Positions 1 through 64,000 of a stretch of DNA of 64,000 bases are shown in pieces. Origin of the DNA: Allohoeflea poritis. GTDB taxonomy: Bacteria > Pseudomonadota > Alphaproteobacteria > Rhizobiales > Rhizobiaceae. A program made the translations under genes and the position numbers. Under the pieces are notes generated by a model. That model saw only the letters and a program-made list of their open reading frames with translations. It searched no databases and had not been told where the DNA came from. Each line of letters opens with the position of its first letter. The stretch's first letter is position 1. Where the stretch lies: NCBI RefSeq assembly GCF_027889715.1, contig NZ_JAPJZH010000023.1, forward strand, positions 1 through 64,000. The letters run 5' to 3'.

Positions 1-72
1 GCGCAAGCCATTTCCTCAGCTTCATACATATCGCCGCCGCAATCCTATGGATGCGATGAATGTCGATTCAGC

Positions 73-1176
73 CTAGGGATTGAAGATCAGAACGATATAG
101 ACCACGAAGATGACGAGATGGACGGCGCCCTGCAACATGTTGGTGCGCGTGCCGCCAAAGGTCAGCGCACTGACGAACATGGTCAAAAGCAGCAGCGTCA
201 TGTCCGTATTGCCGATGCCGAGCTGGATTTCCTTGTCGAAGAAGATCGAGATCGCCAGCACCGCCGGCACGGTCAGCCCGATGGTCGCCAGCGCCGAGCC
301 GAGACAGATATTGACCGCGCGCTGCAGATAGTTCTGCCGGGCGGCATGGAAGGCGGCGAGCGCTTCGGGCGCCAGCACCAGCGCCGCGATTATGATACCG
401 CCAAGGGCGGCCGGCAACTGCCAGGTCCCGATGCCGAAATCAACCAGCACGGCAAGTTTCTTGGACAGGAGCACGGCCGGAACCAGCGTCAGCACCAGCA
501 GGACCGCGTGATAGGGCACCGAGCCGCCGCCCGAGACGCCGTGATGATCCGCAGTGCCGTCTTCATCGCCCGGCTGGACGAAGAAAGACCGGTGCCGGAC
601 GGTCTGTATGGCGAGGAACGTCACGTAAAGCACGATGGTGATGAAGGCGAACCATTCCGACTGGATCCGGCTGAGGCTTGGATCGGGCGTCGATTCGGTG
701 AAATTGGGCAGGATCAGCGTCATCGTTGCAAGCGTGACCAGCACGGTCAGAAAGGCACTCGCACCGCGCAGATTGAACTCCTGTTCGCTGTGCTTGAAAC
801 CGCCGACCAGCAGCACCAGGCCCACCACGCCGTTCATGACGATCATCAGCACCGCCATCATGGTATCGCGCGCCAGCGTCGGCTGTGCCTGGCCGCCCAG
901 CATGATCGCCGAGATCAGCGCCACTTCGATGGTGATCACCGCTATCGTGAGGATCAGCGTGCCGTAGGGCTCACCCAGCAATTCGGCGAGATGATCCGCG
1001 TGCCGCACGGCCGAAAAGGACAAAAGCAGCATGGTGCAGAAGAGCACGGCGAAAAGCACCGCGAAAACCGGCGGCGTAAACGAATCGCCGAACAGCGGTG
1101 CAAACGGCCCGTAAGCAAGGGCCGTGAGAACGAAACCCAGGATCAGAGCGAATTCGGTGCGGATGAATTTGAACAT
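73..1176 (-). CDS. Ca2+/H+ antiporter (ChaA / y4hA type)
   Basis: Polytopic inner-membrane cation:proton exchanger of the CaCA superfamily, expected to expel Ca2+ (perhaps Na+ or K+) against protons. About 11 hydrophobic segments fill the 367 residues. Both alpha repeats with the transport acids are visible: ITIEVALI around residue 84 and LAPEALAAFHAARQ around residue 270, the latter followed by the Gly/Ala-rich helix NICLGSALATIGLTVP. Length matches ChaA. I chose the ATG at 1176; an in-frame TTG at 1221 would add 15 residues, and neither start has a clear ribosome site. It lies 157 bases downstream of the permease gene on the same strand, so co-transcription is possible. Substrate is inferred from family only. 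Confidence 0.88.
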   Translation of the reverse strand: MFKFIRTEFALILGFVLTALAYGPFAPLFGDSFTPPVFAVLFAVLFCTMLLLSFSAVRHADHLAELLGEPYGTLILTIAVITIEVALISAIMLGGQAQPTLARDTMMAVLMIVMNGVVGLVLLVGGFKHSEQEFNLRGASAFLTVLVTLATMTLILPNFTESTPDPSLSRIQSEWFAFITIVLYVTFLAIQTVRHRSFFVQPGDEDGTADHHGVSGGGSVPYHAVLLVLTLVPAVLLSKKLAVLVDFGIGTWQLPAALGGIIIAALVLAPEALAAFHAARQNYLQRAVNICLGSALATIGLTVPAVLAISIFFDKEIQLGIGNTDMTLLLLTMFVSALTFGGTRTNMLQGAVHLVIFVVYIVLIFNP

Positions 1177-1333
1177 GTAGAGCGGGATCGGCCCCGATAA
1201 GTGCGTTCCGGTTGACGACAATTTAGCATTGAAATTTTTCGTTACAATGCCGGCTCATTTTGCCCGTCGCCATATTCGGAAAGCTCGATACCGCGCGATT
1301 GCGGCCCGAATCTGGCAGCTTCGCCATCCGGGG

Positions 1334-2824
1334 TCAGGCGAAAATCCGGCTCGCGATGAAGATGACAATGGCCGCGACAATCCACGACAATACCGTAAAG
1401 GTGCCGTTCCATCGCCAGGCGTGCGTTATGCCTGAGATGCCGGCGACACGGGACAGGAGCAACGAAGTTGCGCCAAAGGGCGAACCGGTGAGGTTGAGCG
1501 CCCAGCCGACGAGCAGCGACAGGCCGAGCATGCTGGGATCGAGCCCGAGTTCCGGGATGGAGACGAGCAGGCCGCCAAGGAAAGTCACCAGCATCATCGG
1601 CGGAAGACCGATGCAGGAAGCGAGCGGAATGAGCCCCGAAACGATGACATAGACGATGGCCGGGCTGAGATGCGTTCCCGAAAGCAACGAGGCGAACCAG
1701 CTTCTGTCGACAAGTGTCGCACCCAGAATACCGATATAACCGGCGAGTCCGAGCGTGGCTGCCTCCGGGCTTCCCGACGGGATGGCAACCCGCGGAAGCT
1801 GCCAGATCTTTTGCCGCAATGTGCCAATATCGGCAATGCTGCCGGTGACGGATTGCGCAATCATCCAAAGGACCGTCAGCGGAAGGGCGGAAATCATGAT
1901 GGCCGAAACGAACGGAATCGCGCTCAACCGGGACACGAGCCAGGCAAGGCCCAGAAGCCCCGCTCCGACGCTCAGGAACCGCAGCAGCGACTGTACGGGA
2001 AAGGGCGGCGCCTGCGAAAGATCGACGCGAAACCCGCTTTCGGCAAACCGCATGCGCGCGCGATGGCCCGTCACACGGTCCTCCGCCCATCCGACCCAAA
2101 GCACGATGAAGGCGATGATGATGCCGACCAGCGCGATGGTGCCGGCCCGCGAACCCGGAACGGTGGTCAACACCACCGCCTGTGCAATCGCCGTCGGCGC
2201 CCAGATATTGAACCAGGAGAACCCGCGGCTCAGGGCACTGATCTGCCGCCGCAGGCGTATCCGCGAAAGCCCGGGCGGGTCGCCCTCCGCTTCGGCTGCC
2301 CGCACGCCACGCAGAACCAGCGGTCCGAGCAGGCTGATCGCGCCGAAATTGAGCAGCGTTCCCAGGAAGTGACCGCCGATATGGAGAGCAAAATAGCGCC
2401 GGCCCGGCGGCTGGCTGGTCAGATACTGCCCGATTCCCAGCACGGAGCGGGAGCTGAACGCACCGTCACGCAGAGTGAGGATCAGCATCATGAAAGCGGC
2501 GAGATAGGCCGCCCGCGACATATCCTCCACGACCGGTTCGAGCGCCTCCCCGCCTCGCATAAGGAACGCCGTTCCCGAGACCAGCAGCGCGATTACCATC
2601 AGCACGCGCTCGCGCGTGCCGAACCGGCTGATACCGAAACCGCAGAACAGCACGAAAAGGATTGCGGAAGCGCCGTGCGCCGGACCATGGTCGCTCAATG
2701 CTGCCCAGATGACCGCAAGGCACAGCGTACAGCAAATGATGGCAAACGGAGCACCGGGCATGCGGGCGACCGGCAGGTCGGACACCGCTTCGCCTTGATG
2801 CTCAGTAGCCAATGGCGCATCCAT
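1334..2824 (-). CDS. 12-TM permease of unknown substrate
   Basis: Integral membrane protein of 496 residues with about 12 hydrophobic helices. I do not recognise the substrate. Late Gly/Pro-rich segments (SCIGLPPMMLVTFLGG and LTGSPFGATSLLLSR) resemble the re-entrant or unwound regions of the ion-transporter superfamily (citrate/dicarboxylate type), so an organic-anion permease is the best guess. The start ATG at 2824 lies inside the end of the gamma-glutamyltransferase gene (23-base overlap), which argues for translational coupling and a shared role, for example handling gamma-glutamyl compounds or their products. An internal ATG at 2761 is an alternative start. Confidence 0.6.
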   Translation of the reverse strand: MDAPLATEHQGEAVSDLPVARMPGAPFAIICCTLCLAVIWAALSDHGPAHGASAILFVLFCGFGISRFGTRERVLMVIALLVSGTAFLMRGGEALEPVVEDMSRAAYLAAFMMLILTLRDGAFSSRSVLGIGQYLTSQPPGRRYFALHIGGHFLGTLLNFGAISLLGPLVLRGVRAAEAEGDPPGLSRIRLRRQISALSRGFSWFNIWAPTAIAQAVVLTTVPGSRAGTIALVGIIIAFIVLWVGWAEDRVTGHRARMRFAESGFRVDLSQAPPFPVQSLLRFLSVGAGLLGLAWLVSRLSAIPFVSAIMISALPLTVLWMIAQSVTGSIADIGTLRQKIWQLPRVAIPSGSPEAATLGLAGYIGILGATLVDRSWFASLLSGTHLSPAIVYVIVSGLIPLASCIGLPPMMLVTFLGGLLVSIPELGLDPSMLGLSLLVGWALNLTGSPFGATSLLLSRVAGISGITHAWRWNGTFTVLSWIVAAIVIFIASRIFA

Positions 2825-4427
2825 CCTTGCGCGGATCGGAAGCCCCGGTCAGGACATTGTTGCGCCAGTCGATGGCGATCGCCTGGGAGCCGCCGACCGG
2901 CGCGGCCGGATCGACAATCGTGTGCCCGCGCCGCACGAGCTCAGCGCGAACGTCATCGCCGATCGCGTTCTCCATTTCCACTTCTCCGGTAAAGGGATCG
3001 GCCATGAAGCGCGGCAGGTCCATCGCTTCCTGAAGATCGCAACCGAAATCGAGATATCGGGTCAGGAACTGCAGATGCCCGAAGGCTTGGTATTGCCCGC
3101 CCATGACGCCGAAGCAGAGACTGGAACGCCCGTCCTGCGTCGCCATTGCCGGTATGATCGTATGCAAAGGCCTCTTGCCGCCGGCGATCCGGTTCGGGTG
3201 CCCCGCCTCAAGGGTAAAGCCCTGCCCGCGATTGTGCAGCACCACACCCGAACTCGGCGCGGTGATGCCGCTTCCGAAACCGAAGAACAGCGTATTGATG
3301 AAACTGCAGGCGTTGCGGTCCTCGTCGACGACGGAGATGTAGACCGTGTCGCGGTGCCGCGGCAGGGTTATGTCGGGTGCCACGCTTGTCGCGCGTTGCG
3401 GATCGATTTCGCCGGCCAGCTTGCGGGCATAGTCCTCGGACAAAAGGTGCTCGACCGGAATATCGCTGAACGCCGGATCGCCCACATAGTGACTGCGCGA
3501 CGCATAGGCCAGCCGGCATGCCTCGATCTCCAGGTGGATCCGGTCGGCCGTAAGCGGGCCGCCGGGATCGATGTCCATCTGCTTGATCATGTTCAAAAGA
3601 AGCAGCGCGATCACGCCCTGCCCGTTCGGCGGACACTGGTGGATCGTCCGTCCCCGGAACTCCGATGCGATCGGTGTGACATACTCGCCGGCTGCCGAGG
3701 TAAAATCCTCCATCGTGTGCAAGCCGCCAAGGCTCTGCAGGTGCTCGACAATGTCGTGGGCAATCCAACCGCTGTAGAACGCGTCTCGGCCGCCCTCGGC
3801 AATCGCCTTCAGCGAATTGGCAAGCAGCGGCAGTGTGAGCACCGAACCGACCTCCGGCGCCGTACCCTCGTTCAGATAAATGCCGGCGGTAACCGGATCG
3901 CTGCGCAGGAACTCCGCCTGGCCGGCGAAGTCGCGGTGCACGCGCGACGAGATCGGGAAGCCGTCCTGCGCATATTCGATCGCAGAAGCAAGAACCTCGC
4001 CCAGTTGCAGGCGCCCGTGGTCGGCCTGCAGACGCGTCCAGGCATCGATGGCGCCCGGCACGGTCACCGCATGCGGCGAATGACGCTCGATCGAGGTGAC
4101 GTCCTGCGCCTGCAACGTTTCGGGATCGGCCGCCGCCGGGGCCTTTCCGGACCCGTTAAATGCGATCGGCTCGGCTGACCCTTCGGGGGAATACATGCAG
4201 AAGCAGTCGCCGCCGATCCCTGTCGATCCGGGCTCCACGACGCATTGAACGGCGCAGGCGGCGATGGCCGCATCCATGGCATTACCGCCCTGCTGCATGA
4301 TGCGGATGGCCGCTTGTGTGGCCAGCGGATGGGACGTGGCCGCCATGGCCTTCGTGCTGTGAACCGGCGAGCGCCCCGGACGCGACAAATCTCTCAAAGT
4401 CACCCCCACGTGAAATTGGATGTTCAA
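2802..4427 (-). CDS. ggt: Gamma-glutamyltransferase, cytoplasmic type
   Basis: N-terminal-nucleophile hydrolase that cleaves or transfers the gamma-glutamyl group of glutathione-like compounds. The N-terminal half carries GGNAMDAAIAACAV (residues 48-60) and GSTGIGGDCF (68-76). The self-cleavage/catalytic threonine is Thr361 in HRDTVYISVVDEDRNACS, followed by the lid and Gly-rich FGFGSGITAPSSG. The 541-residue length is normal. No signal peptide is present, so it should act in the cytoplasm like YwrD-type enzymes rather than in the periplasm. The furthest start is TTG (4427); GTG/TTG codons near 4397-4409, preceded by a GGGGG stretch, are equally plausible. Its 3' end overlaps the permease gene by 23 bases. 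Confidence 0.88.
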   Translation of the reverse strand: MNIQFHVGVTLRDLSRPGRSPVHSTKAMAATSHPLATQAAIRIMQQGGNAMDAAIAACAVQCVVEPGSTGIGGDCFCMYSPEGSAEPIAFNGSGKAPAAADPETLQAQDVTSIERHSPHAVTVPGAIDAWTRLQADHGRLQLGEVLASAIEYAQDGFPISSRVHRDFAGQAEFLRSDPVTAGIYLNEGTAPEVGSVLTLPLLANSLKAIAEGGRDAFYSGWIAHDIVEHLQSLGGLHTMEDFTSAAGEYVTPIASEFRGRTIHQCPPNGQGVIALLLLNMIKQMDIDPGGPLTADRIHLEIEACRLAYASRSHYVGDPAFSDIPVEHLLSEDYARKLAGEIDPQRATSVAPDITLPRHRDTVYISVVDEDRNACSFINTLFFGFGSGITAPSSGVVLHNRGQGFTLEAGHPNRIAGGKRPLHTIIPAMATQDGRSSLCFGVMGGQYQAFGHLQFLTRYLDFGCDLQEAMDLPRFMADPFTGEVEMENAIGDDVRAELVRRGHTIVDPAAPVGGSQAIAIDWRNNVLTGASDPRKDGCAIGY

Positions 4428-4612
4428 AATCAGACGCCTGTGCGGGCGCGGGCAAAGGCAGCCTTTAACTCCGCCTTATGCGGGCGCTTGTCAAGCACGC
4501 GGCCGGCGCCACCGGCACACGCGGCCCTAACGAATGTGTGTATAGCCGTGAATGGCAATCCGCCCCTGTGGGCCGTAGTTATATCGGCGGAACATCCAAC
4601 GGGAGACACACC

Positions 4613-5140
4613 ATGTCCTTACGCACAACTGCGATCGCCCTGACCCTGCTTGCCGGTAGCGCCTTCCCCGCCTTTGCCGGCGACCAATATGTAGACAGCT
4701 CCGGCTACGCGGTATCCGGTTACGACGTCGTTGCCTATTTTGATCTCGACCAGAACCCGATCGGCTCTGCGCAGCCGGCCGCCGTTCGCGGCAATGCCGC
4801 CTACACCGTCGAGCACAATGGCGCGAAATGGGCGTTCTCGAGCGCCGAGAACCGCGACAAATTCGCCGCCAACCCGGACAAATACGCCCCGCAATATGAC
4901 GGCCACTGCGCCTACGGCGTGGCCCAGGGCGGCAAGGTTCCGGCCAATCCGCACCTTTGGCGCATTGTCGACGGCAAGCTCTATCTCAACATCACCAAGA
5001 ATGTCGTCGGTTTCTGGGAAGAGGATGTGCCCGGCAATATCACGACCGCCACCACCAATTGGAACACGCTGGAAGCCAATGCGGCCTCGGATCGCGAAAT
5101 TCCGCAATATGACGGCGTAATCGGACCGGTCACCAACTGA
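4613..5140 (+). CDS. Exported YHS-domain protein
   Basis: 175-residue periplasmic protein. Residues 1-22 form a Sec signal peptide ending AFPAFA. The mature part begins with the YHS signature (GYAVSGYDVVAYFDLDQN), then KWAFSSAENRDKFAANPDKYAPQYDGHCAYGVAQGG split over residues 75-110, the motif family seen in metal or heme-linked YHS proteins. The start at 4613 is set by the purine-rich GGGAGA ten bases upstream and the signal peptide; an upstream in-frame ATG (4478) would destroy the signal peptide. Monocistronic: a strong hairpin terminator follows at 5190. Exact role unknown; metal (copper or iron) binding is a family-based guess. Confidence 0.82.
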   Translation: MSLRTTAIALTLLAGSAFPAFAGDQYVDSSGYAVSGYDVVAYFDLDQNPIGSAQPAAVRGNAAYTVEHNGAKWAFSSAENRDKFAANPDKYAPQYDGHCAYGVAQGGKVPANPHLWRIVDGKLYLNITKNVVGFWEEDVPGNITTATTNWNTLEANAASDREIPQYDGVIGPVTN

Positions 5141-5189
5141 CCGTTCCGGTTCCCGAGGTGCTCCAGCCGACCCTCCTCGGCGAGCACTT

Positions 5190-5223
5190 GAAGCCCCCGG
5201 ATCCCCTCCCGGGGGCTTCGGTT
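5190..5223 (+). terminator. Rho-independent-like terminator after YHS gene
   Basis: Perfect 11-bp stem GAAGCCCCCGG (5190-5200) / CCGGGGGCTTC (5209-5219) with an 8-base loop, followed by GGTTTG. It lies 50 bases after the YHS stop. The T tract is short, so termination may be partial. Confidence 0.7.
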
Positions 5224-5245
5224 TGTCGAGAGCGGGCTGTGATGG

Positions 5246-5986
5246 CTACCACGTCTCCCCAAACGGCCTGATATCCATTTCGAACGTCCAGGCGTCGGGC
5301 GACTGCCGGTATAGGTTCCAATAGGCCTGCGCGACCGAGTCCGGGTTCATCAGCGTATCCGGTGGCAGCGAATCGGGATCGTGACCCGCCTCGCGCATGC
5401 GCTCGCGCACGAAATGCGTATCGACGCCGGCATCGATGACAAGATGCGCCACATGGATGTTCTGCGGCCCCAGCTCGCGCGCCATGCTCTGGGCAAGCGC
5501 CCGTTGCCCGGCCTTGGCGCTGGCGAAAGCGGCATAGCCGCTGTTGCCGCGCATGCTGGCCGTCGCGCCGGTGAAGAAGATCGCGCCTTTCTTCCTCGGA
5601 ACCATGTAATCGGCCGCCTCGCGGCCGCACAGGAAACCGGCGAAACAGGCCATTTCCCAGACCTTGCGGAAAACCCGGCTGGTGGTCTCGCGTACCGGGA
5701 AGCGCACATTGCCCCCGACATTGCAGATAACCACCTCAAGCGGGCCGATGTCCCGTTCGATGGCGGCGAAGACGTCCTTGACGCAATCCTCATCGCGCGC
5801 ATCGAGCCTGAACGCATGCGCGGTGCCGCCCGACGCCTCGATTTCCGCAACAAGCGGCGCGAGCTTGTCTTCATTGCGGCGTCCGATACACACGGCAAAG
5901 CCTTCCGAGGCGAAGCGCTTGGCGATCGCCGCCCCGATGAAATCTCCGGCGCCGACAATGAGCGCGACAGGTTTGTTGTCCGGCAT
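5246..5986 (-). CDS. SDR-fold protein lacking catalytic Ser and Tyr
   Basis: Rossmann-fold short-chain dehydrogenase/reductase of 246 residues. The nucleotide-binding motif VGAGDFIGAAIAKRF is at residues 10-24, and CNVGGNV takes the place of NNAG. The catalytic region reads TGATASMRGNSGYAAFASAK: Lys is kept, but the Tyr position (Lys minus 4) is Phe and the Ser position (13 before it) is Ala. Classical hydride-transfer catalysis is therefore doubtful. I recall an alphaproteobacterial SDR subfamily with this Phe variant, so it is probably not a sequencing error. Start ATG 5986 has GGAGG upstream; an upstream ATG at 6055 would add 23 unlikely residues. Divergent from the crotonase gene, suggesting a linked acyl-CoA role. 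Confidence 0.8.
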   Translation of the reverse strand: MPDNKPVALIVGAGDFIGAAIAKRFASEGFAVCIGRRNEDKLAPLVAEIEASGGTAHAFRLDARDEDCVKDVFAAIERDIGPLEVVICNVGGNVRFPVRETTSRVFRKVWEMACFAGFLCGREAADYMVPRKKGAIFFTGATASMRGNSGYAAFASAKAGQRALAQSMARELGPQNIHVAHLVIDAGVDTHFVRERMREAGHDPDSLPPDTLMNPDSVAQAYWNLYRQSPDAWTFEMDIRPFGETW

Positions 5987-6138
5987 AAATCCTCCCGATA
6001 TGAAAAGCATACCTTGGACGACAGTAAAGCATCGATGCGCCCCGCGGCCAGCCATGACTGCACTTGAGACGAGCGGCGGCCTCTGCCAGTGTGCACCCGA
6101 TTACTTTCGCTCGTAACGAAAATCTCCCGGAGCCCGAC

Positions 6139-6927
6139 ATGACTTTCGAGACCATCAAGTTGGAAATTGAAGCCAACGTCGCAACGATCACCATCAACCG
6201 GCCAGATGACGCCAACGCGCTGAATGCGACGATGGCGATGGAACTGATGGACGCATCGGTGCGGTGCTCGGAAGACCGGGAGGTCCGCGCCGTCCTCATA
6301 ACCGGCACCGGGACAATGTTCTGCGCCGGCGGCGATCTGAAGGAAATGCATGAGCGCGGCGACGACAAGCCGGCGCATCTGATCCGCATGGCAAGCGTGC
6401 TGCATTCGGCAATCACTCGCTTTGCGCATATGGACGCGCCGGTGGTGATCGCGGTCAACGGAACGGCGGCCGGCGCCGGCTTTTCCCTGGCCTTGGCAGG
6501 TGACTATGTGCTCGCCGCCGAGGAGGCGAAATTCGTCTCGGCCTATACCGCATCGGGGCTGACGCCGGACGGCTCATCCACCTATTTCCTTGCCAAGCAT
6601 GTCGGCCTCCTGCGGGCCAAGGAACTGCTGTTCACCAATCGCCGGCTGACGGCGGCGGAAGCCTGCGACTGGGGTATGGTCAACAAGGTCGTTCCGGCCG
6701 CACGCCTGATGGAGGAGGCGCAAGAAGTGGCAACCAATTTCGCAAGCGGCCCGACCAAGGCTTTTGGCGGTCTCAAGCGGCTGCTGCTGACCGCTTATTC
6801 CGACACGCTCGAAACGCAGCTTGAGCGGGAAACGCAGGGCATATCCGGAATGATGCGCACCCATGACGGCCCGCACGGCCTGGAGTCCTTCCTCGGCAAG
6901 AAAACACCGGAATTCAAGGGGCACTGA
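6139..6927 (+). CDS. Enoyl-CoA hydratase/isomerase family protein
   Basis: Crotonase-superfamily enzyme, 262 residues (normal). The oxyanion-hole segments are present: GTMFCAGGDLKEM near residue 65 and NGTAAGAGFSLALAGDY near residue 110. The downstream YTASGLTPDGSSTYFL region retains an acid (Asp in PDG) where PaaG/ECI-like isomerases place theirs and lacks the paired Glu of a classic hydratase, so isomerase or another crotonase reaction is more likely than hydration. The ATG at 6139 follows GGAG; an upstream ATG at 6064 is not favoured. Divergently transcribed from the SDR-like gene. Confidence 0.85.
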   Translation: MTFETIKLEIEANVATITINRPDDANALNATMAMELMDASVRCSEDREVRAVLITGTGTMFCAGGDLKEMHERGDDKPAHLIRMASVLHSAITRFAHMDAPVVIAVNGTAAGAGFSLALAGDYVLAAEEAKFVSAYTASGLTPDGSSTYFLAKHVGLLRAKELLFTNRRLTAAEACDWGMVNKVVPAARLMEEAQEVATNFASGPTKAFGGLKRLLLTAYSDTLETQLERETQGISGMMRTHDGPHGLESFLGKKTPEFKGH

Positions 6928-6986
6928 GACATCAAATGACGGTTTTCCGGTTGATTTCGGCAAGCGGTCTTGAGTGATCAGGCACG

Positions 6987-8129
6987 CTAGCCGCGATACA
7001 GGACTTCGCCCTGAAAAAGCCGTCGCGCGGTGCGGTAGAGCGTCGCCCGCTCGATGTGCACACCATCCGGTGTTTGGCGCATCTCGGCGTCGACCAGCGT
7101 GACGCCGGACGGGTGTCCGATGCGGATTTCATTGCCCCTGCCGCCCGAAACAAGCTCGGCAGCGATTGTGCCCGGGATACGGCACGCGGCCGCAAGGCAA
7201 AGAGCGCCCGTGATCGGGATGGCCCGATGCGGGCGGCCCATCGAGATCATGCGGCAAAGAATATCCTGATCTGCCGCCTGCAACACCGCCCCCGACAACA
7301 GTTCTGCCTCCGCAGGAGAACCGAGCAACGCGATTTTTGGCTGGCTGGCCTGCACTTCAGCTTCTGCAAGATCGGTGGACATGCCCATGCGCACGGAGGC
7401 GGCCCGCCGGATCCGCTCCAGCCTGTCGAGCAAGCCGGCATCACGCTCGATCTCGTCCGGACTCTCGGCACCCGAGAGGCCGAAATCGGATGCCCGCACG
7501 AAAACGCTCGGATTGGCTGCGTCGACGAGACTTGCCTCGACCGAAGCATCGCCGTCTGTTTCGATCATTTCGGCCGCCTTTCCGCTCGGCAGAATGCCAC
7601 GCGTTCGGGCACCACCAGGGTTTAGAAAGTCAAGCCGGATCGGGGATCCGCTGCCGGAAACCCCGTCTATCCGAAAATCGCCATCGACTTCAGCGCGCCC
7701 ATGCGAAACCTGGAAATGGGCGTGAATGATCTTTTTCGTATTGGTGTTGTGGATGCGCACCGTCATCGGTCCGTTATCGGGATGCGGGACAAGGCCCTCA
7801 TCGACCGCAAACGGTCCAATCGCCGAAGTCATATTGCCGCAATTGCCGGCATAGTCGACGCTCGCCTTGTCCGGTGAAACCTGACAGAAAAGAAAGTCCA
7901 CATCGGCCTCGGGATGGGTTGGCGGTCCGATGACGCAGACCTTGGACAATGAAGAAATGCCGCCGCCCATACCGTCCAGTTGGCGGCCGTATTCATCCGG
8001 CGAACCCATGGCGGCAAGGAAGATATCGACCCATTTTTCGCGATCGGACGGCAGGTCGCCGACATGGAACATAAGCGCCTTCGACGTGCCGCCTCGCATG
8101 AATACACATCTGGTCGCTTGCAGTGGCAT
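6987..8129 (-). CDS. PrpF-family isomerase (aconitate / oxalomesaconate type)
   Basis: 380-residue protein of the PrpF / 4-oxalomesaconate tautomerase family, which shifts double bonds in tricarboxylates such as 2-methyl-aconitate. Hallmarks are RCVFMRGGTSKALMF at residues 7-21, the GGGISSLSKVCVI segment near 55, and the family cysteine motif DYAGNCGNMTSAIGPFAV near residue 92, which belongs to the diaminopimelate-epimerase fold. Start ATG 8129 has GGAG about 12 bases upstream. No methylcitrate genes are nearby. The AraC-type gene is divergent (218-base gap), so it may regulate this gene, but the substrate cannot be assigned. Confidence 0.85.
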   Translation of the reverse strand: MPLQATRCVFMRGGTSKALMFHVGDLPSDREKWVDIFLAAMGSPDEYGRQLDGMGGGISSLSKVCVIGPPTHPEADVDFLFCQVSPDKASVDYAGNCGNMTSAIGPFAVDEGLVPHPDNGPMTVRIHNTNTKKIIHAHFQVSHGRAEVDGDFRIDGVSGSGSPIRLDFLNPGGARTRGILPSGKAAEMIETDGDASVEASLVDAANPSVFVRASDFGLSGAESPDEIERDAGLLDRLERIRRAASVRMGMSTDLAEAEVQASQPKIALLGSPAEAELLSGAVLQAADQDILCRMISMGRPHRAIPITGALCLAAACRIPGTIAAELVSGGRGNEIRIGHPSGVTLVDAEMRQTPDGVHIERATLYRTARRLFQGEVLYRG

Positions 8130-8347
8130 GTTTCGCGAAAACTCCGTGCGGTTCCGTGCTTAAAAAAGGCCATCATAACCTGTCTGGAACGGCACCGAAA
8201 TCGGACATGGAGACAATTCAGCGGCAAACGGACTGTTGCAGCGTATAAGCGGCGGAACTTGGGACAAGAGGCCGCCTTCCTTGTAAGATGATATCCCGGG
8301 TTCCATTTAGATAAGGCGAAAGGGCGAAACCGGACCAGAGCGGTTAT

Positions 8348-9106
8348 ATGGCGGATTTGAGCGCGACATTGACCAACTTTCCGGCGGGCGGCGGCGCGTT
8401 CAAACTGGAGCGCCTGACGATCGGCGTGTTCCGCAACGATCAGCCCACGCACCGGCTCGGTCTCGGCGCCGACAAAACCGAGGGCATTCCCCTGAAGGCT
8501 GATCAGGGCTGGATTTTGCCGCCGGGAGCCACCGGTGTCTGTACCTACGATATTCCGCTCGACGTGATGATGGTGGAAGTCGCGCCCCGCGTGCTTTCGG
8601 AAGTCGGCATGGCCGACCCGACCACCATTGCGCCCGTGGTCGGCGACATCGATCCCCTGACGCTTGAACTTGCGATGGGTGCGGAGAAATTCAACGAGGG
8701 TGGAACGCTCTACCGGGAAACCATGCACCGGGCCCTGGCGGTGCAGCTCACCAACACGCTGCAGACGGTCGAAGGCCGGATCAGATCGATCGAGGATGTG
8801 CGCCTGCGCCGGGTGGTGGAATACATCCATGACAATCTGGCCGAGGACCTGACGCTGGAATCCATGTCGAACCTGGCGGCCATGAGCGGCTTTCATTTCA
8901 GCCGGGCATTCAAGACGGCCACCGGCAAGAGCCCGCTGCAATATGTGATTGCCGAACGCATTGAACTGGCAAAAGTGCTGCTGAAGACAACCGGTCTTAC
9001 GATTTCCGACATCTGCTTCCGGACCGGTTACAACGACGTGTCCCGCTTCGGACAGCATTTCAAGCGCGCCACCGGCATGACCCCGGGCGATTTCCGGGCG
9101 CAATAA
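8348..9106 (+). CDS. AraC-family transcriptional regulator
   Basis: 252-residue activator-type protein. The N-terminal ~140 residues form an unassigned sensing domain (a segment reading ADQGWILPPGATG resembles AraC-type cupin edges). The C-terminal ~100 residues are the AraC double HTH: LRRVVEYIHDNLAEDLTLES, MSGFHFSRAFKTATGKSP, and the second-helix signature ISDICFRTGYNDVSRFGQHF ending ATGMTPGDFRAQ. It is divergent from prpF and 140 bases upstream of the exported hydrolase/NTF2 operon on the same strand; either is a plausible target. The ribosome site is weak. Confidence 0.9.
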   Translation: MADLSATLTNFPAGGGAFKLERLTIGVFRNDQPTHRLGLGADKTEGIPLKADQGWILPPGATGVCTYDIPLDVMMVEVAPRVLSEVGMADPTTIAPVVGDIDPLTLELAMGAEKFNEGGTLYRETMHRALAVQLTNTLQTVEGRIRSIEDVRLRRVVEYIHDNLAEDLTLESMSNLAAMSGFHFSRAFKTATGKSPLQYVIAERIELAKVLLKTTGLTISDICFRTGYNDVSRFGQHFKRATGMTPGDFRAQ

Positions 9107-9246
9107 ACGCGCAAGGCCATAAAGCAAGATTCGCATAGCAAAGCGCAATCTTCGCGCGTTTTTCCGGCCGTCTCCTCCCCCATCTTGGTCTCATGGCACC
9201 GGGCACCATCCCCGCCACGCAACCCCCGGTGCGTTGAAGGAGAACA

Positions 9247-10209
9247 ATGATGAAATCGCTTGTCCTTACAGCAGTCACGACGGCCCTGCTCGCCGGCTCC
9301 GCACTTGCCGGAGACATCCAGACCCGCACGGTTTCTTTCGAGAACGAAGGCTCTCGCCTCTCCGGCACCCTGTATCTGCCCTCGGACCATGAACCCGGCG
9401 ACAAGCTTCCGGTTGTCGTCGTCACCGGCGCATGGACATCGGTTCAGGAACAGATGCCGGCCAATTACGCCCGCGAGATGGTCGAGCGCGGCTTTGCCGC
9501 CTTCACCTTCGATTTCCGCGGCTGGGGCAAATCCGGCGACCTGCCGCAGAACGTGCGCTTCGTGGAAAGCCCTGAGGCGAAGACCGCCGACATTCGCAAG
9601 GCATTTGAATATGTCGCCAGCCTTCCGGAGATTGATGCCTCGCAGATCCACGGCCTCGGCATCTGCGCCTCGTCCGGTTACATGGTTGACGCCGTCGCCG
9701 GCAACCCGCTCGTCCAGCGTGTCGGCCTGGTTGCACCCTGGCTGCAGAACCACGAGATCGTCGAAACGGTCTATGGCGGCGAGGAAGGTGTCGCCGGCCT
9801 GATCGAGGTCTCGCGCGCTGCCGAGGCCAAGGGCGGCGAGATCATCCCCGCGGCCGGCCCCGAGGGTGCTGAAGGCGTGTTGATGCCCATTGGCGGCTAC
9901 TACTACGAGGCCGATCGCGGCGCGATACCGGAATATGACGACAAGTGGAACAATGCCGGCTGGGAAGGCTGGCTGACCTATCATCCGGCTGACAATCCGC
10001 AGCGCCTCGACAAGCCGCTTGCCGTCGTTCACTCGGAGGCCGCGGCCATCCCGCAGGGCGTGCGCGCGTTCCTCCAGGACTTTGCCGGCGACGCGACCAT
10101 GCAGTGGCTCGAAGGTGTCAGCCAGTTCGATTTCTACGACAATCCGGAGGATGTCGAACGCGCCGCGGACACGATCGCCACCTTCCTCTCCGAAGGCGAC
10201 GCGCAATGA
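9247..10209 (+). CDS. Exported alpha/beta-hydrolase with Cys at the nucleophile elbow
   Basis: 320 residues with a Sec signal peptide (1-21, ending SALA). The fold is alpha/beta-hydrolase: VVVVTGAW near 57, FDFRGWGKSGD near 89, and elbow G138-I-C140-A-S142, so the nucleophile position is Cys as in dienelactone hydrolases rather than Ser. The usual C-terminal His is not obvious: the matching region reads VSQFDFYDNPEDV, with Gln where His is common. Ribosome site AAGGAGAA precedes ATG 9247. It heads a four-gene operon with three NTF2-fold proteins; the next ATG overlaps its stop (ATGA). Activity is uncertain, possibly periplasmic hydrolysis of a small ester or lactone. Confidence 0.8.
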   Translation: MMKSLVLTAVTTALLAGSALAGDIQTRTVSFENEGSRLSGTLYLPSDHEPGDKLPVVVVTGAWTSVQEQMPANYAREMVERGFAAFTFDFRGWGKSGDLPQNVRFVESPEAKTADIRKAFEYVASLPEIDASQIHGLGICASSGYMVDAVAGNPLVQRVGLVAPWLQNHEIVETVYGGEEGVAGLIEVSRAAEAKGGEIIPAAGPEGAEGVLMPIGGYYYEADRGAIPEYDDKWNNAGWEGWLTYHPADNPQRLDKPLAVVHSEAAAIPQGVRAFLQDFAGDATMQWLEGVSQFDFYDNPEDVERAADTIATFLSEGDAQ

Positions 10210-10700
10210 GCCGCGCCGTCAAATCCGTCGTGCTGGCCGCAGCGCTTTTGACAGGAGGCAAAGCCATGGCCGCTTCGCCCGAGGACAATATCAAGGTGGT
10301 CCAGGATTTCTTCGCCGCCTATGGCGCGAACGATCTCGACGGCATTGCCGCCGTGATGGACGAAAATGTGAAATGGCACATTCCCGGCCGTCACCCGCTG
10401 TCGGGAACGAAGCGTGGCCGCGACGAGGTTCTGGCCTTTTTCGCCCGGCTTGGCGTCGCCGGTTTCAAGGCGGAGCCAATCTATTTCGGCGCGGACGAGA
10501 CCTATGTCGTCGACATACATCGCGGCTGGTCGAATGCGGAAGGCAAGCCCAATGTCGATACCGTATGGGCACTGGTCTACCGCATCGTTGACGGCAAGAT
10601 CGTCGAGGCGACCAACCTTTCCGCAGATCAGGACGCCGCCAACACGTTCTTCTGGTCGCAATACCGGCTTGCGCCGGTTCCGCAGCGGCTGGCCGACTGA
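10206..10700 (+). CDS. NTF2-fold / SnoaL-like protein 1 (probably exported)
   Basis: NTF2/ketosteroid-isomerase fold protein: SPEDNIKVVQDFFAAYGAND is the typical first helix, then LDGIAAVMDENVKWHIPGRHPLSG, GRDEVLAFF, and a curved sheet ending ALVYRIVDGKIVEATNL. Two starts compete. ATG 10206 overlaps the hydrolase stop (ATGA) and gives a signal-peptide-like leader ending KAMA. ATG 10266 is preceded by a near-perfect AGGAGG at ideal spacing and gives a cytoplasmic 144-residue form. Because the hydrolase and the next two proteins all have signal peptides, I favour 10206. Substrate unknown; SnoaL-like enzymes act on small cyclic or carbonyl compounds. Confidence 0.75.
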   Translation: MSRAVKSVVLAAALLTGGKAMAASPEDNIKVVQDFFAAYGANDLDGIAAVMDENVKWHIPGRHPLSGTKRGRDEVLAFFARLGVAGFKAEPIYFGADETYVVDIHRGWSNAEGKPNVDTVWALVYRIVDGKIVEATNLSADQDAANTFFWSQYRLAPVPQRLAD

Positions 10701-10765
10701 TCGCATTGCGGGCCGGTTGCCGGCCCGCAACACCTGAACAGGCTTCCAAAAAAGGAGTACATAAG

Positions 10766-11272
10766 ATGGCTGCGAAACTCATCGCGACAGCCGCGGCGGC
10801 AACTATCGTTGCCGGCGTCGCCCTGGCCGATCAGGCCGAAATCAGCCGTTCGATTACGGACATTGCCGCCGGCGCCGACCGCCACGACTGGAGCCGTGTC
10901 CGCGACGCCTTCGACGAAACCGTGACCACGGACTATACCAGCCTGTGGGGCGGTGATCCCGTCACGCAGCCCGCCGATGAGCTGGTGGCCGGCTGGTCGG
11001 GCTTTCTGCCCGGTTTCGACCGCACGCATCACATGGTCACCAACCACACCATCACATCCATCGACGATGACAACGCGACCGCCGAGGCGGACTTCACGGC
11101 AACGCACCGCATCGACGACAAGCTCTGGACGCTGGGCGGTCGCTACAGCTACGAGCTCAAGCAAACGGAGGACCGCTGGCTGGTCACCTCCATGACCATG
11201 ACGGCCCTGTGGGAGACCGGTGACCGCGGTCTGGTCGGCATTGCCGGCGAGCGCGCCGCCAAGGGCGACTGA
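10766..11272 (+). CDS. NTF2-fold / SnoaL-like protein 2 (exported)
   Basis: 168-residue protein with an Ala-rich signal peptide (residues 1-21, ending GVALA). The mature part fits the SnoaL_4-like NTF2 fold: EISRSITDIAAGADRHDWSR as helix 1, then FDETVTTDYTSLWGG, a conserved-looking TRTHHMVTNHTI-type strand (here FDRTHHMVTNHT) and a final YSYELKQTEDRWLVTSMTMT strand pair. Ribosome site AAGGAG lies 10 bases before ATG 10766. Same operon as the hydrolase, 65 bases after NTF2 protein 1. His pair HH near residue 85 could be catalytic or metal binding; no reaction can be assigned. Confidence 0.75.
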   Translation: MAAKLIATAAAATIVAGVALADQAEISRSITDIAAGADRHDWSRVRDAFDETVTTDYTSLWGGDPVTQPADELVAGWSGFLPGFDRTHHMVTNHTITSIDDDNATAEADFTATHRIDDKLWTLGGRYSYELKQTEDRWLVTSMTMTALWETGDRGLVGIAGERAAKGD

Positions 11273-11307
11273 GCGCAGCACTGGAATTCGGGAACAAGGA
11301 GACAGCC

Positions 11308-11685
11308 ATGTTTCGGGCCTTGATACTGGGTGCCGCGCTATTCGCAGCAAGCTCTGCCTTTGCGAATGATCCCCTGCCGACGGCGATCGACTGTTACCAG
11401 ACCGCGACCAACAGCAAGGACATAAACGCGTATATGGCCTGCTTTGCGGAAGACGCTGTGATGATCGATGTCGGCCGCACCTTCGAGGGTCAGGACGCAA
11501 TCCGGACCTGGGCCCTGCGCGAAGTCATCAAGGGCGGCGATTCCTTCAGACATCGCGAGATCCTGGAAGCCGGCGACGGCTATGCGAAAACGGAGGTCAA
11601 CTGGGCTACATGGGTCGTCCATTACTTCTACTGGTGGGACAAGGACGGCAAGATCACGAAGATGTCCCTGCAATATGCGGATTAG
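11308..11685 (+). CDS. NTF2-fold / SnoaL-like protein 3 (exported)
   Basis: 125-residue protein with a signal peptide (1-19, ending SSAFA). The short mature domain is NTF2-like: LPTAIDCYQTATNSKDINAY, then MACFAEDAVMIDVGRTFEGQ, DAIRTWALREV, and a strand HYFYWWDKDGKITKMSLQY. Ribosome site AAGGAGA lies 9 bases before ATG. It is the last gene of the hydrolase operon, 35 bases after protein 2, and is followed by a strong terminator. It differs clearly in sequence from the other two, so the triplet is not a recent tandem duplication. Confidence 0.75.
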   Translation: MFRALILGAALFAASSAFANDPLPTAIDCYQTATNSKDINAYMACFAEDAVMIDVGRTFEGQDAIRTWALREVIKGGDSFRHREILEAGDGYAKTEVNWATWVVHYFYWWDKDGKITKMSLQYAD

Positions 11686-11706
11686 GTTCCTTCACGGATC
11701 AATCCG

Positions 11707-11739
11707 GCGGCGGCGCACATGCGTTGCCGCCGCTTTTTT
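11707..11739 (+). terminator. Rho-independent terminator of the hydrolase/NTF2 operon
   Basis: Stem GCGGCGGC (11707-11714) / GCCGCCGC (11726-11733) with an 11-base loop, followed directly by six T residues. It sits 22 bases after the last NTF2 gene. Confidence 0.85.
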
Positions 11740-11944
11740 CAAGCCTCAATTGCCCCATGACAAATCTTCTTGCGGCCCCCTAATTGTATTCGGAAATCAA
11801 AGGTGGGCTGGCCTGAAATCCGATAAACTTTCGGCCTAAGCCGTTCCGTTTCTCACGGAAGTCCAATTTCGCCTCACGGCCGCACCCACCAGATCAAGGC
11901 AACCGCAACAGGCGGCAATCAAAACCTTGAAATGGAAACACATC

Positions 11945-12223
11945 ATGAATTTCGGAAAAATCACTCTGCTTGCAACCCTTATCGTTCCGGGCCTCGCACT
12001 GGCGCAGGTCGCCCCTGGCGACTCGCTCGGCACCTCCGAGGCCGATATCCGCGCGAAGCTGGAAGCGCGGGGTTACGCCGTAACCGAATTCGAGATCGAG
12101 GACGGCGAGATTGAGGTCGAGGCGACCATGAACGGCAAAGCCTACGAGATTGAGGTCTCGAGCAAGGATGGTAATGTCCTGGAAGTCGAGCTGGACGACG
12201 AGGACGACTCGAAAGACAGCTAA
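11945..12223 (+). CDS. Small exported PepSY-domain protein
   Basis: 92-residue protein with a signal peptide (1-20, ending LALA). The mature part is one PepSY unit: TSEADIRAKLEARGYAVTEF, then repeated acidic strands EIEDGEIEVEATMNGKAYEI and KDGNVLEVELDDEDDSKDS. The strongly acidic tail suggests a periplasmic cation-interacting or sensory protein. No good ribosome site is visible; an in-frame ATG at 11927 is an alternative. It is 9 bases upstream of a membrane-bound LuxR-type regulator, so the two are probably one operon and one signalling unit. Confidence 0.75.
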   Translation: MNFGKITLLATLIVPGLALAQVAPGDSLGTSEADIRAKLEARGYAVTEFEIEDGEIEVEATMNGKAYEIEVSSKDGNVLEVELDDEDDSKDS

Positions 12224-12232
12224 GAAATCGCG

Positions 12233-12796
12233 ATGCGCCGGTCCGGCAAGGATCAGCGCGTCGCCTGCCCACCGATGAGCCCGCCCATGTCTCGCACCAC
12301 CGTCTTGTGGATCCTGTTCTGGCTGCAGGCAGTCTGCTGCGCATATTTTTTGATGGATATCGCCTGGGACCTGTTTTGGCCGCAATCCGTCAACCAGCTC
12401 GCGGAAAGCGACCTTGTCGAGACCATCGTCACCATCGCGCTCTTCTTCAGCCTGGCTTTCTCGGTCAATGAGCTGCGCCAGATCATGAAACGCAACGACC
12501 GCCTGGAAGACCAGATCAAGGTAGCCTCCGGCGCATTTACCGAGGTGATGGAGGCACGATTTGATGCCTGGTCCCTGACCAGCGCCGAACGGGAGGTGGC
12601 GATTTTGGCTATCAAGGGTTTCTCCATAGCCGAAATGGCCAACCTGCGGGAAACGAAGCAGGGCACCATCAAGGCGCAATGCGCCTCGGTTTATCGCAAG
12701 GCCGGCGTGTCGGGGCGTGTTCAGCTCTTGAGCGTCTTCCTCGACGACCTGATGGCCGATAATCTCGTGAATCCGTCCGCGCCTTCGACGATCTGA
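12233..12796 (+). CDS. Membrane-anchored LuxR-type HTH regulator
   Basis: 187-residue protein with two N-terminal transmembrane helices (VLWILFWLQAVCCAYFLM near 24-42 and IVTIALFFSLAFSV near 65-79), a short coiled segment NELRQIMKRNDRLEDQI, and a C-terminal LuxR/GerE HTH: LTSAEREVAILAIKGFSIAE, then KQGTIKAQCASVYRKAGVSG. The helix-turn-helix therefore sits at the inner face of the membrane. It follows the exported PepSY gene by 9 bases, suggesting a periplasmic partner feeding a membrane-tethered transcription factor. Starts at 12275 or 12290 are possible and would trim only the cytoplasmic leader. Confidence 0.82.
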   Translation: MRRSGKDQRVACPPMSPPMSRTTVLWILFWLQAVCCAYFLMDIAWDLFWPQSVNQLAESDLVETIVTIALFFSLAFSVNELRQIMKRNDRLEDQIKVASGAFTEVMEARFDAWSLTSAEREVAILAIKGFSIAEMANLRETKQGTIKAQCASVYRKAGVSGRVQLLSVFLDDLMADNLVNPSAPSTI

Positions 12797-12870
12797 GCAA
12801 GGCTGCGAATCGATTTCAGTCTTGACCGCGGAAGCTGACAACGTTCGGCATTCAAACAAAACAACGTGGT

Positions 12871-13635
12871 CTATTGATCGGCGATGAGTAGCTGCTCGAT
12901 CTTCGATGCGACGTTTTGCAAAGGCGGAACGCATCGCTTGATGACATCTTTCATGCTCATCGCCTCCGTCAGAACAATGGAATTGATGCAGGCGACAACC
13001 TCGCCGTCCAGCATGATTGCAATACCGACGCCGCGCGTGCTCTCGGAAAGGCTCTGATCATTCTCGGAAAATCCCTGCTCGCTGTAGCGCCTTAGTTCGC
13101 TCTCCAGTCTGGAACGCGCATTGGCATCAGTTGCGCCAACGAAGGCGGCATCGAGGATTTGTGACCTTTTATCGGCGTCAACTTTGGCGAGATAGGCGCG
13201 GCCCAACGCTGAGTCTGTCACGGAAAGGCGCGAGCCGACGGGCCGGTTCAGCGCAAGGGCGCCCGGGGGGCGGCTGGTTTCCAGGATGACCATTGCCTCG
13301 CCGTCAAACACGGCCAGATCGGAGGGCCAGGGCATCATGGTGCGAAACTCGTTCAGGACCGGGGTTGCCAAGGCCACCAGGCGCTGCCCCTGATCGTATC
13401 CCGAGCTGAGTGTCAGCACCTTGGCCGTGACAACATAGCCATCGGTCTTCCGGTCACGGGCAACGAAACCCGCATACTCCAGAGTCTCCAGGTTCCGCAC
13501 GATGGTCGATTTCGAGATGCCGGTGGCACCGTGAAGCGTCCCTACGCTCGCCACCCCCAACCGGTTGATTTCGGTGAGCAGGTTCAAGCCTCGAACGAGG
13601 GCATTGATCGGCGGGTAACTCTTCTTCTTTTCCAA
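12871..13635 (-). CDS. IclR-family transcriptional regulator
   Basis: 254-residue regulator. N-terminal winged HTH: INALVRGLNLLTEINRLGVA, then TGISKSTIVRNLETLEYAGF. The C-terminal effector domain has the IclR profile (GSRLSVTDSALGRAYLA, ENDQSLSESTRGVGIAIMLD, GEVVACINSIVLTEAMSM). The start is TTG at 13635, with AAAGGA about 11 bases upstream and 4 bases after the cupin stop. It is the last gene of the TRAP operon. Its likely operators are the two identical inverted repeats at 17467 and 19454. Confidence 0.9.
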   Translation of the reverse strand: MEKKKSYPPINALVRGLNLLTEINRLGVASVGTLHGATGISKSTIVRNLETLEYAGFVARDRKTDGYVVTAKVLTLSSGYDQGQRLVALATPVLNEFRTMMPWPSDLAVFDGEAMVILETSRPPGALALNRPVGSRLSVTDSALGRAYLAKVDADKRSQILDAAFVGATDANARSRLESELRRYSEQGFSENDQSLSESTRGVGIAIMLDGEVVACINSIVLTEAMSMKDVIKRCVPPLQNVASKIEQLLIADQ

Positions 13636-13638
13636 TTC

Positions 13639-14037
13639 TCAGGCGTCCTTTACGGGGACGTCATTTCGCACGGGAAGCGGCGGGCTGTAAATGATCAAGA
13701 TTTTCAAAGGTTCCGGCCCCAGCGACAAGACATGATGGTCAAGTTTCGGGGGCAGCCGTACGATCGTTCCCGGTGGACAGTCAATGGCGGGCTCATCGGC
13801 CAGTGCGACCTGAGCGATTCCCTGGAGCACATACATCGCCTGATATTCCGTCTCGTGATGGTGCTTGTACGCCTCCCCTCCCGGTGCGATTTCGCCCAGC
13901 ACCATTTCGAATCCCTCACAGAAGGATTTTTCGCAAAGGCGAATATTGACCGTTCCCGCATGGCCGGGAGGGCCATATTTGGCCAGGTCGTTTTGATGCT
14001 CGATAAAACGGTACGGAACGGAGACTCGGTCAGTCAT
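13639..14037 (-). CDS. Single-domain cupin protein
   Basis: 132-residue cupin. Motif 1 appears as GEAYKHHHETEYQAMYVLQG (residues 57-76; His cluster and Glu as metal ligands) and motif 2 as PPGTIVRLPPKLDHHVLSLG. Metal binding is therefore likely. The ATG at 14037 overlaps the dctM stop (ATGA), so translation is coupled to the transporter. Probable role: an isomerase, dioxygenase or ligand-binding accessory for the imported compound. The substrate is unknown. Confidence 0.82.
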   Translation of the reverse strand: MTDRVSVPYRFIEHQNDLAKYGPPGHAGTVNIRLCEKSFCEGFEMVLGEIAPGGEAYKHHHETEYQAMYVLQGIAQVALADEPAIDCPPGTIVRLPPKLDHHVLSLGPEPLKILIIYSPPLPVRNDVPVKDA

Positions 14038-15347
14038 AGGAACACCCGGGTTAGTTGCGGGAAGGCGACGATGAGAAGGATTATGGCAATCATGCCGAAC
14101 ACGAACGGCATGGTGCCGAGGAAGATATCCGCGAGCGTGATATCGGGATTATCAAGACTGGATTTGACCACGTAGGCCGACAGACCCATGGGCGGTGTCA
14201 ACAGGCCGATCTCGGCCGCAATGACGGTGAGTATGCCGAACCAGATTGGATCGGCCGCCGGGAAAGCACTGGCCAGCGGAAGGAAGATCGGGATCATGAT
14301 GAGGATGATCGAAATCGCGTCGATCAGCGTCCCGAGGGCGATAACGATGAGAATGTAGATCAGTATGAGGGCAAGAAAGGACAGCTCGGCCGCCGAGACC
14401 GTGTTGGCCAGGGCGTTCGGCAGGCCCATGATCGACACCATGCGGCTGTAGACCGTCGCTCCGATCACCAGAAGCGAGATCGAGGCCGTGATCTGTCCGG
14501 CCTGCAGCAGGGTTTCCCAAAAGGAAGACCAGTTCAACCGACGGCGCAGGAGCGCAATGACCAGCGCACCGGCGACACCGGCAGCACCCGCTTCGGTCGG
14601 TGTAAAGAACCCTCCGTAAATGCCGCCCAAAACCAAACCGATCAGCACGATCAGCGGCAGGAGCAGCATCAGGGCCTCAAGATTTGTCAGCTCTTCGCGA
14701 TCATCCGCTTCGGTCCGTTCGCTGAAGACGCGGCGCGGAGAGAACCGCGCCATGCCGACAATGATCACGCAGAAAACCGCCGCCAGCAGCAGCCCCGGCA
14801 CAATGCCGGCGACGAACATCGCCCCGACCGATTGCTCGGCGACCAGCGCATAGACAATCAGAAGAAGGCTGGGCGGAATCAGCATGCCGAGAACCGAGCT
14901 GCCCGTGACCACGCCGACGGCAAAACGCCGTTGATAGCCGAGACGGAGCATTTCCGGCACCGCAACGCGGGTAAAGACAGCAGCGGAAGCGATGGAAATT
15001 CCGGTGACAGCGGCAAAAGCTGTGTTGGCAATGACCGTGGCAACGCCCAGCCCGCCGAGAATTCTGTGCAGAAAATGGTTGGCTGCGCGGAAAGTGTCGC
15101 GGCCGATATCCGCCTTTCCGACAAGGAGCCCCATCAGGACGAACAGCGGGACAACGCCGAAGACATAGGATGAGATCGACTCGGTCACCGCCTGCGTCAG
15201 AAGCGTGACCGACAGCGCGAACTTGCCCTTGAATATCCACAGACCCACAAAAGAGACGGCAGCCAGAACAATCGCCACATGCATGCCGAGATAGATCAGT
15301 CCGACAATGGCGCCGACGGATAAAAGCCCCAGCTCCAACCCGCTCAT
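14034..15347 (-). CDS. dctM: TRAP transporter large permease (DctM)
   Basis: 437-residue membrane subunit with about 12-13 helices, the ion-motive channel of a TRAP importer. Typical DctM segments are TGISIASAAVFTRVAVPEM, the GSSVLGMLIPPSLLLIVYAL stretch, the mid-protein FTPTEAGAAGVAGALV, and the second scaffold AAEIGLLTPPMGLSAYVVKS. ATG 15347 overlaps the dctQ stop by ATGA; a longer in-frame start at 15458 lies inside dctQ and is rejected. Works with DctP (16390) and DctQ (15344) to import an organic acid. Confidence 0.93.
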   Translation of the reverse strand: MSGLELGLLSVGAIVGLIYLGMHVAIVLAAVSFVGLWIFKGKFALSVTLLTQAVTESISSYVFGVVPLFVLMGLLVGKADIGRDTFRAANHFLHRILGGLGVATVIANTAFAAVTGISIASAAVFTRVAVPEMLRLGYQRRFAVGVVTGSSVLGMLIPPSLLLIVYALVAEQSVGAMFVAGIVPGLLLAAVFCVIIVGMARFSPRRVFSERTEADDREELTNLEALMLLLPLIVLIGLVLGGIYGGFFTPTEAGAAGVAGALVIALLRRRLNWSSFWETLLQAGQITASISLLVIGATVYSRMVSIMGLPNALANTVSAAELSFLALILIYILIVIALGTLIDAISIILIMIPIFLPLASAFPAADPIWFGILTVIAAEIGLLTPPMGLSAYVVKSSLDNPDITLADIFLGTMPFVFGMIAIILLIVAFPQLTRVFL

Positions 15348-15871
15348 GGTCGCGCACCTTCCTGCGAAAAGGCACGGGACAGATAGCCCACCATGTGAAT
15401 GAGAAACTGTATGCCGGCTGCAAAACTGCCAAGGACGATCACCGCATAGACCGGCCAAACCGGCACCACGAAGAGCCCGTAGACGCCCGCATGTTCCCCG
15501 GCGGTCCAGGCGTCACGCAGTTTGAAGCTCACGCCATAGACCAGCACGGCGAAGAACAACGCGCCGACAAGCGCATATACGGCCTGAAGGAGCGCTTCAA
15601 TCCGCGGCGATCTGTTGCGCAGCCCGTTTGTCAGCAATTCGGTGCGCGCCAAAGCATGCGCGCGCACGGTCTGCCCCACCTGCAAAAAAACCACGGCAAC
15701 GATGGAAAGACTGATCATTTCGGCGACGCCCGCGATCGGCTTTCCCAGAAAGCTGCGGCTGACAATATCGGCGCAAATCAAGGCCGCCATGGCCAGAATG
15801 AGAACCGACCCGATGCCACTCAGACCCGCCATGAGCCGACCCAACCAGGAAGCTTTGGGCGCTTCGCTCAT
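15344..15871 (-). CDS. dctQ: TRAP transporter small permease (DctQ)
   Basis: 175-residue protein with four transmembrane helices. Characteristic features are VLILAMAALICADIVSRSFL near residue 20, GVAEMISLSIVAVVFLQVGQ (helix 2), and the Arg-rich loop HALARTELLTNGL. ATG 15871 overlaps the stop of the osmC-like gene by ATGA, and its own stop overlaps dctM. It joins DctM to form the membrane complex that receives substrate from DctP. Confidence 0.9.
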   Translation of the reverse strand: MSEAPKASWLGRLMAGLSGIGSVLILAMAALICADIVSRSFLGKPIAGVAEMISLSIVAVVFLQVGQTVRAHALARTELLTNGLRNRSPRIEALLQAVYALVGALFFAVLVYGVSFKLRDAWTAGEHAGVYGLFVVPVWPVYAVIVLGSFAAGIQFLIHMVGYLSRAFSQEGARP

Positions 15872-16341
15872 GCCTCGACCAACTCCCAGATCTCTTCGAC
15901 CTCGGTACCGGCGGAGATGAAGGTGGCGGCCGCCGGGCATCGCCAGCGCAGTTGTGACTTCAAATCGTCAAGCCGCTCGGTGTGCCCTCCGACCCTGCCC
16001 GAGATCGTCAAACGAAGCCGTACAAAAGGTGCCGCAAGCTTCTCGGTGCCCGTGTACCCGCGCGGATCGAGATATCCCACAGCCTTCAAAGTCATGCCGG
16101 AGAACGAGATTTTCAGTTCCGCAGCGATCATGTTCATGATGACATTGCTGCAGGCGACATAGCCCGCCAGAAACGCCTCCAGCGGCAACATCCCCTCATT
16201 GTTGCCATGCCGCTCGGGGGGCTCGTCGCAGATCAACGTGAACTCGCGCGCGGCGATATCGGCGCGGGTCGCATTCGGGATATTCGCGGAGACACGAATT
16301 GGGATCTGCATGGGTGCGGCAGCCATTGTTCCAACTTTCAC
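15868..16341 (-). CDS. OsmC/Ohr-fold protein inside the TRAP operon
   Basis: 157-residue OsmC-family protein. The core helix carries GMLPLEAFLAGYVACSNVIM with Cys near residue 63, and a second Cys lies in SQLRWRCPAAATF near residue 135, the arrangement expected for a peroxidatic/resolving pair, although spacing should be checked against a model. It lies between dctP and dctQ, an unusual place for an OsmC protein, and its stop overlaps dctQ (ATGA). It may detoxify a reactive product of the pathway. An ATG at 16326 is an alternative start. Confidence 0.8.
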   Translation of the reverse strand: MKVGTMAAAPMQIPIRVSANIPNATRADIAAREFTLICDEPPERHGNNEGMLPLEAFLAGYVACSNVIMNMIAAELKISFSGMTLKAVGYLDPRGYTGTEKLAAPFVRLRLTISGRVGGHTERLDDLKSQLRWRCPAAATFISAGTEVEEIWELVEA

Positions 16342-16356
16342 TTGGTTCTCGGGGAC

Positions 16357-16379
16357 GTCCCGGGCTCTGCGCCCGGGAC
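16357..16379 (-). other. Strong GC hairpin between dctP and downstream genes
   Basis: Perfect 9-bp stem GTCCCGGGC (16357-16365) / GCCCGGGAC (16371-16379) with a 5-base loop, 11 bases after the dctP stop and before osmC. No T tract on the coding strand. Probably an mRNA-stability or partial-termination element that raises DctP over the membrane subunits. Confidence 0.6.
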
Positions 16380-16389
16380 AGGAGGAAGA

Positions 16390-17448
16390 CTATTGGCCCC
16401 ACGTGCGGACAAGCGCGACACCGTTGTCCGCCTGTTTGGCAATCCATGCGTCCAGGATTTCCTGGGCAGGCAAACCCTTGGCCTCGGCGCGGACGACCCA
16501 ATCCGCAGCGAGGTCCGGCAAGGCTTGTGCCCAGCGCGTCCGCTCTTCCTCAGGCAGGCGCGATTGCATCGCGCCCTGTTCCACCATCTTGCCCTCAGCC
16601 ATCCTGGCGAAGCCCTGCAAGGCTTCCGATACTTTCAGGCGATAGATCTCACCGGCTTCCAGAAAGGCGGTCTGCACCTCCTCCGGAAAGCTGTCCCAGG
16701 TATCCTTGTTGATCGTCAGGGCGCCTACGAATTGCGCACCGAAATCGACACGCGTCAGCATCGGGGCGACCTCATGCAGCTTGTTGGGAAAGATGCCGGA
16801 TGAGAAATTCAGGAGGCCGTCATAAACGCCGGTCTGAATGTTGTTGTAGTGAACCGAAAAATTGCCGTCGACCGCGGTGGCACCGACCCCGTTCAGCCAG
16901 TTGGCAATCGTGCCCGCTCCGCCGATCTTCCGCCCCTTGAGGTCGTCAATCGATGTCACCGGAAAATTCGTGGCAATGTAATGCGTGTCGAGCCCGATCG
17001 GCGCGATAAACACCTGTCCATTGTCTTCCCAGGCCTTTTTCAGCGCGGGATGCTCGTCATGCAATTCGCCGATCATCCGGGTGACCAGTTCCAGATCATC
17101 GCTGCCGAAGGGCGTCATATAGGTGATGTTCTGCAGGATCAGCTTGTCCTGCTCGAAAATCGCATAGACCTGTCCCATTTCGATGAGGCCTGATTCCACC
17201 GCCTCGAGCACACCGCCCACCTTGGCCACCGTACCGCTGTAGGATTCGATCCAGTTGATCGTGTGCTCATCGCCAATGCGCGCATTCACTTCAGGAATGA
17301 ACACGTCGGATATCAGCTTGACCCAGGGCACGACCGGCGGCGAACCGGATGCGACGTTGATGTTGAAGGTTTCGGCCTGCGCCGGCTGGGCGACAAATCC
17401 AAACGATGCCATGGCCAAAGCCGCGATGCCTGATTTGAAAAGATTCAC
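16390..17448 (-). CDS. dctP: TRAP transporter substrate-binding protein (DctP)
   Basis: 352-residue periplasmic binding protein with a signal peptide (1-25, ending AQPAQA). DctP-type features are the N-terminal ETFNINVASGSPPVVPW, ESGLIEMGQVYAIFEQ near 92, FPVTSIDDLKGRKIGG near 178 (start of the ligand clamp), and INKDTWDSFPEEVQTAFLEA near 250. The start is GTG at 17448, with GGGAGGAAG 7 bases upstream. First gene of the operon running to iclR. A perfect inverted repeat lies just upstream of the ribosome site. Ligand unknown, presumably an organic acid. Confidence 0.92.
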   Translation of the reverse strand: MNLFKSGIAALAMASFGFVAQPAQAETFNINVASGSPPVVPWVKLISDVFIPEVNARIGDEHTINWIESYSGTVAKVGGVLEAVESGLIEMGQVYAIFEQDKLILQNITYMTPFGSDDLELVTRMIGELHDEHPALKKAWEDNGQVFIAPIGLDTHYIATNFPVTSIDDLKGRKIGGAGTIANWLNGVGATAVDGNFSVHYNNIQTGVYDGLLNFSSGIFPNKLHEVAPMLTRVDFGAQFVGALTINKDTWDSFPEEVQTAFLEAGEIYRLKVSEALQGFARMAEGKMVEQGAMQSRLPEEERTRWAQALPDLAADWVVRAEAKGLPAQEILDAWIAKQADNGVALVRTWGQ

Positions 17449-17466
17449 GATTGCTTCCTCCCGATA

Positions 17467-17483
17467 ATTTCGCTCTGCGAAAT
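17467..17483. promoter_or_regulatory. Candidate IclR operator, site 1
   Basis: Perfect inverted repeat ATTTCG-CTCTG-CGAAAT in the 140-base gap between dctP (18 bases from its start, directly upstream of the ribosome site) and the divergent cysteine-hydrolase-like gene. The same ATTTCG-N5-CGAAAT pattern recurs at 19454. Its size and symmetry suit an IclR dimer; the only IclR gene here is the last gene of the dctP operon. Confidence 0.6.
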
Positions 17484-17588
17484 ACTATTTCAAAAAATTA
17501 TTGCATTTGAAAACCGAGTTTGCAACCCTGCCCCGGAAACCAATATTCAGACCAAGGGCAAGCGCCTGTTCAGAAGGGAAAGAAATTC

Positions 17589-18335
17589 ATGGAACTCGAC
17601 CCGAAGCGCACTGCGATTATCTCGCTGGATGTGCAAAACGACCTGGTAAACAATACAAAGGGCGTTCTTGATTCCGGTATGCTCGACCGGATGGCCGCGA
17701 TTCTCGATGCAGGCCGCAATGCCGGGTCGGAAATCATCCATATCACCGCTTCGGTGCGGCAGGATTTCAAGGATATCCCCAAAGACAGCCCGCTTTGGAT
17801 CATGGTCCGCAGTCAGAAATCGATGGTCATCGGCACCGAAGGGGCGCAACTGCACCACAGCGTCGCGGCACTGCCGGGCGAACTGGTGCTCAACAAAACC
17901 TGCGTCGATCCGTTCCTGACAACCAACCTTGGCCAGGCGCTGAACAATGCGGATGTGAATACGCTGATCATCTTCGGGCTTTGGACCAACTATGTGGTCG
18001 AAGCCACCGCCCGCCACGCCACCGATATCGGCTACCGCGTTTTCGTCGTCAGCGATTGCTGTGCGGGCAATGATGAAGAAAACCACAAATGGGCGATGGA
18101 AAAGATGCTGCCGACGCTTTGCTACGTAACCACCACGGATGATGTCGTGGCGGCGCTTGGCGCCAGACCGGACGCATGCCCCCGGTTTGAAACTTACCGT
18201 TCTGCCCAGGCGACATCGGCATCCGACGGCAACAGATCGGGTGCCGGGTCGTCGGGAAGATCCTCGGCCCCCTCCACCCAGAACGGCGTACGGATCGCCC
18301 GTAGCGAGCCTTCGCTCGGATGCTCTATGTCCTGA
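17589..18335 (+). CDS. Isochorismatase-fold (cysteine-hydrolase family) protein without the Cys
   Basis: 248-residue protein. The isochorismatase fold is clear: AIISLDVQNDLVNN (catalytic Asp near residue 13), VLNKTCVDPFLTTNL (Lys near 100), then LIIFGLWTNYVVEATARHAT. In amidohydrolase members this last motif is TNxCVE; here it is TNYVVE, so the nucleophile Cys is Val. EntB/PhzD-type isochorismatases also lack this Cys, so another reaction is possible. AGAAGGGA precedes ATG 17589. The last ~50 residues are low-complexity and lie antisense to the CoA-transferase 3' end, probably a non-functional extension. It shares the divergent promoter region with dctP. Confidence 0.8.
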   Translation: MELDPKRTAIISLDVQNDLVNNTKGVLDSGMLDRMAAILDAGRNAGSEIIHITASVRQDFKDIPKDSPLWIMVRSQKSMVIGTEGAQLHHSVAALPGELVLNKTCVDPFLTTNLGQALNNADVNTLIIFGLWTNYVVEATARHATDIGYRVFVVSDCCAGNDEENHKWAMEKMLPTLCYVTTTDDVVAALGARPDACPRFETYRSAQATSASDGNRSGAGSSGRSSAPSTQNGVRIARSEPSLGCSMS

Positions 18336-19333
18336 AACAGACCGACATCCGCCAAATGCGCATCGCTCAGGAGATCATCGAGCGAATTGACGGCTGTGCA
18401 AGGAATGTCGAGATCGTGCAGCAGCGATATCCAGTCTGCCGTGGTTCTTTCCGGCATGACCCTGGCAATGACCGCATAAAGCTCACCCACACGCTCGGAC
18501 CGCTGCGCCGCATCCTGCACCCAGTCCGCTCGCGCCAGTTCATGCCTGCCAATGGCCTCAAGAAAACGCATCCAGTGCCTTCCATCATAGGGCAGCACGG
18601 CCACGTAACCGTCCCTGGTGGCATACGGCCTTCTGTGTTCTGAAATGATCCGGTTGTATCCCATGCTCCCCTTGGCGGGCCTGAACCTTTCGCCGGCGAG
18701 ATGCTCCGCAAGCAGGAACGACACCAGGCCTTCGAACATGGGCGCCTCGACCACGCATCCCTTGCCGGTCTTTGTTTGCCTTACAACGCCAGCCAACACC
18801 GCCATAGCCAGATGAAGTCCGCCAATCTTGTCGCAAAGAATCGTGGGCAGGAAACGCGGGTTGCCACTCGAATCGGCGTTCAGATGCGCAATGCCCGAGG
18901 CGGCCTGTATGATGTCGTCATAGGCGGGCCGGTCCGCAAACCGTCCACGGCTGCCATAGCCGGTTGAGACACAATAGACGAGCCGCGGATAGGCCTCACG
19001 CAGGCTTTCGGGGTCCAGCCCAAGCCTCTTTGCCGCTGCGGGCCGCATGTTGTGAACAAGGACATCCGCCGCCTCCAACAGGGCTGTCAGGCGGGCGCGA
19101 TCCTCCGGCTGTTTCAGGTTCAAACCAATCGCGCGCTTGTTGCGATTGAACGCCAGATGCCCGGCACCCATACCTCTGGATCGGGAAGGCTGGACATGTC
19201 GAAAGATATCCCCGCCCGGTGGTTCGACCTTGATGACATCGGCCCCGAAATCCCCGAGATACTGGGTGGCAAACGGTCCCAGGACCACCGAAGTCAAGTC
19301 AAGAACCCGAACGCCTTTCAAAAGGTCATACAC
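18194..19333 (-). CDS. CaiB/BaiF-type CoA-transferase
   Basis: 379-residue family III CoA-transferase, which moves CoA between carboxylic acids. Evidence: LLKGVRVLDLTSVVLGPFAT at the N-terminus, YLGDFGADVIKVEPPGGD, NRNKRAIGLNLKQPEDR near 63-79, and the conserved catalytic-Asp region ADRPAYDDIIQAASG near residue 135-149. The start is GTG (19333) with GGGGGA upstream. The candidate IclR site lies 121 bases upstream. Likely activates the acid taken up by the TRAP system to its CoA ester. Its 3' end overlaps the convergent isochorismatase-fold gene by 142 bases. Confidence 0.88.
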   Translation of the reverse strand: MYDLLKGVRVLDLTSVVLGPFATQYLGDFGADVIKVEPPGGDIFRHVQPSRSRGMGAGHLAFNRNKRAIGLNLKQPEDRARLTALLEAADVLVHNMRPAAAKRLGLDPESLREAYPRLVYCVSTGYGSRGRFADRPAYDDIIQAASGIAHLNADSSGNPRFLPTILCDKIGGLHLAMAVLAGVVRQTKTGKGCVVEAPMFEGLVSFLLAEHLAGERFRPAKGSMGYNRIISEHRRPYATRDGYVAVLPYDGRHWMRFLEAIGRHELARADWVQDAAQRSERVGELYAVIARVMPERTTADWISLLHDLDIPCTAVNSLDDLLSDAHLADVGLFQDIEHPSEGSLRAIRTPFWVEGAEDLPDDPAPDLLPSDADVAWAER

Positions 19334-19453
19334 AGCACATCCCCCATTTGATCATTTGCCGCAAAGATTCGCGCAATATCGGCGATGCAGGCGGTCCGTT
19401 CCGGAGCAAGGGTTGCAAACAAACCGAAGCGGCGCAATGATTTTCAAAACGAT

Positions 19454-19470
19454 ATTTCGCCAAGCGAAAT
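19454..19470. promoter_or_regulatory. Candidate IclR operator, site 2
   Basis: Perfect inverted repeat ATTTCG-CCAAG-CGAAAT, identical in both arms to the site at 17467 but with a different spacer. It lies 121 bases upstream of the CoA-transferase start, in a 293-base gap that holds no gene. A shared operator would place the CoA-transferase in the same regulon as the TRAP operon. Confidence 0.6.
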
Positions 19471-19626
19471 GACAATGACAAGAGCACAAAACTGTCTCTG
19501 CAACAAGCGGACAAGCTTCACCTCGCGGCCCCTCATTCCGGGAGCCGCGCAGCCCTTTCGCGATCCGATACACTTGGCCCGCACCGCTCGGGGCTGGCAT
19601 TCAGGACTGCTTTTGCGGCCTGTCGC

Positions 19627-20400
19627 TCACGGCGCTTCCCCTTCGGAACGGGTCAGCCAGAAATAGGCACCGACCGGATCCTGCATGAAGAAACCGAATT
19701 CCGCCGCCGCTTCGGCAACTGGACCCTTTAGGCACACCGCACCGAGGTCCTCCGCCAGACGCCGCGCTTTGTCCGGCTTCGACACACGGACGCGCGGCGT
19801 CCATCTCGCCGGTGCATCCGGTGCAGCCACACCGGACAAATGCACCGCAACGGCCTCGCCCGAGGGTCCGGTTATCATGCCGGCCGTCGGCGTGGCGGCG
19901 GCTGCTGACTCCGCATTCCAGCCCAGGACCTGCGCATAAAAGGCGGCCGGGAACGCAGCGGCACCCGAAACATAGATCTCGATGCCGAATTGCCGCCGCG
20001 GGACAGGATATGAATGGCGGGAAAGAGAAATGCCGAAAAGCGCGCCAAGCGGATCGCGCAAGAGGGCATTGCGTCCGACGCCGGGAACTTCGAACGGCTG
20101 CCGGACAATCGTTCCGCCGGATGTTTCGGCGCGCGCGGCCGCGGCGTCGACATCAGGCACTTCGACATAGGCAATCCAGCCGCTTGGTACCCCTTCGGGC
20201 GTCTCCGCGAAACCCGCGCCAGCCTCATTGTCTCTCAAGGCCAGGACAAAGTCTCTTTCTCCGCCACCCCACGCAAAGTCCGTGGCCCGTTCCGTCACAA
20301 ATGCCCACTCGGCGATACGTTCGAAGAACGCCATCGAGCGTTCCTTGTCGGGCGTGAAGAGATCGTGCCAGACGATATGGCCGGCTTTTTCAGTCGTCAT
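19627..20400 (-). CDS. Two-domain VOC / glyoxalase-fold protein
   Basis: 257 residues made of two vicinal-oxygen-chelate domains. Domain 1 begins GHIVWHDLFTPDKERSMAFF and ends DPLGALFGISLSR; domain 2 begins GIEIYVSGAAAFPAAFYAQ and ends DPVGAYFWLTRSEG. This is the layout of the two-domain glyoxalase/bleomycin-resistance-like proteins related to CFP32. Metal ligands are not certain. Start ATG 20400; its start overlaps the 3' end of rsgA by 11 bases (rsgA ends at 20390), so the two are probably co-transcribed. Confidence 0.8.
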   Translation of the reverse strand: MTTEKAGHIVWHDLFTPDKERSMAFFERIAEWAFVTERATDFAWGGGERDFVLALRDNEAGAGFAETPEGVPSGWIAYVEVPDVDAAAARAETSGGTIVRQPFEVPGVGRNALLRDPLGALFGISLSRHSYPVPRRQFGIEIYVSGAAAFPAAFYAQVLGWNAESAAAATPTAGMITGPSGEAVAVHLSGVAAPDAPARWTPRVRVSKPDKARRLAEDLGAVCLKGPVAEAAAEFGFFMQDPVGAYFWLTRSEGEAP

Positions 20401-21487
20401 CGCGCTGCGCCCATCTGTTTTTCTGCTTCATGACATCGCGGACCATCTTTCCGAAGGCCTTGTCCTTGGCTCTGCGTTCGGCCAGGCTGGCCGAGTTGAA
20501 TGCATCCTCCGCCACGAGTTTGCGCCAGCGGCCGAGACGCGCGGCGTCGATCGTACCCTCCTCGATCGCCCGCAAGACAGCGCAACCCGGCTCTGTTTCA
20601 TGCCGGCAATCCTTGAACCGGCATTGCGTCGCCAGAAGGTGAATATCCGCAAAGACATCCTCAATTCCGGAGGCCGCGTCCGTCAATTGCAGCTCGCGCA
20701 TGCCCGGTGTGTCCAGCACCAGGCAGCCATTGGGCATCGAATGGAGTTGCCGCCGCGTTGTCGTATGCCGACCCTTGGCGTCGTCTTCCCGTATCGGCTG
20801 CGTTTCAATCGATTGCGTGCCGGACAATGCGTTGGTCAAGGTGGATTTTCCGACGCCGGACGATCCTAGAAAAGCAACCGTGGCGCCGGGTTGGCACCAG
20901 CTGGCAAGTTTTTCCGACGGCTCGCCGCCGCGCGCATCGAGCGCGACGACCGCAACCCTTTCCGAGACCATTCCGGCCTGTTCTATATAACGTTCGGGAG
21001 ACGGGCATTGGTCTGTCTTGGTCAAGACGATGACCGGTGTGATTTCGGATTCAAAAGCCAGGGCGACATAACGCTCCAGGCGTCCGACTTTGAAGTCCTG
21101 ATTGCAGGACGTCACGACGAAGGCCGTGTCGATATTGGCGGCGATCAGTTGCTCTTGTCGGCCCGTTCCGGGAGCGCGTCTCTTGATGAGGCTCTTTCGT
21201 TCCAGAAGCCGGCTGGACTTCAACCGGTCACGATCGAGCATCAACCAATCGCCGACGGTTGCATCCGGCCTCGGCGGTATCGTCTGATCGATGCCTTCGC
21301 CACAGACGTGCATTGCATTGCGATGCACTTCGACAATTCGGACCGGCGGCGTGTCGACCAGTTCGTCAATGTCTGTCTGTCGCGAAAAGAATGGCTGCCA
21401 ACCCAGTGTTTCAAGGGGCGACGGGAGGGGTTTCGATCTGCCTTCAGCCAGACCGGACGGAAAGAAGCGGGAATAGTCACGAGTCAT
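20390..21487 (-). CDS. rsgA: Ribosome small-subunit GTPase RsgA
   Basis: 365-residue circularly permuted GTPase acting in 30S maturation. Order of motifs confirms the permutation: G4-like VILTKTDQC near residue 140, G1 LGSSGVGKSTLTNALSG near 207, G3 LDTPGMRELQL near 255, then a C-terminal zinc module CRFKDCRHETEPGC near 290. An N-terminal OB region precedes it. ATG 21487 is chosen over an ATG at 21565 because the extra residues are Pro/Cys-rich and unlike the family. The glyoxalase-fold gene follows with an 11-base overlap. Confidence 0.92.
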   Translation of the reverse strand: MTRDYSRFFPSGLAEGRSKPLPSPLETLGWQPFFSRQTDIDELVDTPPVRIVEVHRNAMHVCGEGIDQTIPPRPDATVGDWLMLDRDRLKSSRLLERKSLIKRRAPGTGRQEQLIAANIDTAFVVTSCNQDFKVGRLERYVALAFESEITPVIVLTKTDQCPSPERYIEQAGMVSERVAVVALDARGGEPSEKLASWCQPGATVAFLGSSGVGKSTLTNALSGTQSIETQPIREDDAKGRHTTTRRQLHSMPNGCLVLDTPGMRELQLTDAASGIEDVFADIHLLATQCRFKDCRHETEPGCAVLRAIEEGTIDAARLGRWRKLVAEDAFNSASLAERRAKDKAFGKMVRDVMKQKNRWAQRDDD

Positions 21488-21865
21488 TGTGGATGGATTT
21501 CCATGTCTCGGGCCCGGGCACGGCCCGGGCTTACAGCGGTAAGGTGTCGTGAAATTGCAAACCACAAGCGTTCGCGACCATTCACAGGCAGCGTGTGTCG
21601 GTTCGTGATTTGCCTCGGGAGGGCTTTTGCCTCCCTACCTTACCGGGGCATGAAATCTCCATTTCAACGAATAGGGAGGTAGTAACTTCCCGCCCAATAA
21701 TCAACCGCCTTCAGGGCCTGTTTGACCCGGATTGAAACATTTTATGGTGGATCGGCAACTTGCCATACTGCCAGGTCCGCCAATGAAAGCAACATCCGAC
21801 CGGCTGCCACAGGCCGGTTCTCAACGACCTTGCCGGTTGCGAACGGTCGACGAAATTTCCAATGG
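21488..21865. other. 378-base gene-free stretch with competing hairpins
   Basis: No coding sequence recognised between the thioredoxin gene and rsgA (both minus). It holds a CCCGGGC-ACG-GCCCGGG hairpin at 21513-21529 and three mutually exclusive arms: GGGAGG (21617-21622), CCTCCCTA (21630-21637) and TAGGGAGG (21672-21679), so the middle arm can pair either way. This could be the rsgA leader; no known riboswitch class is recognised. Confidence 0.45.
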
Positions 21866-22399
21866 CTATCGCGCCCGCGCCTGCTCCAGCGCCTCGACAA
21901 GATCGGCTTCGGTAGCGTGGGTCTTTTCCGCGTTGCGTTCGTGGACAAAACGCCAGACTTCATCGCCCGAGCGGCCATAGACAACAACCGTCGGGATGCG
22001 GTCGATATTGCCGAAGGCCTCGCGGATATCATCGGACCCCTTCAGCAGTGGGAACTGCGGCGCCGTGCGCTCGATGAAGCGGGCCATGCGCTGCGGGTTC
22101 TTCACCCCGCCGAAATCCTCGTAAAGATTGATGGCGATGATCTGCGCATCATCATATTCACCGCTTGCCGCAAGACTGTTGAGATGCCGGAACTCATCCG
22201 TGCAGGGCGGGCACCAGGACGCAAAGAAGGTAACAATGACCGGGCCTTGTCGCGCCGGATCGAAATCCGCACCCGCGGCAATGGAAGGTGCGTTGTCGAC
22301 AAGCGCGCGCAGATCCTGCCAGGAAGCCGGCCGGTCGGATGCGGAAGCACCCGCCAGGGCGGTTGCGGCGAAAACAATGGCAAGTATGATCCGTTTCAT
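21866..22399 (-). CDS. Exported thioredoxin-like protein
   Basis: 177 residues with a signal peptide (1-20, ending GASA). The thioredoxin-fold active site is C63-P-P-C66 in VTFFASWCPPCTDEF, and the cis-Pro loop reads IDRIPTVVVYGRSG near residue 135. This matches TlpA-like periplasmic disulfide reductases or oxidases, usually serving cytochrome c biogenesis or oxidative-stress repair. Start ATG 22399. Divergent from denD with an 81-base gap; no functional link is evident. Confidence 0.88.
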   Translation of the reverse strand: MKRIILAIVFAATALAGASASDRPASWQDLRALVDNAPSIAAGADFDPARQGPVIVTFFASWCPPCTDEFRHLNSLAASGEYDDAQIIAINLYEDFGGVKNPQRMARFIERTAPQFPLLKGSDDIREAFGNIDRIPTVVVYGRSGDEVWRFVHERNAEKTHATEADLVEALEQARAR

Positions 22400-22480
22400 G
22401 AAGCAACCCTACCGGCCGCGCCCGCGCCGGCTCAAATCAAAACAGCATAAAAGCCGCGTGATCGGCCAAAGGAAGACACC

Positions 22481-23452
22481 ATGAAGATCCTCATTATCGG
22501 CGCCGCCGGAATGGTCGGCCGCAAGCTCGTGGCGCGGCTCTGCGCAGATCGCGGCCTCGCCGGCAAAGCCATCGATTCCATGTTGCTCTACGACATTGTC
22601 GAGCCTGAAAAACCCGATGCACCCTGGGTCGTTGAGACCGGGGTCGGCGATCTGTCCGATCCGGGCGAAGCGGAACGTCTTGTTACCGGGCGGCCCGACG
22701 TCATTTTCCACCTCGCGGCCGTCGTTTCCGGCGAGGCGGAAACGGATTTCGACAAGGGCTACCGCATCAATCTTGAAGGAACGCACCGTCTTTTCGAAGC
22801 CGTCCGCGCCCTGAACGACAGCCCGCGCCTGGTTTTCGCCTCCTCGATCGCCGTGTTCGGCGCGCCCTTCCCCGAGAAAATCGGCGACGAATTCCTCAAC
22901 GCGCCGCTGTCCTCCTACGGCACGCAGAAAGCCTGCTGCGAACTGTTGCTGTCGGATTACAGCCGCAGGGGCTTTTTCGATGGTCTGGCCATCCGGCTGC
23001 CCACCGTGGTGGTTCGACCCGGTCGGCCCAACAAGGCGGCGTCCGGTTTCTTTTCAAACATCCTTCGCGAACCGCTTGCGGGTCAGGAGGCCGTTCTGCC
23101 CGTCTCGCGCGAGGTGCGCCACTGGATGGTCAGCCCGCGCGCAGCCGCCGGCTTCCTCGTCCATGCAGCGGCGATTGACACACAGGCGGTCGGGCCGCGC
23201 CGCGCCCTGACCATGCCCGGCGTATCGGTCACCGTCGCCGAGATGATCGAAGCGCTCGACCGGGTCTCGGGCGAGAAGCGTTCGGCGCTCATCCGCGAGG
23301 AGCCGGACGAACTGGTCAATCGTCTCGTCAGCGGCTGGCCGCGCGATTTCAATGCCGAAAGGGCAACCGAACTGGGATTTACCGCCGACAGTTCGATCGA
23401 CGACATCATCCGCACCCACATCGAAGAGGAAATGGGCGGGAAGCTGGGCTAG
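22481..23452 (+). CDS. denD: D-erythronate dehydrogenase (NAD-dependent, extended SDR)
   Basis: 323-residue extended short-chain dehydrogenase, closest to DenD, which oxidises D-erythronate to 2-oxotetronate. NAD motif ILIIGAAGMVGRKLVARL at residues 3-20, HLAAVVSGEAETDFDKGY near 80-97, catalytic SSIAVFG plus YGTQK near 145, and RLPTVVVRPGRPNKAASGFF, typical of the DenD group. GGAAGACACC precedes ATG 22481. Partner genes otnK/otnC/otnI are not in the window, so assignment of the pathway is inference. Its TAG stop is formed by the first bases of the MITE-like repeat. Confidence 0.8.
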   Translation: MKILIIGAAGMVGRKLVARLCADRGLAGKAIDSMLLYDIVEPEKPDAPWVVETGVGDLSDPGEAERLVTGRPDVIFHLAAVVSGEAETDFDKGYRINLEGTHRLFEAVRALNDSPRLVFASSIAVFGAPFPEKIGDEFLNAPLSSYGTQKACCELLLSDYSRRGFFDGLAIRLPTVVVRPGRPNKAASGFFSNILREPLAGQEAVLPVSREVRHWMVSPRAAAGFLVHAAAIDTQAVGPRRALTMPGVSVTVAEMIEALDRVSGEKRSALIREEPDELVNRLVSGWPRDFNAERATELGFTADSSIDDIIRTHIEEEMGGKLG

Positions 23453-23750
23453 AGCGAGTTGTGATTAGATTGATTCATTTGATGGCGGAAAATCGGTCCA
23501 GTCGGCTAGGCGCGTCGCGCAGCGCGATGCAGCGCATCGGGCAAGCGGCGCAACGACGCCGATGGGCCGATTTTCCCCACCCTTTTGAGGAAGAAGCCAT
23601 TAGACAACAAAAGTGAATGGGCCGGACGATTTTGGCCTCTGGCGTCGTTGGCTCGCGCTTGTGGTGGGGTGACACCACGGCGCGCAACCCGCCTAGCCAG
23701 TGACCAAAATCGCCGCGGTCAAATGCGTCAATCTAATCACAACTCGCTCT
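23451..23750. repeat. MITE-like repeat element, copy A
   Basis: 300-bp element with near-perfect terminal inverted repeats: it starts AGAGCGAGTTGTGATTAGAT and ends with the complement, ATCTAATCACAACTCGCTCT. Inner parts are also roughly palindromic (GGCTAGGCG near the left end, CGCCTAGCC near the right). A second copy, reverse-complemented and nearly identical, lies at 39615-39915. No transposase is encoded. The left end provides the TAG stop of denD and the right end provides the last residues and TGA stop of the racemase gene. Confidence 0.85.
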
Positions 23751-24504
23751 GGCGTCCGGTCAGGTTCAGGGTCGGATCGTCCAGCGTCAGTTCGAACCGG
23801 TCCGGCACCAGCCCCTGGTGAAACCAGCGAACAAAGCTGTAGATCGAAAAGACCGGCAGCCCGGTCAACTTCCTGATGTCCCGCGCATAGGGCGTCATGT
23901 TGGTGCATTCGAGCACGATGGCGCCGATATTGTCATGCGACGTGACCAGCGCGCGCGCCGCATCCAGCAGGTCGAGCCGGCAGTCGGCAAAATCGATGCT
24001 CGGCTGATCGTCCAGGATACCGTGGGTAAAGGCGCGGCCCTTGTCGGTGCCGACAATCGGCGTGTCGAGCGGCGCATTGGCGGCACACAGATGGGCCTCC
24101 GACAGGTTGGTCTCCGAGATGGTGATGACGCCGACGCGCTTGCCGCGCGGCAGCATCTGCTGGACCAGCGGGATCTGCATGAGCGACGACGTCGCAACAG
24201 GCACCGGCACCGCGTCCGAGACCCTGTCCTGGATGAGAGCGAGAAAACCGCAATTGGTCGTCAGCCCGTCGCAACCCGAGGCGACGAGATCCTTGGCTGC
24301 GGCGATGAAATCATCGACCAGCTCCAGCGGATTGTTGCGCACCACCTTGTCGGGCGTCGCGCCGCGCACGATCCGGTACTGCACCGGAAACGGCCAAGTA
24401 TAGGCGTTGGCGATGTCGCCATGAATGCGCGGAAACTGCGTTTCAAGCATCATGATGCCGATCGTGGCGCCATAGACCGTTTTTCCACCGAATTCGACGG
24501 ACAT
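23737..24504 (-). CDS. Aspartate/glutamate-racemase superfamily protein
   Basis: 255-residue protein with the two-cysteine racemase/isomerase core: GLTTNCGFLAL (Cys85) and AIVLECTNMTPYARDI (Cys200). Such proteins include hydantoin and Asp/Glu racemases and maleate isomerase; the substrate is not assignable. It follows the gntR gene by 24 bases on the same strand. The final codons (reading Ser-Glu-Leu-stop) lie in the terminal repeat of the MITE-like element, so the native C-terminus may have been altered by insertion. Confidence 0.82.
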   Translation of the reverse strand: MSVEFGGKTVYGATIGIMMLETQFPRIHGDIANAYTWPFPVQYRIVRGATPDKVVRNNPLELVDDFIAAAKDLVASGCDGLTTNCGFLALIQDRVSDAVPVPVATSSLMQIPLVQQMLPRGKRVGVITISETNLSEAHLCAANAPLDTPIVGTDKGRAFTHGILDDQPSIDFADCRLDLLDAARALVTSHDNIGAIVLECTNMTPYARDIRKLTGLPVFSIYSFVRWFHQGLVPDRFELTLDDPTLNLTGRQSEL

Positions 24505-24528
24505 GCATATTCTCCCTGAAAAGGCGGA

Positions 24529-25227
24529 TCAGTCCGCCGGGACGTAAAGTTGCGAATAGGCGATGCGGACGGCTTCCGTTGCCTCCTCGCGCCTGCGTTC
24601 GATATGGCCGCGCATTGCCGCGACGGCGGCCTTTTCATCCCGCGCCGCCAGCGCATTGAGAATGATCCTGTGCGCCGAGAGCTTCGCGCCCTTGTTCCTG
24701 GCGATCTGCTTCTTGGCCAGGATCATCTTCAGATCGACCAGCCGGACATACCGTATCCGGTCATTGATGTTGCGCAGCAGCCGCACGAGTTCGGAGTTCT
24801 TCGACAGCTGCGCAAGACGGATATGGAAATCCTCGTCCATCTCCAGAACCTCCACCGTCGAATCGCTGGTGTTGTAATGCGGTTCTGTGTCGTCAAGATA
24901 GGCAAGGACCGTTGCGATCTCGTCATCCGACGCCCGCTCAACAGACCGTCTGAGCGCCTCGCACTCGATGGCCTGGCGGGCTTCGTAGAGATCGACGATT
25001 TTCTCGGGACTGAGCGAACGGCAGAAGAACCCGCGCCCGTTCTGGAAAGTCAGGAATCCTTCCGCGACAAGCCGGTTCAGCGCCTCCCTCAGCGGCGTGC
25101 GGCTGGCGCCCAGCGCGGTCGACAAAGCGCTCTCATTGATGCGCTCGTCAGGCTTGAATTCAAAGTTCGCAGCCATGTGCCTGACCCGGTCATAGACCCG
25201 GTCGACGCTGCTGCTCGCCTTGCTCAT
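24529..25227 (-). CDS. GntR-family regulator, FadR/FCD type
   Basis: 232 residues. N-terminal winged HTH: NESALSTALGASRTPLREAL and LVAEGFLTFQNGRGFFCRSL. The C-terminal FCD domain is all-helical (IVDLYEARQAIECEALRRSV, EDFHIRLAQLSKNSELVRLL, AHRIILNALAARDEKAAVAA) with Asp/His residues that usually bind a metal and a carboxylate ligand. ATG 25227 has GAGGTG upstream; ATG 25248 and 25311 are less likely. Operon with the racemase gene, divergent from the ThDP enzyme; a GTATAC-centred site between them is the probable operator. Confidence 0.9.
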   Translation of the reverse strand: MSKASSSVDRVYDRVRHMAANFEFKPDERINESALSTALGASRTPLREALNRLVAEGFLTFQNGRGFFCRSLSPEKIVDLYEARQAIECEALRRSVERASDDEIATVLAYLDDTEPHYNTSDSTVEVLEMDEDFHIRLAQLSKNSELVRLLRNINDRIRYVRLVDLKMILAKKQIARNKGAKLSAHRIILNALAARDEKAAVAAMRGHIERRREEATEAVRIAYSQLYVPAD

Positions 25228-25326
25228 TTCCGACACCTCGCTGGTCATCGTCCGTGGGGACCATGCTGGGATGACATATTTTCGCGCCCGTCGCAATTTT
25301 TTTGTCTTCACATCTGCATTTTATGC

Positions 25327-25334
25327 TGTATACA
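25327..25334. promoter_or_regulatory. Candidate GntR (FCD-type) operator
   Basis: Palindrome TGTATACA with flanks CTGTATACAAT, matching the TnGTnnnACnA pattern common for FadR/FCD-type GntR proteins. It lies in the divergent gap between gntR (minus) and the ThDP enzyme (plus); TGTATGAAAT shortly downstream may be a second half-site. Confidence 0.5.
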
Positions 25335-25405
25335 ATTCTGTATGAAATCCAGCAATGGCCTGCGCAGGTGGATCTGCCGCCGGAGCGAAAAAGGAAAATC
25401 GAAGC

Positions 25406-27097
25406 GTGACGAACACCCTCAACGGCGCCGAAGCCATGGTGCGCATGCTGGAGGCGCACGGCGTCCGGCACATATTCGGGCTCTGCGGCGACACCACCCT
25501 GCCCTTCTACGATGCGCTCTACCGGCTTAACCACGGCATCACACATGTGCTGACGCGCGACGAGCGCTCGGCCACATATATGGCCGACGCCTATTCGCGG
25601 GTGACGGGGCGTGTCGGCGTGTGCGAAGGACCGTCCGGCGGCGGCGCGACCTACATCATCCCGGGTCTCATCGAGGCCAGCGAATCCTCCTACGCGGTGC
25701 TTGGCATCACCACAGACATATCGGTCGCCTCCTACGGCAAATACCCACTGACCGAGCTCGACCAGGAAGCCCTGATGCGGCCGCTGACCAAATGGAACAC
25801 GGTCATCCGCCACGCCGATCACATTCCGCGCATGGTGCGCGCCGCCTTCCGGGCCATGACCACAGGGCGGCCCGGATCGGCACATCTGGGCCTGCCCTAC
25901 GATATCCAGTATGACGCGGTGGACACCGACGATGTCTGGGCCGACGGCAAGCTGCAAAGCTATCCGGCCTATCGCGCCGCGCCGGAGCCCGGTGCTGCCG
26001 AAGCAGCCGTCGATGCGATCCTTTCGGCGAAGAATCCGCTCATCGTCTGCGGCGGCGGCATCGTCATTGCCGGCGCCATGGATGAGCTTGACCGCCTGGC
26101 CACTCGCCTCGACATTTCCGTCGCCACATCGATCTCGGGCCAGGGTTCGCTTGCCGACACCCACCCCAATAGCCTTGGCGTAGTCGGCTCGAACGGCGGC
26201 ACCGACGAGACCTGGGAACTGATGGAAGCAGCCGACCTGGTGGTCTTCATGGGCTGCCGCGCCGGCTCCACCACAACATCACGCTGGGAGGCACCCAAGC
26301 CCGGCGCCCGCATCGTGCATTTCGACAGCGACCCGATGGTGATCGGCGCCAACTACCAGGCCGAGGTCGGCGTCTGCGGCGATCTGAAATTGTCGCTGGC
26401 CGCCGTCAACGCGGAACTCGACCGGCACGGCCAGGGCTCGGACACTTTCGGCGGCGCGGAAGTCATTGCCGATATCAAGCGCCGCAAATTCGCGATTTTC
26501 GATCGGCTGGCACAGAGCGACGAGCGTCCCATCAGGCCGGAGCGGGTCATCGACGCAATGATGAAAGTGCTGCCGGAAGACGCGACCGTTCTGTCCGATC
26601 CCGGCACAAGCTGTCCCTACTACTCGGCCTATTTCCGTCAGCCGAAAGAGGGACGCTATTTCATCACAAACCGCGCCCACGGCGCGCTCGGCTATTCCCT
26701 GTCGGCGGCACTTGGCGCGTGGTACGGGCGCCCCTCCAGCAAGATCGTCGCAATGATGGGCGACGGCTCCTTCGGTTTTACCTGCGGTGAACTGGAAACC
26801 GTTTGCCGCGCCCGCGCGCCGATAACCTATATCGTCTTTTCCAATGCGAATTTCGGCTGGATCAAGGCCAGCCAGTACGCCGACACGGACGCACGCTACT
26901 ACAATGTCGATTTCAACCGCACGGACCAGGCCGCCGTGGCTGCGGCCTACGGTGTCAAATCATGGCGTGTCGACGATCCCCAGGACCTTGAAAACGTTCT
27001 TCGGCAGGCGGTCAATCATGACGGCCCTTCACTGGTCGACATTGTCTGCCAGCCGCTCGAGGAAGCCAACGCGCCGGTGCGGCGCTGGATGGGATAA
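25406..27097 (+). CDS. Thiamine-diphosphate enzyme (acetolactate-synthase-like)
   Basis: 563 residues, three-domain ThDP-binding protein. The catalytic Glu is E53 in THVLTRDERSATYMADAYSR. The middle domain begins near 190. The ThDP/Mg motif GDGSFGFTCGELETV followed by SNANFGW is at about residue 451-485. Related enzymes include acetolactate synthase, oxalyl-CoA and benzoylformate decarboxylases; which one cannot be read here. GTG 25406 with AAGGAAAA upstream is favoured; the in-frame ATG 25355 gives an Ala/Lys-rich extension unlike the family. Divergent from gntR-racemase, so likely the same pathway. Confidence 0.85.
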   Translation: MTNTLNGAEAMVRMLEAHGVRHIFGLCGDTTLPFYDALYRLNHGITHVLTRDERSATYMADAYSRVTGRVGVCEGPSGGGATYIIPGLIEASESSYAVLGITTDISVASYGKYPLTELDQEALMRPLTKWNTVIRHADHIPRMVRAAFRAMTTGRPGSAHLGLPYDIQYDAVDTDDVWADGKLQSYPAYRAAPEPGAAEAAVDAILSAKNPLIVCGGGIVIAGAMDELDRLATRLDISVATSISGQGSLADTHPNSLGVVGSNGGTDETWELMEAADLVVFMGCRAGSTTTSRWEAPKPGARIVHFDSDPMVIGANYQAEVGVCGDLKLSLAAVNAELDRHGQGSDTFGGAEVIADIKRRKFAIFDRLAQSDERPIRPERVIDAMMKVLPEDATVLSDPGTSCPYYSAYFRQPKEGRYFITNRAHGALGYSLSAALGAWYGRPSSKIVAMMGDGSFGFTCGELETVCRARAPITYIVFSNANFGWIKASQYADTDARYYNVDFNRTDQAAVAAAYGVKSWRVDDPQDLENVLRQAVNHDGPSLVDIVCQPLEEANAPVRRWMG

Positions 27098-27135
27098 TGC
27101 GACGTTTCATCGACCTGCTATTCGATACTTTCCGG

Positions 27136-28041
27136 CTATCCGCGCCGCGTGGCGGCGTAAAGCCGCAGTTCGTCCAGCAGCACGTCCAGAAACTGGCTGC
27201 CCAGCGACGACAGCGGCCGGGCCCGCGACGTAATCACGGCCAGATCGAGAAGCACCGCCGGCCGGAAAGGTCGGGTGACAAAGCCGCCTTGGTGATCGAA
27301 ATTCAGCGAGAACGGATCCAGCAGAGCAACACCCATACCCTCCTGGACAAAGCTGAGCACATTCTTGAAAAGATGCGTATGCACCTTGGTGTGCCAGGGC
27401 ACGCCGGCATGCTGAAACGCCTCGCGCGTACGCCGATGGGTCATGTGGTCCGGTCCCATCACGATGAAGGGCTCGGGGGCCAGCAGATCAGGTGTCAGAA
27501 CATCGTACCGCGCCAGCGGGCTGCCCTCGGGAAGCGCAAGCAGGGTCTCCACCTGGACGACATGACTGTCGAAGGCATCGTAGGTGAGCGGCATCTCGCA
27601 AACACCGATCTCGAAGAGACCCGCCAGAACCCATTCCTGGATCTTCGTCGAATATTGCGACTGGAAGGAAATCGACATGTCGGGCCGGTCCGCGGCGAAG
27701 CGCGCGATCAGTTTCGGCATGAAGCCGAAGGACAGGGCATGCGGCGAAGCCACCTGCAACTGGCCCGCCTGCTTGTTCTGCAGGTCGGATACCGCCTGCG
27801 CGACATGATCCAGACCGCGAACCACCGTGTCGACTTCCTGGAAGAGCACACCGGCCTCCGGTGTCGGCACCAGCCGGCCCTTGGAGCGCTCGAAGAGTTT
27901 CAACCGGGTTTGTCGCTCCAGTTGCGACAGGAGATTGGAGATGCCGGGCTGCGAGATGCCGAGTTGTTCGGCGGCACCGGTCACGGTGCCGGTTTCGACG
28001 ATGGCGTGAAAAGCCTGCAACTGACGGAAGCGAAGCGACAT
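27136..28041 (-). CDS. LysR-family transcriptional regulator
   Basis: 301 residues. N-terminal LysR HTH: LRFRQLQAFHAIVETGTVTG, AEQLGISQPGISNLLSQLER. The C-terminal periplasmic-binding-like effector domain follows (GQLQVASPHALSFGFMPKL, WVLAGLFEIGVCEMPLTYD). ATG 28041 matches the family N-terminus; ATG 28056 adds five residues. It is divergent from the FAD oxidoreductase/TRAP operon with a 148-base gap, the usual arrangement for a LysR activator of the divergent operon. An AT-rich stretch around 28070-28095 (TGTACATATGTTTGTA) may be its binding site. Confidence 0.9.
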   Translation of the reverse strand: MSLRFRQLQAFHAIVETGTVTGAAEQLGISQPGISNLLSQLERQTRLKLFERSKGRLVPTPEAGVLFQEVDTVVRGLDHVAQAVSDLQNKQAGQLQVASPHALSFGFMPKLIARFAADRPDMSISFQSQYSTKIQEWVLAGLFEIGVCEMPLTYDAFDSHVVQVETLLALPEGSPLARYDVLTPDLLAPEPFIVMGPDHMTHRRTREAFQHAGVPWHTKVHTHLFKNVLSFVQEGMGVALLDPFSLNFDHQGGFVTRPFRPAVLLDLAVITSRARPLSSLGSQFLDVLLDELRLYAATRRG

Positions 28042-28189
28042 GCGGGAACATATCACCTGAAGTTATGGGTTGTACATATGTTTGTATTTGAAATGATGAA
28101 CTTCGGCTGGCAATCTGTGCCTTTGAAGCAAGGCGATCCGGCTCGGGCGGCAAAAGCCGCGAAGATGGTTTTGAGTTGACGGGAGCAGC

Positions 28190-29431
28190 ATGAGCGCAGC
28201 CAAGCACATCGTTGTCATCGGCGCCGGGATCGTTGGTGTGTCCGCGGCGATCTGGCTCACAAGGTCGGGGCTGCAGGTCACGCTGATCGACAGGGCCGCG
28301 CCCGGCCAGGGCACGTCCTTTGGCAATGCGGGTGTTCTTGCGTCCTGTTCGGTCGTTCCGGTGACGGCGCCCGGCCTCGCCTTCAAGGGGCCGAAACTGC
28401 TTCTCGACCCCTCATTCCCGCTCTTCCTGCGCTGGTCCTATCTTCCCCGGCTCGCGCCGTGGCTGCTGCGTTATCTTCGCCACGCCAACGACAACGATAC
28501 GCGCCGCATCTCCAATGGCTTGACGCCGATCGTTGGCGACAGCGTCGAACAACATAAAGCGCTTTCTGAGGATGGTGACGCAAGCCGCTACATGATCCCC
28601 TCGGACTACACGTTCGCCTATGCGGACCGGGCGGCCTTCGACGCCGACGCCTATACCTGGCAACTGCGCCGGGCCGCCGGTTTCGAGCCTGAGATCCTGG
28701 AGGGCGGGAGCGTACAGGAATACGACGCCGCGTTCGGCCCGGCGGTCGGGCTGCTCGCCGTCATGCACGATCATGGCTACATTACCGATCCCGGCGGCTA
28801 TGTCGCCGCGCTCGCCGAAACCTTCAAGGGCATGGGCGGACGGTTTGTCACCGCGGAGGTCAAGGATTTCGACCTCAGCGGCGGCGCCGTGCGGGCCGTC
28901 CTGACGGATCAGGGCCGCTTCGATTGCGACCATGTGGTCCTCAGCGCCGGAATCTGGTCGAAACCGCTTGCCGCCAAGCTCGGGCTCAAAGTGCCGCTGG
29001 AATCGGAACGCGGCTACCACATCGTGTTCAAGCAACCGGCAAACGGCCCGAAATCCCCGGCCATGGTCGCGGCGGGAAAATTCGTGGCGACACCCATGGA
29101 CGCCGGACTGCGTTGCGCCGGCGTCGTCGAATTCGGCGGTCTTGAAGCCGGCCCTTCGAAGGCTCCGCTCAGGCTTCTGAGAAAGACAGTCGAAAACACA
29201 TTTCCCGAACTGACCTATGCCGACAGCGAAGAATGGCTCGGCCACCGGCCCGCGCCGACGGACAGCCTGCCACTGATCGGCGAGATCGGGCAGAGCGGCG
29301 TGTATACTGCCTTCGGGCATCATCACATTGGGCTTACGGGTGGGCCCAAGACAGGGCGGCTTGTCGCCGGCCTCATAGCGGGCGACAGGCCGAATATCGA
29401 CTTGTCCGTCTACAACCCGAACCGATTTTAA
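28190..29431 (+). CDS. FAD-dependent oxidoreductase, DadA / glycine-oxidase type
   Basis: 413 residues of the DAO superfamily. FAD motif HIVVIGAGIVGVSAAIWLT at residues 6-24 then LIDRAAPGQGTSFGNAG, the signature of D-amino-acid dehydrogenases. The C-terminal end has EEWLGHRPAPTDSLPLIGEI and FGHHHIGLTGGPKTGRLVAG, contributing to FAD binding. Likely oxidises a secondary or D-amino acid to the oxo acid. GGAGCAGC precedes ATG. First gene of the operon with dctP2, dctQ2 and dctM2, so its substrate is probably what the TRAP system imports. Confidence 0.85.
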   Translation: MSAAKHIVVIGAGIVGVSAAIWLTRSGLQVTLIDRAAPGQGTSFGNAGVLASCSVVPVTAPGLAFKGPKLLLDPSFPLFLRWSYLPRLAPWLLRYLRHANDNDTRRISNGLTPIVGDSVEQHKALSEDGDASRYMIPSDYTFAYADRAAFDADAYTWQLRRAAGFEPEILEGGSVQEYDAAFGPAVGLLAVMHDHGYITDPGGYVAALAETFKGMGGRFVTAEVKDFDLSGGAVRAVLTDQGRFDCDHVVLSAGIWSKPLAAKLGLKVPLESERGYHIVFKQPANGPKSPAMVAAGKFVATPMDAGLRCAGVVEFGGLEAGPSKAPLRLLRKTVENTFPELTYADSEEWLGHRPAPTDSLPLIGEIGQSGVYTAFGHHHIGLTGGPKTGRLVAGLIAGDRPNIDLSVYNPNRF

Positions 29432-29464
29432 CCACCGTCAAATGCTTCAAACCGGGAGGACCCA

Positions 29465-30454
29465 ATGAAAGCATCAATCAAGAAACACGCAGCAACGCTG
29501 ATGGTCTCGGCAGCACTCGCCGTTACCGCAAGCGCAGCCTTCGCGGAAAAGTGGGATATGCCGCTTGCCTATTCGGCAACCAATTTCCACTCGGCGACGG
29601 CCGCTGAATTCGCCAAGTGCATCACGACCGGCACCGGCGGCGCCATCGAGGTGGTCACCCACCCGTCCGGTTCGCTCTTTAAGGGCGCCGACATCAAGCG
29701 CGCCATCCAGACCGGCCAGGCGCCGATCGGCGAACGTCTCCTGTCCGGGCACCAGAACGAGAACGCCGTCTTCGGCGTTGACTCGGTTCCGTTCCTGGCG
29801 ACCTCGTTCGACGATGCCGCCAAGCTCTGGAAAGCAGCCAAGCCGACGATGGAAAAGATCCTCGACGAGCAGAATCTTGTGCTGCTGTATTCCGTACCCT
29901 GGCCACCGCAGGGCCTTTACTTCAAGCAGGAAGTGAACTCGGTCGCCGACATGGAAGGCATCAAGTTCCGCTCCTACAACAATGCCACGGCACGGCTTGC
30001 CGAACTGACGGGCATGCTGCCGGTTCAGATCGAGGCCGCCGAGATTTCGCAGGCCTTCGCCACCGGCGTTGCCGATGCAATGGTCTCGTCCGGTTCCACC
30101 GGCTATGACCGCAAGGTCTGGGAGAGCCTGACGCATTTCTATGAAGTCGACGCCTGGCTGCCGCGCAACTATGTCATGATCAACAAGGATGTGTGGAACG
30201 GTCTTGACGAGGCCCAGCACAACATCATCAAGGGCTGCGCGGAACTCGCCGAATATGCCGGAACATGGCGTGCGGTCGAATACACCCAGTTCACGCTGAA
30301 CGGTCTTCGCGCCGGCGGCATGACGGTCGGGCCGGCAGGCGAGAGCCTGCAGGGCGAACTCAAGGAAATCGGTGCGACCATGGCCGCCGAGTGGCTTGAA
30401 AACGCGGGCGAAGACGGCAAGGCCATCATCGACGCCTACAATTCCATGCAGTAG
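29465..30454 (+). CDS. dctP: TRAP transporter substrate-binding protein (DctP), second system
   Basis: 329 residues with a signal peptide (1-27, ending SAAFA). DctP features: KWDMPLAYSATNFHSATAAE, GADIKRAIQTGQAPIGERLL, FKQEVNSVADMEGIKFRSYN near 155-174 (ligand-clamp Arg region), and NKDVWNGLDEAQHNIIKGCA. GGGAGGACCC precedes ATG 29465. Located 33 bases after the FAD oxidoreductase. Only weakly similar to the first DctP in the window, so a different ligand is likely. Confidence 0.92.
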   Translation: MKASIKKHAATLMVSAALAVTASAAFAEKWDMPLAYSATNFHSATAAEFAKCITTGTGGAIEVVTHPSGSLFKGADIKRAIQTGQAPIGERLLSGHQNENAVFGVDSVPFLATSFDDAAKLWKAAKPTMEKILDEQNLVLLYSVPWPPQGLYFKQEVNSVADMEGIKFRSYNNATARLAELTGMLPVQIEAAEISQAFATGVADAMVSSGSTGYDRKVWESLTHFYEVDAWLPRNYVMINKDVWNGLDEAQHNIIKGCAELAEYAGTWRAVEYTQFTLNGLRAGGMTVGPAGESLQGELKEIGATMAAEWLENAGEDGKAIIDAYNSMQ

Positions 30455-30496
30455 GTTTGGTCACGGCCGCATCCCGGCCGATTGATCAACAAATCT

Positions 30497-30522
30497 GCCC
30501 GTCGCATTTCCTTGCGGCGGGC
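30497..30522 (+). other. Hairpin between dctP2 and dctQ2
   Basis: Stem GCCCGTCGCA (30497-30506) / TGCGGCGGGC (30513-30522) with one G-U pair and a 6-base loop, inside the 123-base dctP-dctQ gap. A smaller CGGCCG-N5-CGGCCG hairpin precedes it. No T tract, so more likely an mRNA-protecting or partial-termination element giving excess DctP. Confidence 0.55.
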
Positions 30523-30577
30523 GTCCCGGCATCGTTTAGGAGGAACAGTGCCGTTGTCGAACAAAATGGAGGGGTAA

Positions 30578-31111
30578 ATGGCCGCACTCAGACAATTGCG
30601 CAACGGCCTCGACTTCATCTATCTGGCGTCCGGAGTGCTTGCGGCATTTTTTCTCATCGCCATTTTGATGCTGATCGTTATCCAGATGCTGGCACGCTGG
30701 ACCGGGGAAGTGTTCGCCGGCGCGCCGGACTATGCCGGCTACTGCATGGCCGCCGCATCGTTCTTCGCCTTTGCCCATGCGCTGCACCGCGGCGCCCATA
30801 TCCGCGTCTCGATTGTCCTGAATGCAGTTCCGGACGGTGTGCGAAGACTGCTTGAAATCTGGTGCTTCGGCATCGGTGCGGCTACCGCCTGGTATTTTTC
30901 CTACTACGCCTATCGCTTCGTCTACTGGTCGTGGAAGTTCAACGAGGTCAGCCAGGGCCAGGATGCCTCGCCGCTGTGGATCCCGCAAATGTCGATGGTC
31001 ATCGGCGCCGTGATCCTGGCGATCGCGCTGACCGACCACCTTGTCCATGTGGTGTTTGTCGGCGACCACCGGATCGAGACCGATCTGGTCGAGCAGAGCC
31101 ACGGGGAGTAG
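30578..31111 (+). CDS. dctQ: TRAP transporter small permease (DctQ), second system
   Basis: 177-residue membrane protein with four helices: YLASGVLAAFFLIAILMLIV, then ARWTGEVFAGAPDYAGYCMA, AASFFAFAHALHRGAHIRVS (the typical DctQ helix with the HIRV motif), and a last helix SMVIGAVILAIALTDHLVHV. GGAGGGGTAA precedes ATG. Pairs with DctM at 31116. The extra hydrophilic loop near residue 110-125 is unremarkable. Confidence 0.9.
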   Translation: MAALRQLRNGLDFIYLASGVLAAFFLIAILMLIVIQMLARWTGEVFAGAPDYAGYCMAAASFFAFAHALHRGAHIRVSIVLNAVPDGVRRLLEIWCFGIGAATAWYFSYYAYRFVYWSWKFNEVSQGQDASPLWIPQMSMVIGAVILAIALTDHLVHVVFVGDHRIETDLVEQSHGE

Positions 31112-31115
31112 AACC

Positions 31116-32429
31116 ATGGAAGATTTTTCAGTCATCGTCCTGTTCCTCTTCGTCCTGTTCCTGCTGCTTGGCACCGGTGTGTGGGTGGGCCTTGCTCTCA
31201 TGGGTGTTGCCTGGGTCGGCATGGAACTGTTCACGACCCGGCCCGTCGGCGATGTGATGGTCACAACGATCTGGACCAGCTCGTCGTCCTGGACCCTGAC
31301 CGCCCTGCCGCTCTTCATCTGGATGGGCGAAATCCTCTACCGCACGCGATTGTCCGAGGACATGTTCCGCGGTCTCGCGCCATGGATGGCGCGCCTGCCG
31401 GGCGGTCTGGTGCACACCAATATCGTCGGATGTACCGTCTTTGCCGCGGTCTCGGGATCGTCCGCCGCCACGCTCACCACCGTCGGCAAGATGTCCATTC
31501 CCGAGCTGCGCAAGCGCAATTATCCCGAAACCATGGTCATCGGCACGCTCACCGGCGCCGCGACGCTCGGCCTGATGATCCCGCCCTCCCTGACGCTGAT
31601 CGTCTACGGGGTGACCATCAACGAATCGATCACCAAGCTGTTTTTCGCCGGCATCCTGCCGGGTCTCGTCCTGGCGCTGATGTTCATGGGCTATGTGGCG
31701 ATCTATTCGAAGGTTTCATCGAAATGGGAGCCCAATGAGGAACCAAGGCTGAGCCTGGCCGAGAAGCTCAGAAACTCGCGTTTCCTTGCGCCGGTCATCC
31801 TGCTCATCGTGGTCGTCATCGGATCGATGTATCTCGGCTATGCAACGGCAACGGAAGCGGCGGCTTTCGGCGTCATCGGCGGACTGATCTTGGCTGCAAG
31901 CCAGGGATCGCTGTCCTGGAGCACCTTCACCGCCAGCCTCATGGGCGCGACCCGCACATCGGCGATGATCGCACTGATCCTGGCGGGCGCCGCCTTCCTG
32001 TCGCTGGCCATGGGCTTCACCGGCCTGCCGCGCGGCCTTGCCGACCTTATCGCCACATTGGAGTTGTCGCGCTTCGAACTGCTGATGGTGTTGCTCGTCT
32101 TTTACATCATCCTCGGCTGTTTCCTCGACGGGATATCCTCCGTGGTGCTGACAATGGCGGTGGTCGAACCGATGGTGGTTCAGGCCGGGATCGACCTGAT
32201 CTGGTTCGGCATCTTCATCGTCGTCGTCGTCGAGATGGCGCAGATCACGCCGCCCATCGGCTTCAACCTGTTCGTCATGCAGGGCATGACCAACCATGAG
32301 ATGAACTTCATCGCCAAGGCGGCGATCCCGATGTTCCTCATCATGGTGCTGATGGTCTTCGTGCTGATCGTCTTTCCGGAGCTTGCCACTTACCTGCCCG
32401 ACAATCTGCGGCCGGGCCCCAACGCCTGA
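31116..32429 (+). CDS. dctM: TRAP transporter large permease (DctM), second system
   Basis: 437-residue channel subunit with 12 or more helices. Typical segments: GCTVFAAVSGSSAATLTTVG, GAATLGLMIPPSLTLIVYGV, ATATEAAAFGVIGGLILA mid-protein and EMAQITPPIGFNLFVMQGMT near the end. GGGGAG precedes ATG 31116; a longer in-frame ATG (31041) lies in dctQ and is rejected. The operon ends at the terminator at 32453. Confidence 0.93.
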   Translation: MEDFSVIVLFLFVLFLLLGTGVWVGLALMGVAWVGMELFTTRPVGDVMVTTIWTSSSSWTLTALPLFIWMGEILYRTRLSEDMFRGLAPWMARLPGGLVHTNIVGCTVFAAVSGSSAATLTTVGKMSIPELRKRNYPETMVIGTLTGAATLGLMIPPSLTLIVYGVTINESITKLFFAGILPGLVLALMFMGYVAIYSKVSSKWEPNEEPRLSLAEKLRNSRFLAPVILLIVVVIGSMYLGYATATEAAAFGVIGGLILAASQGSLSWSTFTASLMGATRTSAMIALILAGAAFLSLAMGFTGLPRGLADLIATLELSRFELLMVLLVFYIILGCFLDGISSVVLTMAVVEPMVVQAGIDLIWFGIFIVVVVEMAQITPPIGFNLFVMQGMTNHEMNFIAKAAIPMFLIMVLMVFVLIVFPELATYLPDNLRPGPNA

Positions 32430-32452
32430 CCGGTCGGCAACGCCGCAATTTA

Positions 32453-32481
32453 AAGGCCGGTGCCGTGCGCCGGCCTTTTTT
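32453..32481 (+). terminator. Rho-independent terminator of the second TRAP operon
   Basis: Stem AAGGCCGG (32453-32460) / CCGGCCTT (32470-32477) with a 9-base loop, running into six T residues. It lies 24 bases after dctM2. Confidence 0.88.
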
Positions 32482-32619
32482 GCTTGCATCAAGGCGGTTC
32501 CGGAAAAGCACTGGATCTTCAGGTGCTCGACGACCAATCGCCACATGTGATAGGTGTTGGCCGTCCTGGCGGACGGCATGGCAGCCTGTTGATATCGTCA
32601 TAAATTCGTAACAGCGTGA

Positions 32620-34173
32620 ATGAGCAGCACAGAGCTTGAAGTCAAACTCGAGATTGGCACCGATGCGGTACGCAGGCTGCGAGAGAAATCAGCGCTGCGG
32701 AAAATGACGATCGGCAAGCCCGTTCAACGCGAATTGCGCTCCATATATTTTGACACCCCCGATCACAGCCTTCGAAGCGAACGCGCTTCGCTGCGTTTGC
32801 GCTGGGATGGCCGGGGCTGGATCCAGACCCTGAAATACGGCACCGGCCTGAAGAATGGCCTGGCCAGCCCGCAGGAGATCGAGGGGCCTGTAGACAAACC
32901 GCAGCTCGACCTGGAACGGATCAAGGACCCGAAGGTCGGACCCTGGCTGAAAAAGCTTGCTGCGAAGGCAACCCTCGCCCCCGTCTTCGAAACCGATATC
33001 AACCGCGACATTCACATGTTGAAATGCAGCGACATCGGCACGGCCGAACTTGCCATCGACAAGGGAAAAGTCCGGAGCGGCAAGAAGTCGGAAGGCATCA
33101 ACGAGGTCGAGATCGAGCTGAAATCCGGTCTTGCGCACACTTTGCTGACCATTTCCGAAAAACTGTTCGAGGGAGAATGCGTGTCGCCTTCGGGCGCCAG
33201 CAAGGCCGAACGCGGCTATGCGCTCCTCGGCAAACGAAAACCCGCGCCAACCGCGAGCGGCGCCTTTGCGCTTCACCGGCCCGAGCTGCGCGCTGACATG
33301 TCGGTGGAGCAGGCATTCAAGGCCATTGGCGGGTCTGCGGCTGAGCAGATCCTCGGAAATTGGCGCATCTTGCACGCGCTCGACGATTCGGAAGTGCCGC
33401 ACCAGTTCCGCATCGGATTGCGCCGGCTGCGCACAAGCCTTCGCATTTTCGCCGATGTCGCCGCCGACAAGGACCTGAAGCGGCTGTCGAAGGCTGCACG
33501 GAATCTCGGACGTGTCGTCGGCCACCTGCGCAATGCGGATGTGCTTGTGCAGGATATTGCCGAACCGGCCATCGCCGCCCTTGGCAAGGACAAGTGTCAC
33601 GAGGCCCTGCTCGATTTTCTGGCCGAGGCGCGCATCGGCGAGCGCCAGAACGTGCGCGCGCTCGTAGCCGGCAAGGATTGGACCCGGCTGAAACTCAACT
33701 GCATGCTCTTTGACCAGGCGGTGGAGCGGGCACTTCACAGGGCTCCCGACCGCATCGCCACCCGGAAATTCCAGGCGGTCGCATCCGAGGCACTCGAAAA
33801 CACATGGCAGGAAGTCAGGGATCGCGGCAGGGGATTCGCCGACCACAAGATTTCCGAGCGGCACGAGATGCGCAAAACGCTGAAGACCATGCGTTACGCG
33901 ACCGACTATCTGATGCCGATCTATCCCGGCGCGGATGCCAAGGACTTCTTACGCAGGCTGCGCGGCCTGCAGAATGTGTTCGGCTATCTGAACGATGTCG
34001 CGATGGCCGACGAACTCTCGGCAAGGATCGCCGCGGACCACCCCGACAGGTCTGATCTGAACAAGAGCGTCAGGCTGATCTGCGACTGGCACGCCGGACG
34101 CGCGAAGAAACAGATGCGCAAGGCGGACGACCGGTGGCGCGAGCTGCGCAAGAGCAAAAAATTTTGGCGCTGA
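32620..34173 (+). CDS. CYTH-CHAD two-domain protein
   Basis: 517 residues. The N-terminal CYTH (triphosphate tunnel metalloenzyme) domain shows ELEVKLEI (ExExK at residues 5-9), RSIYFDTPDHSLRSERASLR and INEVEIELKSG. The C-terminal CHAD domain, from about 215, is helical with conserved basic/His residues: HQFRIGLRRLRTSLRIFADV and HEMRKTLKTMRYATDYLMPI. CYTH alone hydrolyses inorganic triphosphate; CHAD binds polyphosphate, so a polyphosphate-linked role is expected. It is next to (convergent with) an orphan PstB-like ATPase, which fits phosphate metabolism. No clear ribosome site. Confidence 0.9.
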   Translation: MSSTELEVKLEIGTDAVRRLREKSALRKMTIGKPVQRELRSIYFDTPDHSLRSERASLRLRWDGRGWIQTLKYGTGLKNGLASPQEIEGPVDKPQLDLERIKDPKVGPWLKKLAAKATLAPVFETDINRDIHMLKCSDIGTAELAIDKGKVRSGKKSEGINEVEIELKSGLAHTLLTISEKLFEGECVSPSGASKAERGYALLGKRKPAPTASGAFALHRPELRADMSVEQAFKAIGGSAAEQILGNWRILHALDDSEVPHQFRIGLRRLRTSLRIFADVAADKDLKRLSKAARNLGRVVGHLRNADVLVQDIAEPAIAALGKDKCHEALLDFLAEARIGERQNVRALVAGKDWTRLKLNCMLFDQAVERALHRAPDRIATRKFQAVASEALENTWQEVRDRGRGFADHKISERHEMRKTLKTMRYATDYLMPIYPGADAKDFLRRLRGLQNVFGYLNDVAMADELSARIAADHPDRSDLNKSVRLICDWHAGRAKKQMRKADDRWRELRKSKKFWR

Positions 34174-34211
34174 CGCGCGGGAGCCTCCCGCTCCGAAATA
34201 CCGCGGCCCCC

Positions 34212-35048
34212 TTACCCGTAACGACCGGTAACGTAGTCATGGCAAAGCTGCGTCCGGGGGCGGACGAAAATGTCCTTTGTGTCGCCCTGCTCTACCAGCT
34301 TGCCCAGATGGAAGAAGGCAGCGCGTTGCGAAATGCGAGCCGCTTCCTGCATATTGTGCGTAATAATGACGATACAGTAATGCTCGCGCAATTCCTCGAT
34401 CAGTTCCTCCAGATGCGCAGTCGAGACCGGATCGAGCGCCGAGCCGGGTTCATCCATTAAAAGCACTTCCGGATCGGTCGAAATGGCGCGCGCGACGCAA
34501 AGGCGCTGCTGCTGGCCGCCCGAAAGATCCGTGCCGGGCTTGTCCAGACGATCTTTCACCTCGTCCCAGAGACCGGCCCGCTCCAGGCAGCGCCGAACCA
34601 GGGCGTCGGTCTCATCGCGCCGCCGCACCAGGCCGTGCAGAAGTGCGCCATAGGCAATGTTGTAATAGACCGAGCGCGGAAAGGGATTGGGCTTCTGCGC
34701 GACCCATCCGAAACGCCGCCGCAGGAAGGGCGGATCGACATCCGGCGCGTTGATGTTCTCACCGTCAAGCAGGATCTGCCCGGTCATCCGTGCTTCCCGG
34801 ATTTCATCGTTCATCCGGTTCAGGCAGCGCAGCAGCGTGGATTTACCGCATCCGGAAGGGCCAATAAACGCCGTGACCTCCTGGTCGTAGAGATCCAGCG
34901 TTATGCCGTCGAGTGCCTGTTTTTCGCCATACCAGAAACTGACATTGTCGACACGGATCTTCAGGCGGTGGGTGACGTCGTGACCGGGATGACTGCCCAC
35001 ATGGAGCTGTTGATCGATAAGGCGGCCTTGCGCAACGACGGTCTGCAT
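34212..35048 (-). CDS. PstB-like phosphate ABC-transporter ATPase, orphan
   Basis: 278-residue ABC ATPase most like PstB. Walker [21 protein letters not shown] near residue 65, Q-loop [20 protein letters not shown] (typical PstB NPFP), signature [16 protein letters not shown] near 165, Walker [17 protein letters not shown] (Gly where PstB usually has Cys), and switch His in [14 protein letters not shown]. The ATG at 35048 has GGGGGA upstream. pstS, pstC, pstA and phoU are not adjacent, so it is either an orphan serving a transporter elsewhere or a PstB paralog with another partner. Confidence 0.82.
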
Positions 35049-35356
35049 GATTGTCCCCCTGATTGCCATGGAACGGGCATGTCCCGCGCCCCATTCTGGC
35101 TAACAACGGGACCGGGGATCCGGCTTGCGATGGATCAAGCTTCCGCCAGATTTCATGAAACCTTCACAATGGACCGAGCCGACCAGCAAAACCGTGGACC
35201 TAAGCGCGAAGACAAAAGTAATTCACAGCAAACTCTCGCCCCAAACGCCTGATGCCGGGATCGATCGAAGTAAAACCGAGAACCCGCTTTTCTTTTGGAT
35301 TCTCATGGACCATAGTGCACACGGGCAGAGGACTCAGTCGAAGGGAAACTCAAAAG
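35049..35356. other. 308-base divergent intergenic region
   Basis: Gap between the pstB-like gene (minus) and the RND fusion-protein gene (plus). No coding sequence or convincing operator palindrome is visible; promoters for both genes must lie here. No PHO-box-like direct repeats could be recognised by eye. Confidence 0.4.
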
Positions 35357-36460
35357 ATGAAGTTTTTCGCAGGGTTAAGCACATTTGTGGTCCTTGCTCT
35401 GGCGCCGGCGCACGGTACGGCGCAAGACACGTCCAATGACAAGCCAAATGTGACGGTCGCAACGGTTGCAAGCCAGCAAAGCGGAGACAGGGGTAGCTAT
35501 GTCGGCCGGGTTCAGGCCGTCAGCACGGTCGATCTCCAGGCACGTATCGAGGGCATCCTGGAGCAGCGCAATTTCACCGAGGGCGGTCTGGTAAAGAAAG
35601 GCGACGTTCTCTACGTCATCGAAAAGGGCCTTTACGAGGCAAGTGTCGACAGCGCCAAGGCGACCCTGGAGGGCGCACAGGCGACGCTGAAGAACTCCAC
35701 GGTTGAGCTTGAACGGCAGAAATTCCTGCTGGACAAGGGCGACGTGGCGCAATCGGCCTATGATTCAGCAGCCGCCACGGTCGGCGTGGATCAATCGAAT
35801 GTCGATCAGGCCAAGGCCAGCCTCGATACGGCCAATATAAATCTCGGTTACACGGAGATTCATGCGCCGATCGACGGGCGCATCAGCAAATCCAATATCG
35901 ACGTCGGCAACCTCGTCAACTCAAACTCCGGCACGCTGGCCACGATTACCAGTGTCGATCCGATCTATGTCAGTTTCTACATGGGCGAAAGAGACCTGAT
36001 CGCGGACCGCGAGCAGGGTCTGATCGGCGCCGACTCTGCAGCGCTGAAAGTAAGCCTGACAATGGCGAATGGCGATGCCTATGCGTCAACCGGATCGGTC
36101 AGCTATGTCGGTACGGCGGTCGAGGAAGGAAGCGACACGGTCGAAATCCGCGCGACCTTCGACAATCCCGACAACATCCTCATACCCGGCCAGTTCGTCA
36201 ACGTGGTCGTGGCGGAAGCCAAACCGCAGCAGGTTCTTGTCGTGCCGCAATCCGCCGTCCAGCTCGATAGCAAGGGGCACTTCGTCTATCTGGTCGATTC
36301 CGCCGGCAAGATCGAACGCCAGGATGTGAAGCTTGGCCGCCAGACCGCGGGCCTTTGGGAGGTGTCATCCGGGTTGAAGGAGGGCGAGAAGGTCGTGGTT
36401 CAGGGGCTGCAACGCGTCAGCCCCGGTGTTGCCGTCAACGCAACCGAATTGAAGCAGTAG
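35357..36460 (+). CDS. RND efflux periplasmic adaptor (membrane-fusion protein)
   Basis: 367 residues with a signal peptide (1-22, ending GTAQ). HlyD/AcrA layout: first lipoyl half YVGRVQAVSTVDLQARIEGI, LVKKGDVLYVIEKGLYEASV, a coiled-coil hairpin about residues 75-140 (ATLEGAQATLKNSTVELERQ), second lipoyl half GYTEIHAPIDGRISKSNIDV, then beta-barrel and membrane-proximal domains ending GLQRVSPGVAVNATELKQ. AAGGGAAA precedes ATG 35357; the upstream ATG 35252 would mask the signal peptide. Bridges the RND pump (15 bases downstream) to an outer-membrane channel not encoded here. Confidence 0.92.
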   Translation: MKFFAGLSTFVVLALAPAHGTAQDTSNDKPNVTVATVASQQSGDRGSYVGRVQAVSTVDLQARIEGILEQRNFTEGGLVKKGDVLYVIEKGLYEASVDSAKATLEGAQATLKNSTVELERQKFLLDKGDVAQSAYDSAAATVGVDQSNVDQAKASLDTANINLGYTEIHAPIDGRISKSNIDVGNLVNSNSGTLATITSVDPIYVSFYMGERDLIADREQGLIGADSAALKVSLTMANGDAYASTGSVSYVGTAVEEGSDTVEIRATFDNPDNILIPGQFVNVVVAEAKPQQVLVVPQSAVQLDSKGHFVYLVDSAGKIERQDVKLGRQTAGLWEVSSGLKEGEKVVVQGLQRVSPGVAVNATELKQ

Positions 36461-36475
36461 GCGGGCGCGAAGAAC

Positions 36476-39400
36476 ATGTTGTCGAGATTCTTCATCGCCC
36501 GCCCGAAATTCGCGCTGGTCATTTCGCTGATTTTCTCCCTCGTCGGTGTCATCGCGATCGTTCTCATACCGATCGCCGAGTATCCCGACGTTACGCCGCC
36601 CCAGGTCGTCGTCACGGCGAACTATCCCGGAGCGGACTCAAGCCTCGTCGAGCAGATGGTGGCGATACCCATCGAGGAACAGGTCAATGGCGTCGACAAC
36701 ATGCTCTACATGTCGTCGACCAGCTCCAATTCCGGAAACTACACGCTGACCATAACCTTCAGGGTCGGCACCGATCCCGACATCGCTGCGGTGAACGTAC
36801 AAAACCGGGTATCGCTCGCCGAACCGCTCCTGCCGAATTCCGTGACCCAGCAGGGCGTCTCGACCATGAAGCAATCCTCGAGCATGCTCCTGGTCATCAA
36901 CCTGATTTCGCCGGATGAGACGCGCGACGCGATATATCTCAGCAATTACGCCTCGCAGCACATCCAGGATTCGCTCTCCCGGCTGTCCGGTGTCGGCAGT
37001 GTCTCCCAGTTCGGCCCGCTCGACTACAGCATGCGCGTGTGGATGCGCCCGGACCTGATGACCGCGCTCAACCTCACCGCATCCGATATCGCGAACGCCA
37101 TCAGCGCCCAGAATGTGCAGGCAACGGCGGGCCAGATCGGCGGCGCGCCATTTGCGGGGCCGACGGATTTCCAGTTTTCGTTGCGCGCCCAGGGCCTGCT
37201 CAAGACGGCCGAAGAATTCGGCAGGATTGTCGTCTCGGGCAACGCGTCCGGACAGCTCGTCCGGCTCAGTGACGTGGCCAATGTCGAACTCGGCGCCCGC
37301 TCCTACGCAGCATCGTCTGCCCTCAACAACAGGCCGGCCACGTCGATCGGGGTCTATCAGGCGCCCGGCGCCAACGCGCTCGACGTGGCGACCAGCGTGT
37401 ACAACGCGCTCGAGGAGATGAAGGGCTCCTTTCCTTCCGGGGTCGAATACGAGTTGCTGTACGATGTGACGAAGGCGGTGCGCGCATCGATCCAGGAAAT
37501 CATCATCACCTTGTGCATCACCGCCGGGCTTGTCGTTGCCGTCGTGTTTCTGTTCCTGATGAGCTGGCGCGCGGTGCTTATCCCGGCCATCGCGATCCCG
37601 GTTTCGCTTCTCGGCACGCTGGCAATTCTCTATCTGCTCGGCTTCAGCGCCAACCTCATCACGCTCTTCGGCATCATCCTCGCCATCACGCTGGTTGTGG
37701 ACGACTCCATCGTCATCATCGAAAACACCGAACGCATCATGGATGAAGAGGGGTTGGAGCCGCGCGAAGCCACCATCAAGGCGATGGACCAGGTGACCGG
37801 GCCGATTATCGCGACGACCTTCGTGCTTCTGGCCGTATTCGTACCGGTCTGCTTCTTCCCGGGCATAACCGGACGGATCTATCTGCAGTTTGCGCTGACG
37901 ATCACCGTCGCCTTCAGCCTTTCGGCGGTCAACGCCTTGACCCTCGCGCCCGCGCTGTGCGCGACCCTGCTGAAACGGGGCAATCGAAAGCCGAAGAGCT
38001 TCTTGCGGCTGATACCGGCGGCGGTGGACAAGACGCGCGACGGATATGTCTGGCTCGTGCGAATTCTTCTGAAGAATGTCTGGGTCTCGCTGCTGATCTT
38101 CGTCTTCGCGATTGTTGCGACCGTCTACATGATGCGCACGACGCCGACAGGGTTCATTCCCCTTGAGGACAAGGGCGTGCTGTTCGCCAATGCACAGCTT
38201 CCCGATGGTGCGTCGCTGCAGCGCTCGCGCGAAGTCGCGGAAAAGATGACGACGATCATGCGCGGTGTCGAAGGCGTGAGCGACATCATTTCGGTGTCCG
38301 GTTTCAGCCTGATCTCCGGCTACGGATCCAACTACGTCACGCTGATTGCGGTGCTCGCGCCGTGGGACGAACGCAAGTCCAGCCAGACCCAGTGGTACAA
38401 TATCCTCGCCAATCTCAACCGGGAGCTAGCTGACGTTCAGGAAGCGATTTCCTTTGTCTTCCCGCTGCCGCCGATAGACGGCCTAGGCATTTCCGGCGGC
38501 ATCTCCGCGCAGATCCAGGACAACAACAACGCCAGCGTCGAGGATCTGGGATCGGTCACCAACGCCATGCTTTCGGCCGCCAGCGCCGATCCCGTATTCC
38601 TGCAGGTCTTCAGTTCGCTGTCGACGGGCTCGCCGCAATACAACGTCTCCATCGACCGCGACAAGGCGGAGGCGCTCGGGGTCAACATCAGCGACATATT
38701 CACCGCGCTTCAGGCCAATCTGGGCTCCATGTTCGTCAACAATTTCCTGCTCGAGGGCAAGATCTACTGGGTGGTGCTCGCCGCAGAGGCCTCATACCGG
38801 CAGACGCTGGACGACATTGCGAACATTTACGTAAAGGGCGCCTCGGGAGACATGATCCCGCTGAGCACGCTGATCGGTACCGAACCGATCCTGGGACCTC
38901 AGGCCATCACCCGCTACAATCTGGTCCGAACCGCTGCCGTTCAGGGCCTGACGAGCACCGGCCACAGCACCGGCCAGGGCATCGAGGCGTTCGAGACGAT
39001 TGCCGCGAAGACCCTGCCCGACGGCTATAGCGTGGAATGGACGGGGGTCTCGCTGCAGGAAATCGAGGCCGGGTCCTTCGTCATCTATATTTTCCTGCTT
39101 GCCTTCACCTTCGCCTATCTGTGCCTCGTGGCCCAATACGAGAGCTGGGCGCTTCCGATATCGGTCATGTGCTCGACCGTCTTTGCCGTTTGCGGAGCAT
39201 TGATACCGCTCTTTCTCATCGACGTTCTCAACAACAACATCTACGCCCAGATCGGCATCGTGCTGCTGATCGGCCTTGCCGCTAAGAAGGCCATCATGCT
39301 CGTCGAGTTTTCCCGGACCCGGCGCGAAGCGGGCGAGAGCATCGTGGAGGCCGCGATCAGCGCCGCGCACACACGGTTCAGGCCGGTGACCATGACGGGC

Positions 39401-39616
39401 CTGTGCTTTATCATCGGGGTCCTGCCGCTGGTCTTCGCAAGCGGCGCCGGATCGTCCAGCCGGATTTCGATCGGTCTTCCGGTCTTCACCGGCATGGTCA
39501 TCGACAGCACGATCGGCCTGTTGATGATCCCTGTGCTCTATGTGGCCATCCAGCGCCTGCGTGAGCGCCGCGGCAAGACGCCGCCGGCCACCGTGAGCGA
39601 GGAAACGGCGACTTAG
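36476..39616 (+). CDS. RND multidrug efflux transporter, AcrB/HAE1 family
   Basis: 1046-residue proton-driven inner-membrane pump, normal length. N-terminus FFIARPKFALVISLIFSLVG and IAEYPDVTPPQVVVTANYPG are typical of HAE1. The proton-relay Asp pair is in TLVVDDSIVIIENTER near residue 407, and the relay Lys in LAAKKAIMLVEFSRTRREAG near 940. Large periplasmic porter loops lie after TM1 and TM7. Substrates unknown. No TolC-like gene or local regulator is nearby. The TAG stop is completed by the left end of MITE-like copy B. Confidence 0.95.
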   Translation: MLSRFFIARPKFALVISLIFSLVGVIAIVLIPIAEYPDVTPPQVVVTANYPGADSSLVEQMVAIPIEEQVNGVDNMLYMSSTSSNSGNYTLTITFRVGTDPDIAAVNVQNRVSLAEPLLPNSVTQQGVSTMKQSSSMLLVINLISPDETRDAIYLSNYASQHIQDSLSRLSGVGSVSQFGPLDYSMRVWMRPDLMTALNLTASDIANAISAQNVQATAGQIGGAPFAGPTDFQFSLRAQGLLKTAEEFGRIVVSGNASGQLVRLSDVANVELGARSYAASSALNNRPATSIGVYQAPGANALDVATSVYNALEEMKGSFPSGVEYELLYDVTKAVRASIQEIIITLCITAGLVVAVVFLFLMSWRAVLIPAIAIPVSLLGTLAILYLLGFSANLITLFGIILAITLVVDDSIVIIENTERIMDEEGLEPREATIKAMDQVTGPIIATTFVLLAVFVPVCFFPGITGRIYLQFALTITVAFSLSAVNALTLAPALCATLLKRGNRKPKSFLRLIPAAVDKTRDGYVWLVRILLKNVWVSLLIFVFAIVATVYMMRTTPTGFIPLEDKGVLFANAQLPDGASLQRSREVAEKMTTIMRGVEGVSDIISVSGFSLISGYGSNYVTLIAVLAPWDERKSSQTQWYNILANLNRELADVQEAISFVFPLPPIDGLGISGGISAQIQDNNNASVEDLGSVTNAMLSAASADPVFLQVFSSLSTGSPQYNVSIDRDKAEALGVNISDIFTALQANLGSMFVNNFLLEGKIYWVVLAAEASYRQTLDDIANIYVKGASGDMIPLSTLIGTEPILGPQAITRYNLVRTAAVQGLTSTGHSTGQGIEAFETIAAKTLPDGYSVEWTGVSLQEIEAGSFVIYIFLLAFTFAYLCLVAQYESWALPISVMCSTVFAVCGALIPLFLIDVLNNNIYAQIGIVLLIGLAAKKAIMLVEFSRTRREAGESIVEAAISAAHTRFRPVTMTGLCFIIGVLPLVFASGAGSSSRISIGLPVFTGMVIDSTIGLLMIPVLYVAIQRLRERRGKTPPATVSEETAT

Positions 39617-39915
39617 AGCGAGTTGCGATTAGATTGACGCATTTGACCGCGGCGATTTTGGTCACTGGCTAGGCGGGTTGCGCGCCGTGGTGTCACCCCA
39701 CCACAAACGCGAGCCAACGACGCCAGGGGGCAAAATCGCCCGGCCCATTCGCCATTGGTTTTCAACATCTACTTTCCTTTCGAGGGTGGGGAAAATCGGC
39801 CCATCGGCGTTGTTGCGCCGCTTGCCCGATGCGCTGCATCGCGCTGCGCGACGCGCCTAGCCGACTGAACCGATTTTCCGCCATCAAATGCATCAATCTA
39901 ATCGCAACTCGCTCT
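39615..39915. repeat. MITE-like repeat element, copy B
   Basis: 301-bp element in inverted orientation relative to copy A (23451-23750) and nearly identical: the first ~130 bases of copy A differ from the complement of this copy at only about four positions. Ends read AGAGCGAGTTGCGATTAGAT and ATCTAATCGCAACTCGCTCT. It is flanked by T on the left and A on the right, consistent with insertion at TA. The middle is the most divergent part. Fills almost the whole 312-base gap before the aldo-keto reductase. Confidence 0.85.
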
Positions 39916-39928
39916 AGGTGACCGGGCC

Positions 39929-40972
39929 TCACATCGGCCGCGGGTGATCGCGATAAACCGCCTGGATTTCGTTGAGCACGTCATCGCTCAGGACAACGTC
40001 CTTGGCGGCGATATTGGTGCGAAGCTGTTCCATCGAGGTCGCCCCGATGATCACCGATGCCATGAACGGACGGCTCAGGCAGAACGCCAGGGACATCTGC
40101 GCCAGGTCCAGCCCGTGTTTCGCGGCGATGTCGGCATAGAGCGCGATCACCTTTTCGGATTGCGGAACATAGCGGCCGTTCAGGTTGGGCTGCATGGACA
40201 GCCGAGAGCCCTCCGGTATGTTTCCGTCCAGATACTTGCCGGAAAGAGCGCCGGCCGCCAATGGCGAAAAGGCCATCAGCCCGACCTGTTCATGGATGCT
40301 GACCTCGGCCATGTCGAGATCGAAGATCCGGCAGATCAGGCTGTATTCATTCTGCACGGACGCGATACGGGGCAGCCCGTGCTTGCGGCTGACCTCGAGG
40401 AATTTCATCAGCCCCCAGGCGCTTTCGTTCGACAGGCCGAACGCACGGACCTTGCCTTCCTGTTGCATGGTCGCGATTTCGCCGAGAAGGTCGGCCACTT
40501 CCTGGTCGATGTCTTCGGGTTGCAGTGTTGTAGGGTCATAGGTCCAGTACTTGCGGAAGTGATAGGACCCGCGGTTCGGCCAGTGCAGTTGGTAAAGATC
40601 CACATAATCGGTCTGCAGCCGGCGAAGGCTTTCATCCAGCGCTTGCCGCACCATGGCGCCGTCCACCCGGGCACCGCCGCGCACATCCTGGTTCCCCTCT
40701 CCCGTGATCTTTGTCGCCACGATGAGTTTGTCCCGGTCAGCCCTGCCGTTCAGCCATGTGCCGATATATTCTTCGGTCCGGCCCGTCGTCTCCTTCAGGC
40801 GTGGCGTTGTCGGATACATCTCCGCCGTATCAATGAAGTTGACACCCTCCCCGACGGCGAAATCCAACTGTTCATGCGCCTCGGCTTCCGAGTTCTGCGA
40901 ACCCCAGGTCATTGATCCGAGGCAGATTTCGCTCACCGTGATACCGGTGCGGCCGAGTTCGTTGAAACGCAT
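39929..40972 (-). CDS. Aldo-keto reductase, Tas type
   Basis: 347-residue NADPH-dependent aldo-keto reductase of the Tas/YghZ-like group. The catalytic set is visible: Asp and Tyr in NFIDTAEMYPTTPRLKETTG near residue 50, Lys in LIVATKITGEGNQD near 80, His in LYQLHWPNRGSY near 125. The Tas-specific insert KYWTYDPTTLQPEDI follows. NADPH-binding tail: FCLSRPFMASVIIGATSMEQ. The ATG at 40972 matches the family start; an upstream in-frame ATG (41080) is rejected. Stands alone; physiological substrate unknown. Confidence 0.92.
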   Translation of the reverse strand: MRFNELGRTGITVSEICLGSMTWGSQNSEAEAHEQLDFAVGEGVNFIDTAEMYPTTPRLKETTGRTEEYIGTWLNGRADRDKLIVATKITGEGNQDVRGGARVDGAMVRQALDESLRRLQTDYVDLYQLHWPNRGSYHFRKYWTYDPTTLQPEDIDQEVADLLGEIATMQQEGKVRAFGLSNESAWGLMKFLEVSRKHGLPRIASVQNEYSLICRIFDLDMAEVSIHEQVGLMAFSPLAAGALSGKYLDGNIPEGSRLSMQPNLNGRYVPQSEKVIALYADIAAKHGLDLAQMSLAFCLSRPFMASVIIGATSMEQLRTNIAAKDVVLSDDVLNEIQAVYRDHPRPM

Positions 40973-41350
40973 GGGCAATCTCCAATGAAAGGTAAGACGG
41001 ACGGTCTGCTCTTGCAGGCAGCCTCCGGTGTCGGGTCGGTGCCAGATCCTTAACGCCTTAAGGAAAGAAAGAGAAGACATGCGATCCGTCTCACCGGATG
41101 CAAAGAACCGCGATCCCTTTTGAATGCCCAGCTTTAGGTCTATTTGCCGGTTTTTGACGTCTGCGAAATACGGCGCAGGCCGGCGGGATTCTCACGGCTG
41201 ATTTTCAAACGACTCCGAATGTGACCACCACGCGGGGCCGCCGCCCCGAATTTTGACGGAGTTGTGATGTCAGATGCATGTCCGTGGTGGTGCCCGTAGC
41301 TCGTCAGAGCATACCGTCACGCTGGTAATCAGTGACTGGAGTGAGAGTTG
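40973..41350. other. 378-base divergent intergenic region
   Basis: Between the aldo-keto reductase (minus) and the SH3-repeat gene (plus). No coding sequence recognised. The only clear structure is a CGGGGC-CGCC-GCCCCG hairpin at 41233-41248 without a convincing T tract. Confidence 0.4.
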
Positions 41351-42616
41351 ATGGGTAGAACAGCAAGAAAGATACAGCGCCGGCCATACGCTCCCGCGGC
41401 GCGCGCCGCGAAGCCTCGCAACCCGGCACGCCTGATGGCGATTGCCCTGGTCGCGGCTTTTGGCGGTGCCGCAGGCGCAGTGCTCGGAGCGGCTCTGTAC
41501 AACACGACGCAAAGCAGCCAGCAACAGCCCGCAGACCCGGCAGGAGCTGTTGAAACAGCCGCGTTGGACAAAAAAGCAACCCCGGCGGCGGGGCCCGACA
41601 TGGAGCAGACCGCCGCAATTGATCAGACCAAACCGGACAAAACAGCCGGAAACAAGCCATCCGCAGCGACGGCCGGCAGCGCGCTGAACGCCGAGGCCGT
41701 TGCACCCGATAGCGCGACGACCGGTTTCACCAGCGGAACGCAGATTGCATCCGCGCGGGCATTTCTGCCGGCGGAGCCCAAGTCGCAGGACCGGTTGCCG
41801 ACCATTGCTTCGGCCCGCTTCGACAGTTCGTTTGGCTCGCTTGAAAAGCAGGAGGTCGAACGGCCAAAGAAAAAGAAGAAGATGACGCTGCCGAGCCTCA
41901 TGGAAGAAAGCATCATACGGGTTGATAAGGCCGAAACCGGATCGATCGTTCCACCCGAGGTGGCGGTCGAAGTTGCCGAGACCGAAGCCGAAATCGCCGA
42001 GATGGAACAGAAGATGGCGGCGCTGGACTCGGAGAACTTCAACGTCCTGCGTCAGCCGGTTCTGCCTGAAGCATCACCGGCGATCGGATCCGGCATGGTC
42101 AAGAGCAAGGCCCGCAAATGGGTCAATCTGCGGGCCGAGCCGAACAACACCGCGCCGATTGTGGATATTGTCCCGGCAAAGGCCAGCATCCTTGCCGACC
42201 AGAACTGCACGCGTTGGTGCGGGGTCGTCTACAAGGGTCAGAAAGGCTTCATCTACCGGACATTCATCATCCGGCCGGAGCGCAGCAGCCAGCCTTCGCT
42301 GCTGGCGTCAGCGGATTCGGACTTCAAGCCGAAACCCAAGGCTCAGGAAGCGGATGAGGAATTCGGCGAAACCGCCAAATCCGTGGCGGCCTACCCGGTT
42401 TCGGAAGCCGAAAAGCTCGGCTACCGGAACGGCCGCGCCACCAAATGGGTGAATATGCGGGCACGCCGAAGCAGCAAGAGCAAGGTGCTGGCCATTGTAC
42501 CGCAGAACGCCGAGCTGATGGCGGAAACGAACTGCCGTTGGTGCCGCGTCGTCTACGGTGACAAGAAGGGTTACATCTACAAGACCTACATCAAATACAC
42601 CGACAAGAAGGGCTGA
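41351..42616 (+). CDS. Membrane-anchored protein with two bacterial SH3 domains
   Basis: 421 residues. Basic N-terminus, one transmembrane helix near 29-51 (LMAIALVAAFGGAAGAVLGA), a long Ala/Pro/Lys-rich linker to about 250, then two SH3b repeats: KWVNLRAEPNNTAPIVDIVP ... KGFIYRTFI (about 255-308) and KWVNMRARRSSKSKVLAIVP ... KGYIYKTYI (about 362-416). Each has a Cys-Trp pair before the last strands. Such proteins usually bind cell wall or serve envelope signalling; no enzyme domain is present. ATG 41351 follows GGAGTGA; it is preceded by an in-frame TTG. Confidence 0.85.
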   Translation: MGRTARKIQRRPYAPAARAAKPRNPARLMAIALVAAFGGAAGAVLGAALYNTTQSSQQQPADPAGAVETAALDKKATPAAGPDMEQTAAIDQTKPDKTAGNKPSAATAGSALNAEAVAPDSATTGFTSGTQIASARAFLPAEPKSQDRLPTIASARFDSSFGSLEKQEVERPKKKKKMTLPSLMEESIIRVDKAETGSIVPPEVAVEVAETEAEIAEMEQKMAALDSENFNVLRQPVLPEASPAIGSGMVKSKARKWVNLRAEPNNTAPIVDIVPAKASILADQNCTRWCGVVYKGQKGFIYRTFIIRPERSSQPSLLASADSDFKPKPKAQEADEEFGETAKSVAAYPVSEAEKLGYRNGRATKWVNMRARRSSKSKVLAIVPQNAELMAETNCRWCRVVYGDKKGYIYKTYIKYTDKKG

Positions 42617-42680
42617 CGCCGCTTCTGCCCTTCCGTGTTGCGTCGGGCGGACATTGCCCTTCGGCCGGCCTGGATTTGCG

Positions 42681-42700
42681 TTAGAACGAGTTGTAATCAG
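42681..42700 (+). repeat. Solo remnant of the MITE-like terminal repeat
   Basis: TTAGAACGAGTTGTAATCAG differs at three positions from the TTAGAGCGAGTTGTGATTAG end sequence of the two full elements. It ends at the 3' end of the small membrane-protein gene, which runs the other way, and overlaps its stop. No second end is visible nearby. Confidence 0.5.
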
Positions 42701-43038
42701 GCCGGCTGGCGGCCGCGCCAGATACTGGCAATCAGGATCGCCAGCACCGCAAGATCGATGACGATGAAGACCCACATCAGCCACACGGCAACCGCGACGC
42801 TGCCGAGCGAGATATAGGCGGCAAGGACGCCGACCAGCGTAACGATAAAGGCCAGATAGCGGATCGTTCGTATCCGGTAATAAAGGCCTGCGCCCAAGGC
42901 GATATAGACCAGCCCCACCGGGATCAGCTGCATCGTATCGCCGCTCCAGCCGCTGACGATCCAGGCAATGCAGTGCAGGATGCCGTTGAGGACCAACAGT
43001 TGGCCGCCAAGCCGAAGAGCGCCGGGAAATGCTTGCAT
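42697..43038 (-). CDS. Small four-helix membrane protein, unknown
   Basis: 113 residues, nearly all hydrophobic: four predicted helices (LLVLNGILHCIAWIVSG, MQLIPVGLVYIALGAGLYY, YLAFIVTLVGVLAAYISLG, AVWLMWVFIVIDLAVLAILI). No known domain recognised. It lies 10 bases after the diheme cytochrome gene on the same strand, so it is probably the last gene of the molybdenum-hydroxylase operon and may be a membrane accessory for electron transfer. The stop codon overlaps a remnant of the MITE-like terminal repeat. Confidence 0.7.
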   Translation of the reverse strand: MQAFPGALRLGGQLLVLNGILHCIAWIVSGWSGDTMQLIPVGLVYIALGAGLYYRIRTIRYLAFIVTLVGVLAAYISLGSVAVAVWLMWVFIVIDLAVLAILIASIWRGRQPA

Positions 43039-43048
43039 GGTCGGTCCC

Positions 43049-43684
43049 CTATTCCGTCGGGCAGGGCGTGCCGGCGGCAGCCCATTTCATCAGCGCGTCC
43101 ATGGATTCCTGGAGTGAATGCGGCGCCGGCTCGCGGTTGCCGCCCGGGTCCCACGCCCAATGCAGGATCAGATCGTGGTCCAGATGTTCCGCCAACTCGC
43201 GAACCGTTCTGCCGCCATTGCGCTCCGGATCCTTGAGCTGCTCGCAGATATAGACCGACGATTTGCCGAACCACTCGGCTTCCACCGGCGCCAGTTGCCA
43301 GACCATGGCGACCCTCGGCGCCGCATGCGGCGTGTCGTTGGAAACGGTTTCCATCCCGCCGGCATCCGTATGGCAGGTTCCACAGGGCAGCGTCTCGGCG
43401 CCGATACGGCTTTCACCCGCATTGATGTTCATTCCGTGCGGCCGGGTCTTGCCGTAGCTCGGCCCCGACCACATCGGTTTGTTGTCCGCCCCGACATGGC
43501 AGTTGGAGCAGCGCGGATGCGAGGCGACTTCGTAGAAAAGCTGCCAGCTAGCCAGCCCCTCCTGCTGCGACACCGAACCTTCCTCGAAATCGTTGATCAC
43601 ACGGTTGGTGCCGACCTGTTCGGCGGCGAGCGCCAACGACGACAGGGCTGCAATGCCCGCAATGGCAGCGACAATTCTTCTCAC
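43049..43684 (-). CDS. Periplasmic diheme cytochrome c-type protein
   Basis: 211 residues with a signal peptide (leader ending SLALA). Two heme-attachment motifs: CSNCH in SHPRCSNCHVGADNKPMWSG and CGTCH in ETLPCGTCHTDAGG. Expected to pass electrons from the Mo-hydroxylase to the respiratory chain. The start is GTG 43684 with GAGGA 8 bases upstream (inside the end of the Mo-subunit gene); a TTG at 43699 overlaps the preceding stop. Placed directly after the large subunit in the iorAB-like operon. Confidence 0.85.
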   Translation of the reverse strand: MRRIVAAIAGIAALSSLALAAEQVGTNRVINDFEEGSVSQQEGLASWQLFYEVASHPRCSNCHVGADNKPMWSGPSYGKTRPHGMNINAGESRIGAETLPCGTCHTDAGGMETVSNDTPHAAPRVAMVWQLAPVEAEWFGKSSVYICEQLKDPERNGGRTVRELAEHLDHDLILHWAWDPGGNREPAPHSLQESMDALMKWAAAGTPCPTE

Positions 43685-43695
43685 GGCACCGGTCC

Positions 43696-45936
43696 TCAAA
43701 CGAAATCGATATGTTTGTTAAACGGCATTTCACGGATGCGCTTGCCGGTGGCGGCGAAAATCGCGTTGGCCAGGGCCGGTGCAGCCGGCGGCACGGGAGG
43801 CTCGCCAATGCCGCGGATCTTGCTGCCGTTTTCCAGACCGCGAACCTCAATTTCCGGACACTGATAGAGGCGCATGCCCTCGAAGGCGTGGAAGTTGTCC
43901 TGCTCGGCAATGCCGTCCGAATAGGTAATCTCGCAATTCATCGCATGGCCGAGGCCCCAGATGACACCGCCCTTGACGAGATTGTCGAAGTTCACCGGAT
44001 CGACCACACGGCCGACCTCCGCCGCCACGAAGACCTTGTCGATCTTGATGCCGTCGTCGGTGTCGGTGACTTCAACGACCTCCGCCGTTGCTACGCCGAA
44101 TGACATGCAGAACGCGACGCCGCGGCCGCGCTTCGGCCCGAGGTCGCTGCCCCAGCCCGACATCTCGCCGACCGCTTCGAGAACCTTGCGTGAGTTGTCA
44201 TGCCACATCAACCGGATCCGTTCCTCCAGCGGATCGGCGCCGGCGGCGACGATGAGCTCGTCGAGGAAACAATCGTGGAAGAAACCGTTGCTCGACGCAC
44301 CGACCGACCGCCAGGAACTGATGGGGGCGAGTTCCGGTGCACGGTAGCCGGTCATCCGGTAATTGGGGATCGCGAAAGGCTGCTCCCATGCGCCGGCGAT
44401 AATCTGCGTGTCCGGCCCGGGCAGGGAAAGACCCTGACGTCCCATCTGCGAGGCGATCACGGAAGGCATGGCAATACCGAGGTCATAGGTATCCACCTTG
44501 CCGTCCTTGACGACGCCACGGCCCCGCGCCATGGCGATCTGCCTTGGAAAGTCGTGGATCATGTCCTCTTCGCGGCTGTAAGTCAGCTTGACCGGCGTGC
44601 CTTTCATTTCCCTCGCGATTTCGACCGCCTGCTTGACCACCTCGTCCTCAAGGCGATGGCCGAAACTGCCGCCGACATAAAGCACGTGGACATACACGTC
44701 ATCGAAAGCGACACCGGTCAGCTTCGCCACGTTGCCTTGCACGAAGCGCGGGATCTGCGTGCCCGTCCAGACATCGACGCGATCATCCTCGACCTTGACG
44801 ATGGCGCTGATCGGCTCCAGCGGCGCATGGGCAAGATAGGGTGCACGGTACTCGGCCTCGATCACGTCCGCACCGGCAAGCGCTGTCTCGACGTCACCGT
44901 CGTCACGATTACGGGCTTCGATCTGCTCGTCATTGAATGAATTGCCGAGCGCTTCCCAATGACCATCCATTTCCGGCGGATAGGGTGCCGGACCCCAATC
45001 GAATTCAATGGCATTTGCCGCCTGGATGGCGCGCCAGGTGTTGTCCGCGACAACGCCGACACCGCCGGTGATCGGCACGATCTTCTTGACGCCGCGCATA
45101 TTTTCGGCCGCGCTTGCATCGAAACCGTTCATGGCTCCGCCCTGGCGCGGGTTGAGCTTGACGGTCGCATGCACCATGCCGTCGACCTTGAAGTCGACGC
45201 CGTAGGGCAGCGTGCCGGTCGATTTGGCGACGATGTCGTGACGGCGCATCGGCTTGCCGAGCAGACGCCACTCGCTCGGATCGCGCAGCGTGACATTGGT
45301 CACCGGCCGGATGGTCGCTGCCACCGGGGCAAGCTCCACATAGGTAAGTTGCGAACCGTCCGGCAGTTGCACGGCGCCTTTGGCGGTCTTCAGTTGACCG
45401 ACCGGCACCCCGGACTTCTGCGAGGCAGCCGCCTTCAGTGTCTCACGGGCGACGGCACCGGCCGTGCGCAGCTTCTCATAGCCATCCGGAACGGATGTCG
45501 ACCCACCGGTCACCTGCATGCCGAGGAACTTCATCAGCACGTCCATGACGCCGCGGACCGATTCGGCCATGAAGCTTTCATCGGTCGAGCGGAACGGCGC
45601 GCCTTCCTCTGACAAGGCCGTATTGTAGTAGGCCGGGCTCGGCATGCCGGGATCGACCCGGACCTGGTCCAGTTCGATGTCGAGCTCCTCGGCGATCAGC
45701 GCCGCCTGAACCGAATAAGCACCCTGCCCCAGATCGGTGCGCGGCGTGATCAGCGTCACGCCCTCGGCGTCGATCTTGACGTAGGGCGTGATGACCGCCT
45801 CGCCCTCTTCGAGATCCGCCATGAGCGGATTTTCGCCGGGGCGCTTGTACATATATGCGCCGAAGGCGACGCCGCCGGCAACGGCCACGGAACCGATGAG
45901 GAAGGTGCGGCGTGCAATTGTCGTTACGCGTCCCAT
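43696..45936 (-). CDS. Molybdopterin subunit of an isoquinoline-oxidoreductase-type aldehyde/purine hydroxylase
   Basis: 746-residue large subunit of a xanthine-oxidase-family hydroxylase (IorB type). An N-terminal Tat-like leader TTIARRTFLIGSVAVAGGVA indicates export of the folded enzyme or membrane anchoring. Moco-binding and catalytic elements: VGGSFGHRLEDEVVKQAVE near 430, and the base Glu in IRGIGEPPVPPAAPALANA near 710. ATG 45936 has GAGGAG 8 bases upstream; ATG 45945 is too close. The 2Fe-2S subunit gene ends inside the start region. Substrate unknown (N-heterocycle or aldehyde). Confidence 0.92.
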   Translation of the reverse strand: MGRVTTIARRTFLIGSVAVAGGVAFGAYMYKRPGENPLMADLEEGEAVITPYVKIDAEGVTLITPRTDLGQGAYSVQAALIAEELDIELDQVRVDPGMPSPAYYNTALSEEGAPFRSTDESFMAESVRGVMDVLMKFLGMQVTGGSTSVPDGYEKLRTAGAVARETLKAAASQKSGVPVGQLKTAKGAVQLPDGSQLTYVELAPVAATIRPVTNVTLRDPSEWRLLGKPMRRHDIVAKSTGTLPYGVDFKVDGMVHATVKLNPRQGGAMNGFDASAAENMRGVKKIVPITGGVGVVADNTWRAIQAANAIEFDWGPAPYPPEMDGHWEALGNSFNDEQIEARNRDDGDVETALAGADVIEAEYRAPYLAHAPLEPISAIVKVEDDRVDVWTGTQIPRFVQGNVAKLTGVAFDDVYVHVLYVGGSFGHRLEDEVVKQAVEIAREMKGTPVKLTYSREEDMIHDFPRQIAMARGRGVVKDGKVDTYDLGIAMPSVIASQMGRQGLSLPGPDTQIIAGAWEQPFAIPNYRMTGYRAPELAPISSWRSVGASSNGFFHDCFLDELIVAAGADPLEERIRLMWHDNSRKVLEAVGEMSGWGSDLGPKRGRGVAFCMSFGVATAEVVEVTDTDDGIKIDKVFVAAEVGRVVDPVNFDNLVKGGVIWGLGHAMNCEITYSDGIAEQDNFHAFEGMRLYQCPEIEVRGLENGSKIRGIGEPPVPPAAPALANAIFAATGKRIREMPFNKHIDFV

Positions 45937-45937
45937 A

Positions 45938-46396
45938 TCATGCACTCCTCAGGTTCTTGGCGGCTGTCTTCACCGCCTCGCGGATGCGCGGATAGGTGCC
46001 GCATCGGCAAAGATTGGCCGACATGGCGACATCGATATCCGCGTCGGTCGGATCGTCATTGGTTTCAAGGAAGGAGGCCGCCGCCATGATCTGCCCGGAC
46101 TGGCAATAGCCGCACTGGGCAACCTGATGCTCCACCCAGGCGGCCTGCACCGCGTGCAGCGCATCGGGCGTGCCGAGCCCCTCGATGGTCGTCACCTCAT
46201 ACTCGACCGCGCCGACGGGGAGTTGGCAAGACCGAACGGCCACGCCGTCCACATGGACGGTACAGGCACCGCATTGGGCTATGCCGCAGCCATATTTCGG
46301 CCCTGTGATTCCAAGTTCGTCCCTCAGGACCCACAGAAGCGGCATGTCTTCCTCGACATCCACCTCATGGTCCTGGCCGTTCACGGTAAGTTTCAT
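45938..46396 (-). CDS. 2Fe-2S subunit of the molybdenum hydroxylase
   Basis: 152-residue IorA-type small subunit. Plant-ferredoxin cluster: [17 protein letters not shown] with a fourth Cys in SCQLPVG; second all-helical cluster: [15 protein letters not shown] and [13 protein letters not shown]. It passes electrons from the Moco to the cytochrome partner. AAAGGAG lies 9 bases before ATG 46396. Overlaps the large-subunit start; first gene of the operon, divergent from a TetR gene. Confidence 0.95.
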
Positions 46397-46443
46397 GGAG
46401 TAATCTCCTTTACAGATGGCTGCGGAACCGATTATTCAAAAGC

Positions 46444-46486
46444 CGATCGGTCGAATTGGGGCCGCCAAGACCCCAATGACCGATCG
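46444..46486. promoter_or_regulatory. Long inverted repeat in the iorA-tetR gap
   Basis: Arms CGATCGGTC+ATTGGGG (46444-46452 and 46455-46461, with GA bulge) and CCCCAAT+GACCGATCG (46471-46486) around CCGCCAAGA. Very strong symmetry, 16 paired bases. It may be a protein site or an RNA hairpin in the iorA 5' leader. Confidence 0.5.
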
Positions 46487-46514
46487 ACCTTGCTGGCCCC
46501 CGGCTGTATAGATA

Positions 46515-46539
46515 TTGACAACACAACATAATTTGTCAA
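46515..46539. promoter_or_regulatory. Candidate TetR operator / promoter
   Basis: Inverted repeat TTGACAA-N11-TTGTCAA, ending 9 bases before the tetR ATG. On the minus strand the arm doubles as a TTGACA -35 box for the ior operon. Typical placement for autoregulation and repression of the divergent operon. Confidence 0.5.
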
Positions 46540-46548
46540 GTTGTACGA

Positions 46549-47112
46549 ATGAATGAAAAGGAAAGAAATATTGTCGAGAACGCCATCGGGGTGATTTCCC
46601 GCTACGGCGTGCGCCGCACGACCATGAGCGACATCGCCACGGCCGCCGGCATCTCGCGCCAGACGCTCTACTCAAGCTATGCCAACAAGGAAGAGATCCT
46701 GGCGGCCGCGATCTGCTATTCGACGGACCGGACCATGGAGGCGCTGGAGGCCGACTGGGGCAAGGACGGATCGATTGCCGACAAGCTCGATGCCTATTTC
46801 CAGCACTGCGTCATCGCCTATTACGACATGCTGAGCCAGATGCCGGATGCCGAGGACCTGGTAACCGGCTACAACACCGTCGGCAAGGCCGAGCAGGACA
46901 AGGCCATGCAGCGCAAGGGAGAGGTGCTGGCCTCTCTCCTTGCGCCCTACAGGGACAGGCTGACCAGGGCCGACATGACGCCCCAGGACCTGGCGGATAT
47001 GGTGCTGAACGCTTCGTCCAACTTCAAATATGTGGCAAAGGACCGCCCGCATCTGCTGCAGCTGATTACTTCCCTGCGCAAGGCGGCCCTTTCGCTCATC
47101 GGTGAGATTTAA
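46549..47112 (+). CDS. TetR-family regulator
   Basis: 187 residues. N-terminal TetR HTH: AIGVISRYGVRRTTMSDIAT, AAGISRQTLYSSYANKEEIL, with a ligand-binding helical C-terminus. The start ATG 46549 has AGTTGTACGA upstream but no strong ribosome site. Divergent from the Mo-hydroxylase operon (152-base gap), so it probably represses it, with the hydroxylase substrate or a related compound as inducer. Its stop overlaps the 3' end of the convergent membrane-protein gene by 4 bases. Confidence 0.9.
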   Translation: MNEKERNIVENAIGVISRYGVRRTTMSDIATAAGISRQTLYSSYANKEEILAAAICYSTDRTMEALEADWGKDGSIADKLDAYFQHCVIAYYDMLSQMPDAEDLVTGYNTVGKAEQDKAMQRKGEVLASLLAPYRDRLTRADMTPQDLADMVLNASSNFKYVAKDRPHLLQLITSLRKAALSLIGEI

Positions 47113-47543
47113 GCCGCGTTCGGTGCCGTCTCGACCGGCCGCCACAGCGGCACGACGAAGAGCACCAGGAATCCGACATTGTAGAGTGCGTTCATCGGCG
47201 CACCGGAAAGCACGGAGCCCAGCCCGTCAATGACGAACCATGTGGCGGCGGCGGTCAGGATCATGCTGCGCGCCAGGGCCGGATCGCGCGGCAGCAGCCG
47301 TGTCGCCGCCATCCAGATCATGACACCCCAGCCGGCGATGACGCCGCCCGTTATCGCCCAGAAGAACCGCGCTGCCGGGTCCAGTTGCTCCGGCGTGCCG
47401 TCGAGCGGGAAAAAGGCGAGGTCGGCAAAAAAGCGGGTGATCTCCGAAGTGGCAGGAAACGCGCCAATGGGCCCCAAAAGCCCGAATCCCACGAGAAACG
47501 CGGCACCCGCCTTGAGCCAGTTCTGAGCCGTTTCGATATGCAT
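47109..47543 (-). CDS. Four-helix membrane protein of unknown function
   Basis: 144 residues with about four hydrophobic segments (WLKAGAAFLVGFGLLGPIGA, ARFFWAITGGVIAGWGVMIW, MILTAAATWFVIDGLGSVLS, ALYNVGFLVLFVVPLWRPVE). Resembles small uncharacterised membrane proteins often found beside XRE/MmyB regulators. ATG 47543 is favoured because AAGGAGATGAGG lies before it; ATG 47561 would overlap that site. Divergent from the XRE gene with a symmetric TTACCT site between, so likely its target. Confidence 0.7.
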   Translation of the reverse strand: MHIETAQNWLKAGAAFLVGFGLLGPIGAFPATSEITRFFADLAFFPLDGTPEQLDPAARFFWAITGGVIAGWGVMIWMAATRLLPRDPALARSMILTAAATWFVIDGLGSVLSGAPMNALYNVGFLVLFVVPLWRPVETAPNAA

Positions 47544-47604
47544 TGCCTCATCTCCTTGCAATTGACATGGGCAATGGGATAGCGGCCCGGCTGATGCGTC
47601 TCAA

Positions 47605-47619
47605 TTACCTTGGAGGTAA
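47605..47619. promoter_or_regulatory. Candidate operator of the XRE/MmyB regulator
   Basis: Inverted repeat TTACCT-TGG-AGGTAA in the divergent gap between the small membrane-protein gene and the XRE gene. The spacing and position suit an XRE dimer controlling both genes. Confidence 0.5.
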
Positions 47620-47683
47620 GTGTCTGACGTAAATATGCCGCTATAGTGAAACGCGGACCGAACCGCTCATTGGGAACAGAAAC

Positions 47684-48469
47684 ATGCAGAACGCATTCGG
47701 CGACACATTGAAGGAATGGCGCGGCCGGCGCCGCATGAGCCAGCTCGATCTCGGCCTCGCCGCCAATGTCTCGGCCCGGCATATCTCGTTCCTGGAGACG
47801 GGACGCTCGCGCCCGAGCCGCTCCATGGTCCGGCTCCTGTCGGAATCGCTGGAACTGCCGCACGGCGCCCGCAACGCCTTTCTCGGCGCCGCCGGATTCG
47901 CTCCGGCCTATCGAAAGCGCGACCTCGACGATGCCGACATGGCGCATGTGCGCGCCGCCGTCGACTGGACGCTGGAGCGGCACGATCCCTTCCCGGCCAT
48001 GGCGCTCGACCGCCACTGGACCGTCGTCAAGGCCAACCGGTCCGGCGGCCTGCTGCTTGGCGGTGCCGGCGTTTCTGAGGGCGACAGCCTCCTGGAGGCG
48101 CTGACCGATGCCAAACGCATGCAGGCTGTGCTGGAAAACTGGCGCGAGGTCGCCGAGCACATGATTGTGCGCCTGCGCACCGAAAGCGCCCATCTCGGCG
48201 GCGATGACGTGCTCGACGCAACGGTTGATAGGCTGGAGTTGGCTCTGGGACCGCGAACCGGCGGCAATAACCATCCGCTGCCCGCCATCATTCCGGCCCG
48301 CTACCGTGCAGGCGACAAGGTGCTGTCATTCTTCTCCACCATCGCCCAGTTCGGCTCAGCAGAGGACATCGCGCTCTCCGAACTGCGCATCGAGCTGCTG
48401 TTTCCCTCGGATGACGAGACGCGAACAGCATTGTTTGACATCTCAAGATCTCAAGCCGAAGCAAAATAA
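47684..48469 (+). CDS. XRE-family regulator with MmyB-like ligand domain
   Basis: 261 residues. N-terminal XRE HTH: FGDTLKEWRGRRRMSQLDLG, LAANVSARHISFLETGRSRP. The C-terminal MmyB-like domain (about 100-255) begins PFPAMALDRHWTVVKANRSG and binds small, often acyl or aromatic ligands in relatives. The gene starts without a strong ribosome site (GGGAACAGAAAC). Divergent from the small membrane protein. The AT-rich stretch begins directly after its stop. Confidence 0.9.
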   Translation: MQNAFGDTLKEWRGRRRMSQLDLGLAANVSARHISFLETGRSRPSRSMVRLLSESLELPHGARNAFLGAAGFAPAYRKRDLDDADMAHVRAAVDWTLERHDPFPAMALDRHWTVVKANRSGGLLLGGAGVSEGDSLLEALTDAKRMQAVLENWREVAEHMIVRLRTESAHLGGDDVLDATVDRLELALGPRTGGNNHPLPAIIPARYRAGDKVLSFFSTIAQFGSAEDIALSELRIELLFPSDDETRTALFDISRSQAEAK

Positions 48470-48703
48470 GTCGCTTACTTCGAGGTCCGGCAGCGGCTCA
48501 AGTATAATTGAACCGCATCAAGTGTTCAGCGCTGCAGCAAACGCAAATCAAAATAACCTACATACTCAAGTAGTTTACAATCGCCGATCACGCAAAAATT
48601 TGCTTCTCGAAACAAAAAATTTTTCTTGTTTTAGTTGTGCGGATATCCAAAAGTAAATTACTTTCAGTTGAGAAGCTTTTCTCACATTTAGGGGGTGCTG
48701 AAC
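48470..48703. other. AT-rich gene-free patch
   Basis: 234 bases with strikingly low GC for this window (runs such as CAAAAAATTTTTCTTG near 48609 and AAGTAAATTACTTTCAG near 48650). No coding sequence or intact repeat ends recognised. It forms the promoter side of the endolysin gene and marks a probable recent insertion boundary. Confidence 0.5.
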
Positions 48704-50188
48704 ATGAGCCGATTCAACGAGATTATGGAGACCGTGTTTAGATGGGAGGGCGGATATGTCGATCACCCAGACGACCCGGGCGGCGCCACCAACATGGGTA
48801 TTACACACAAGGTCCTGGCCAAATGGCGGGGAGTTCCTGCTGTCTCCAAGAAAGAAGTCAGGAACTTAACCCGAGAAGAAGCCGAGGAAATTTTTCGATC
48901 ACGCTACTACGATGTCATCAAGGGAAGGAAACTGCCCGAACCGATCGACCTGATTGTCATGGATGGTGCCGTCAACCACGGCACCAAAACTATGGTTCAG
49001 TTTCTTGAAGAAGCGTTGGGGGTAGAACAAAACGGAAAACTTGGAAACAACGACATCAACACGCTCAAAGAGGCGACGGGGAATGAAGATGATCTGATTG
49101 CACTGGCCGTGAGTCTTGCCGATGCCAGAAAACAGAGATATCTGACCCGCCCGCATGCCGTGAGGTTCATCAAGGGCTGGACCAATCGACTGAACGACGT
49201 GATGGCGGTCGCACTTCGCGACAGGCGTGGAACCTGGACCTTCGCGCATGGCTACGATGCGGAGGGCATGCCGGGCACCAGCCTCGATCCCGACCCGGTG
49301 TCATCGGTAATTCGACCGGTTATCGAAGATGACGAGCTGCAGGCCGCATTGGTAACCTGGGGAGACTATACTGGCGAAATAGACGGGCTCTTTGGTCCCA
49401 TGTCTCTCGCAGCCGCTGACCGGGCTCTTCAGAGAAACTCGGCGATCGTCTCCGGAAATTGGCACACCTGGTCGAACGCCAGAAAGAAAATTGCTATCGG
49501 TCAGTTGGTGTGCAGGGATCTAGGCATCGACGTCGGCCGCATCGACGGACTGTTCGGTCCACTGACCGAGGCTGCCTTTGTTGCATTCAACCGAATACTT
49601 CGAAACATGCCACCGGACAAATGGCGTGACGAACTAGAGCGCGGTGGTGACACACCCGCATTCGAACCCGTACTCACCGAGATGAACACCTGGCCGAGAC
49701 GGGATGAGCTGGTGAACTTCTTTGGCAAAGAATGCACACCAAACGACCATAGCGAAGGTTGTGGCAGAGGTACCGTCAAGCTCAAACGTCTTGAACTGCC
49801 CTTCCCGATGCGGATCGCCTGGGATTTGAACACGACCATCAGCGGATTTTCCATTCACGAAATGGTTCACGACAGTGCTGCCCGGGTGCTTGATAAAGTA
49901 TACCAGCACTACGACGACGATGGTGTTGAAGAGCTTGGTATCAACCTGTTTGGAGGTTGCTACAACTGTCGCAAGATCAGGGGCGGCAGCCGTTGTTCGA
50001 CTCATGCCTGGGGCATCGCGATCGATTTCGATCCGGCGCGGAACCGGCTGAAATGGGATCACAGATTAGCACGCCTGGCGAAACCCGATGCCGTCAAATT
50101 CTGGGAGTTATGGGAAGCTGAAGGCTGGGTAAGCCTTGGCCGGGCCAGGGACTACGACTGGATGCATGTTCAGGCTGCCAGGCTTTAA
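48704..50188 (+). CDS. Fused endolysin: GH108 muramidase, PG-binding repeats, M15-like peptidase
   Basis: 494 residues. Domain 1 (about 1-175) is glycoside hydrolase 108 / secretion-activator type: FRWEGGYVDHPDDPGGATNM with catalytic Glu15. The middle holds two PG-binding-like repeats (GEIDGLFGPMSLAAADRALQ near 228 and GRIDGLFGPLTEAAFVAFNR near 280). The C-terminus (about 400-494) is a D-Ala-D-Ala carboxypeptidase-like M15 fold with zinc ligands in RCSTHAWGIAIDFDPA and DYDWMHVQAARL. No signal peptide. ATG 48704 follows AGGGGG. Codon use is less GC-biased than neighbours, suggesting phage origin, but no holin or phage genes are adjacent. Confidence 0.85.
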   Translation: MSRFNEIMETVFRWEGGYVDHPDDPGGATNMGITHKVLAKWRGVPAVSKKEVRNLTREEAEEIFRSRYYDVIKGRKLPEPIDLIVMDGAVNHGTKTMVQFLEEALGVEQNGKLGNNDINTLKEATGNEDDLIALAVSLADARKQRYLTRPHAVRFIKGWTNRLNDVMAVALRDRRGTWTFAHGYDAEGMPGTSLDPDPVSSVIRPVIEDDELQAALVTWGDYTGEIDGLFGPMSLAAADRALQRNSAIVSGNWHTWSNARKKIAIGQLVCRDLGIDVGRIDGLFGPLTEAAFVAFNRILRNMPPDKWRDELERGGDTPAFEPVLTEMNTWPRRDELVNFFGKECTPNDHSEGCGRGTVKLKRLELPFPMRIAWDLNTTISGFSIHEMVHDSAARVLDKVYQHYDDDGVEELGINLFGGCYNCRKIRGGSRCSTHAWGIAIDFDPARNRLKWDHRLARLAKPDAVKFWELWEAEGWVSLGRARDYDWMHVQAARL

Positions 50189-50248
50189 CGCGCAAATCTT
50201 GCGGAATGGCACCATGGTATGCGCGGCGATCGGTGAATTGACCCCGGC

Positions 50249-50956
50249 TTATCCCGCCAACAACCGCTCCACATAGGCAGGCACCACCTCGGTTGCCTTG
50301 CCGTGGATGGCCTCGTCGAAATGGGAAATGCCCTCAGACGGTTCGAGGTTGAGTTCGACCGTCCGGGCGCCGGCGCCGCGCGCCTCGGCGACGAAGCCTG
50401 CGGCCGGGTAGACATTGCCGCTTGTGCCGATGGAAATGAAAAGATCGCACACACCCAGCGCCGCGTAGATCCGCTCCATCTCGTAGGGCATTTCGCCGAA
50501 CCAGACGACATCCGGACGCAGGCCGCCCTCCCTGCCGCAGTGTCCACACGCTTCGTGCACCATAAGGTCGCGGTCATAGGGCCCGCGCGCGCCGCAATGA
50601 TGGCACAGAGTCTTGAGGATCTCGCCATGCATGTGAATGAGGTTCGTCGTTCCCGCCCGCTCGTGCAGCGGATCGATATTCTGCGTGACCGTCAACACTT
50701 CGCCGGGATAATCGGCTTCCAGCCGCGCCAGCGCCGCATGCGCCGCATTGGGCTCCACGCCCCGCGAATTGTTGCGGCGGCCGTTGTAGAAGTCGAGCAC
50801 GCCCTGCGGATCGCGCGCGAAGGCTTCCGGCGTCGCCACGTCCTCGATGCGCACCTTCGACCAGATGCCGTCCTTGTCGCGAAAGGTCGAAAGTCCCGAT
50901 TCGGCCGAAAGCCCGGCGCCGGTCAGGATGACGATGCGTTCATATCGATGTGCCAT
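50249..50956 (-). CDS. cobB: Sirtuin (NAD-dependent deacylase, CobB type)
   Basis: 235-residue Sir2 protein. NAD site: VILTGAGLSAESGLSTFRDK near residue 11; catalytic QNID at 91-94 in VTQNIDPLHERAG with His in LIHMHGEI; zinc Cys pairs TLCHHCGARG and EACGHCGREG. The YNGRR motif near 65 matches the Tyr/Arg pair (YxxR) that lets class III sirtuins remove succinyl and malonyl groups. Start ATG 50956. Removes acyl marks from metabolic enzymes; stands alone between the endolysin and the methyltransferase. Confidence 0.93.
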   Translation of the reverse strand: MAHRYERIVILTGAGLSAESGLSTFRDKDGIWSKVRIEDVATPEAFARDPQGVLDFYNGRRNNSRGVEPNAAHAALARLEADYPGEVLTVTQNIDPLHERAGTTNLIHMHGEILKTLCHHCGARGPYDRDLMVHEACGHCGREGGLRPDVVWFGEMPYEMERIYAALGVCDLFISIGTSGNVYPAAGFVAEARGAGARTVELNLEPSEGISHFDEAIHGKATEVVPAYVERLLAG

Positions 50957-51030
50957 GCGGCGACTTTAGGCGAAGAACGACCCGCCGCCAGGTCGAAATC
51001 CTTTGCCGGCAAGGATCCGGAGCCTCCGTT

Positions 51031-51780
51031 CTATATCAGACGTGCCCTTCGGGCCGAGAAGACCACGCATTGCGGGTTCTTCCGCCACTCCATATAGCGC
51101 GCCTGCAGGTCCGGGCGGCTGTCCGGAAGATCGGTTCCTTCCCAGGCGATATCGCGCAGTCCCGCCATGCCGAGCTCGCGTTCCAGCACGTCTCGGTCCC
51201 AGCGCCAGACCGGACAGCTGAATTCGCCGATCCGGAACCTCGATTCGGGCCCGCTCTGGTACTGGATGGATATGCCCGCCTCGGCCTGCGCCAGCGAGTG
51301 ATCGCCTTCCGGGTCGAGATCCGGGCTCAGGGTCACCAGCGCACAGCGGCCATCCGCCTTCAGGTTGCGGGAGATGAAACGGCCCATGCCCCAGATGCCT
51401 TCCGGCGTATCGGCATAGTGAAACACATAAAGGCCGGTGACGATATCGACCGGCGGCAGCGTCAGCCCGGAATTGCGCAGATCCGCCCTGACGAAGCCGA
51501 TCCTTTCCTGCTCGTCGACCGGCAGCAATTTGCGCTTTTCCTCGGCCCGTTTCAGCATCTCGCCCGAGATATCGACGCCGATGACGGACTTCGCGCCCAT
51601 CTCCAGCAGCTTCCAGCTCAACCGCCCGTCGCCGCAGCAAAGATCGATCACCGACTTGCCGGCGGGATCGCCCATCGTCTCGAACAGCGTGTGGGTCGAG
51701 AAGATGTCGAGATCGTCCTGCTCGTCGACCGATGAGATCGTGTTGAGATAGGCATCGGTGTCAAGGTCGTAATCGGCCAT
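51031..51780 (-). CDS. Class I SAM-dependent methyltransferase
   Basis: 249 residues. Motif I VIDLCCGDGRLSWKLLEMGA near residue 45, motif II acid in SVIGVDISGEMLKRAEEKRK, then VRADLRNSGLTLPPVDIVTG and LYVFHYADTPEGI. The acceptor cannot be told from sequence; small-molecule type is likely. A perfect GGAGGA lies 8 bases before ATG 51780, which sets the start; the longer in-frame reading to 51954 is not favoured. Lies 75 bases downstream-side of cobB's start and may share its direction of transcription. Confidence 0.88.
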   Translation of the reverse strand: MADYDLDTDAYLNTISSVDEQDDLDIFSTHTLFETMGDPAGKSVIDLCCGDGRLSWKLLEMGAKSVIGVDISGEMLKRAEEKRKLLPVDEQERIGFVRADLRNSGLTLPPVDIVTGLYVFHYADTPEGIWGMGRFISRNLKADGRCALVTLSPDLDPEGDHSLAQAEAGISIQYQSGPESRFRIGEFSCPVWRWDRDVLERELGMAGLRDIAWEGTDLPDSRPDLQARYMEWRKNPQCVVFSARRARLI

Positions 51781-52066
51781 CGTCAATCCTCCATTGATCG
51801 CAATATTTGACTGTGAGATGGCGACGAAACGGGCGTTTACAAGCGAAAACCGGCAACCATTACCGCGAATTAATCTTGCGGCGGCTGCGGGGCGGAAAAG
51901 GCCGGATCTTGGTCCGCGCCAGCTGTCGATGGAAAGCGCTCCGCCCCGGGCCAACCCTGCCGTTTATGCCTAACAATCCATTAAAATACTCAATAAAATC
52001 CACACGTTAGACTTACCTGAATCTTGATTCGATTGCGTCACACTCCCTCGAGGAAGGGATGTTGTG

Positions 52067-52699
52067 ATGTTTCGTATAGTCACGTCGATAGCGATATGGA
52101 TGCTGATGGCGCTGGCCTTGACGGGCCCGGCAAAGGCCGCCTCCGTATTCGCGCTCAAGATGACCCTGGCTTCGCCGGGTTTCCTGATGGTCACGCCGCG
52201 CGTGCCCGAGGTGCGGTTTTCGGCGCCCGGCGCGCAGAAATACTGCCTCGCGCTCGCCATCTATCACGAGGCGCGCGGCGAGCCGCTGTCCGGGCAGCAT
52301 GCCGTCGCCATAACGATCCTCAACCGGGTGCGCTCCAGCGCCTATCCGGACACGGTCTGCGGCGTCGTCTACCAGAACGCCCACAAGCGCAACCGCTGCC
52401 AGTTTTCCTTTGCCTGCGACCGGCTCAGCGACTTTCCGAAGAACACGGCGGCATTCGCGCGCTCAATGCAGGTTGCGGAATTCACCGCGAAATTCGATGC
52501 CGGCATGGACGGCGCCACGGTATCCGGCACGCCCCTGGCGATGCTGCGCGGCATGACCCACTATCACCGTCATGACGTGCGGCCGGTCTGGTCGAAGAAG
52601 CTCGAGCGCCTTGCCCGCGTCGGCGACCATGTTTTCTTCCGCAGCGAGCGCGTCGTCAGCCGATATCGCCCGGCCAGGGTGGCCTCGATCAGCCGCTAA
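52067..52699 (+). CDS. SleB-like cell-wall hydrolase
   Basis: 210 residues with a signal peptide (1-25, ending GPAKA). The Hydrolase_2 (SleB) core reads LALAIYHEARGEPLSGQHAV (catalytic Glu68) followed by AITILNRVRSSAYPDTVCGV and CQFSFACDRLSD. It is expected to cleave peptidoglycan glycan strands in the periplasm during envelope remodelling. ATG 52067 follows AGGAAGG; a GTG precedes it by one codon. Followed by a good terminator. Confidence 0.9.
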   Translation: MFRIVTSIAIWMLMALALTGPAKAASVFALKMTLASPGFLMVTPRVPEVRFSAPGAQKYCLALAIYHEARGEPLSGQHAVAITILNRVRSSAYPDTVCGVVYQNAHKRNRCQFSFACDRLSDFPKNTAAFARSMQVAEFTAKFDAGMDGATVSGTPLAMLRGMTHYHRHDVRPVWSKKLERLARVGDHVFFRSERVVSRYRPARVASISR

Positions 52700-52744
52700 C
52701 GGAACGGCACCGTTCGAAATCTTGACGGCTGAGATGAATTGAGG

Positions 52745-52773
52745 GGCGTGCCGCAATCGCGGCGCGCCTTTTT
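52745..52773 (+). terminator. Rho-independent terminator after the SleB-like gene
   Basis: Stem GGCGTGCCGC (52745-52754) / GCGGCGCGCC (52759-52768) with one G-U pair and a 4-base loop, then five T residues. Confidence 0.88.
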
Positions 52774-52795
52774 GATTGCGGCAAACGGGATCTGA

Positions 52796-54445
52796 TCAGT
52801 TCGACGCCACCTGATCGAGCAGTTCTCGCACTCTGGCGACCGGAACGCCAAGATTGGAGCCGCCATATTCGGGCAGGATCGCCGTATTCACGGCCACCAC
52901 ATTGCCATAGACGTCGAGCACCGGCCCGCCGCTTCCGCCATGGGTGGTTTCGGCGTCATAGGCGATTGTCTCGCGCGAGACGCCGCCGACGATGCCGCGG
53001 CTTGCCAGCGGCATGATACGGCCCGCCACAGCCAGTCGCTCCGCAACGCTCCAGAAGCCGGTTTCACCGGTTTCCCGCAACGCCTCGACAAAGCTCTCGC
53101 CGGCCTGGGCCAGCATGGAGCGCAGCCCGGTGGGATAGCCCATCAGGATAATCTCGTCTCCCGGCGCCGGCGGCGCTCCGGCGAGGCGCAGCCCCTTGGT
53201 CTGGAAGACCTGCTCTGTCTGCCGCAGCAGCGCGACATCCGCCGTCTCGCTCGAGCGCACAAGTTCGACCGGCACGGCATCCGACAAGCCCGGAATATAG
53301 GCAATGAAACGCGTCATCACCGGCTCCAGGCCCTGCGCCAGCATCATCTTGACATTGGCGTCATAGTCCCAGGGCGCGCCGACATGCTTGTTGGTCACGA
53401 TCAGCCCGTTGTCGCCGATCACGAAGCCGGTTCCGGTGAACTGGCGCTCGGCCACCGGCCCGGTGCCGTCGAGTGACAAGGACGGCAGGCCGCTCGGCAT
53501 CGGAATCGGCTTTCCATTGGCGTCGACGACTATGCGCAGCATGCGGTCGCCGTCCTTTTCCTTGAATCCCCACGCGCCCTGCAGGAACAGCACCGATGAC
53601 ATCGACGTGGCAACGACCTTGGCGCTCGCTTCCGAGCGGCGCTCGATATCGGTCACGCGCTCGGCCGTCGTCGCCAGTTGGCCGCGCAATTCCTGGCTCA
53701 GCGCCTCCAGATCCTCCGACCGTAGCGCCTCTTCCTGCGAACGGGCCAAGGAGCTTGAGAAATTCTCCAGTTCCGCCACGCCGCTTTCAATCTGCGTATT
53801 TTGCAGCGTATTGATCTTGCCCTGCTGGTAGACCAGCCAGGCAAGGGCAACGATGGCAAGCACAACGGAAAACCGGAACAGGATCGTGGTCTTGCCGGCA
53901 AGTCCCGAAGCCGCCTGCCGGCACGTACGTGCAAGGCGCTTCGCCAATGGCTGGCGGCTGCTGCGGAAATAGGCGAACGCATCGCCGAAGATGCCGCCGA
54001 CACTCTCGCGCATCGGATGCTTGCTGTCATAGATATGGCAACGCGACATCGGGCCGTTATTGCCGAACTCGATCGTGTCGTGCTGGTTGAGCCCTTTCGA
54101 CGTGACCGGCTCGCCATTGACCCAAAGTTCCGCGCCCTCGGCCGTTTCGATCTCGTAGCCGCTCTCGGCTCGGAATATCCGGGCCGCCCAGCCTTCACGG
54201 GCCGCGTCGAACTCTTCGGCCACATGCATGTGGCCGTACGGCCCGAGCCGCAGATGGACCGAGGGCTGCCACAGCCAGGTGACGGTCCCGCGGCAGTGCC
54301 CGGTCATATGCTCGAGCGCCAGGACCGATTGCGTCTCGCCGAATTCCGTCGCCGGCGGTTGTGCCGGATCGTCCATGGTCTTTTTTTCATCCTCGGTCAT
54401 GAAAACAAACATAGCGTAGAGCGAGGCGCTGTTAAACAAACGCAT
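52796..54445 (-). CDS. Membrane trypsin-like protease with N-terminal FHA-like domain
   Basis: 549 residues. An FHA-like domain occupies about 45-140 (LRLGPYGHMHVAEEFDAARE, ELWVNGEPVTSKGLNQHDTI). A transmembrane helix lies near 190-210, a coiled coil (about 215-275, ENFSSSLARSQEEALRSEDL), then an S1C trypsin domain: His in GLIVTNKHVGAPWDYD, Asp in SSETADVALLRQ, Ser in ETTHGGSGGPVLDVYG. No PDZ follows. So FHA is cytoplasmic and the protease periplasmic. ATGs at 54412 and 54400 are alternative starts; none has a good ribosome site. Confidence 0.82.
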   Translation of the reverse strand: MRLFNSASLYAMFVFMTEDEKKTMDDPAQPPATEFGETQSVLALEHMTGHCRGTVTWLWQPSVHLRLGPYGHMHVAEEFDAAREGWAARIFRAESGYEIETAEGAELWVNGEPVTSKGLNQHDTIEFGNNGPMSRCHIYDSKHPMRESVGGIFGDAFAYFRSSRQPLAKRLARTCRQAASGLAGKTTILFRFSVVLAIVALAWLVYQQGKINTLQNTQIESGVAELENFSSSLARSQEEALRSEDLEALSQELRGQLATTAERVTDIERRSEASAKVVATSMSSVLFLQGAWGFKEKDGDRMLRIVVDANGKPIPMPSGLPSLSLDGTGPVAERQFTGTGFVIGDNGLIVTNKHVGAPWDYDANVKMMLAQGLEPVMTRFIAYIPGLSDAVPVELVRSSETADVALLRQTEQVFQTKGLRLAGAPPAPGDEIILMGYPTGLRSMLAQAGESFVEALRETGETGFWSVAERLAVAGRIMPLASRGIVGGVSRETIAYDAETTHGGSGGPVLDVYGNVVAVNTAILPEYGGSNLGVPVARVRELLDQVASN

Positions 54446-54684
54446 CAGGACACGCGCATCCGCCTGTCACCGGATATGAACTCCACCCATGAACCCGCCG
54501 GTATCATCGCAATGATTTCAAAAGGTTGCAGGCACTAACAATATGGTGATCTCAAACGGTTCAACTTGAACAATAAGGTGAAGGGCCGGAATTCGGCCTG
54601 ATACGCACGCTTTGGACCTTCATTGACCGGCGTCAATGCACCGCCATGCGCGGGGATGCACTATTATGGTCGCAAGGGGAGACA

Positions 54685-56334
54685 ATGTCCGAAACCGCCG
54701 TTCACAAGAAGCCGTATTTTCGCCGTCTGGCGGAAGCTGTGTTCGTCGATCTCTACCGTCAGTTCCGCTGGTCGTACCTGCCGCCGCTGATGGTTTATTT
54801 CGCCGCCGGCATATCGGGCCTCACGGCCATTGTCGGCACATTCTTCGTCAAGGAATATCTCGGCCTTTCGGCGGCTTTCCTGGCAGGCCTGACCTTCTGG
54901 GCCGGTATTCCCTGGGCGCTGAAGATGCCGATGGGGCACCTGGTCGATCTCATCTGGCGCTGGAAGGGCGCGCTGATCTTTCTCGGCGCCGGGCTGGTCA
55001 CCGCCAGTCTGATGATCATGTTCGCACTGATCGCCTACACCGATGACATGGTCGCGATCATGCCGATATCGGCCTGGTATGTCCTGAGCGTCCTGCTCGC
55101 CCCGAGCGGCTATGTCATCCAGGATTCGGTCGCCGATGCCATGTCGGTCGAGGCGGTGCCGCGTCACGCGCTCGATGGAACGCCCCTCGGCGAGGCTGAG
55201 ACCAAAGCGCTGCACACGGCCATGCAGACGCTGGGCCGCATCGCCCTCATCGGCGGTCTTGTCTTCGTCGCATCGCTCAACATCTTCATGTTCGCCGGCG
55301 TCGAAGAGATGAGCCAGGACGACAAGGCGGCCGTTTATGCGCGCATTTACCTGACCGCGCTGGCGATCCCGGCGATTTCGGTGTCGGGCGTCTTTCTCGC
55401 CTCGGTAATGAAGGCCCGGCGGCGGCGCGAGCTGCGCCGGCGTGGCATGAGCGCCGAGGAAATCGATGCCGCCGTCGACCGGCCGGTCGGCAAGGTCGAG
55501 GCCAACTGGTGGTATTTCATCGGGGGCGGCCTTTTCGTCGCCCTGACGCTCCTGGTGGGGCTTTCCAACATTGCCTTTTCCCAGGAGATCGTCTTTGCCG
55601 GCTCCATGGCCATCGTCCTTGTTCTGATGCGGCAGCTGATCGCGGCGCTCGACAAGGCTCATGCGCGGGCGCTGATCGGCACGGCGATCATCATCTTCGT
55701 CTTCCGCGCCGTTCCGCTGCCGGGCGCCGGCGCCACCTGGTTCTCGATCGACGTTCTCGGCTTCGACCAGCAGTTCCTTTCGGTTCTCTCCCTGATTGCC
55801 TCCATGCTGACACTCGCCGGCATGATCATCCTGCGCCCGCTGATCGCCACGAAGACGATCACCGATATCGTCGTGCTTCTGACCATCGCCGCAGGCGTTT
55901 TGTCTCTGCCCAATATCGGGCTCTATTACGGTCTTCACCATTGGACCGGGCCTTTGACCGGCGGCGTGGTCGACGCCCGGTTCATCGCGCTCATCGACAC
56001 GGCGATCGAATCGCCGCTCGGCCAGATCGCCATGATCCCGATGCTTGCCTGGATCGCCAAGAACGCGCCCTTCGAACTCAAGGCCACCTTCTTCGCGGTG
56101 ATGGCCTCTTTCACCAATCTCGCTTTGTCGGCAAGCAGCCTTTTAACCAAATATCTCAACCAGATTTTCGTCGTCACCCGCGAGGTGCGCGACCGCGCCA
56201 CCGGTGAAATCGTCACATCCGCGGATTACGGTTCGCTCGGCTGGCTGCTGATCGTCGTCGCCGTCACCTCCGTTGCCGCACCGCTGATCACCATAGCAAT
56301 TGTTCAACTCACCGTTTTCCACACCGAGGAGTAG
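54685..56334 (+). CDS. MFS-like transporter, folate-biopterin (BT1) family
   Basis: 549 residues with about 12-14 helices. N-terminal VFVDLYRQFRWSYLPPLMVY then GIPWALKMPMGHLVDLIWRW is the BT1/FBT family profile; SGYVIQDSVADAMSVEAVPR near 150 is the conserved Asp-containing segment. The long central loop includes a charged MKARRRRELRRRGMSAEEID. Probably a pterin/folate or related transporter. AGGGGAGA precedes ATG 54685; an upstream ATG 54646 is rejected. Confidence 0.82.
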   Translation: MSETAVHKKPYFRRLAEAVFVDLYRQFRWSYLPPLMVYFAAGISGLTAIVGTFFVKEYLGLSAAFLAGLTFWAGIPWALKMPMGHLVDLIWRWKGALIFLGAGLVTASLMIMFALIAYTDDMVAIMPISAWYVLSVLLAPSGYVIQDSVADAMSVEAVPRHALDGTPLGEAETKALHTAMQTLGRIALIGGLVFVASLNIFMFAGVEEMSQDDKAAVYARIYLTALAIPAISVSGVFLASVMKARRRRELRRRGMSAEEIDAAVDRPVGKVEANWWYFIGGGLFVALTLLVGLSNIAFSQEIVFAGSMAIVLVLMRQLIAALDKAHARALIGTAIIIFVFRAVPLPGAGATWFSIDVLGFDQQFLSVLSLIASMLTLAGMIILRPLIATKTITDIVVLLTIAAGVLSLPNIGLYYGLHHWTGPLTGGVVDARFIALIDTAIESPLGQIAMIPMLAWIAKNAPFELKATFFAVMASFTNLALSASSLLTKYLNQIFVVTREVRDRATGEIVTSADYGSLGWLLIVVAVTSVAAPLITIAIVQLTVFHTEE

Positions 56335-56443
56335 CGGCCGAAAGACGACAAATGTGTACGCGATTGACTTCGCTCAACACGCGCATGTGCAGGACCTGCG
56401 ATACTGGGACGCGATACACAAGGCCAGAAGAGAGCCTAGACGG

Positions 56444-57691
56444 ATGGCACCCGATACGGTTTCGGCCGGTGACGGCCCTGACACATCGCTGAAGCGGACG
56501 CTCACCCTGCCCTATGTCGTCTTTTACGGGCTGGGCGTAACCGTCGGCGCCGGCATTTATGTGCTGATCGGCGAGGTGATCGGCCGCGCCGGCGAGTTTG
56601 CGCCCCTGTCCTTTCTGATCGCAGGCTTTGTCATGCTGTTTCCCGCGGCCTGCTATGCCGAGCTGACCGGCCGGTTGCCCTTTGCCGCGGCCGAGGCGCA
56701 TTTCGCTGAGGCCGGTTTCAACTCCAAGACGCTGTTCCTGATCGTCGGCCTCGCCGTCGCCTCGGTCGGCATCGTTTCCTCGGCGGCAATCGCCCATGGC
56801 GCCGTGGGCTATCTGATTCAGGTCATCGACCTTCCTCCGACGGTGCTCCTGGTCGGCGTGGTCTGTCTGACCGGTCTCGTTGCCGGTTTCGGCGTGCGCG
56901 AATCCATCGGCCTGGCGGGCCTGCTCACGCTGATCGAGGTCACCGGCCTGATCGCCATTATCGCCGGTGCCGCCTTCTCGGATGCCGACTTTGCCGGCCA
57001 GGCGGTCAAGATGGTTCCGCCGTCCTTTTCCTCCGTCATCTGGTTCGGCATCATCAGTTCCAGCCTGCTCGCCTTCTTCGCCTTTATCGGTTTCGAGGAC
57101 ATCCCGTCGATTGCAGAGGAGACCGTCAATCCGCAAAAAACGCTGTCGCGGGGCATCTTCATCACGCTTGTTCTGAGCCTGGCGCTCTATGTGCTCGTGG
57201 CGCTCGCCTCCCTGGCCTCGGTGCCGGCAGCCGAAATCGCCGCGACCGAAGCGCCGTTGGCCCTGGTCTTCAGGGAAACCACCGGGCTTTCGCCGCTGAC
57301 CATCACGCTGATTGCCATCGTCGCCACGGTCAACGGCATCATCGTGCAGATCCTGATGGCTGCACGCATCCTCTACGGCCTCGGCCGCCGCGGCGCCCTG
57401 CCGACCGTCCTGGCGCGGGTCCATGCCAGGACACGCGCGCCGGTGGTCGCAACGGCCCTCGTCACCATCATTGTTTTGATACTGGCGCTCCTGTTTCCCA
57501 TCACCCGCCTGGCCGAGTGGACATCGGCCATCACCCTGTCGATCTTCATCACGGTCTGCGCCGCGCTCATCCGCATCAAGCGCCGTGGCGCTGAAGCGCC
57601 CGCCGGCACATTCATCATTCCGGTTTGGGTGCCCTATTGCGGCATCATCGCCTGCGCTGCACTATTGATTTCGGGCCTGCTTGCCGGCTGA
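56444..57691 (+). CDS. APC-family amino-acid permease
   Basis: 415 residues, about 12 helices. TM1 carries the Gly-rich unwound motif VTVGAGIYVLIGEVIGRAGE; FIGFEDIPSIAEETVNPQKT is the conserved loop near TM6. Likely an amino-acid or polyamine importer or exchanger. ATG 56444 is chosen because the upstream in-frame reading from 56300 overlaps the end of the transporter gene. No strong ribosome site; may be translated from the upstream transcript. Confidence 0.85.
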   Translation: MAPDTVSAGDGPDTSLKRTLTLPYVVFYGLGVTVGAGIYVLIGEVIGRAGEFAPLSFLIAGFVMLFPAACYAELTGRLPFAAAEAHFAEAGFNSKTLFLIVGLAVASVGIVSSAAIAHGAVGYLIQVIDLPPTVLLVGVVCLTGLVAGFGVRESIGLAGLLTLIEVTGLIAIIAGAAFSDADFAGQAVKMVPPSFSSVIWFGIISSSLLAFFAFIGFEDIPSIAEETVNPQKTLSRGIFITLVLSLALYVLVALASLASVPAAEIAATEAPLALVFRETTGLSPLTITLIAIVATVNGIIVQILMAARILYGLGRRGALPTVLARVHARTRAPVVATALVTIIVLILALLFPITRLAEWTSAITLSIFITVCAALIRIKRRGAEAPAGTFIIPVWVPYCGIIACAALLISGLLAG

Positions 57692-57707
57692 AAGGAGACC
57701 GCACGCC

Positions 57708-57903
57708 ATGCTGCCGGAAACGACGAAGGCGATGGTGCTCGACCGCCCCGGCGCCAAGCTTGTGCCGGCGGCGCTGAAAGCCGTCGCCAAGGGCGGCACC
57801 GATCGAGACGGAGATCCACCGCTATAAGCTGGCCGAAGCGAACCGGGCGCTTGCCGAGCTGCGTTCCGGCGCCATCACCGGCGCGGCCGTGTTGCTGCCG
57901 TAA
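57708..57903 (+). pseudogene. Collapsed zinc alcohol-dehydrogenase relic
   Basis: A remnant of an AdhP-type zinc alcohol dehydrogenase reduced to about 196 bases. After a good AAAGGAG and ATG 57708 comes the family N-terminus (MLPETTKAMVLDRPGA), fused to LVPAALKAVAKGGT from the coenzyme-domain region, then in another frame the family C-terminus (HRYKLAEANRALAELRSG, ending GAAVLLP, stop at 57901-57903). So two internal deletions and a frameshift. The original frame stops at 57825. Lies between the APC permease and the cyclase. Confidence 0.75.
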
Positions 57904-57909
57904 CAGGTT

Positions 57910-59100
57910 TCAGCGGCGCCGCAGCAGCAGATAGGCATCCATCAGCCCCTTGCCCTTGATCTCGACGCTGCCGCGCTTCTCGAAGGCGAATTGTCCGTCA
58001 AGCGCCCGGTAGACCGCCTCGCTGACCTGGATCGCACCGTCGAGGCCGGTCGATTCCATGCGGCTGGCGACATTGACCGTATCGCCCCACAGGTCATAGG
58101 CGAATTTGCTGCGGCCGATGACGCCCGCCACCACCGGACCGGTGTGCAGACCGATGCGCAAGGAGAATGACAGGCCGTCATCCTTGTCGAACCGGCCGAT
58201 CGACGACTGCATGGCCAGCGCCAGGTCGGCGATCCGGCTCGTATGATCCGCGCCGCCGGCCAGGCCACCGACGACCATATAGGCGTCGCCGATGGTCTTG
58301 ATCTTCTCCAGCCCGTGATCTTCGGCCAGCCGGTCGAAATGGGTGAAGATCGCATTGAGCGTTGCGACGATCTCCTCCGGCCCCTTGCCGCTGGAATACG
58401 CGGTGAACTCGACGATATCGGCGAACAGGATGCTGACATCATCATGTTTTTCCGCAACGGTGCCCTCGTCCGATTTCAGCGATCGCGCGGTCTTCTCCGG
58501 CAGGATATTCAGCAACAAGCTGTTGGACCGCTCCCGCTCGCGAATGGTCGAGCGGACGAAAAAGCCGGCAAAGACGAAGACCACCACGGACGCCATGGAC
58601 AGGTTCAAGAAAAGAAACATCACCTTCGTCTCATCAGGGACCCGTTCGCCGCTTGCGGCAAAGGAGGCGTCAAAAGCCACTGTCACGGCTATGTTGATGA
58701 CATAGAGAGTGAGCCAGATGACTGACTCTTTCACCGAAAAGTACATCAGCGCGATGACCGGACCGCAGAGCGCCCACAAAATCACCAACCCGGAATCGAA
58801 GACGCCGCCGATCCGCCACTGGATGAGCGCCGGTATGTAAATGATGCAGACGATCTGCGAGTAGGCGGCGATCAGATGGTTTCCCGTGACATGCGACAGG
58901 AAAAGCGCGGCGCCGACGATCAGCACGAAAACCAGCGGGAAGCCGGAAATGACACCTGCGCCGAAAATCGAAAAATACATCACGGACCAGGCAAAACCGG
59001 CGATGCAGCAGCATATCGAGACGAGGAATATGGCGAACTTCTCGGCCCGCAGCTCGGCCGGATCGTCCGGGTCATAGGCGAAAGCTTCGTTCAGTTTCAT
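57910..59100 (-). CDS. Membrane class III adenylate cyclase
   Basis: 396 residues. Six transmembrane helices (about 22-185), then a coiled signalling helix (RSTIRERERSNSLLLNILPE) and the class III catalytic domain (about 215-390). Metal Asp residues: SILFADIVEFTAYS and KIKTIGDAYMVVGG (Lys and Asp); purine-specific FAYDLWGDTVNVASRMEST has the Asp typical of ATP substrates. The membrane part resembles a MASE-type sensor. Produces cAMP. No ribosome site of note. A DUF3095 gene with a cyclase-like core lies 2.8 kb further on. Confidence 0.9.
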   Translation of the reverse strand: MKLNEAFAYDPDDPAELRAEKFAIFLVSICCCIAGFAWSVMYFSIFGAGVISGFPLVFVLIVGAALFLSHVTGNHLIAAYSQIVCIIYIPALIQWRIGGVFDSGLVILWALCGPVIALMYFSVKESVIWLTLYVINIAVTVAFDASFAASGERVPDETKVMFLFLNLSMASVVVFVFAGFFVRSTIRERERSNSLLLNILPEKTARSLKSDEGTVAEKHDDVSILFADIVEFTAYSSGKGPEEIVATLNAIFTHFDRLAEDHGLEKIKTIGDAYMVVGGLAGGADHTSRIADLALAMQSSIGRFDKDDGLSFSLRIGLHTGPVVAGVIGRSKFAYDLWGDTVNVASRMESTGLDGAIQVSEAVYRALDGQFAFEKRGSVEIKGKGLMDAYLLLRRR

Positions 59101-59432
59101 GCATGTGCGCCTGTTGATCGCAACCGCGCCTGAAGCCGTATGGCTGGAACCGCGTCTGCAGGACCACTGAAAAACTCAGGGCCGACCTGACTGGATATAC
59201 CAGCAACCCGGCTTCCACATCCATATCTCGAAGAAGCATAGTGTCGCACACCGGGGACAAAGCCCGGCCTGCCCGCGACACTTCCCGCAAACCATTGAAA
59301 TCGCGTGTCGGATACCCATCTGGACAAAGCGGCGCGAACAATTCAGAGTTGATGACGGCTCCCTTCCGGAGCCTGGAATTTCGTCCCTACCCCGCAGCAT
59401 GCACGCCGCCATGCCCGCTATGGAACGCACCG
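59101..59432. other. 332-base divergent intergenic region
   Basis: Between the cyclase (minus) and cbpA (plus). No coding sequence, hairpin terminator or heat-shock-type promoter could be recognised by eye. Confidence 0.4.
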
Positions 59433-60383
59433 ATGGATTTCAAGGACTATTACCAGACGCTCGGCCTTGAACGCGACGCCACCCAGGACGACGTCAAACG
59501 CGCCTACCGCAAGATCGCCCGCAAATACCATCCCGACGTCAACAAGGAACCCGGCGCGGAGGACAAGTTCAAGGAGGCCGGCGAGGCTTACGAGGTTCTG
59601 AAGGATCCCGAAAAGCGCGCCGCCTATGATCAGTTGGGCGCCAACTGGCAGGCCGGGCAGGACTTCCGGGCACCGCCCGACTGGAACGAGGGATTCGAGT
59701 TCTCCGGCGGCGGCTACACGGAAGCCGACGAAGCGGCCTTCAGCGATTTTTTCGAGTCCCTGTTCGGCCGCGCGCGCCAGACAGGTGCCGGCGCACGGCA
59801 CAGCCAGTCGTTCCACGCCCACGGTCAGGACCACCACGCCAGCATCACCATCGACCTGCAGGATGCCTATGAAGGCGCGACGCGGACAATCTCCCTGCGC
59901 GCGCCGGAAATGGATGCCGACGGCCATGTCACGGTCAAGGAACGCACCATCCGGGTGAAAATCCCCAAGGGCGTGACGGAAGGCAAGCACATCAGGCTTG
60001 CCGGCCAGGGAACGCCGGGGGTCGGCCAGGGCCGCGCCGGCGATCTCTATATGGAAGTTCATTTTCCCGAAGACGGGGCCTATTCCGTCGAAGGGCGCGA
60101 CGTCTATTTCGACCTGCCCATCACGCCCTGGGAGGCGGCGCTCGGTGGCAAGGTCAAGGCGCCGACCCCGAACGGCAATGTCGAACTGAAGATTCCGCAA
60201 AACGCCCGCGCCGGGCAGAAGCTGCGCCTGAAGGGGCGCGGCATACCGGGCAAGCCGGCCGGCGATCTCTATGCGGTGCTGCAGATCGCGGTGCCGCCGG
60301 CGAAATCCGATGAGGATCGTGCGCTCTACGAACAGATGGCGCGCCAGTTGAATTTCGATCCGCGCGCAAAGCTGGGAGTGTAG
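59433..60383 (+). CDS. cbpA: CbpA-type DnaJ-class co-chaperone
   Basis: 316-residue Hsp40. J domain at 1-70 with the HPD tripeptide in RKIARKYHPDVNKEPGAEDK. Gly/Phe-rich linker (about 75-115), then the two C-terminal client-binding beta domains (GATRTISLRAPEMDADGHVT, LRLKGRGIPGKPAGDLYAVL). No zinc-finger repeats, as in CbpA. It stimulates DnaK. ATG 59433 starts exactly at the J domain; an in-frame ATG at 59241 is rejected. Followed by cbpM after 4 bases. Confidence 0.93.
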   Translation: MDFKDYYQTLGLERDATQDDVKRAYRKIARKYHPDVNKEPGAEDKFKEAGEAYEVLKDPEKRAAYDQLGANWQAGQDFRAPPDWNEGFEFSGGGYTEADEAAFSDFFESLFGRARQTGAGARHSQSFHAHGQDHHASITIDLQDAYEGATRTISLRAPEMDADGHVTVKERTIRVKIPKGVTEGKHIRLAGQGTPGVGQGRAGDLYMEVHFPEDGAYSVEGRDVYFDLPITPWEAALGGKVKAPTPNGNVELKIPQNARAGQKLRLKGRGIPGKPAGDLYAVLQIAVPPAKSDEDRALYEQMARQLNFDPRAKLGV

Positions 60384-60387
60384 GACG

Positions 60388-60705
60388 ATGGCACAAAAAC
60401 CCGCAAAGGCGATCTCCGGCGAAGTCATCGAAGCACTCACGCTCGCCGAACTGTGCCGATCCTGCGGCGTGCGCGCCGAATGGGTGGTCGAACTTGTCGA
60501 AGAGGGCATTGTCGACCCGCAAGGTCGCGCGCCCGCCACATGGCGGTTCTCAACGGTCAGCATCACCCGGGTCCGCACAGCCTGGCGCCTTCAGCACGAT
60601 CTCGGGGTCAACAAGGCCGGCATAGCCGTCGCGCTCAATCTGATCGATGAGCGCGAGGAATTGCGGCATATGCTGCGGCGCGTCGCGCGCGCCGCATCCG
60701 GTTGA
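60388..60705 (+). CDS. cbpM: Chaperone modulator CbpM
   Basis: 105-residue MerR-like helical protein: EALTLAELCRSCGVRAEWVV, ELVEEGIVDPQGRAPATWRF, and TAWRLQHDLGVNKAGIAVAL. CbpM binds the J domain of CbpA and blocks its action. ATG lies 4 bases after the cbpA stop, with GTGTAGGACG upstream, so the two are coupled. The pair is the normal arrangement. Confidence 0.92.
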   Translation: MAQKPAKAISGEVIEALTLAELCRSCGVRAEWVVELVEEGIVDPQGRAPATWRFSTVSITRVRTAWRLQHDLGVNKAGIAVALNLIDEREELRHMLRRVARAASG

Positions 60706-60717
60706 TCCGCCGATGTC

Positions 60718-61695
60718 TTAGACAGCGAGGCGCCCGCCAGTGGCTTCCTCCGAAAGCACCCAGAGCCGTTCCGCCGCTTCCGGATCGATCGCATAGGAGC
60801 TCACAAACGACATGCCGTCATTGGACAGGCCGTCAATGGTGTCATCGACCGTGCATATCCGGCAGTCGGCAAGATAGGCGCCGCCGTGACCCTCCAGTTC
60901 GGGCGCGGTTGCGGCATAGGTCTGTGTCGCTGCACCGCTTTCGACAGTTTTAAGCCGCATCTCGCCTGACTCGGCCCGCTGGCGGAAACCCTCGATCTCC
61001 TCTTCGCTCATGTGGCGCGCGAGATCGGTCGGGATGGCGCCGGGATGGATCGAGAACGCTTCGACGCCGTGGTCCTTGAGGCGCCCATTCAAGCCCACCG
61101 CAAAGAGCGCGTTGGCGGTTTTCGATTGGCCATAGGCCTGCCATTTCTCATAGTCCCGGTTCTCGTAATTGACATCCTCGAAGACGACCGGCGAGAAACG
61201 GTGGCCGGCAGAGCTGACGGACACCACGCGCGCCGATCCGGATTTGATCAGCGCCGGCGCGATCAGGGTTGTCAGCAGGAAGTGGCCGAGATGGTTGGTG
61301 CCGAACTGGCGCTCGAAGCCGTCTTCGGTCTTGCCCTTCGGACAAGCCATGACGCCGGCATTGTTGATGAGGATGTCGAGTGCGCCGTATTTTTCCAGGA
61401 AACGCTGCGCAAAAGCGCGAATGCTGTCAAAGGAGGCAAGTTCCAGCTCCTCGACCGCGATATCCTGGTTGCCCGTGGCTGATTTGATGTCCGCGAGCAC
61501 ACTCTGCGCCTTGGCAAGATCGCGGGCGGTGATCACGACCCGCGCCCCTTTCGACGCCAGGGCACGGGCAGTTTCAGCGCCGAGCCCGCTGGACCCACCT
61601 GTCACCAGTGCCAGTTTTCCTGTCAGATCGATGCCTTCAAGCACCTCGTCGGCGGTCGTATCGTGTCCAAAAGCGTCGCGAGCATGCGTGTTCAT
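60718..61695 (-). CDS. Short-chain dehydrogenase/reductase
   Basis: 325 residues, classical SDR of the retinol-dehydrogenase / protochlorophyllide-reductase-like set. TGGSSGLGAETARALASKGA near residue 34, ILINNAGVMACPKG near 110, Ser in VSVSSAGHRFSP near 165 and the active YGQSK near 195. NAD(P)H-linked; substrate unknown. ATG 61695 is chosen by family length; an upstream in-frame ATG (61830) is rejected. The perfect CAAAACGAC palindrome 46 bases upstream is a likely repressor site. Confidence 0.9.
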   Translation of the reverse strand: MNTHARDAFGHDTTADEVLEGIDLTGKLALVTGGSSGLGAETARALASKGARVVITARDLAKAQSVLADIKSATGNQDIAVEELELASFDSIRAFAQRFLEKYGALDILINNAGVMACPKGKTEDGFERQFGTNHLGHFLLTTLIAPALIKSGSARVVSVSSAGHRFSPVVFEDVNYENRDYEKWQAYGQSKTANALFAVGLNGRLKDHGVEAFSIHPGAIPTDLARHMSEEEIEGFRQRAESGEMRLKTVESGAATQTYAATAPELEGHGGAYLADCRICTVDDTIDGLSNDGMSFVSSYAIDPEAAERLWVLSEEATGGRLAV

Positions 61696-61740
61696 GGGGT
61701 AACTCCGGATTTGATGGTGGTCGCTGCAAGGCGTATATAA

Positions 61741-61765
61741 CAAAACGACAAAAATCGTCGTTTTG
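61741..61765. promoter_or_regulatory. Candidate TetR-type operator upstream of the SDR
   Basis: Perfect inverted repeat CAAAACGAC-N7-GTCGTTTTG, 46 bases upstream of the SDR start. Typical in size for TetR-family repressors, but no tetR gene is adjacent; the one in this window is 15 kb away. Confidence 0.55.
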
Positions 61766-61869
61766 TCTACTTGGACATGCGAGCACGGATTGTCAACCAG
61801 TGGGCAACCGAATTTGCGCGCCAGTGGCAAAACGGATCGGGGAATGTGCGGGAAGGCCGCGCAGGCCGC

Positions 61870-63012
61870 TTATGAAACCTGAAATTCTTCCGAACGCAGC
61901 TGCCGCGCCGCGGATGCATAGCCGCCGCCCGAGCCGTCGATGAAGTGCATGTGATCCCGGTCGAAAGCCGAGGGCACGACACAGGTGATCAGAGCCTCGT
62001 CCTGCATCTCAAGGCCATAGCGGATCGTTCCGTCCTTGCGGTTCTTGTCGAGAATGCGCGTCAGGGCATCGACCGCCTCCGGTGGGCAGTCCACCGTCAT
62101 CATCAGCCCGTCGCTGAATTTGCGGAAGTCGGAATTGGCGGCGATATCGGCACGGTAGCGGTCGGGCAGAAAATCGCGCAGTGGCAACGCAGCCTTGAAC
62201 AACGCCCAGTAGAACAGCGTCTTGAACAGTGTCGACATGTTCCGCCACACGCGCGGGCCTGCACCCCTTCCGATGCGCGACTGCAGCCCGATCGACCCGG
62301 CCGGCCATCGCACATCGGGCCCCGCCTCAGGCACCGGATTGACAGCCCGCGCATTGGCCAGCGCCGCGATGATGCGGGCAATCGCCTTTTCGAACTGTCG
62401 CGGCGCGGCGCCGGGCGCCGGTTTGACGATCAGCGACACGATCTTGCCTTGCGTCGGCAGGACCGGACCCCATTGGCACGAAAGGCCCGTAAGGTCCGGA
62501 TCACCGCTCGCAGTGGAAGCGGCAACCGCAGTCCTGCCGGCCTTCAGTTGTTTTTCGGCCCATTCCAGGCCACCGCCCGTGAACATGGAATAGCGGACAT
62601 GATCGGAGGCCTGCCAATAGGCCGCGCACACGTCGGCTCCGGCCTTGCGTATGTCGGAAACACCGGTCATGCCGACACGCAGGTCGAGCCCGAGCTCGCG
62701 CTTCACCCAGTGCCGGACCTTGTCCAGCGCCTCGGCTGCAGCGCCGGCCTGCTGCGGCGATACGGCAAATTGCGCACCGTCGCCGCCAAAGACGAAGAGC
62801 GGCAGGTTTCCGCCGAGCGCATTGGAAACGGCGCTGATGGTCGCCGCGCCCGCAAAATTGACCGTTTTATATTGTCCGGCGGCAATTGCCGCCGTTGAAT
62901 TCACCACATCGGAGCTTCCGATCTTCCAGTCCGCCGGAAGCGGGACATAGAGCGACCCGTCGGCCACCTGTTCGAATTGCGTCAGAACGGGGTATTGCGG
63001 ACGTCCAGTCAT
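61870..63012 (-). CDS. DUF3095 protein with cyclase-like N-terminal core
   Basis: 380 residues. N-terminal LYVPLPADWKIGSSDVVNST plus AIAAGQYKTVNFAGAATISA resembles the metal-binding core of class III nucleotide cyclases, followed by FVFGGDGAQFAVSPQQAGAA and TGLSCQWGPVLPTQGKIVSL. This is the DUF3095 pattern; no biochemical role is known to me. The two Asp in SDVV and GGDG are where cyclase-like metal ligands could be. Neighbour to a true adenylate cyclase at 57910, so cyclic-nucleotide-related signalling is possible. Confidence 0.82.
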   Translation of the reverse strand: MTGRPQYPVLTQFEQVADGSLYVPLPADWKIGSSDVVNSTAAIAAGQYKTVNFAGAATISAVSNALGGNLPLFVFGGDGAQFAVSPQQAGAAAEALDKVRHWVKRELGLDLRVGMTGVSDIRKAGADVCAAYWQASDHVRYSMFTGGGLEWAEKQLKAGRTAVAASTASGDPDLTGLSCQWGPVLPTQGKIVSLIVKPAPGAAPRQFEKAIARIIAALANARAVNPVPEAGPDVRWPAGSIGLQSRIGRGAGPRVWRNMSTLFKTLFYWALFKAALPLRDFLPDRYRADIAANSDFRKFSDGLMMTVDCPPEAVDALTRILDKNRKDGTIRYGLEMQDEALITCVVPSAFDRDHMHFIDGSGGGYASAARQLRSEEFQVS

Positions 63013-63090
63013 CGATACGACCCAACCCCCTGTTTCGGATCAGCGGGAAACATCAACGGCCAAACAACGGCGCACGCGGCGCCGTCGTGG

Positions 63091-63117
63091 TGGGGTCCGA
63101 AACCAGTCCGGACCCCA
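63091..63117 (-). terminator. Hairpin after the fasciclin gene
   Basis: Perfect 9-bp stem TGGGGTCCG (63091-63099) / CGGACCCCA (63109-63117), 23 bases beyond the fasciclin stop. No T tract on that strand, so a weak or factor-assisted terminator. Confidence 0.45.
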
Positions 63118-63139
63118 TTGTTCATGATGCGCCTGCACG

Positions 63140-63619
63140 TCAGTTCGGCAGCACCACCTGGTCGATGACATGGATCACACCGTTGGAGGTCTCGATGTCC
63201 GCCGTGACCACATTGGCCGCGTCGACTTTCACGCCGTTCATCGCATCGACGGAAATTTCGCTGCCCTGAACGGTTTTCACGTCCATCTTCTTGCCTGCGA
63301 TATCGCCGGACATGACCTTGCCCGGAATGACGTGGTAGGTCAGCACGGCGATGAGCTGATCCTTGTTTTCCGGCTTCAAGAGATCTTCGACGGTGCCCGC
63401 GGGCAGTTTTTCGAAGGCTTCGTCGGTTGGCGCGAAAACGGTAAACGGCCCTTCGCCCTTGAGCGTATCGACAAGGCCGGCAGCCTGAACCGCGGCGACG
63501 AGCGTGTTGAAGTTTCCGGCGGAAACGGCGGTGTCGACGATGTCGGCGGCCTTCGCCGCGACGGCGCCGAGTGCAAGCGATGCGACAGCAAATCCAGCAA
63601 GGAGGGTACGTCTGAACAT
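63140..63619 (-). CDS. Exported fasciclin-domain protein
   Basis: 159 residues with a signal peptide (1-24, ending AVAAKA). One fasciclin (FAS1) domain: [20 protein letters not shown], then [20 protein letters not shown] (FAS1 H1 motif), [20 protein letters not shown] with the YH motif (H2 preface) and [12 protein letters not shown] at the C-terminus (last strand). Bacterial FAS1 proteins act in adhesion or envelope contacts. GGAG 11 bases before ATG 63619 sets the start; the longer in-frame reading to 63670 is rejected. Confidence 0.92.
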
Positions 63620-63888
63620 GGTGTTGTTCTCCAGTAAAAGTTGGGATGTTTGTTGCCGGCACCCACTCATACGCGCGCCCCGCCACGACGGATCAGCAGA
63701 TATCGAACCATGCGATCAACTATTTGTTACCTGGATCCGGCCGGGCCTTTCGCAGCGGACAGATGCAACAACAACTGTGTTGTTCTCCAGCACGATTGTG
63801 TGCTCAAACTGCGAGCCTGCGATCAATCGTTCCCACGGAACACGTCCACATATGCACGCTGGTGATGAAGCAACACACTCCGGAAAAA

Positions 63889-63904
63889 CAAATCGTACGA
63901 TTTG
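63889..63904. promoter_or_regulatory. 16-bp perfect palindrome near the window end
   Basis: CAAATCGTACGATTTG is fully self-complementary. It lies 270 bases upstream of the fasciclin gene and 23 bases before an ATG (63928) that opens a reading frame running off the window. Likely an operator. Confidence 0.5.
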
Positions 63905-63927
63905 CGTTCACGCACAAAACGGCATCG

Positions 63928-64000
63928 ATGTTTGCCTTCAGAATCTTGAAGCAGCTGGCCCGAAACAAGCGCTATTGCCTCTATTCGCGGAACAACAGCC
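63928..64000 (+). CDS. Possible gene truncated by the window edge
   Basis: Open reading frame from ATG 63928 with 24 codons up to the last base, N-terminus reading MFAFRILKQLARNKRYCLYS. No ribosome site is visible and the product is not recognisable. It is included only because the frame is open and a palindrome sits just upstream. The rest of 63620-63927 contains nothing recognisable. Confidence 0.2.
   Translation, partial: MFAFRILKQLARNKRYCLYSRNNS

Follow-up and report, generated by a model that had tools for sequence, protein, structure and literature searches.

A conserved three-box operator accompanies a probable local IclR regulon of TRAP transporter, hydrolase and CoA-transferase genes in Allohoeflea poritis

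A gene cluster of Allohoeflea poritis (Rhizobiaceae) with a TRAP transporter operon, a divergent hydrolase gene and a CoA-transferase gene contains two closely similar inverted repeats, raising the question of whether these transcripts are governed jointly and by which protein. The cluster lies within the window, i.e., the whole stretch of 64,000 nucleotides analysed here (contig NZ_JAPJZH010000023.1, positions 1 to 64,000). The first-pass annotation had read the repeats as ATTTCG-N5-CGAAAT operators of a probable regulon of IclR, whose gene closes the dctP operon, linking import, CoA activation and accessory enzymes in one pathway. The dctP operon runs dctP, osmC, dctQ, dctM, cupin, iclR, and from osmC onward the junctions are 4-bp overlaps or a 3-bp gap, so that the open reading frames bear out the terminal position of iclR. 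The search that identified the OsmC domain used 15868-16317, 8 codons short. The hydrolase frame is longer in the window (248 aa) than in the related clusters G226 (192 aa) and G004 (215 aa), and its tail is antisense to the coaT 3' end, with a tail-to-tail overlap of 142 bp (18194-18335).

Table 1. Features of the cluster, its relatives and a second IclR system; unprefixed positions refer to the window.
Feature	Location	Strand	Remarks
Operator 1, boxes 1+2	17467..17483	+	ATTTCGC-TCT-GCGAAAT; centre 27 bp 5' of dctP start, 114 bp 5' of hydrolase start
Operator 1, box 3	17487..17491	+	ATTTC; repeats box 1 in direct orientation at 20 bp
Operator 2, boxes 1+2	19454..19470	-	ATTTCGC-TTG-GCGAAAT toward coaT; centre 129 bp 5' of coaT start
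Operator 2, box 3	19446..19450	-	GTTTT
Predicted hydrolase promoter	17501..17529	+	TTGCAT-N17-AACCCT, TG before -10; conservation
Predicted dctP promoter	17497..17525	-	TTGCAA-N17-AATAAT, TG; 9/12 consensus matches and conservation
Predicted coaT promoter	19409..19437	-	TTGCGC-N17-AACCCT; conservation
iclR	12871..13635	-	254 aa; last gene of operon, presumed regulator; IclR_C 9.5e-13, HTH_IclR 1.2e-5
cupin protein gene	13639..14037	-	Cupin_2 match
dctM	14034..15347	-	TRAP large permease; domain and profile matches
dctQ	15344..15871	-	TRAP small permease; domain match
osmC	15868..16341	-	OsmC-like protein; GTG start 16341 or ATG 16326; domain match
dctP	16390..17448	-	TRAP substrate-binding protein; first gene of operon; domain and profile matches
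hydrolase gene	17589..18335	+	isochorismatase-like cysteine hydrolase, divergent from dctP; domain match 1.4e-37
coaT	18194..19333	-	family III CoA-transferase; domain match 3.5e-104
G226 cluster	L023		another family of the order; iclR 82%, dctP 88% identical to window
G004 cluster	L019		same family as window; iclR 71%, dctP 82% identical to window
G565 cluster	L024		third family of the order; iclR 58%, dctP 78% identical to window
Second iclR	C52:7561-8352	-	two near-identical three-box sites, region 7389-8436 (L040)

Both repeats are present where the first-pass annotation had placed them and both are perfect: ATTTCGCTCTGCGAAAT lies between dctP and the divergent hydrolase gene, and ATTTCGCCAAGCGAAAT is found 120 bp upstream of coaT. 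The arms are identical and the spacers differ, as had been described, but the true form is 7-3-7 with spacers TCT and CAA rather than 6-5-6. Across the genome (5,575,488 bases, 54 contigs), exact ATTTCG-N5-CGAAAT occurs only twice, both times at promoters of the cluster, and is thus not scattered. With one mismatch 22 further places were found; all of these are more than 5 kb from any IclR_C match and they were kept out of the regulon. The reversed pattern gave 2 matches with up to one mismatch, compared to 24 for the motif itself, although this is an imperfect control since its CG content differs. Under a first-order model based on the window composition, the expected number of exact matches is 0.95 for the genome and 0.0003 for a 2-kb stretch. 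The window has 42 copies of each arm where 24 are expected, so the genome expectation may be nearer 2.8. Allowing two mismatches, the window contains 7 palindrome matches, an unremarkable total reached by 14 of 100 shuffles. Rarity is therefore a weak argument, as some one to three exact matches would arise in the genome by chance alone; the weight of the case lies in position, two promoters of the same cluster carrying a copy each within 2 kb, and in conservation.

Three further genomes of the order carry all eight genes (coaT, hydrolase, dctP, osmC, dctQ, dctM, cupin and iclR). They were the only genomes besides the window's own with dctP matches at E <= 1e-120 when 394 family, 397 order, 385 class and 398 phylum genomes, in overlapping draws, were searched with at most five candidates scored per genome. 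At this threshold, matches were obtained in 2 of the 394 family genomes (the window's own and G004), in 3 of the 397 order genomes, the own included, and in none of the 7 other same-genus genomes among those listed. A search at 1e-100 among the kin of G226 (1 of 2 genomes) and G565 (1 of 20) returned only these genomes themselves and no new cluster. IclR, searched at 1e-40 in 199 family genomes, matched in the own genome, in G004 and in G065 (41% identity). The 13-kb contig of G065, which begins 846 bases before the iclR homolog, gave no match to any of nine other window proteins tried. Plasmid homologs reached at most 38.4% identity for IclR and 43% for dctP, with none for the hydrolase at 1e-40, and the eight-gene unit was absent from the annotation within 7 kb in the three of 15 dctP-homolog plasmid records examined. 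The unit is thus rare, and its patchy distribution suggests that it was moved between genomes as a whole by transfer.

The inheritance of all eight genes together supports the proposed single pathway, with one reservation: coaT of G565 (L024 8312-9502) shares just 43-45% identity with the other three, whereas G565 dctP shares 77-81%. This slot may therefore hold a different family III enzyme, a related replacement. When 14.8-16 kb surrounding each cluster were compared with the remaining window ORFs of at least 100 aa, matches at 1e-10 were confined to frame shadows of cluster genes and to a paralogous dctM located at 31 kb, leaving iclR as the sole regulator for which joint inheritance with the unit was seen. 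The genes beyond iclR in G004 (L019 10836-15503) resemble, by eye, those of a 2-oxoacid dehydrogenase complex; they are read toward iclR and match no window ORF.

The site between dctP and the hydrolase gene is kept in all three other clusters, as had been anticipated for a genuine operator. The core RTTTC-N7-GAAAY occurs exactly once in each of the four dctP/hydrolase spacers, accompanied by RTTTY at 20 bp. The sites of G226, GTTTCGCTGTACGAAAC, and G565, GTTTCACTGAATGAAAC, are mispaired at 7/11, that of G004, GTTTCGCTCTGCGAAAT, has a single mispair at 1/17, and the copy upstream of G226 coaT one at 6/12. Base changes affecting both sides of a pair, as in the G226 and G565 sites, were also observed, A-T to G-C at pair 1/17 in two copies and G-C to A-T at pair 6/12 in one, and with these compensating changes included the core is found in six of six modules. 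In a four-way alignment of the spacers, few columns outside the module are invariant. In dinucleotide shuffles of the four spacers, the core arose at frequencies of 0.0014-0.0036 and all three boxes together at no more than 0.00005; for the two coaT upstream stretches, the corresponding values were 0.0021-0.0026 and 0 in 10,000. These figures are optimistic in that the pattern was derived from the same sequences.

Where coaT immediately follows the hydrolase gene, as in G004 and G565, there is a single site, and a search from dctP to coaT for a second, allowing one mismatch to the core, found none. In the window and in G226, coaT is inverted and possesses its own complete second module. Operator number thus tracks gene order and the site goes with coaT, which amounts to a natural experiment: the gene order changed and the operator-promoter module went with the gene. 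As the two genomes with the single-site layout are the more distant ones by iclR identity, the arrangement with two sites is probably derived. The sample comprises four clusters and six modules from one order. Two further palindromes, one with two mismatches in G226 near the cupin/dctM junction (L023:5787) and one with a single mismatch in G065 (L025:8882), were regarded as chance occurrences.

While the palindromes had been described correctly, the first-pass annotation had missed a third half-site and, beyond the palindrome, the duplication of the whole operator-promoter module. When aligned along hydrolase or coaT transcription, box 3 reads RTTTY at positions 21-25 in all six modules (RTTTC in five). 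Behind it come A-rich bases and then TTGC, located at position 34 or 35; TGCAA, as part of TTTGCAA-N3-T, lies exactly 20 bp further along. Together these form TTGC-N19-AANNNT with a TG preceding the second hexamer, an arrangement that shows the 17-bp spacing of a sigma-70 promoter toward hydrolase and coaT and whose TTGC, TG, AA and final T are invariant in all six modules. The predicted -10 elements in this direction are poor (AACCCT in three modules, AACGTT, AAGCCT and AAGGGT). Relative to the predicted hydrolase and coaT starts, the palindrome would be located at about -60 and box 3 at about -47, ending 8-9 bp before the -35 element. In the window, this block taken in the opposite direction provides the predicted dctP promoter; the predicted dctP and hydrolase promoters overlap head-on, and box 3 is positioned at the predicted dctP transcription start. 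A consensus promoter scan gave 2 promoter-like sites compared to 2.1 in shuffles; the predicted hydrolase and coaT promoters, being too weak, were not listed. The second scan site (17493-17464, minus strand) crosses the operator and represents an alternative dctP promoter, at which IclR would likewise be positioned to repress. The backward promoter has retained its TG in the four divergent modules and lost it in the two coaT modules, as expected if only the divergent ones need a promoter in this direction. However, the backward -10 bases are largely kept at coaT as well, where no gene is read that way. A promoter reading leaves this unexplained, and the block may not be only a promoter. The promoter assignments are putative, drawing on consensus and conservation.

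The regulator belongs to the IclR family, with scores of 25.4 bits for HTH_IclR (cut-off 22) and 48.5 bits for IclR_C (cut-off 24). The best NCBIfam models were NF007341 (1.6e-46) and its relatives, followed by PcaR/PcaU/PobR (TIGR02431, 9.9e-30), for which membership was rejected at 103.6 bits against a cut-off of 284.75. As all NCBIfam scores are below their cut-offs, the protein is assigned to the family only. In the survey by Suvorova and Gelfand (2021, PMC8222616), WTTYCRYW3RYGRAAW is one of four group 1 types of IclR-family sites. The window arms ATTTCGC and GCGAAAT fit its arms letter by letter, and across the six modules TTTC, GAAA, Y7, R11 and Y12 are found in all and R6 in five. The outer base is A in three modules, including both window sites, and G in the other three, which is closer to GTT-11-AAC than to WTT-11-AAW (PMC8222616). 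Unlike in the published type, the centre is in no module composed of A and T only (TCT, TTG, TGT, ATG, TCT, TGA). The operators are therefore like this type but not strictly filed in the WTT-11-AAW subgroup, although some listed sites (CatR) also have a non-W centre (PMC8222616).

The same survey predicts three-box sites in 32 orthologous groups of the family, and the spacing of boxes 2 and 3 here corresponds to the N1 form of its group 2 consensus (PMC8222616). As in the three-box sites of PcaU, PobR and HmgR, two inverted boxes are accompanied by an external third one oriented as box 1: in all six modules box 3 repeats box 1 directly and opposes box 2. According to the survey, the zone from -20 to -80 relative to the gene start holds most site centres, with -22 the commonest value (PMC8222616). 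Only the dctP distance of 27 bp falls inside this zone, whereas those of hydrolase (-114) and coaT (-129) are outside. Overall, the conserved sites, the site that follows coaT and the resemblance to published sites support the regulon that had been proposed. The type of switch is already described, and the local IclR regulon is a further example; it differs from the PcaU, PobR and HmgR systems in serving a TRAP transporter, CoA-transferase and hydrolase unit, where a role as activator is putative. The survey also predicts alternative dimerisation within the family and calls for experimental validation (PMC8222616), and the fixed spacing of the three boxes makes this prediction easily testable on short fragments.

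IclR_C domains are encoded by 15 genes of the genome (16 matches, two in one frame). A scan for the three-box form with up to two mismatches yielded 14 places, compared to 4 (2 forward, 2 reverse) for the reversed pattern, and only the two cluster operators matched without mismatch. On contig C52, another iclR gene is flanked by the sole place with one mismatch and by one of those with two, so that the pattern, unprompted, picks out a second IclR system; none of the remaining ten places is near an IclR_C match. One C52 site precedes a divergent Asp/Glu racemase-like gene, which is followed by a family 5 binding protein gene, and the other an M28-type peptidase gene. This system resembles that of the cluster in combining an iclR gene with two near-identical three-box sites, but has different arms (GTTTCA ... 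TAAAAC), other targets and a regulator only 23% identical to the cluster IclR.

As the site is conserved in all three other clusters, each with iclR, a real local IclR regulon is indicated, and we consider it likely that the cluster IclR would bind both three-box operators and control all three transcripts. The two palindromes would represent the strong pairs of these operators, at which IclR, probably as a pair of dimers, would occupy the inverted boxes 1 and 2 as well as box 3. Bound in this way, the protein would cover the start of the dctP...iclR transcript and may repress the transporter operon and its own synthesis. PcaU and PobR activate with inducer. By analogy, the IclR complex at about -60/-47 of the hydrolase and coaT promoters would, with inducer, more probably activate than simply leave, and we give activation at these two genes slightly less than an even chance. 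Binding by the cluster IclR, the sign of regulation and the existence of an inducer are what we infer from these arrangements. A more elaborate version appears rather unlikely as a whole: the three-box site might act as a two-way switch between head-on promoters, blocking the transporter-regulator transcript and activating the enzyme transcript from -60, and switch and both promoters might have been copied as a cassette, keeping the inverted coaT in the regulon. Alternatively, IclR at both operators may silence all three transcripts and leave upon induction without any activation. This is quite possible, if doubtful, as the dctP site is repressor-like, with its centre near the commonest published distance (PMC8222616) and box 3 on the predicted transcription start, and co-induction of transporter and enzymes would be sensible for catabolism; at hydrolase and coaT, however, the operator is upstream of the predicted -35 elements, a position typical of activation, and the poor -10 elements argue in the same direction.

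That another regulator, e.g., one of the IclR paralogs, occupies the operators is improbable. Such paralogs are numerous and IclR-family sites resemble one another in the survey (PMC8222616), but within the genome the exact sites are confined to this cluster, the cluster iclR is the sole regulator gene seen travelling with them in four genomes, and the one paralog examined, that on C52, has its own pair of sites. Very improbable, too, is a role of the repeats as RNA hairpins, i.e., as terminators or mRNA stability elements: one repeat (19470-19454) is among 10 listed as terminator-like, compared to 7.1 in shuffles, whereas the other is not listed, both are upstream of genes, the third half-site is outside the hairpin in all six modules, and for hydrolase and coaT the repeat would precede the predicted transcript. 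Hardly any probability remains for chance palindromes that are conserved merely through related flanking DNA. Besides the exact matches expected per genome, a perfect 6-5-6 repeat of any sequence appears in 3-10% of shuffled spacers; against this stand the scarcity of invariant columns outside the module, the compensating changes within the core and the same module in a different place, upstream of coaT.

Literature searches aimed at the eight-gene unit listed nothing on it, and the modules described here provide a set of operators footprinted across orthologous clusters for its IclR regulator; an earlier prediction may be contained among the 181 groups of Suvorova and Gelfand (PMC8222616). 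The closest solved structures are too distant to name a substrate of the unit. Plasmid dctP homologs adjoin genes for cyclase and fumarylacetoacetate hydrolase or for a monooxygenase, neighbours that give at most a hint of aromatic or carboxylic acids as substrate. A second catabolic-looking stretch is present at 23737-30454 of the window, where Pfam matches identified an Asp/Glu racemase-like gene, a GntR/FCD regulator, a thiamine-diphosphate enzyme and another TRAP DctP protein.
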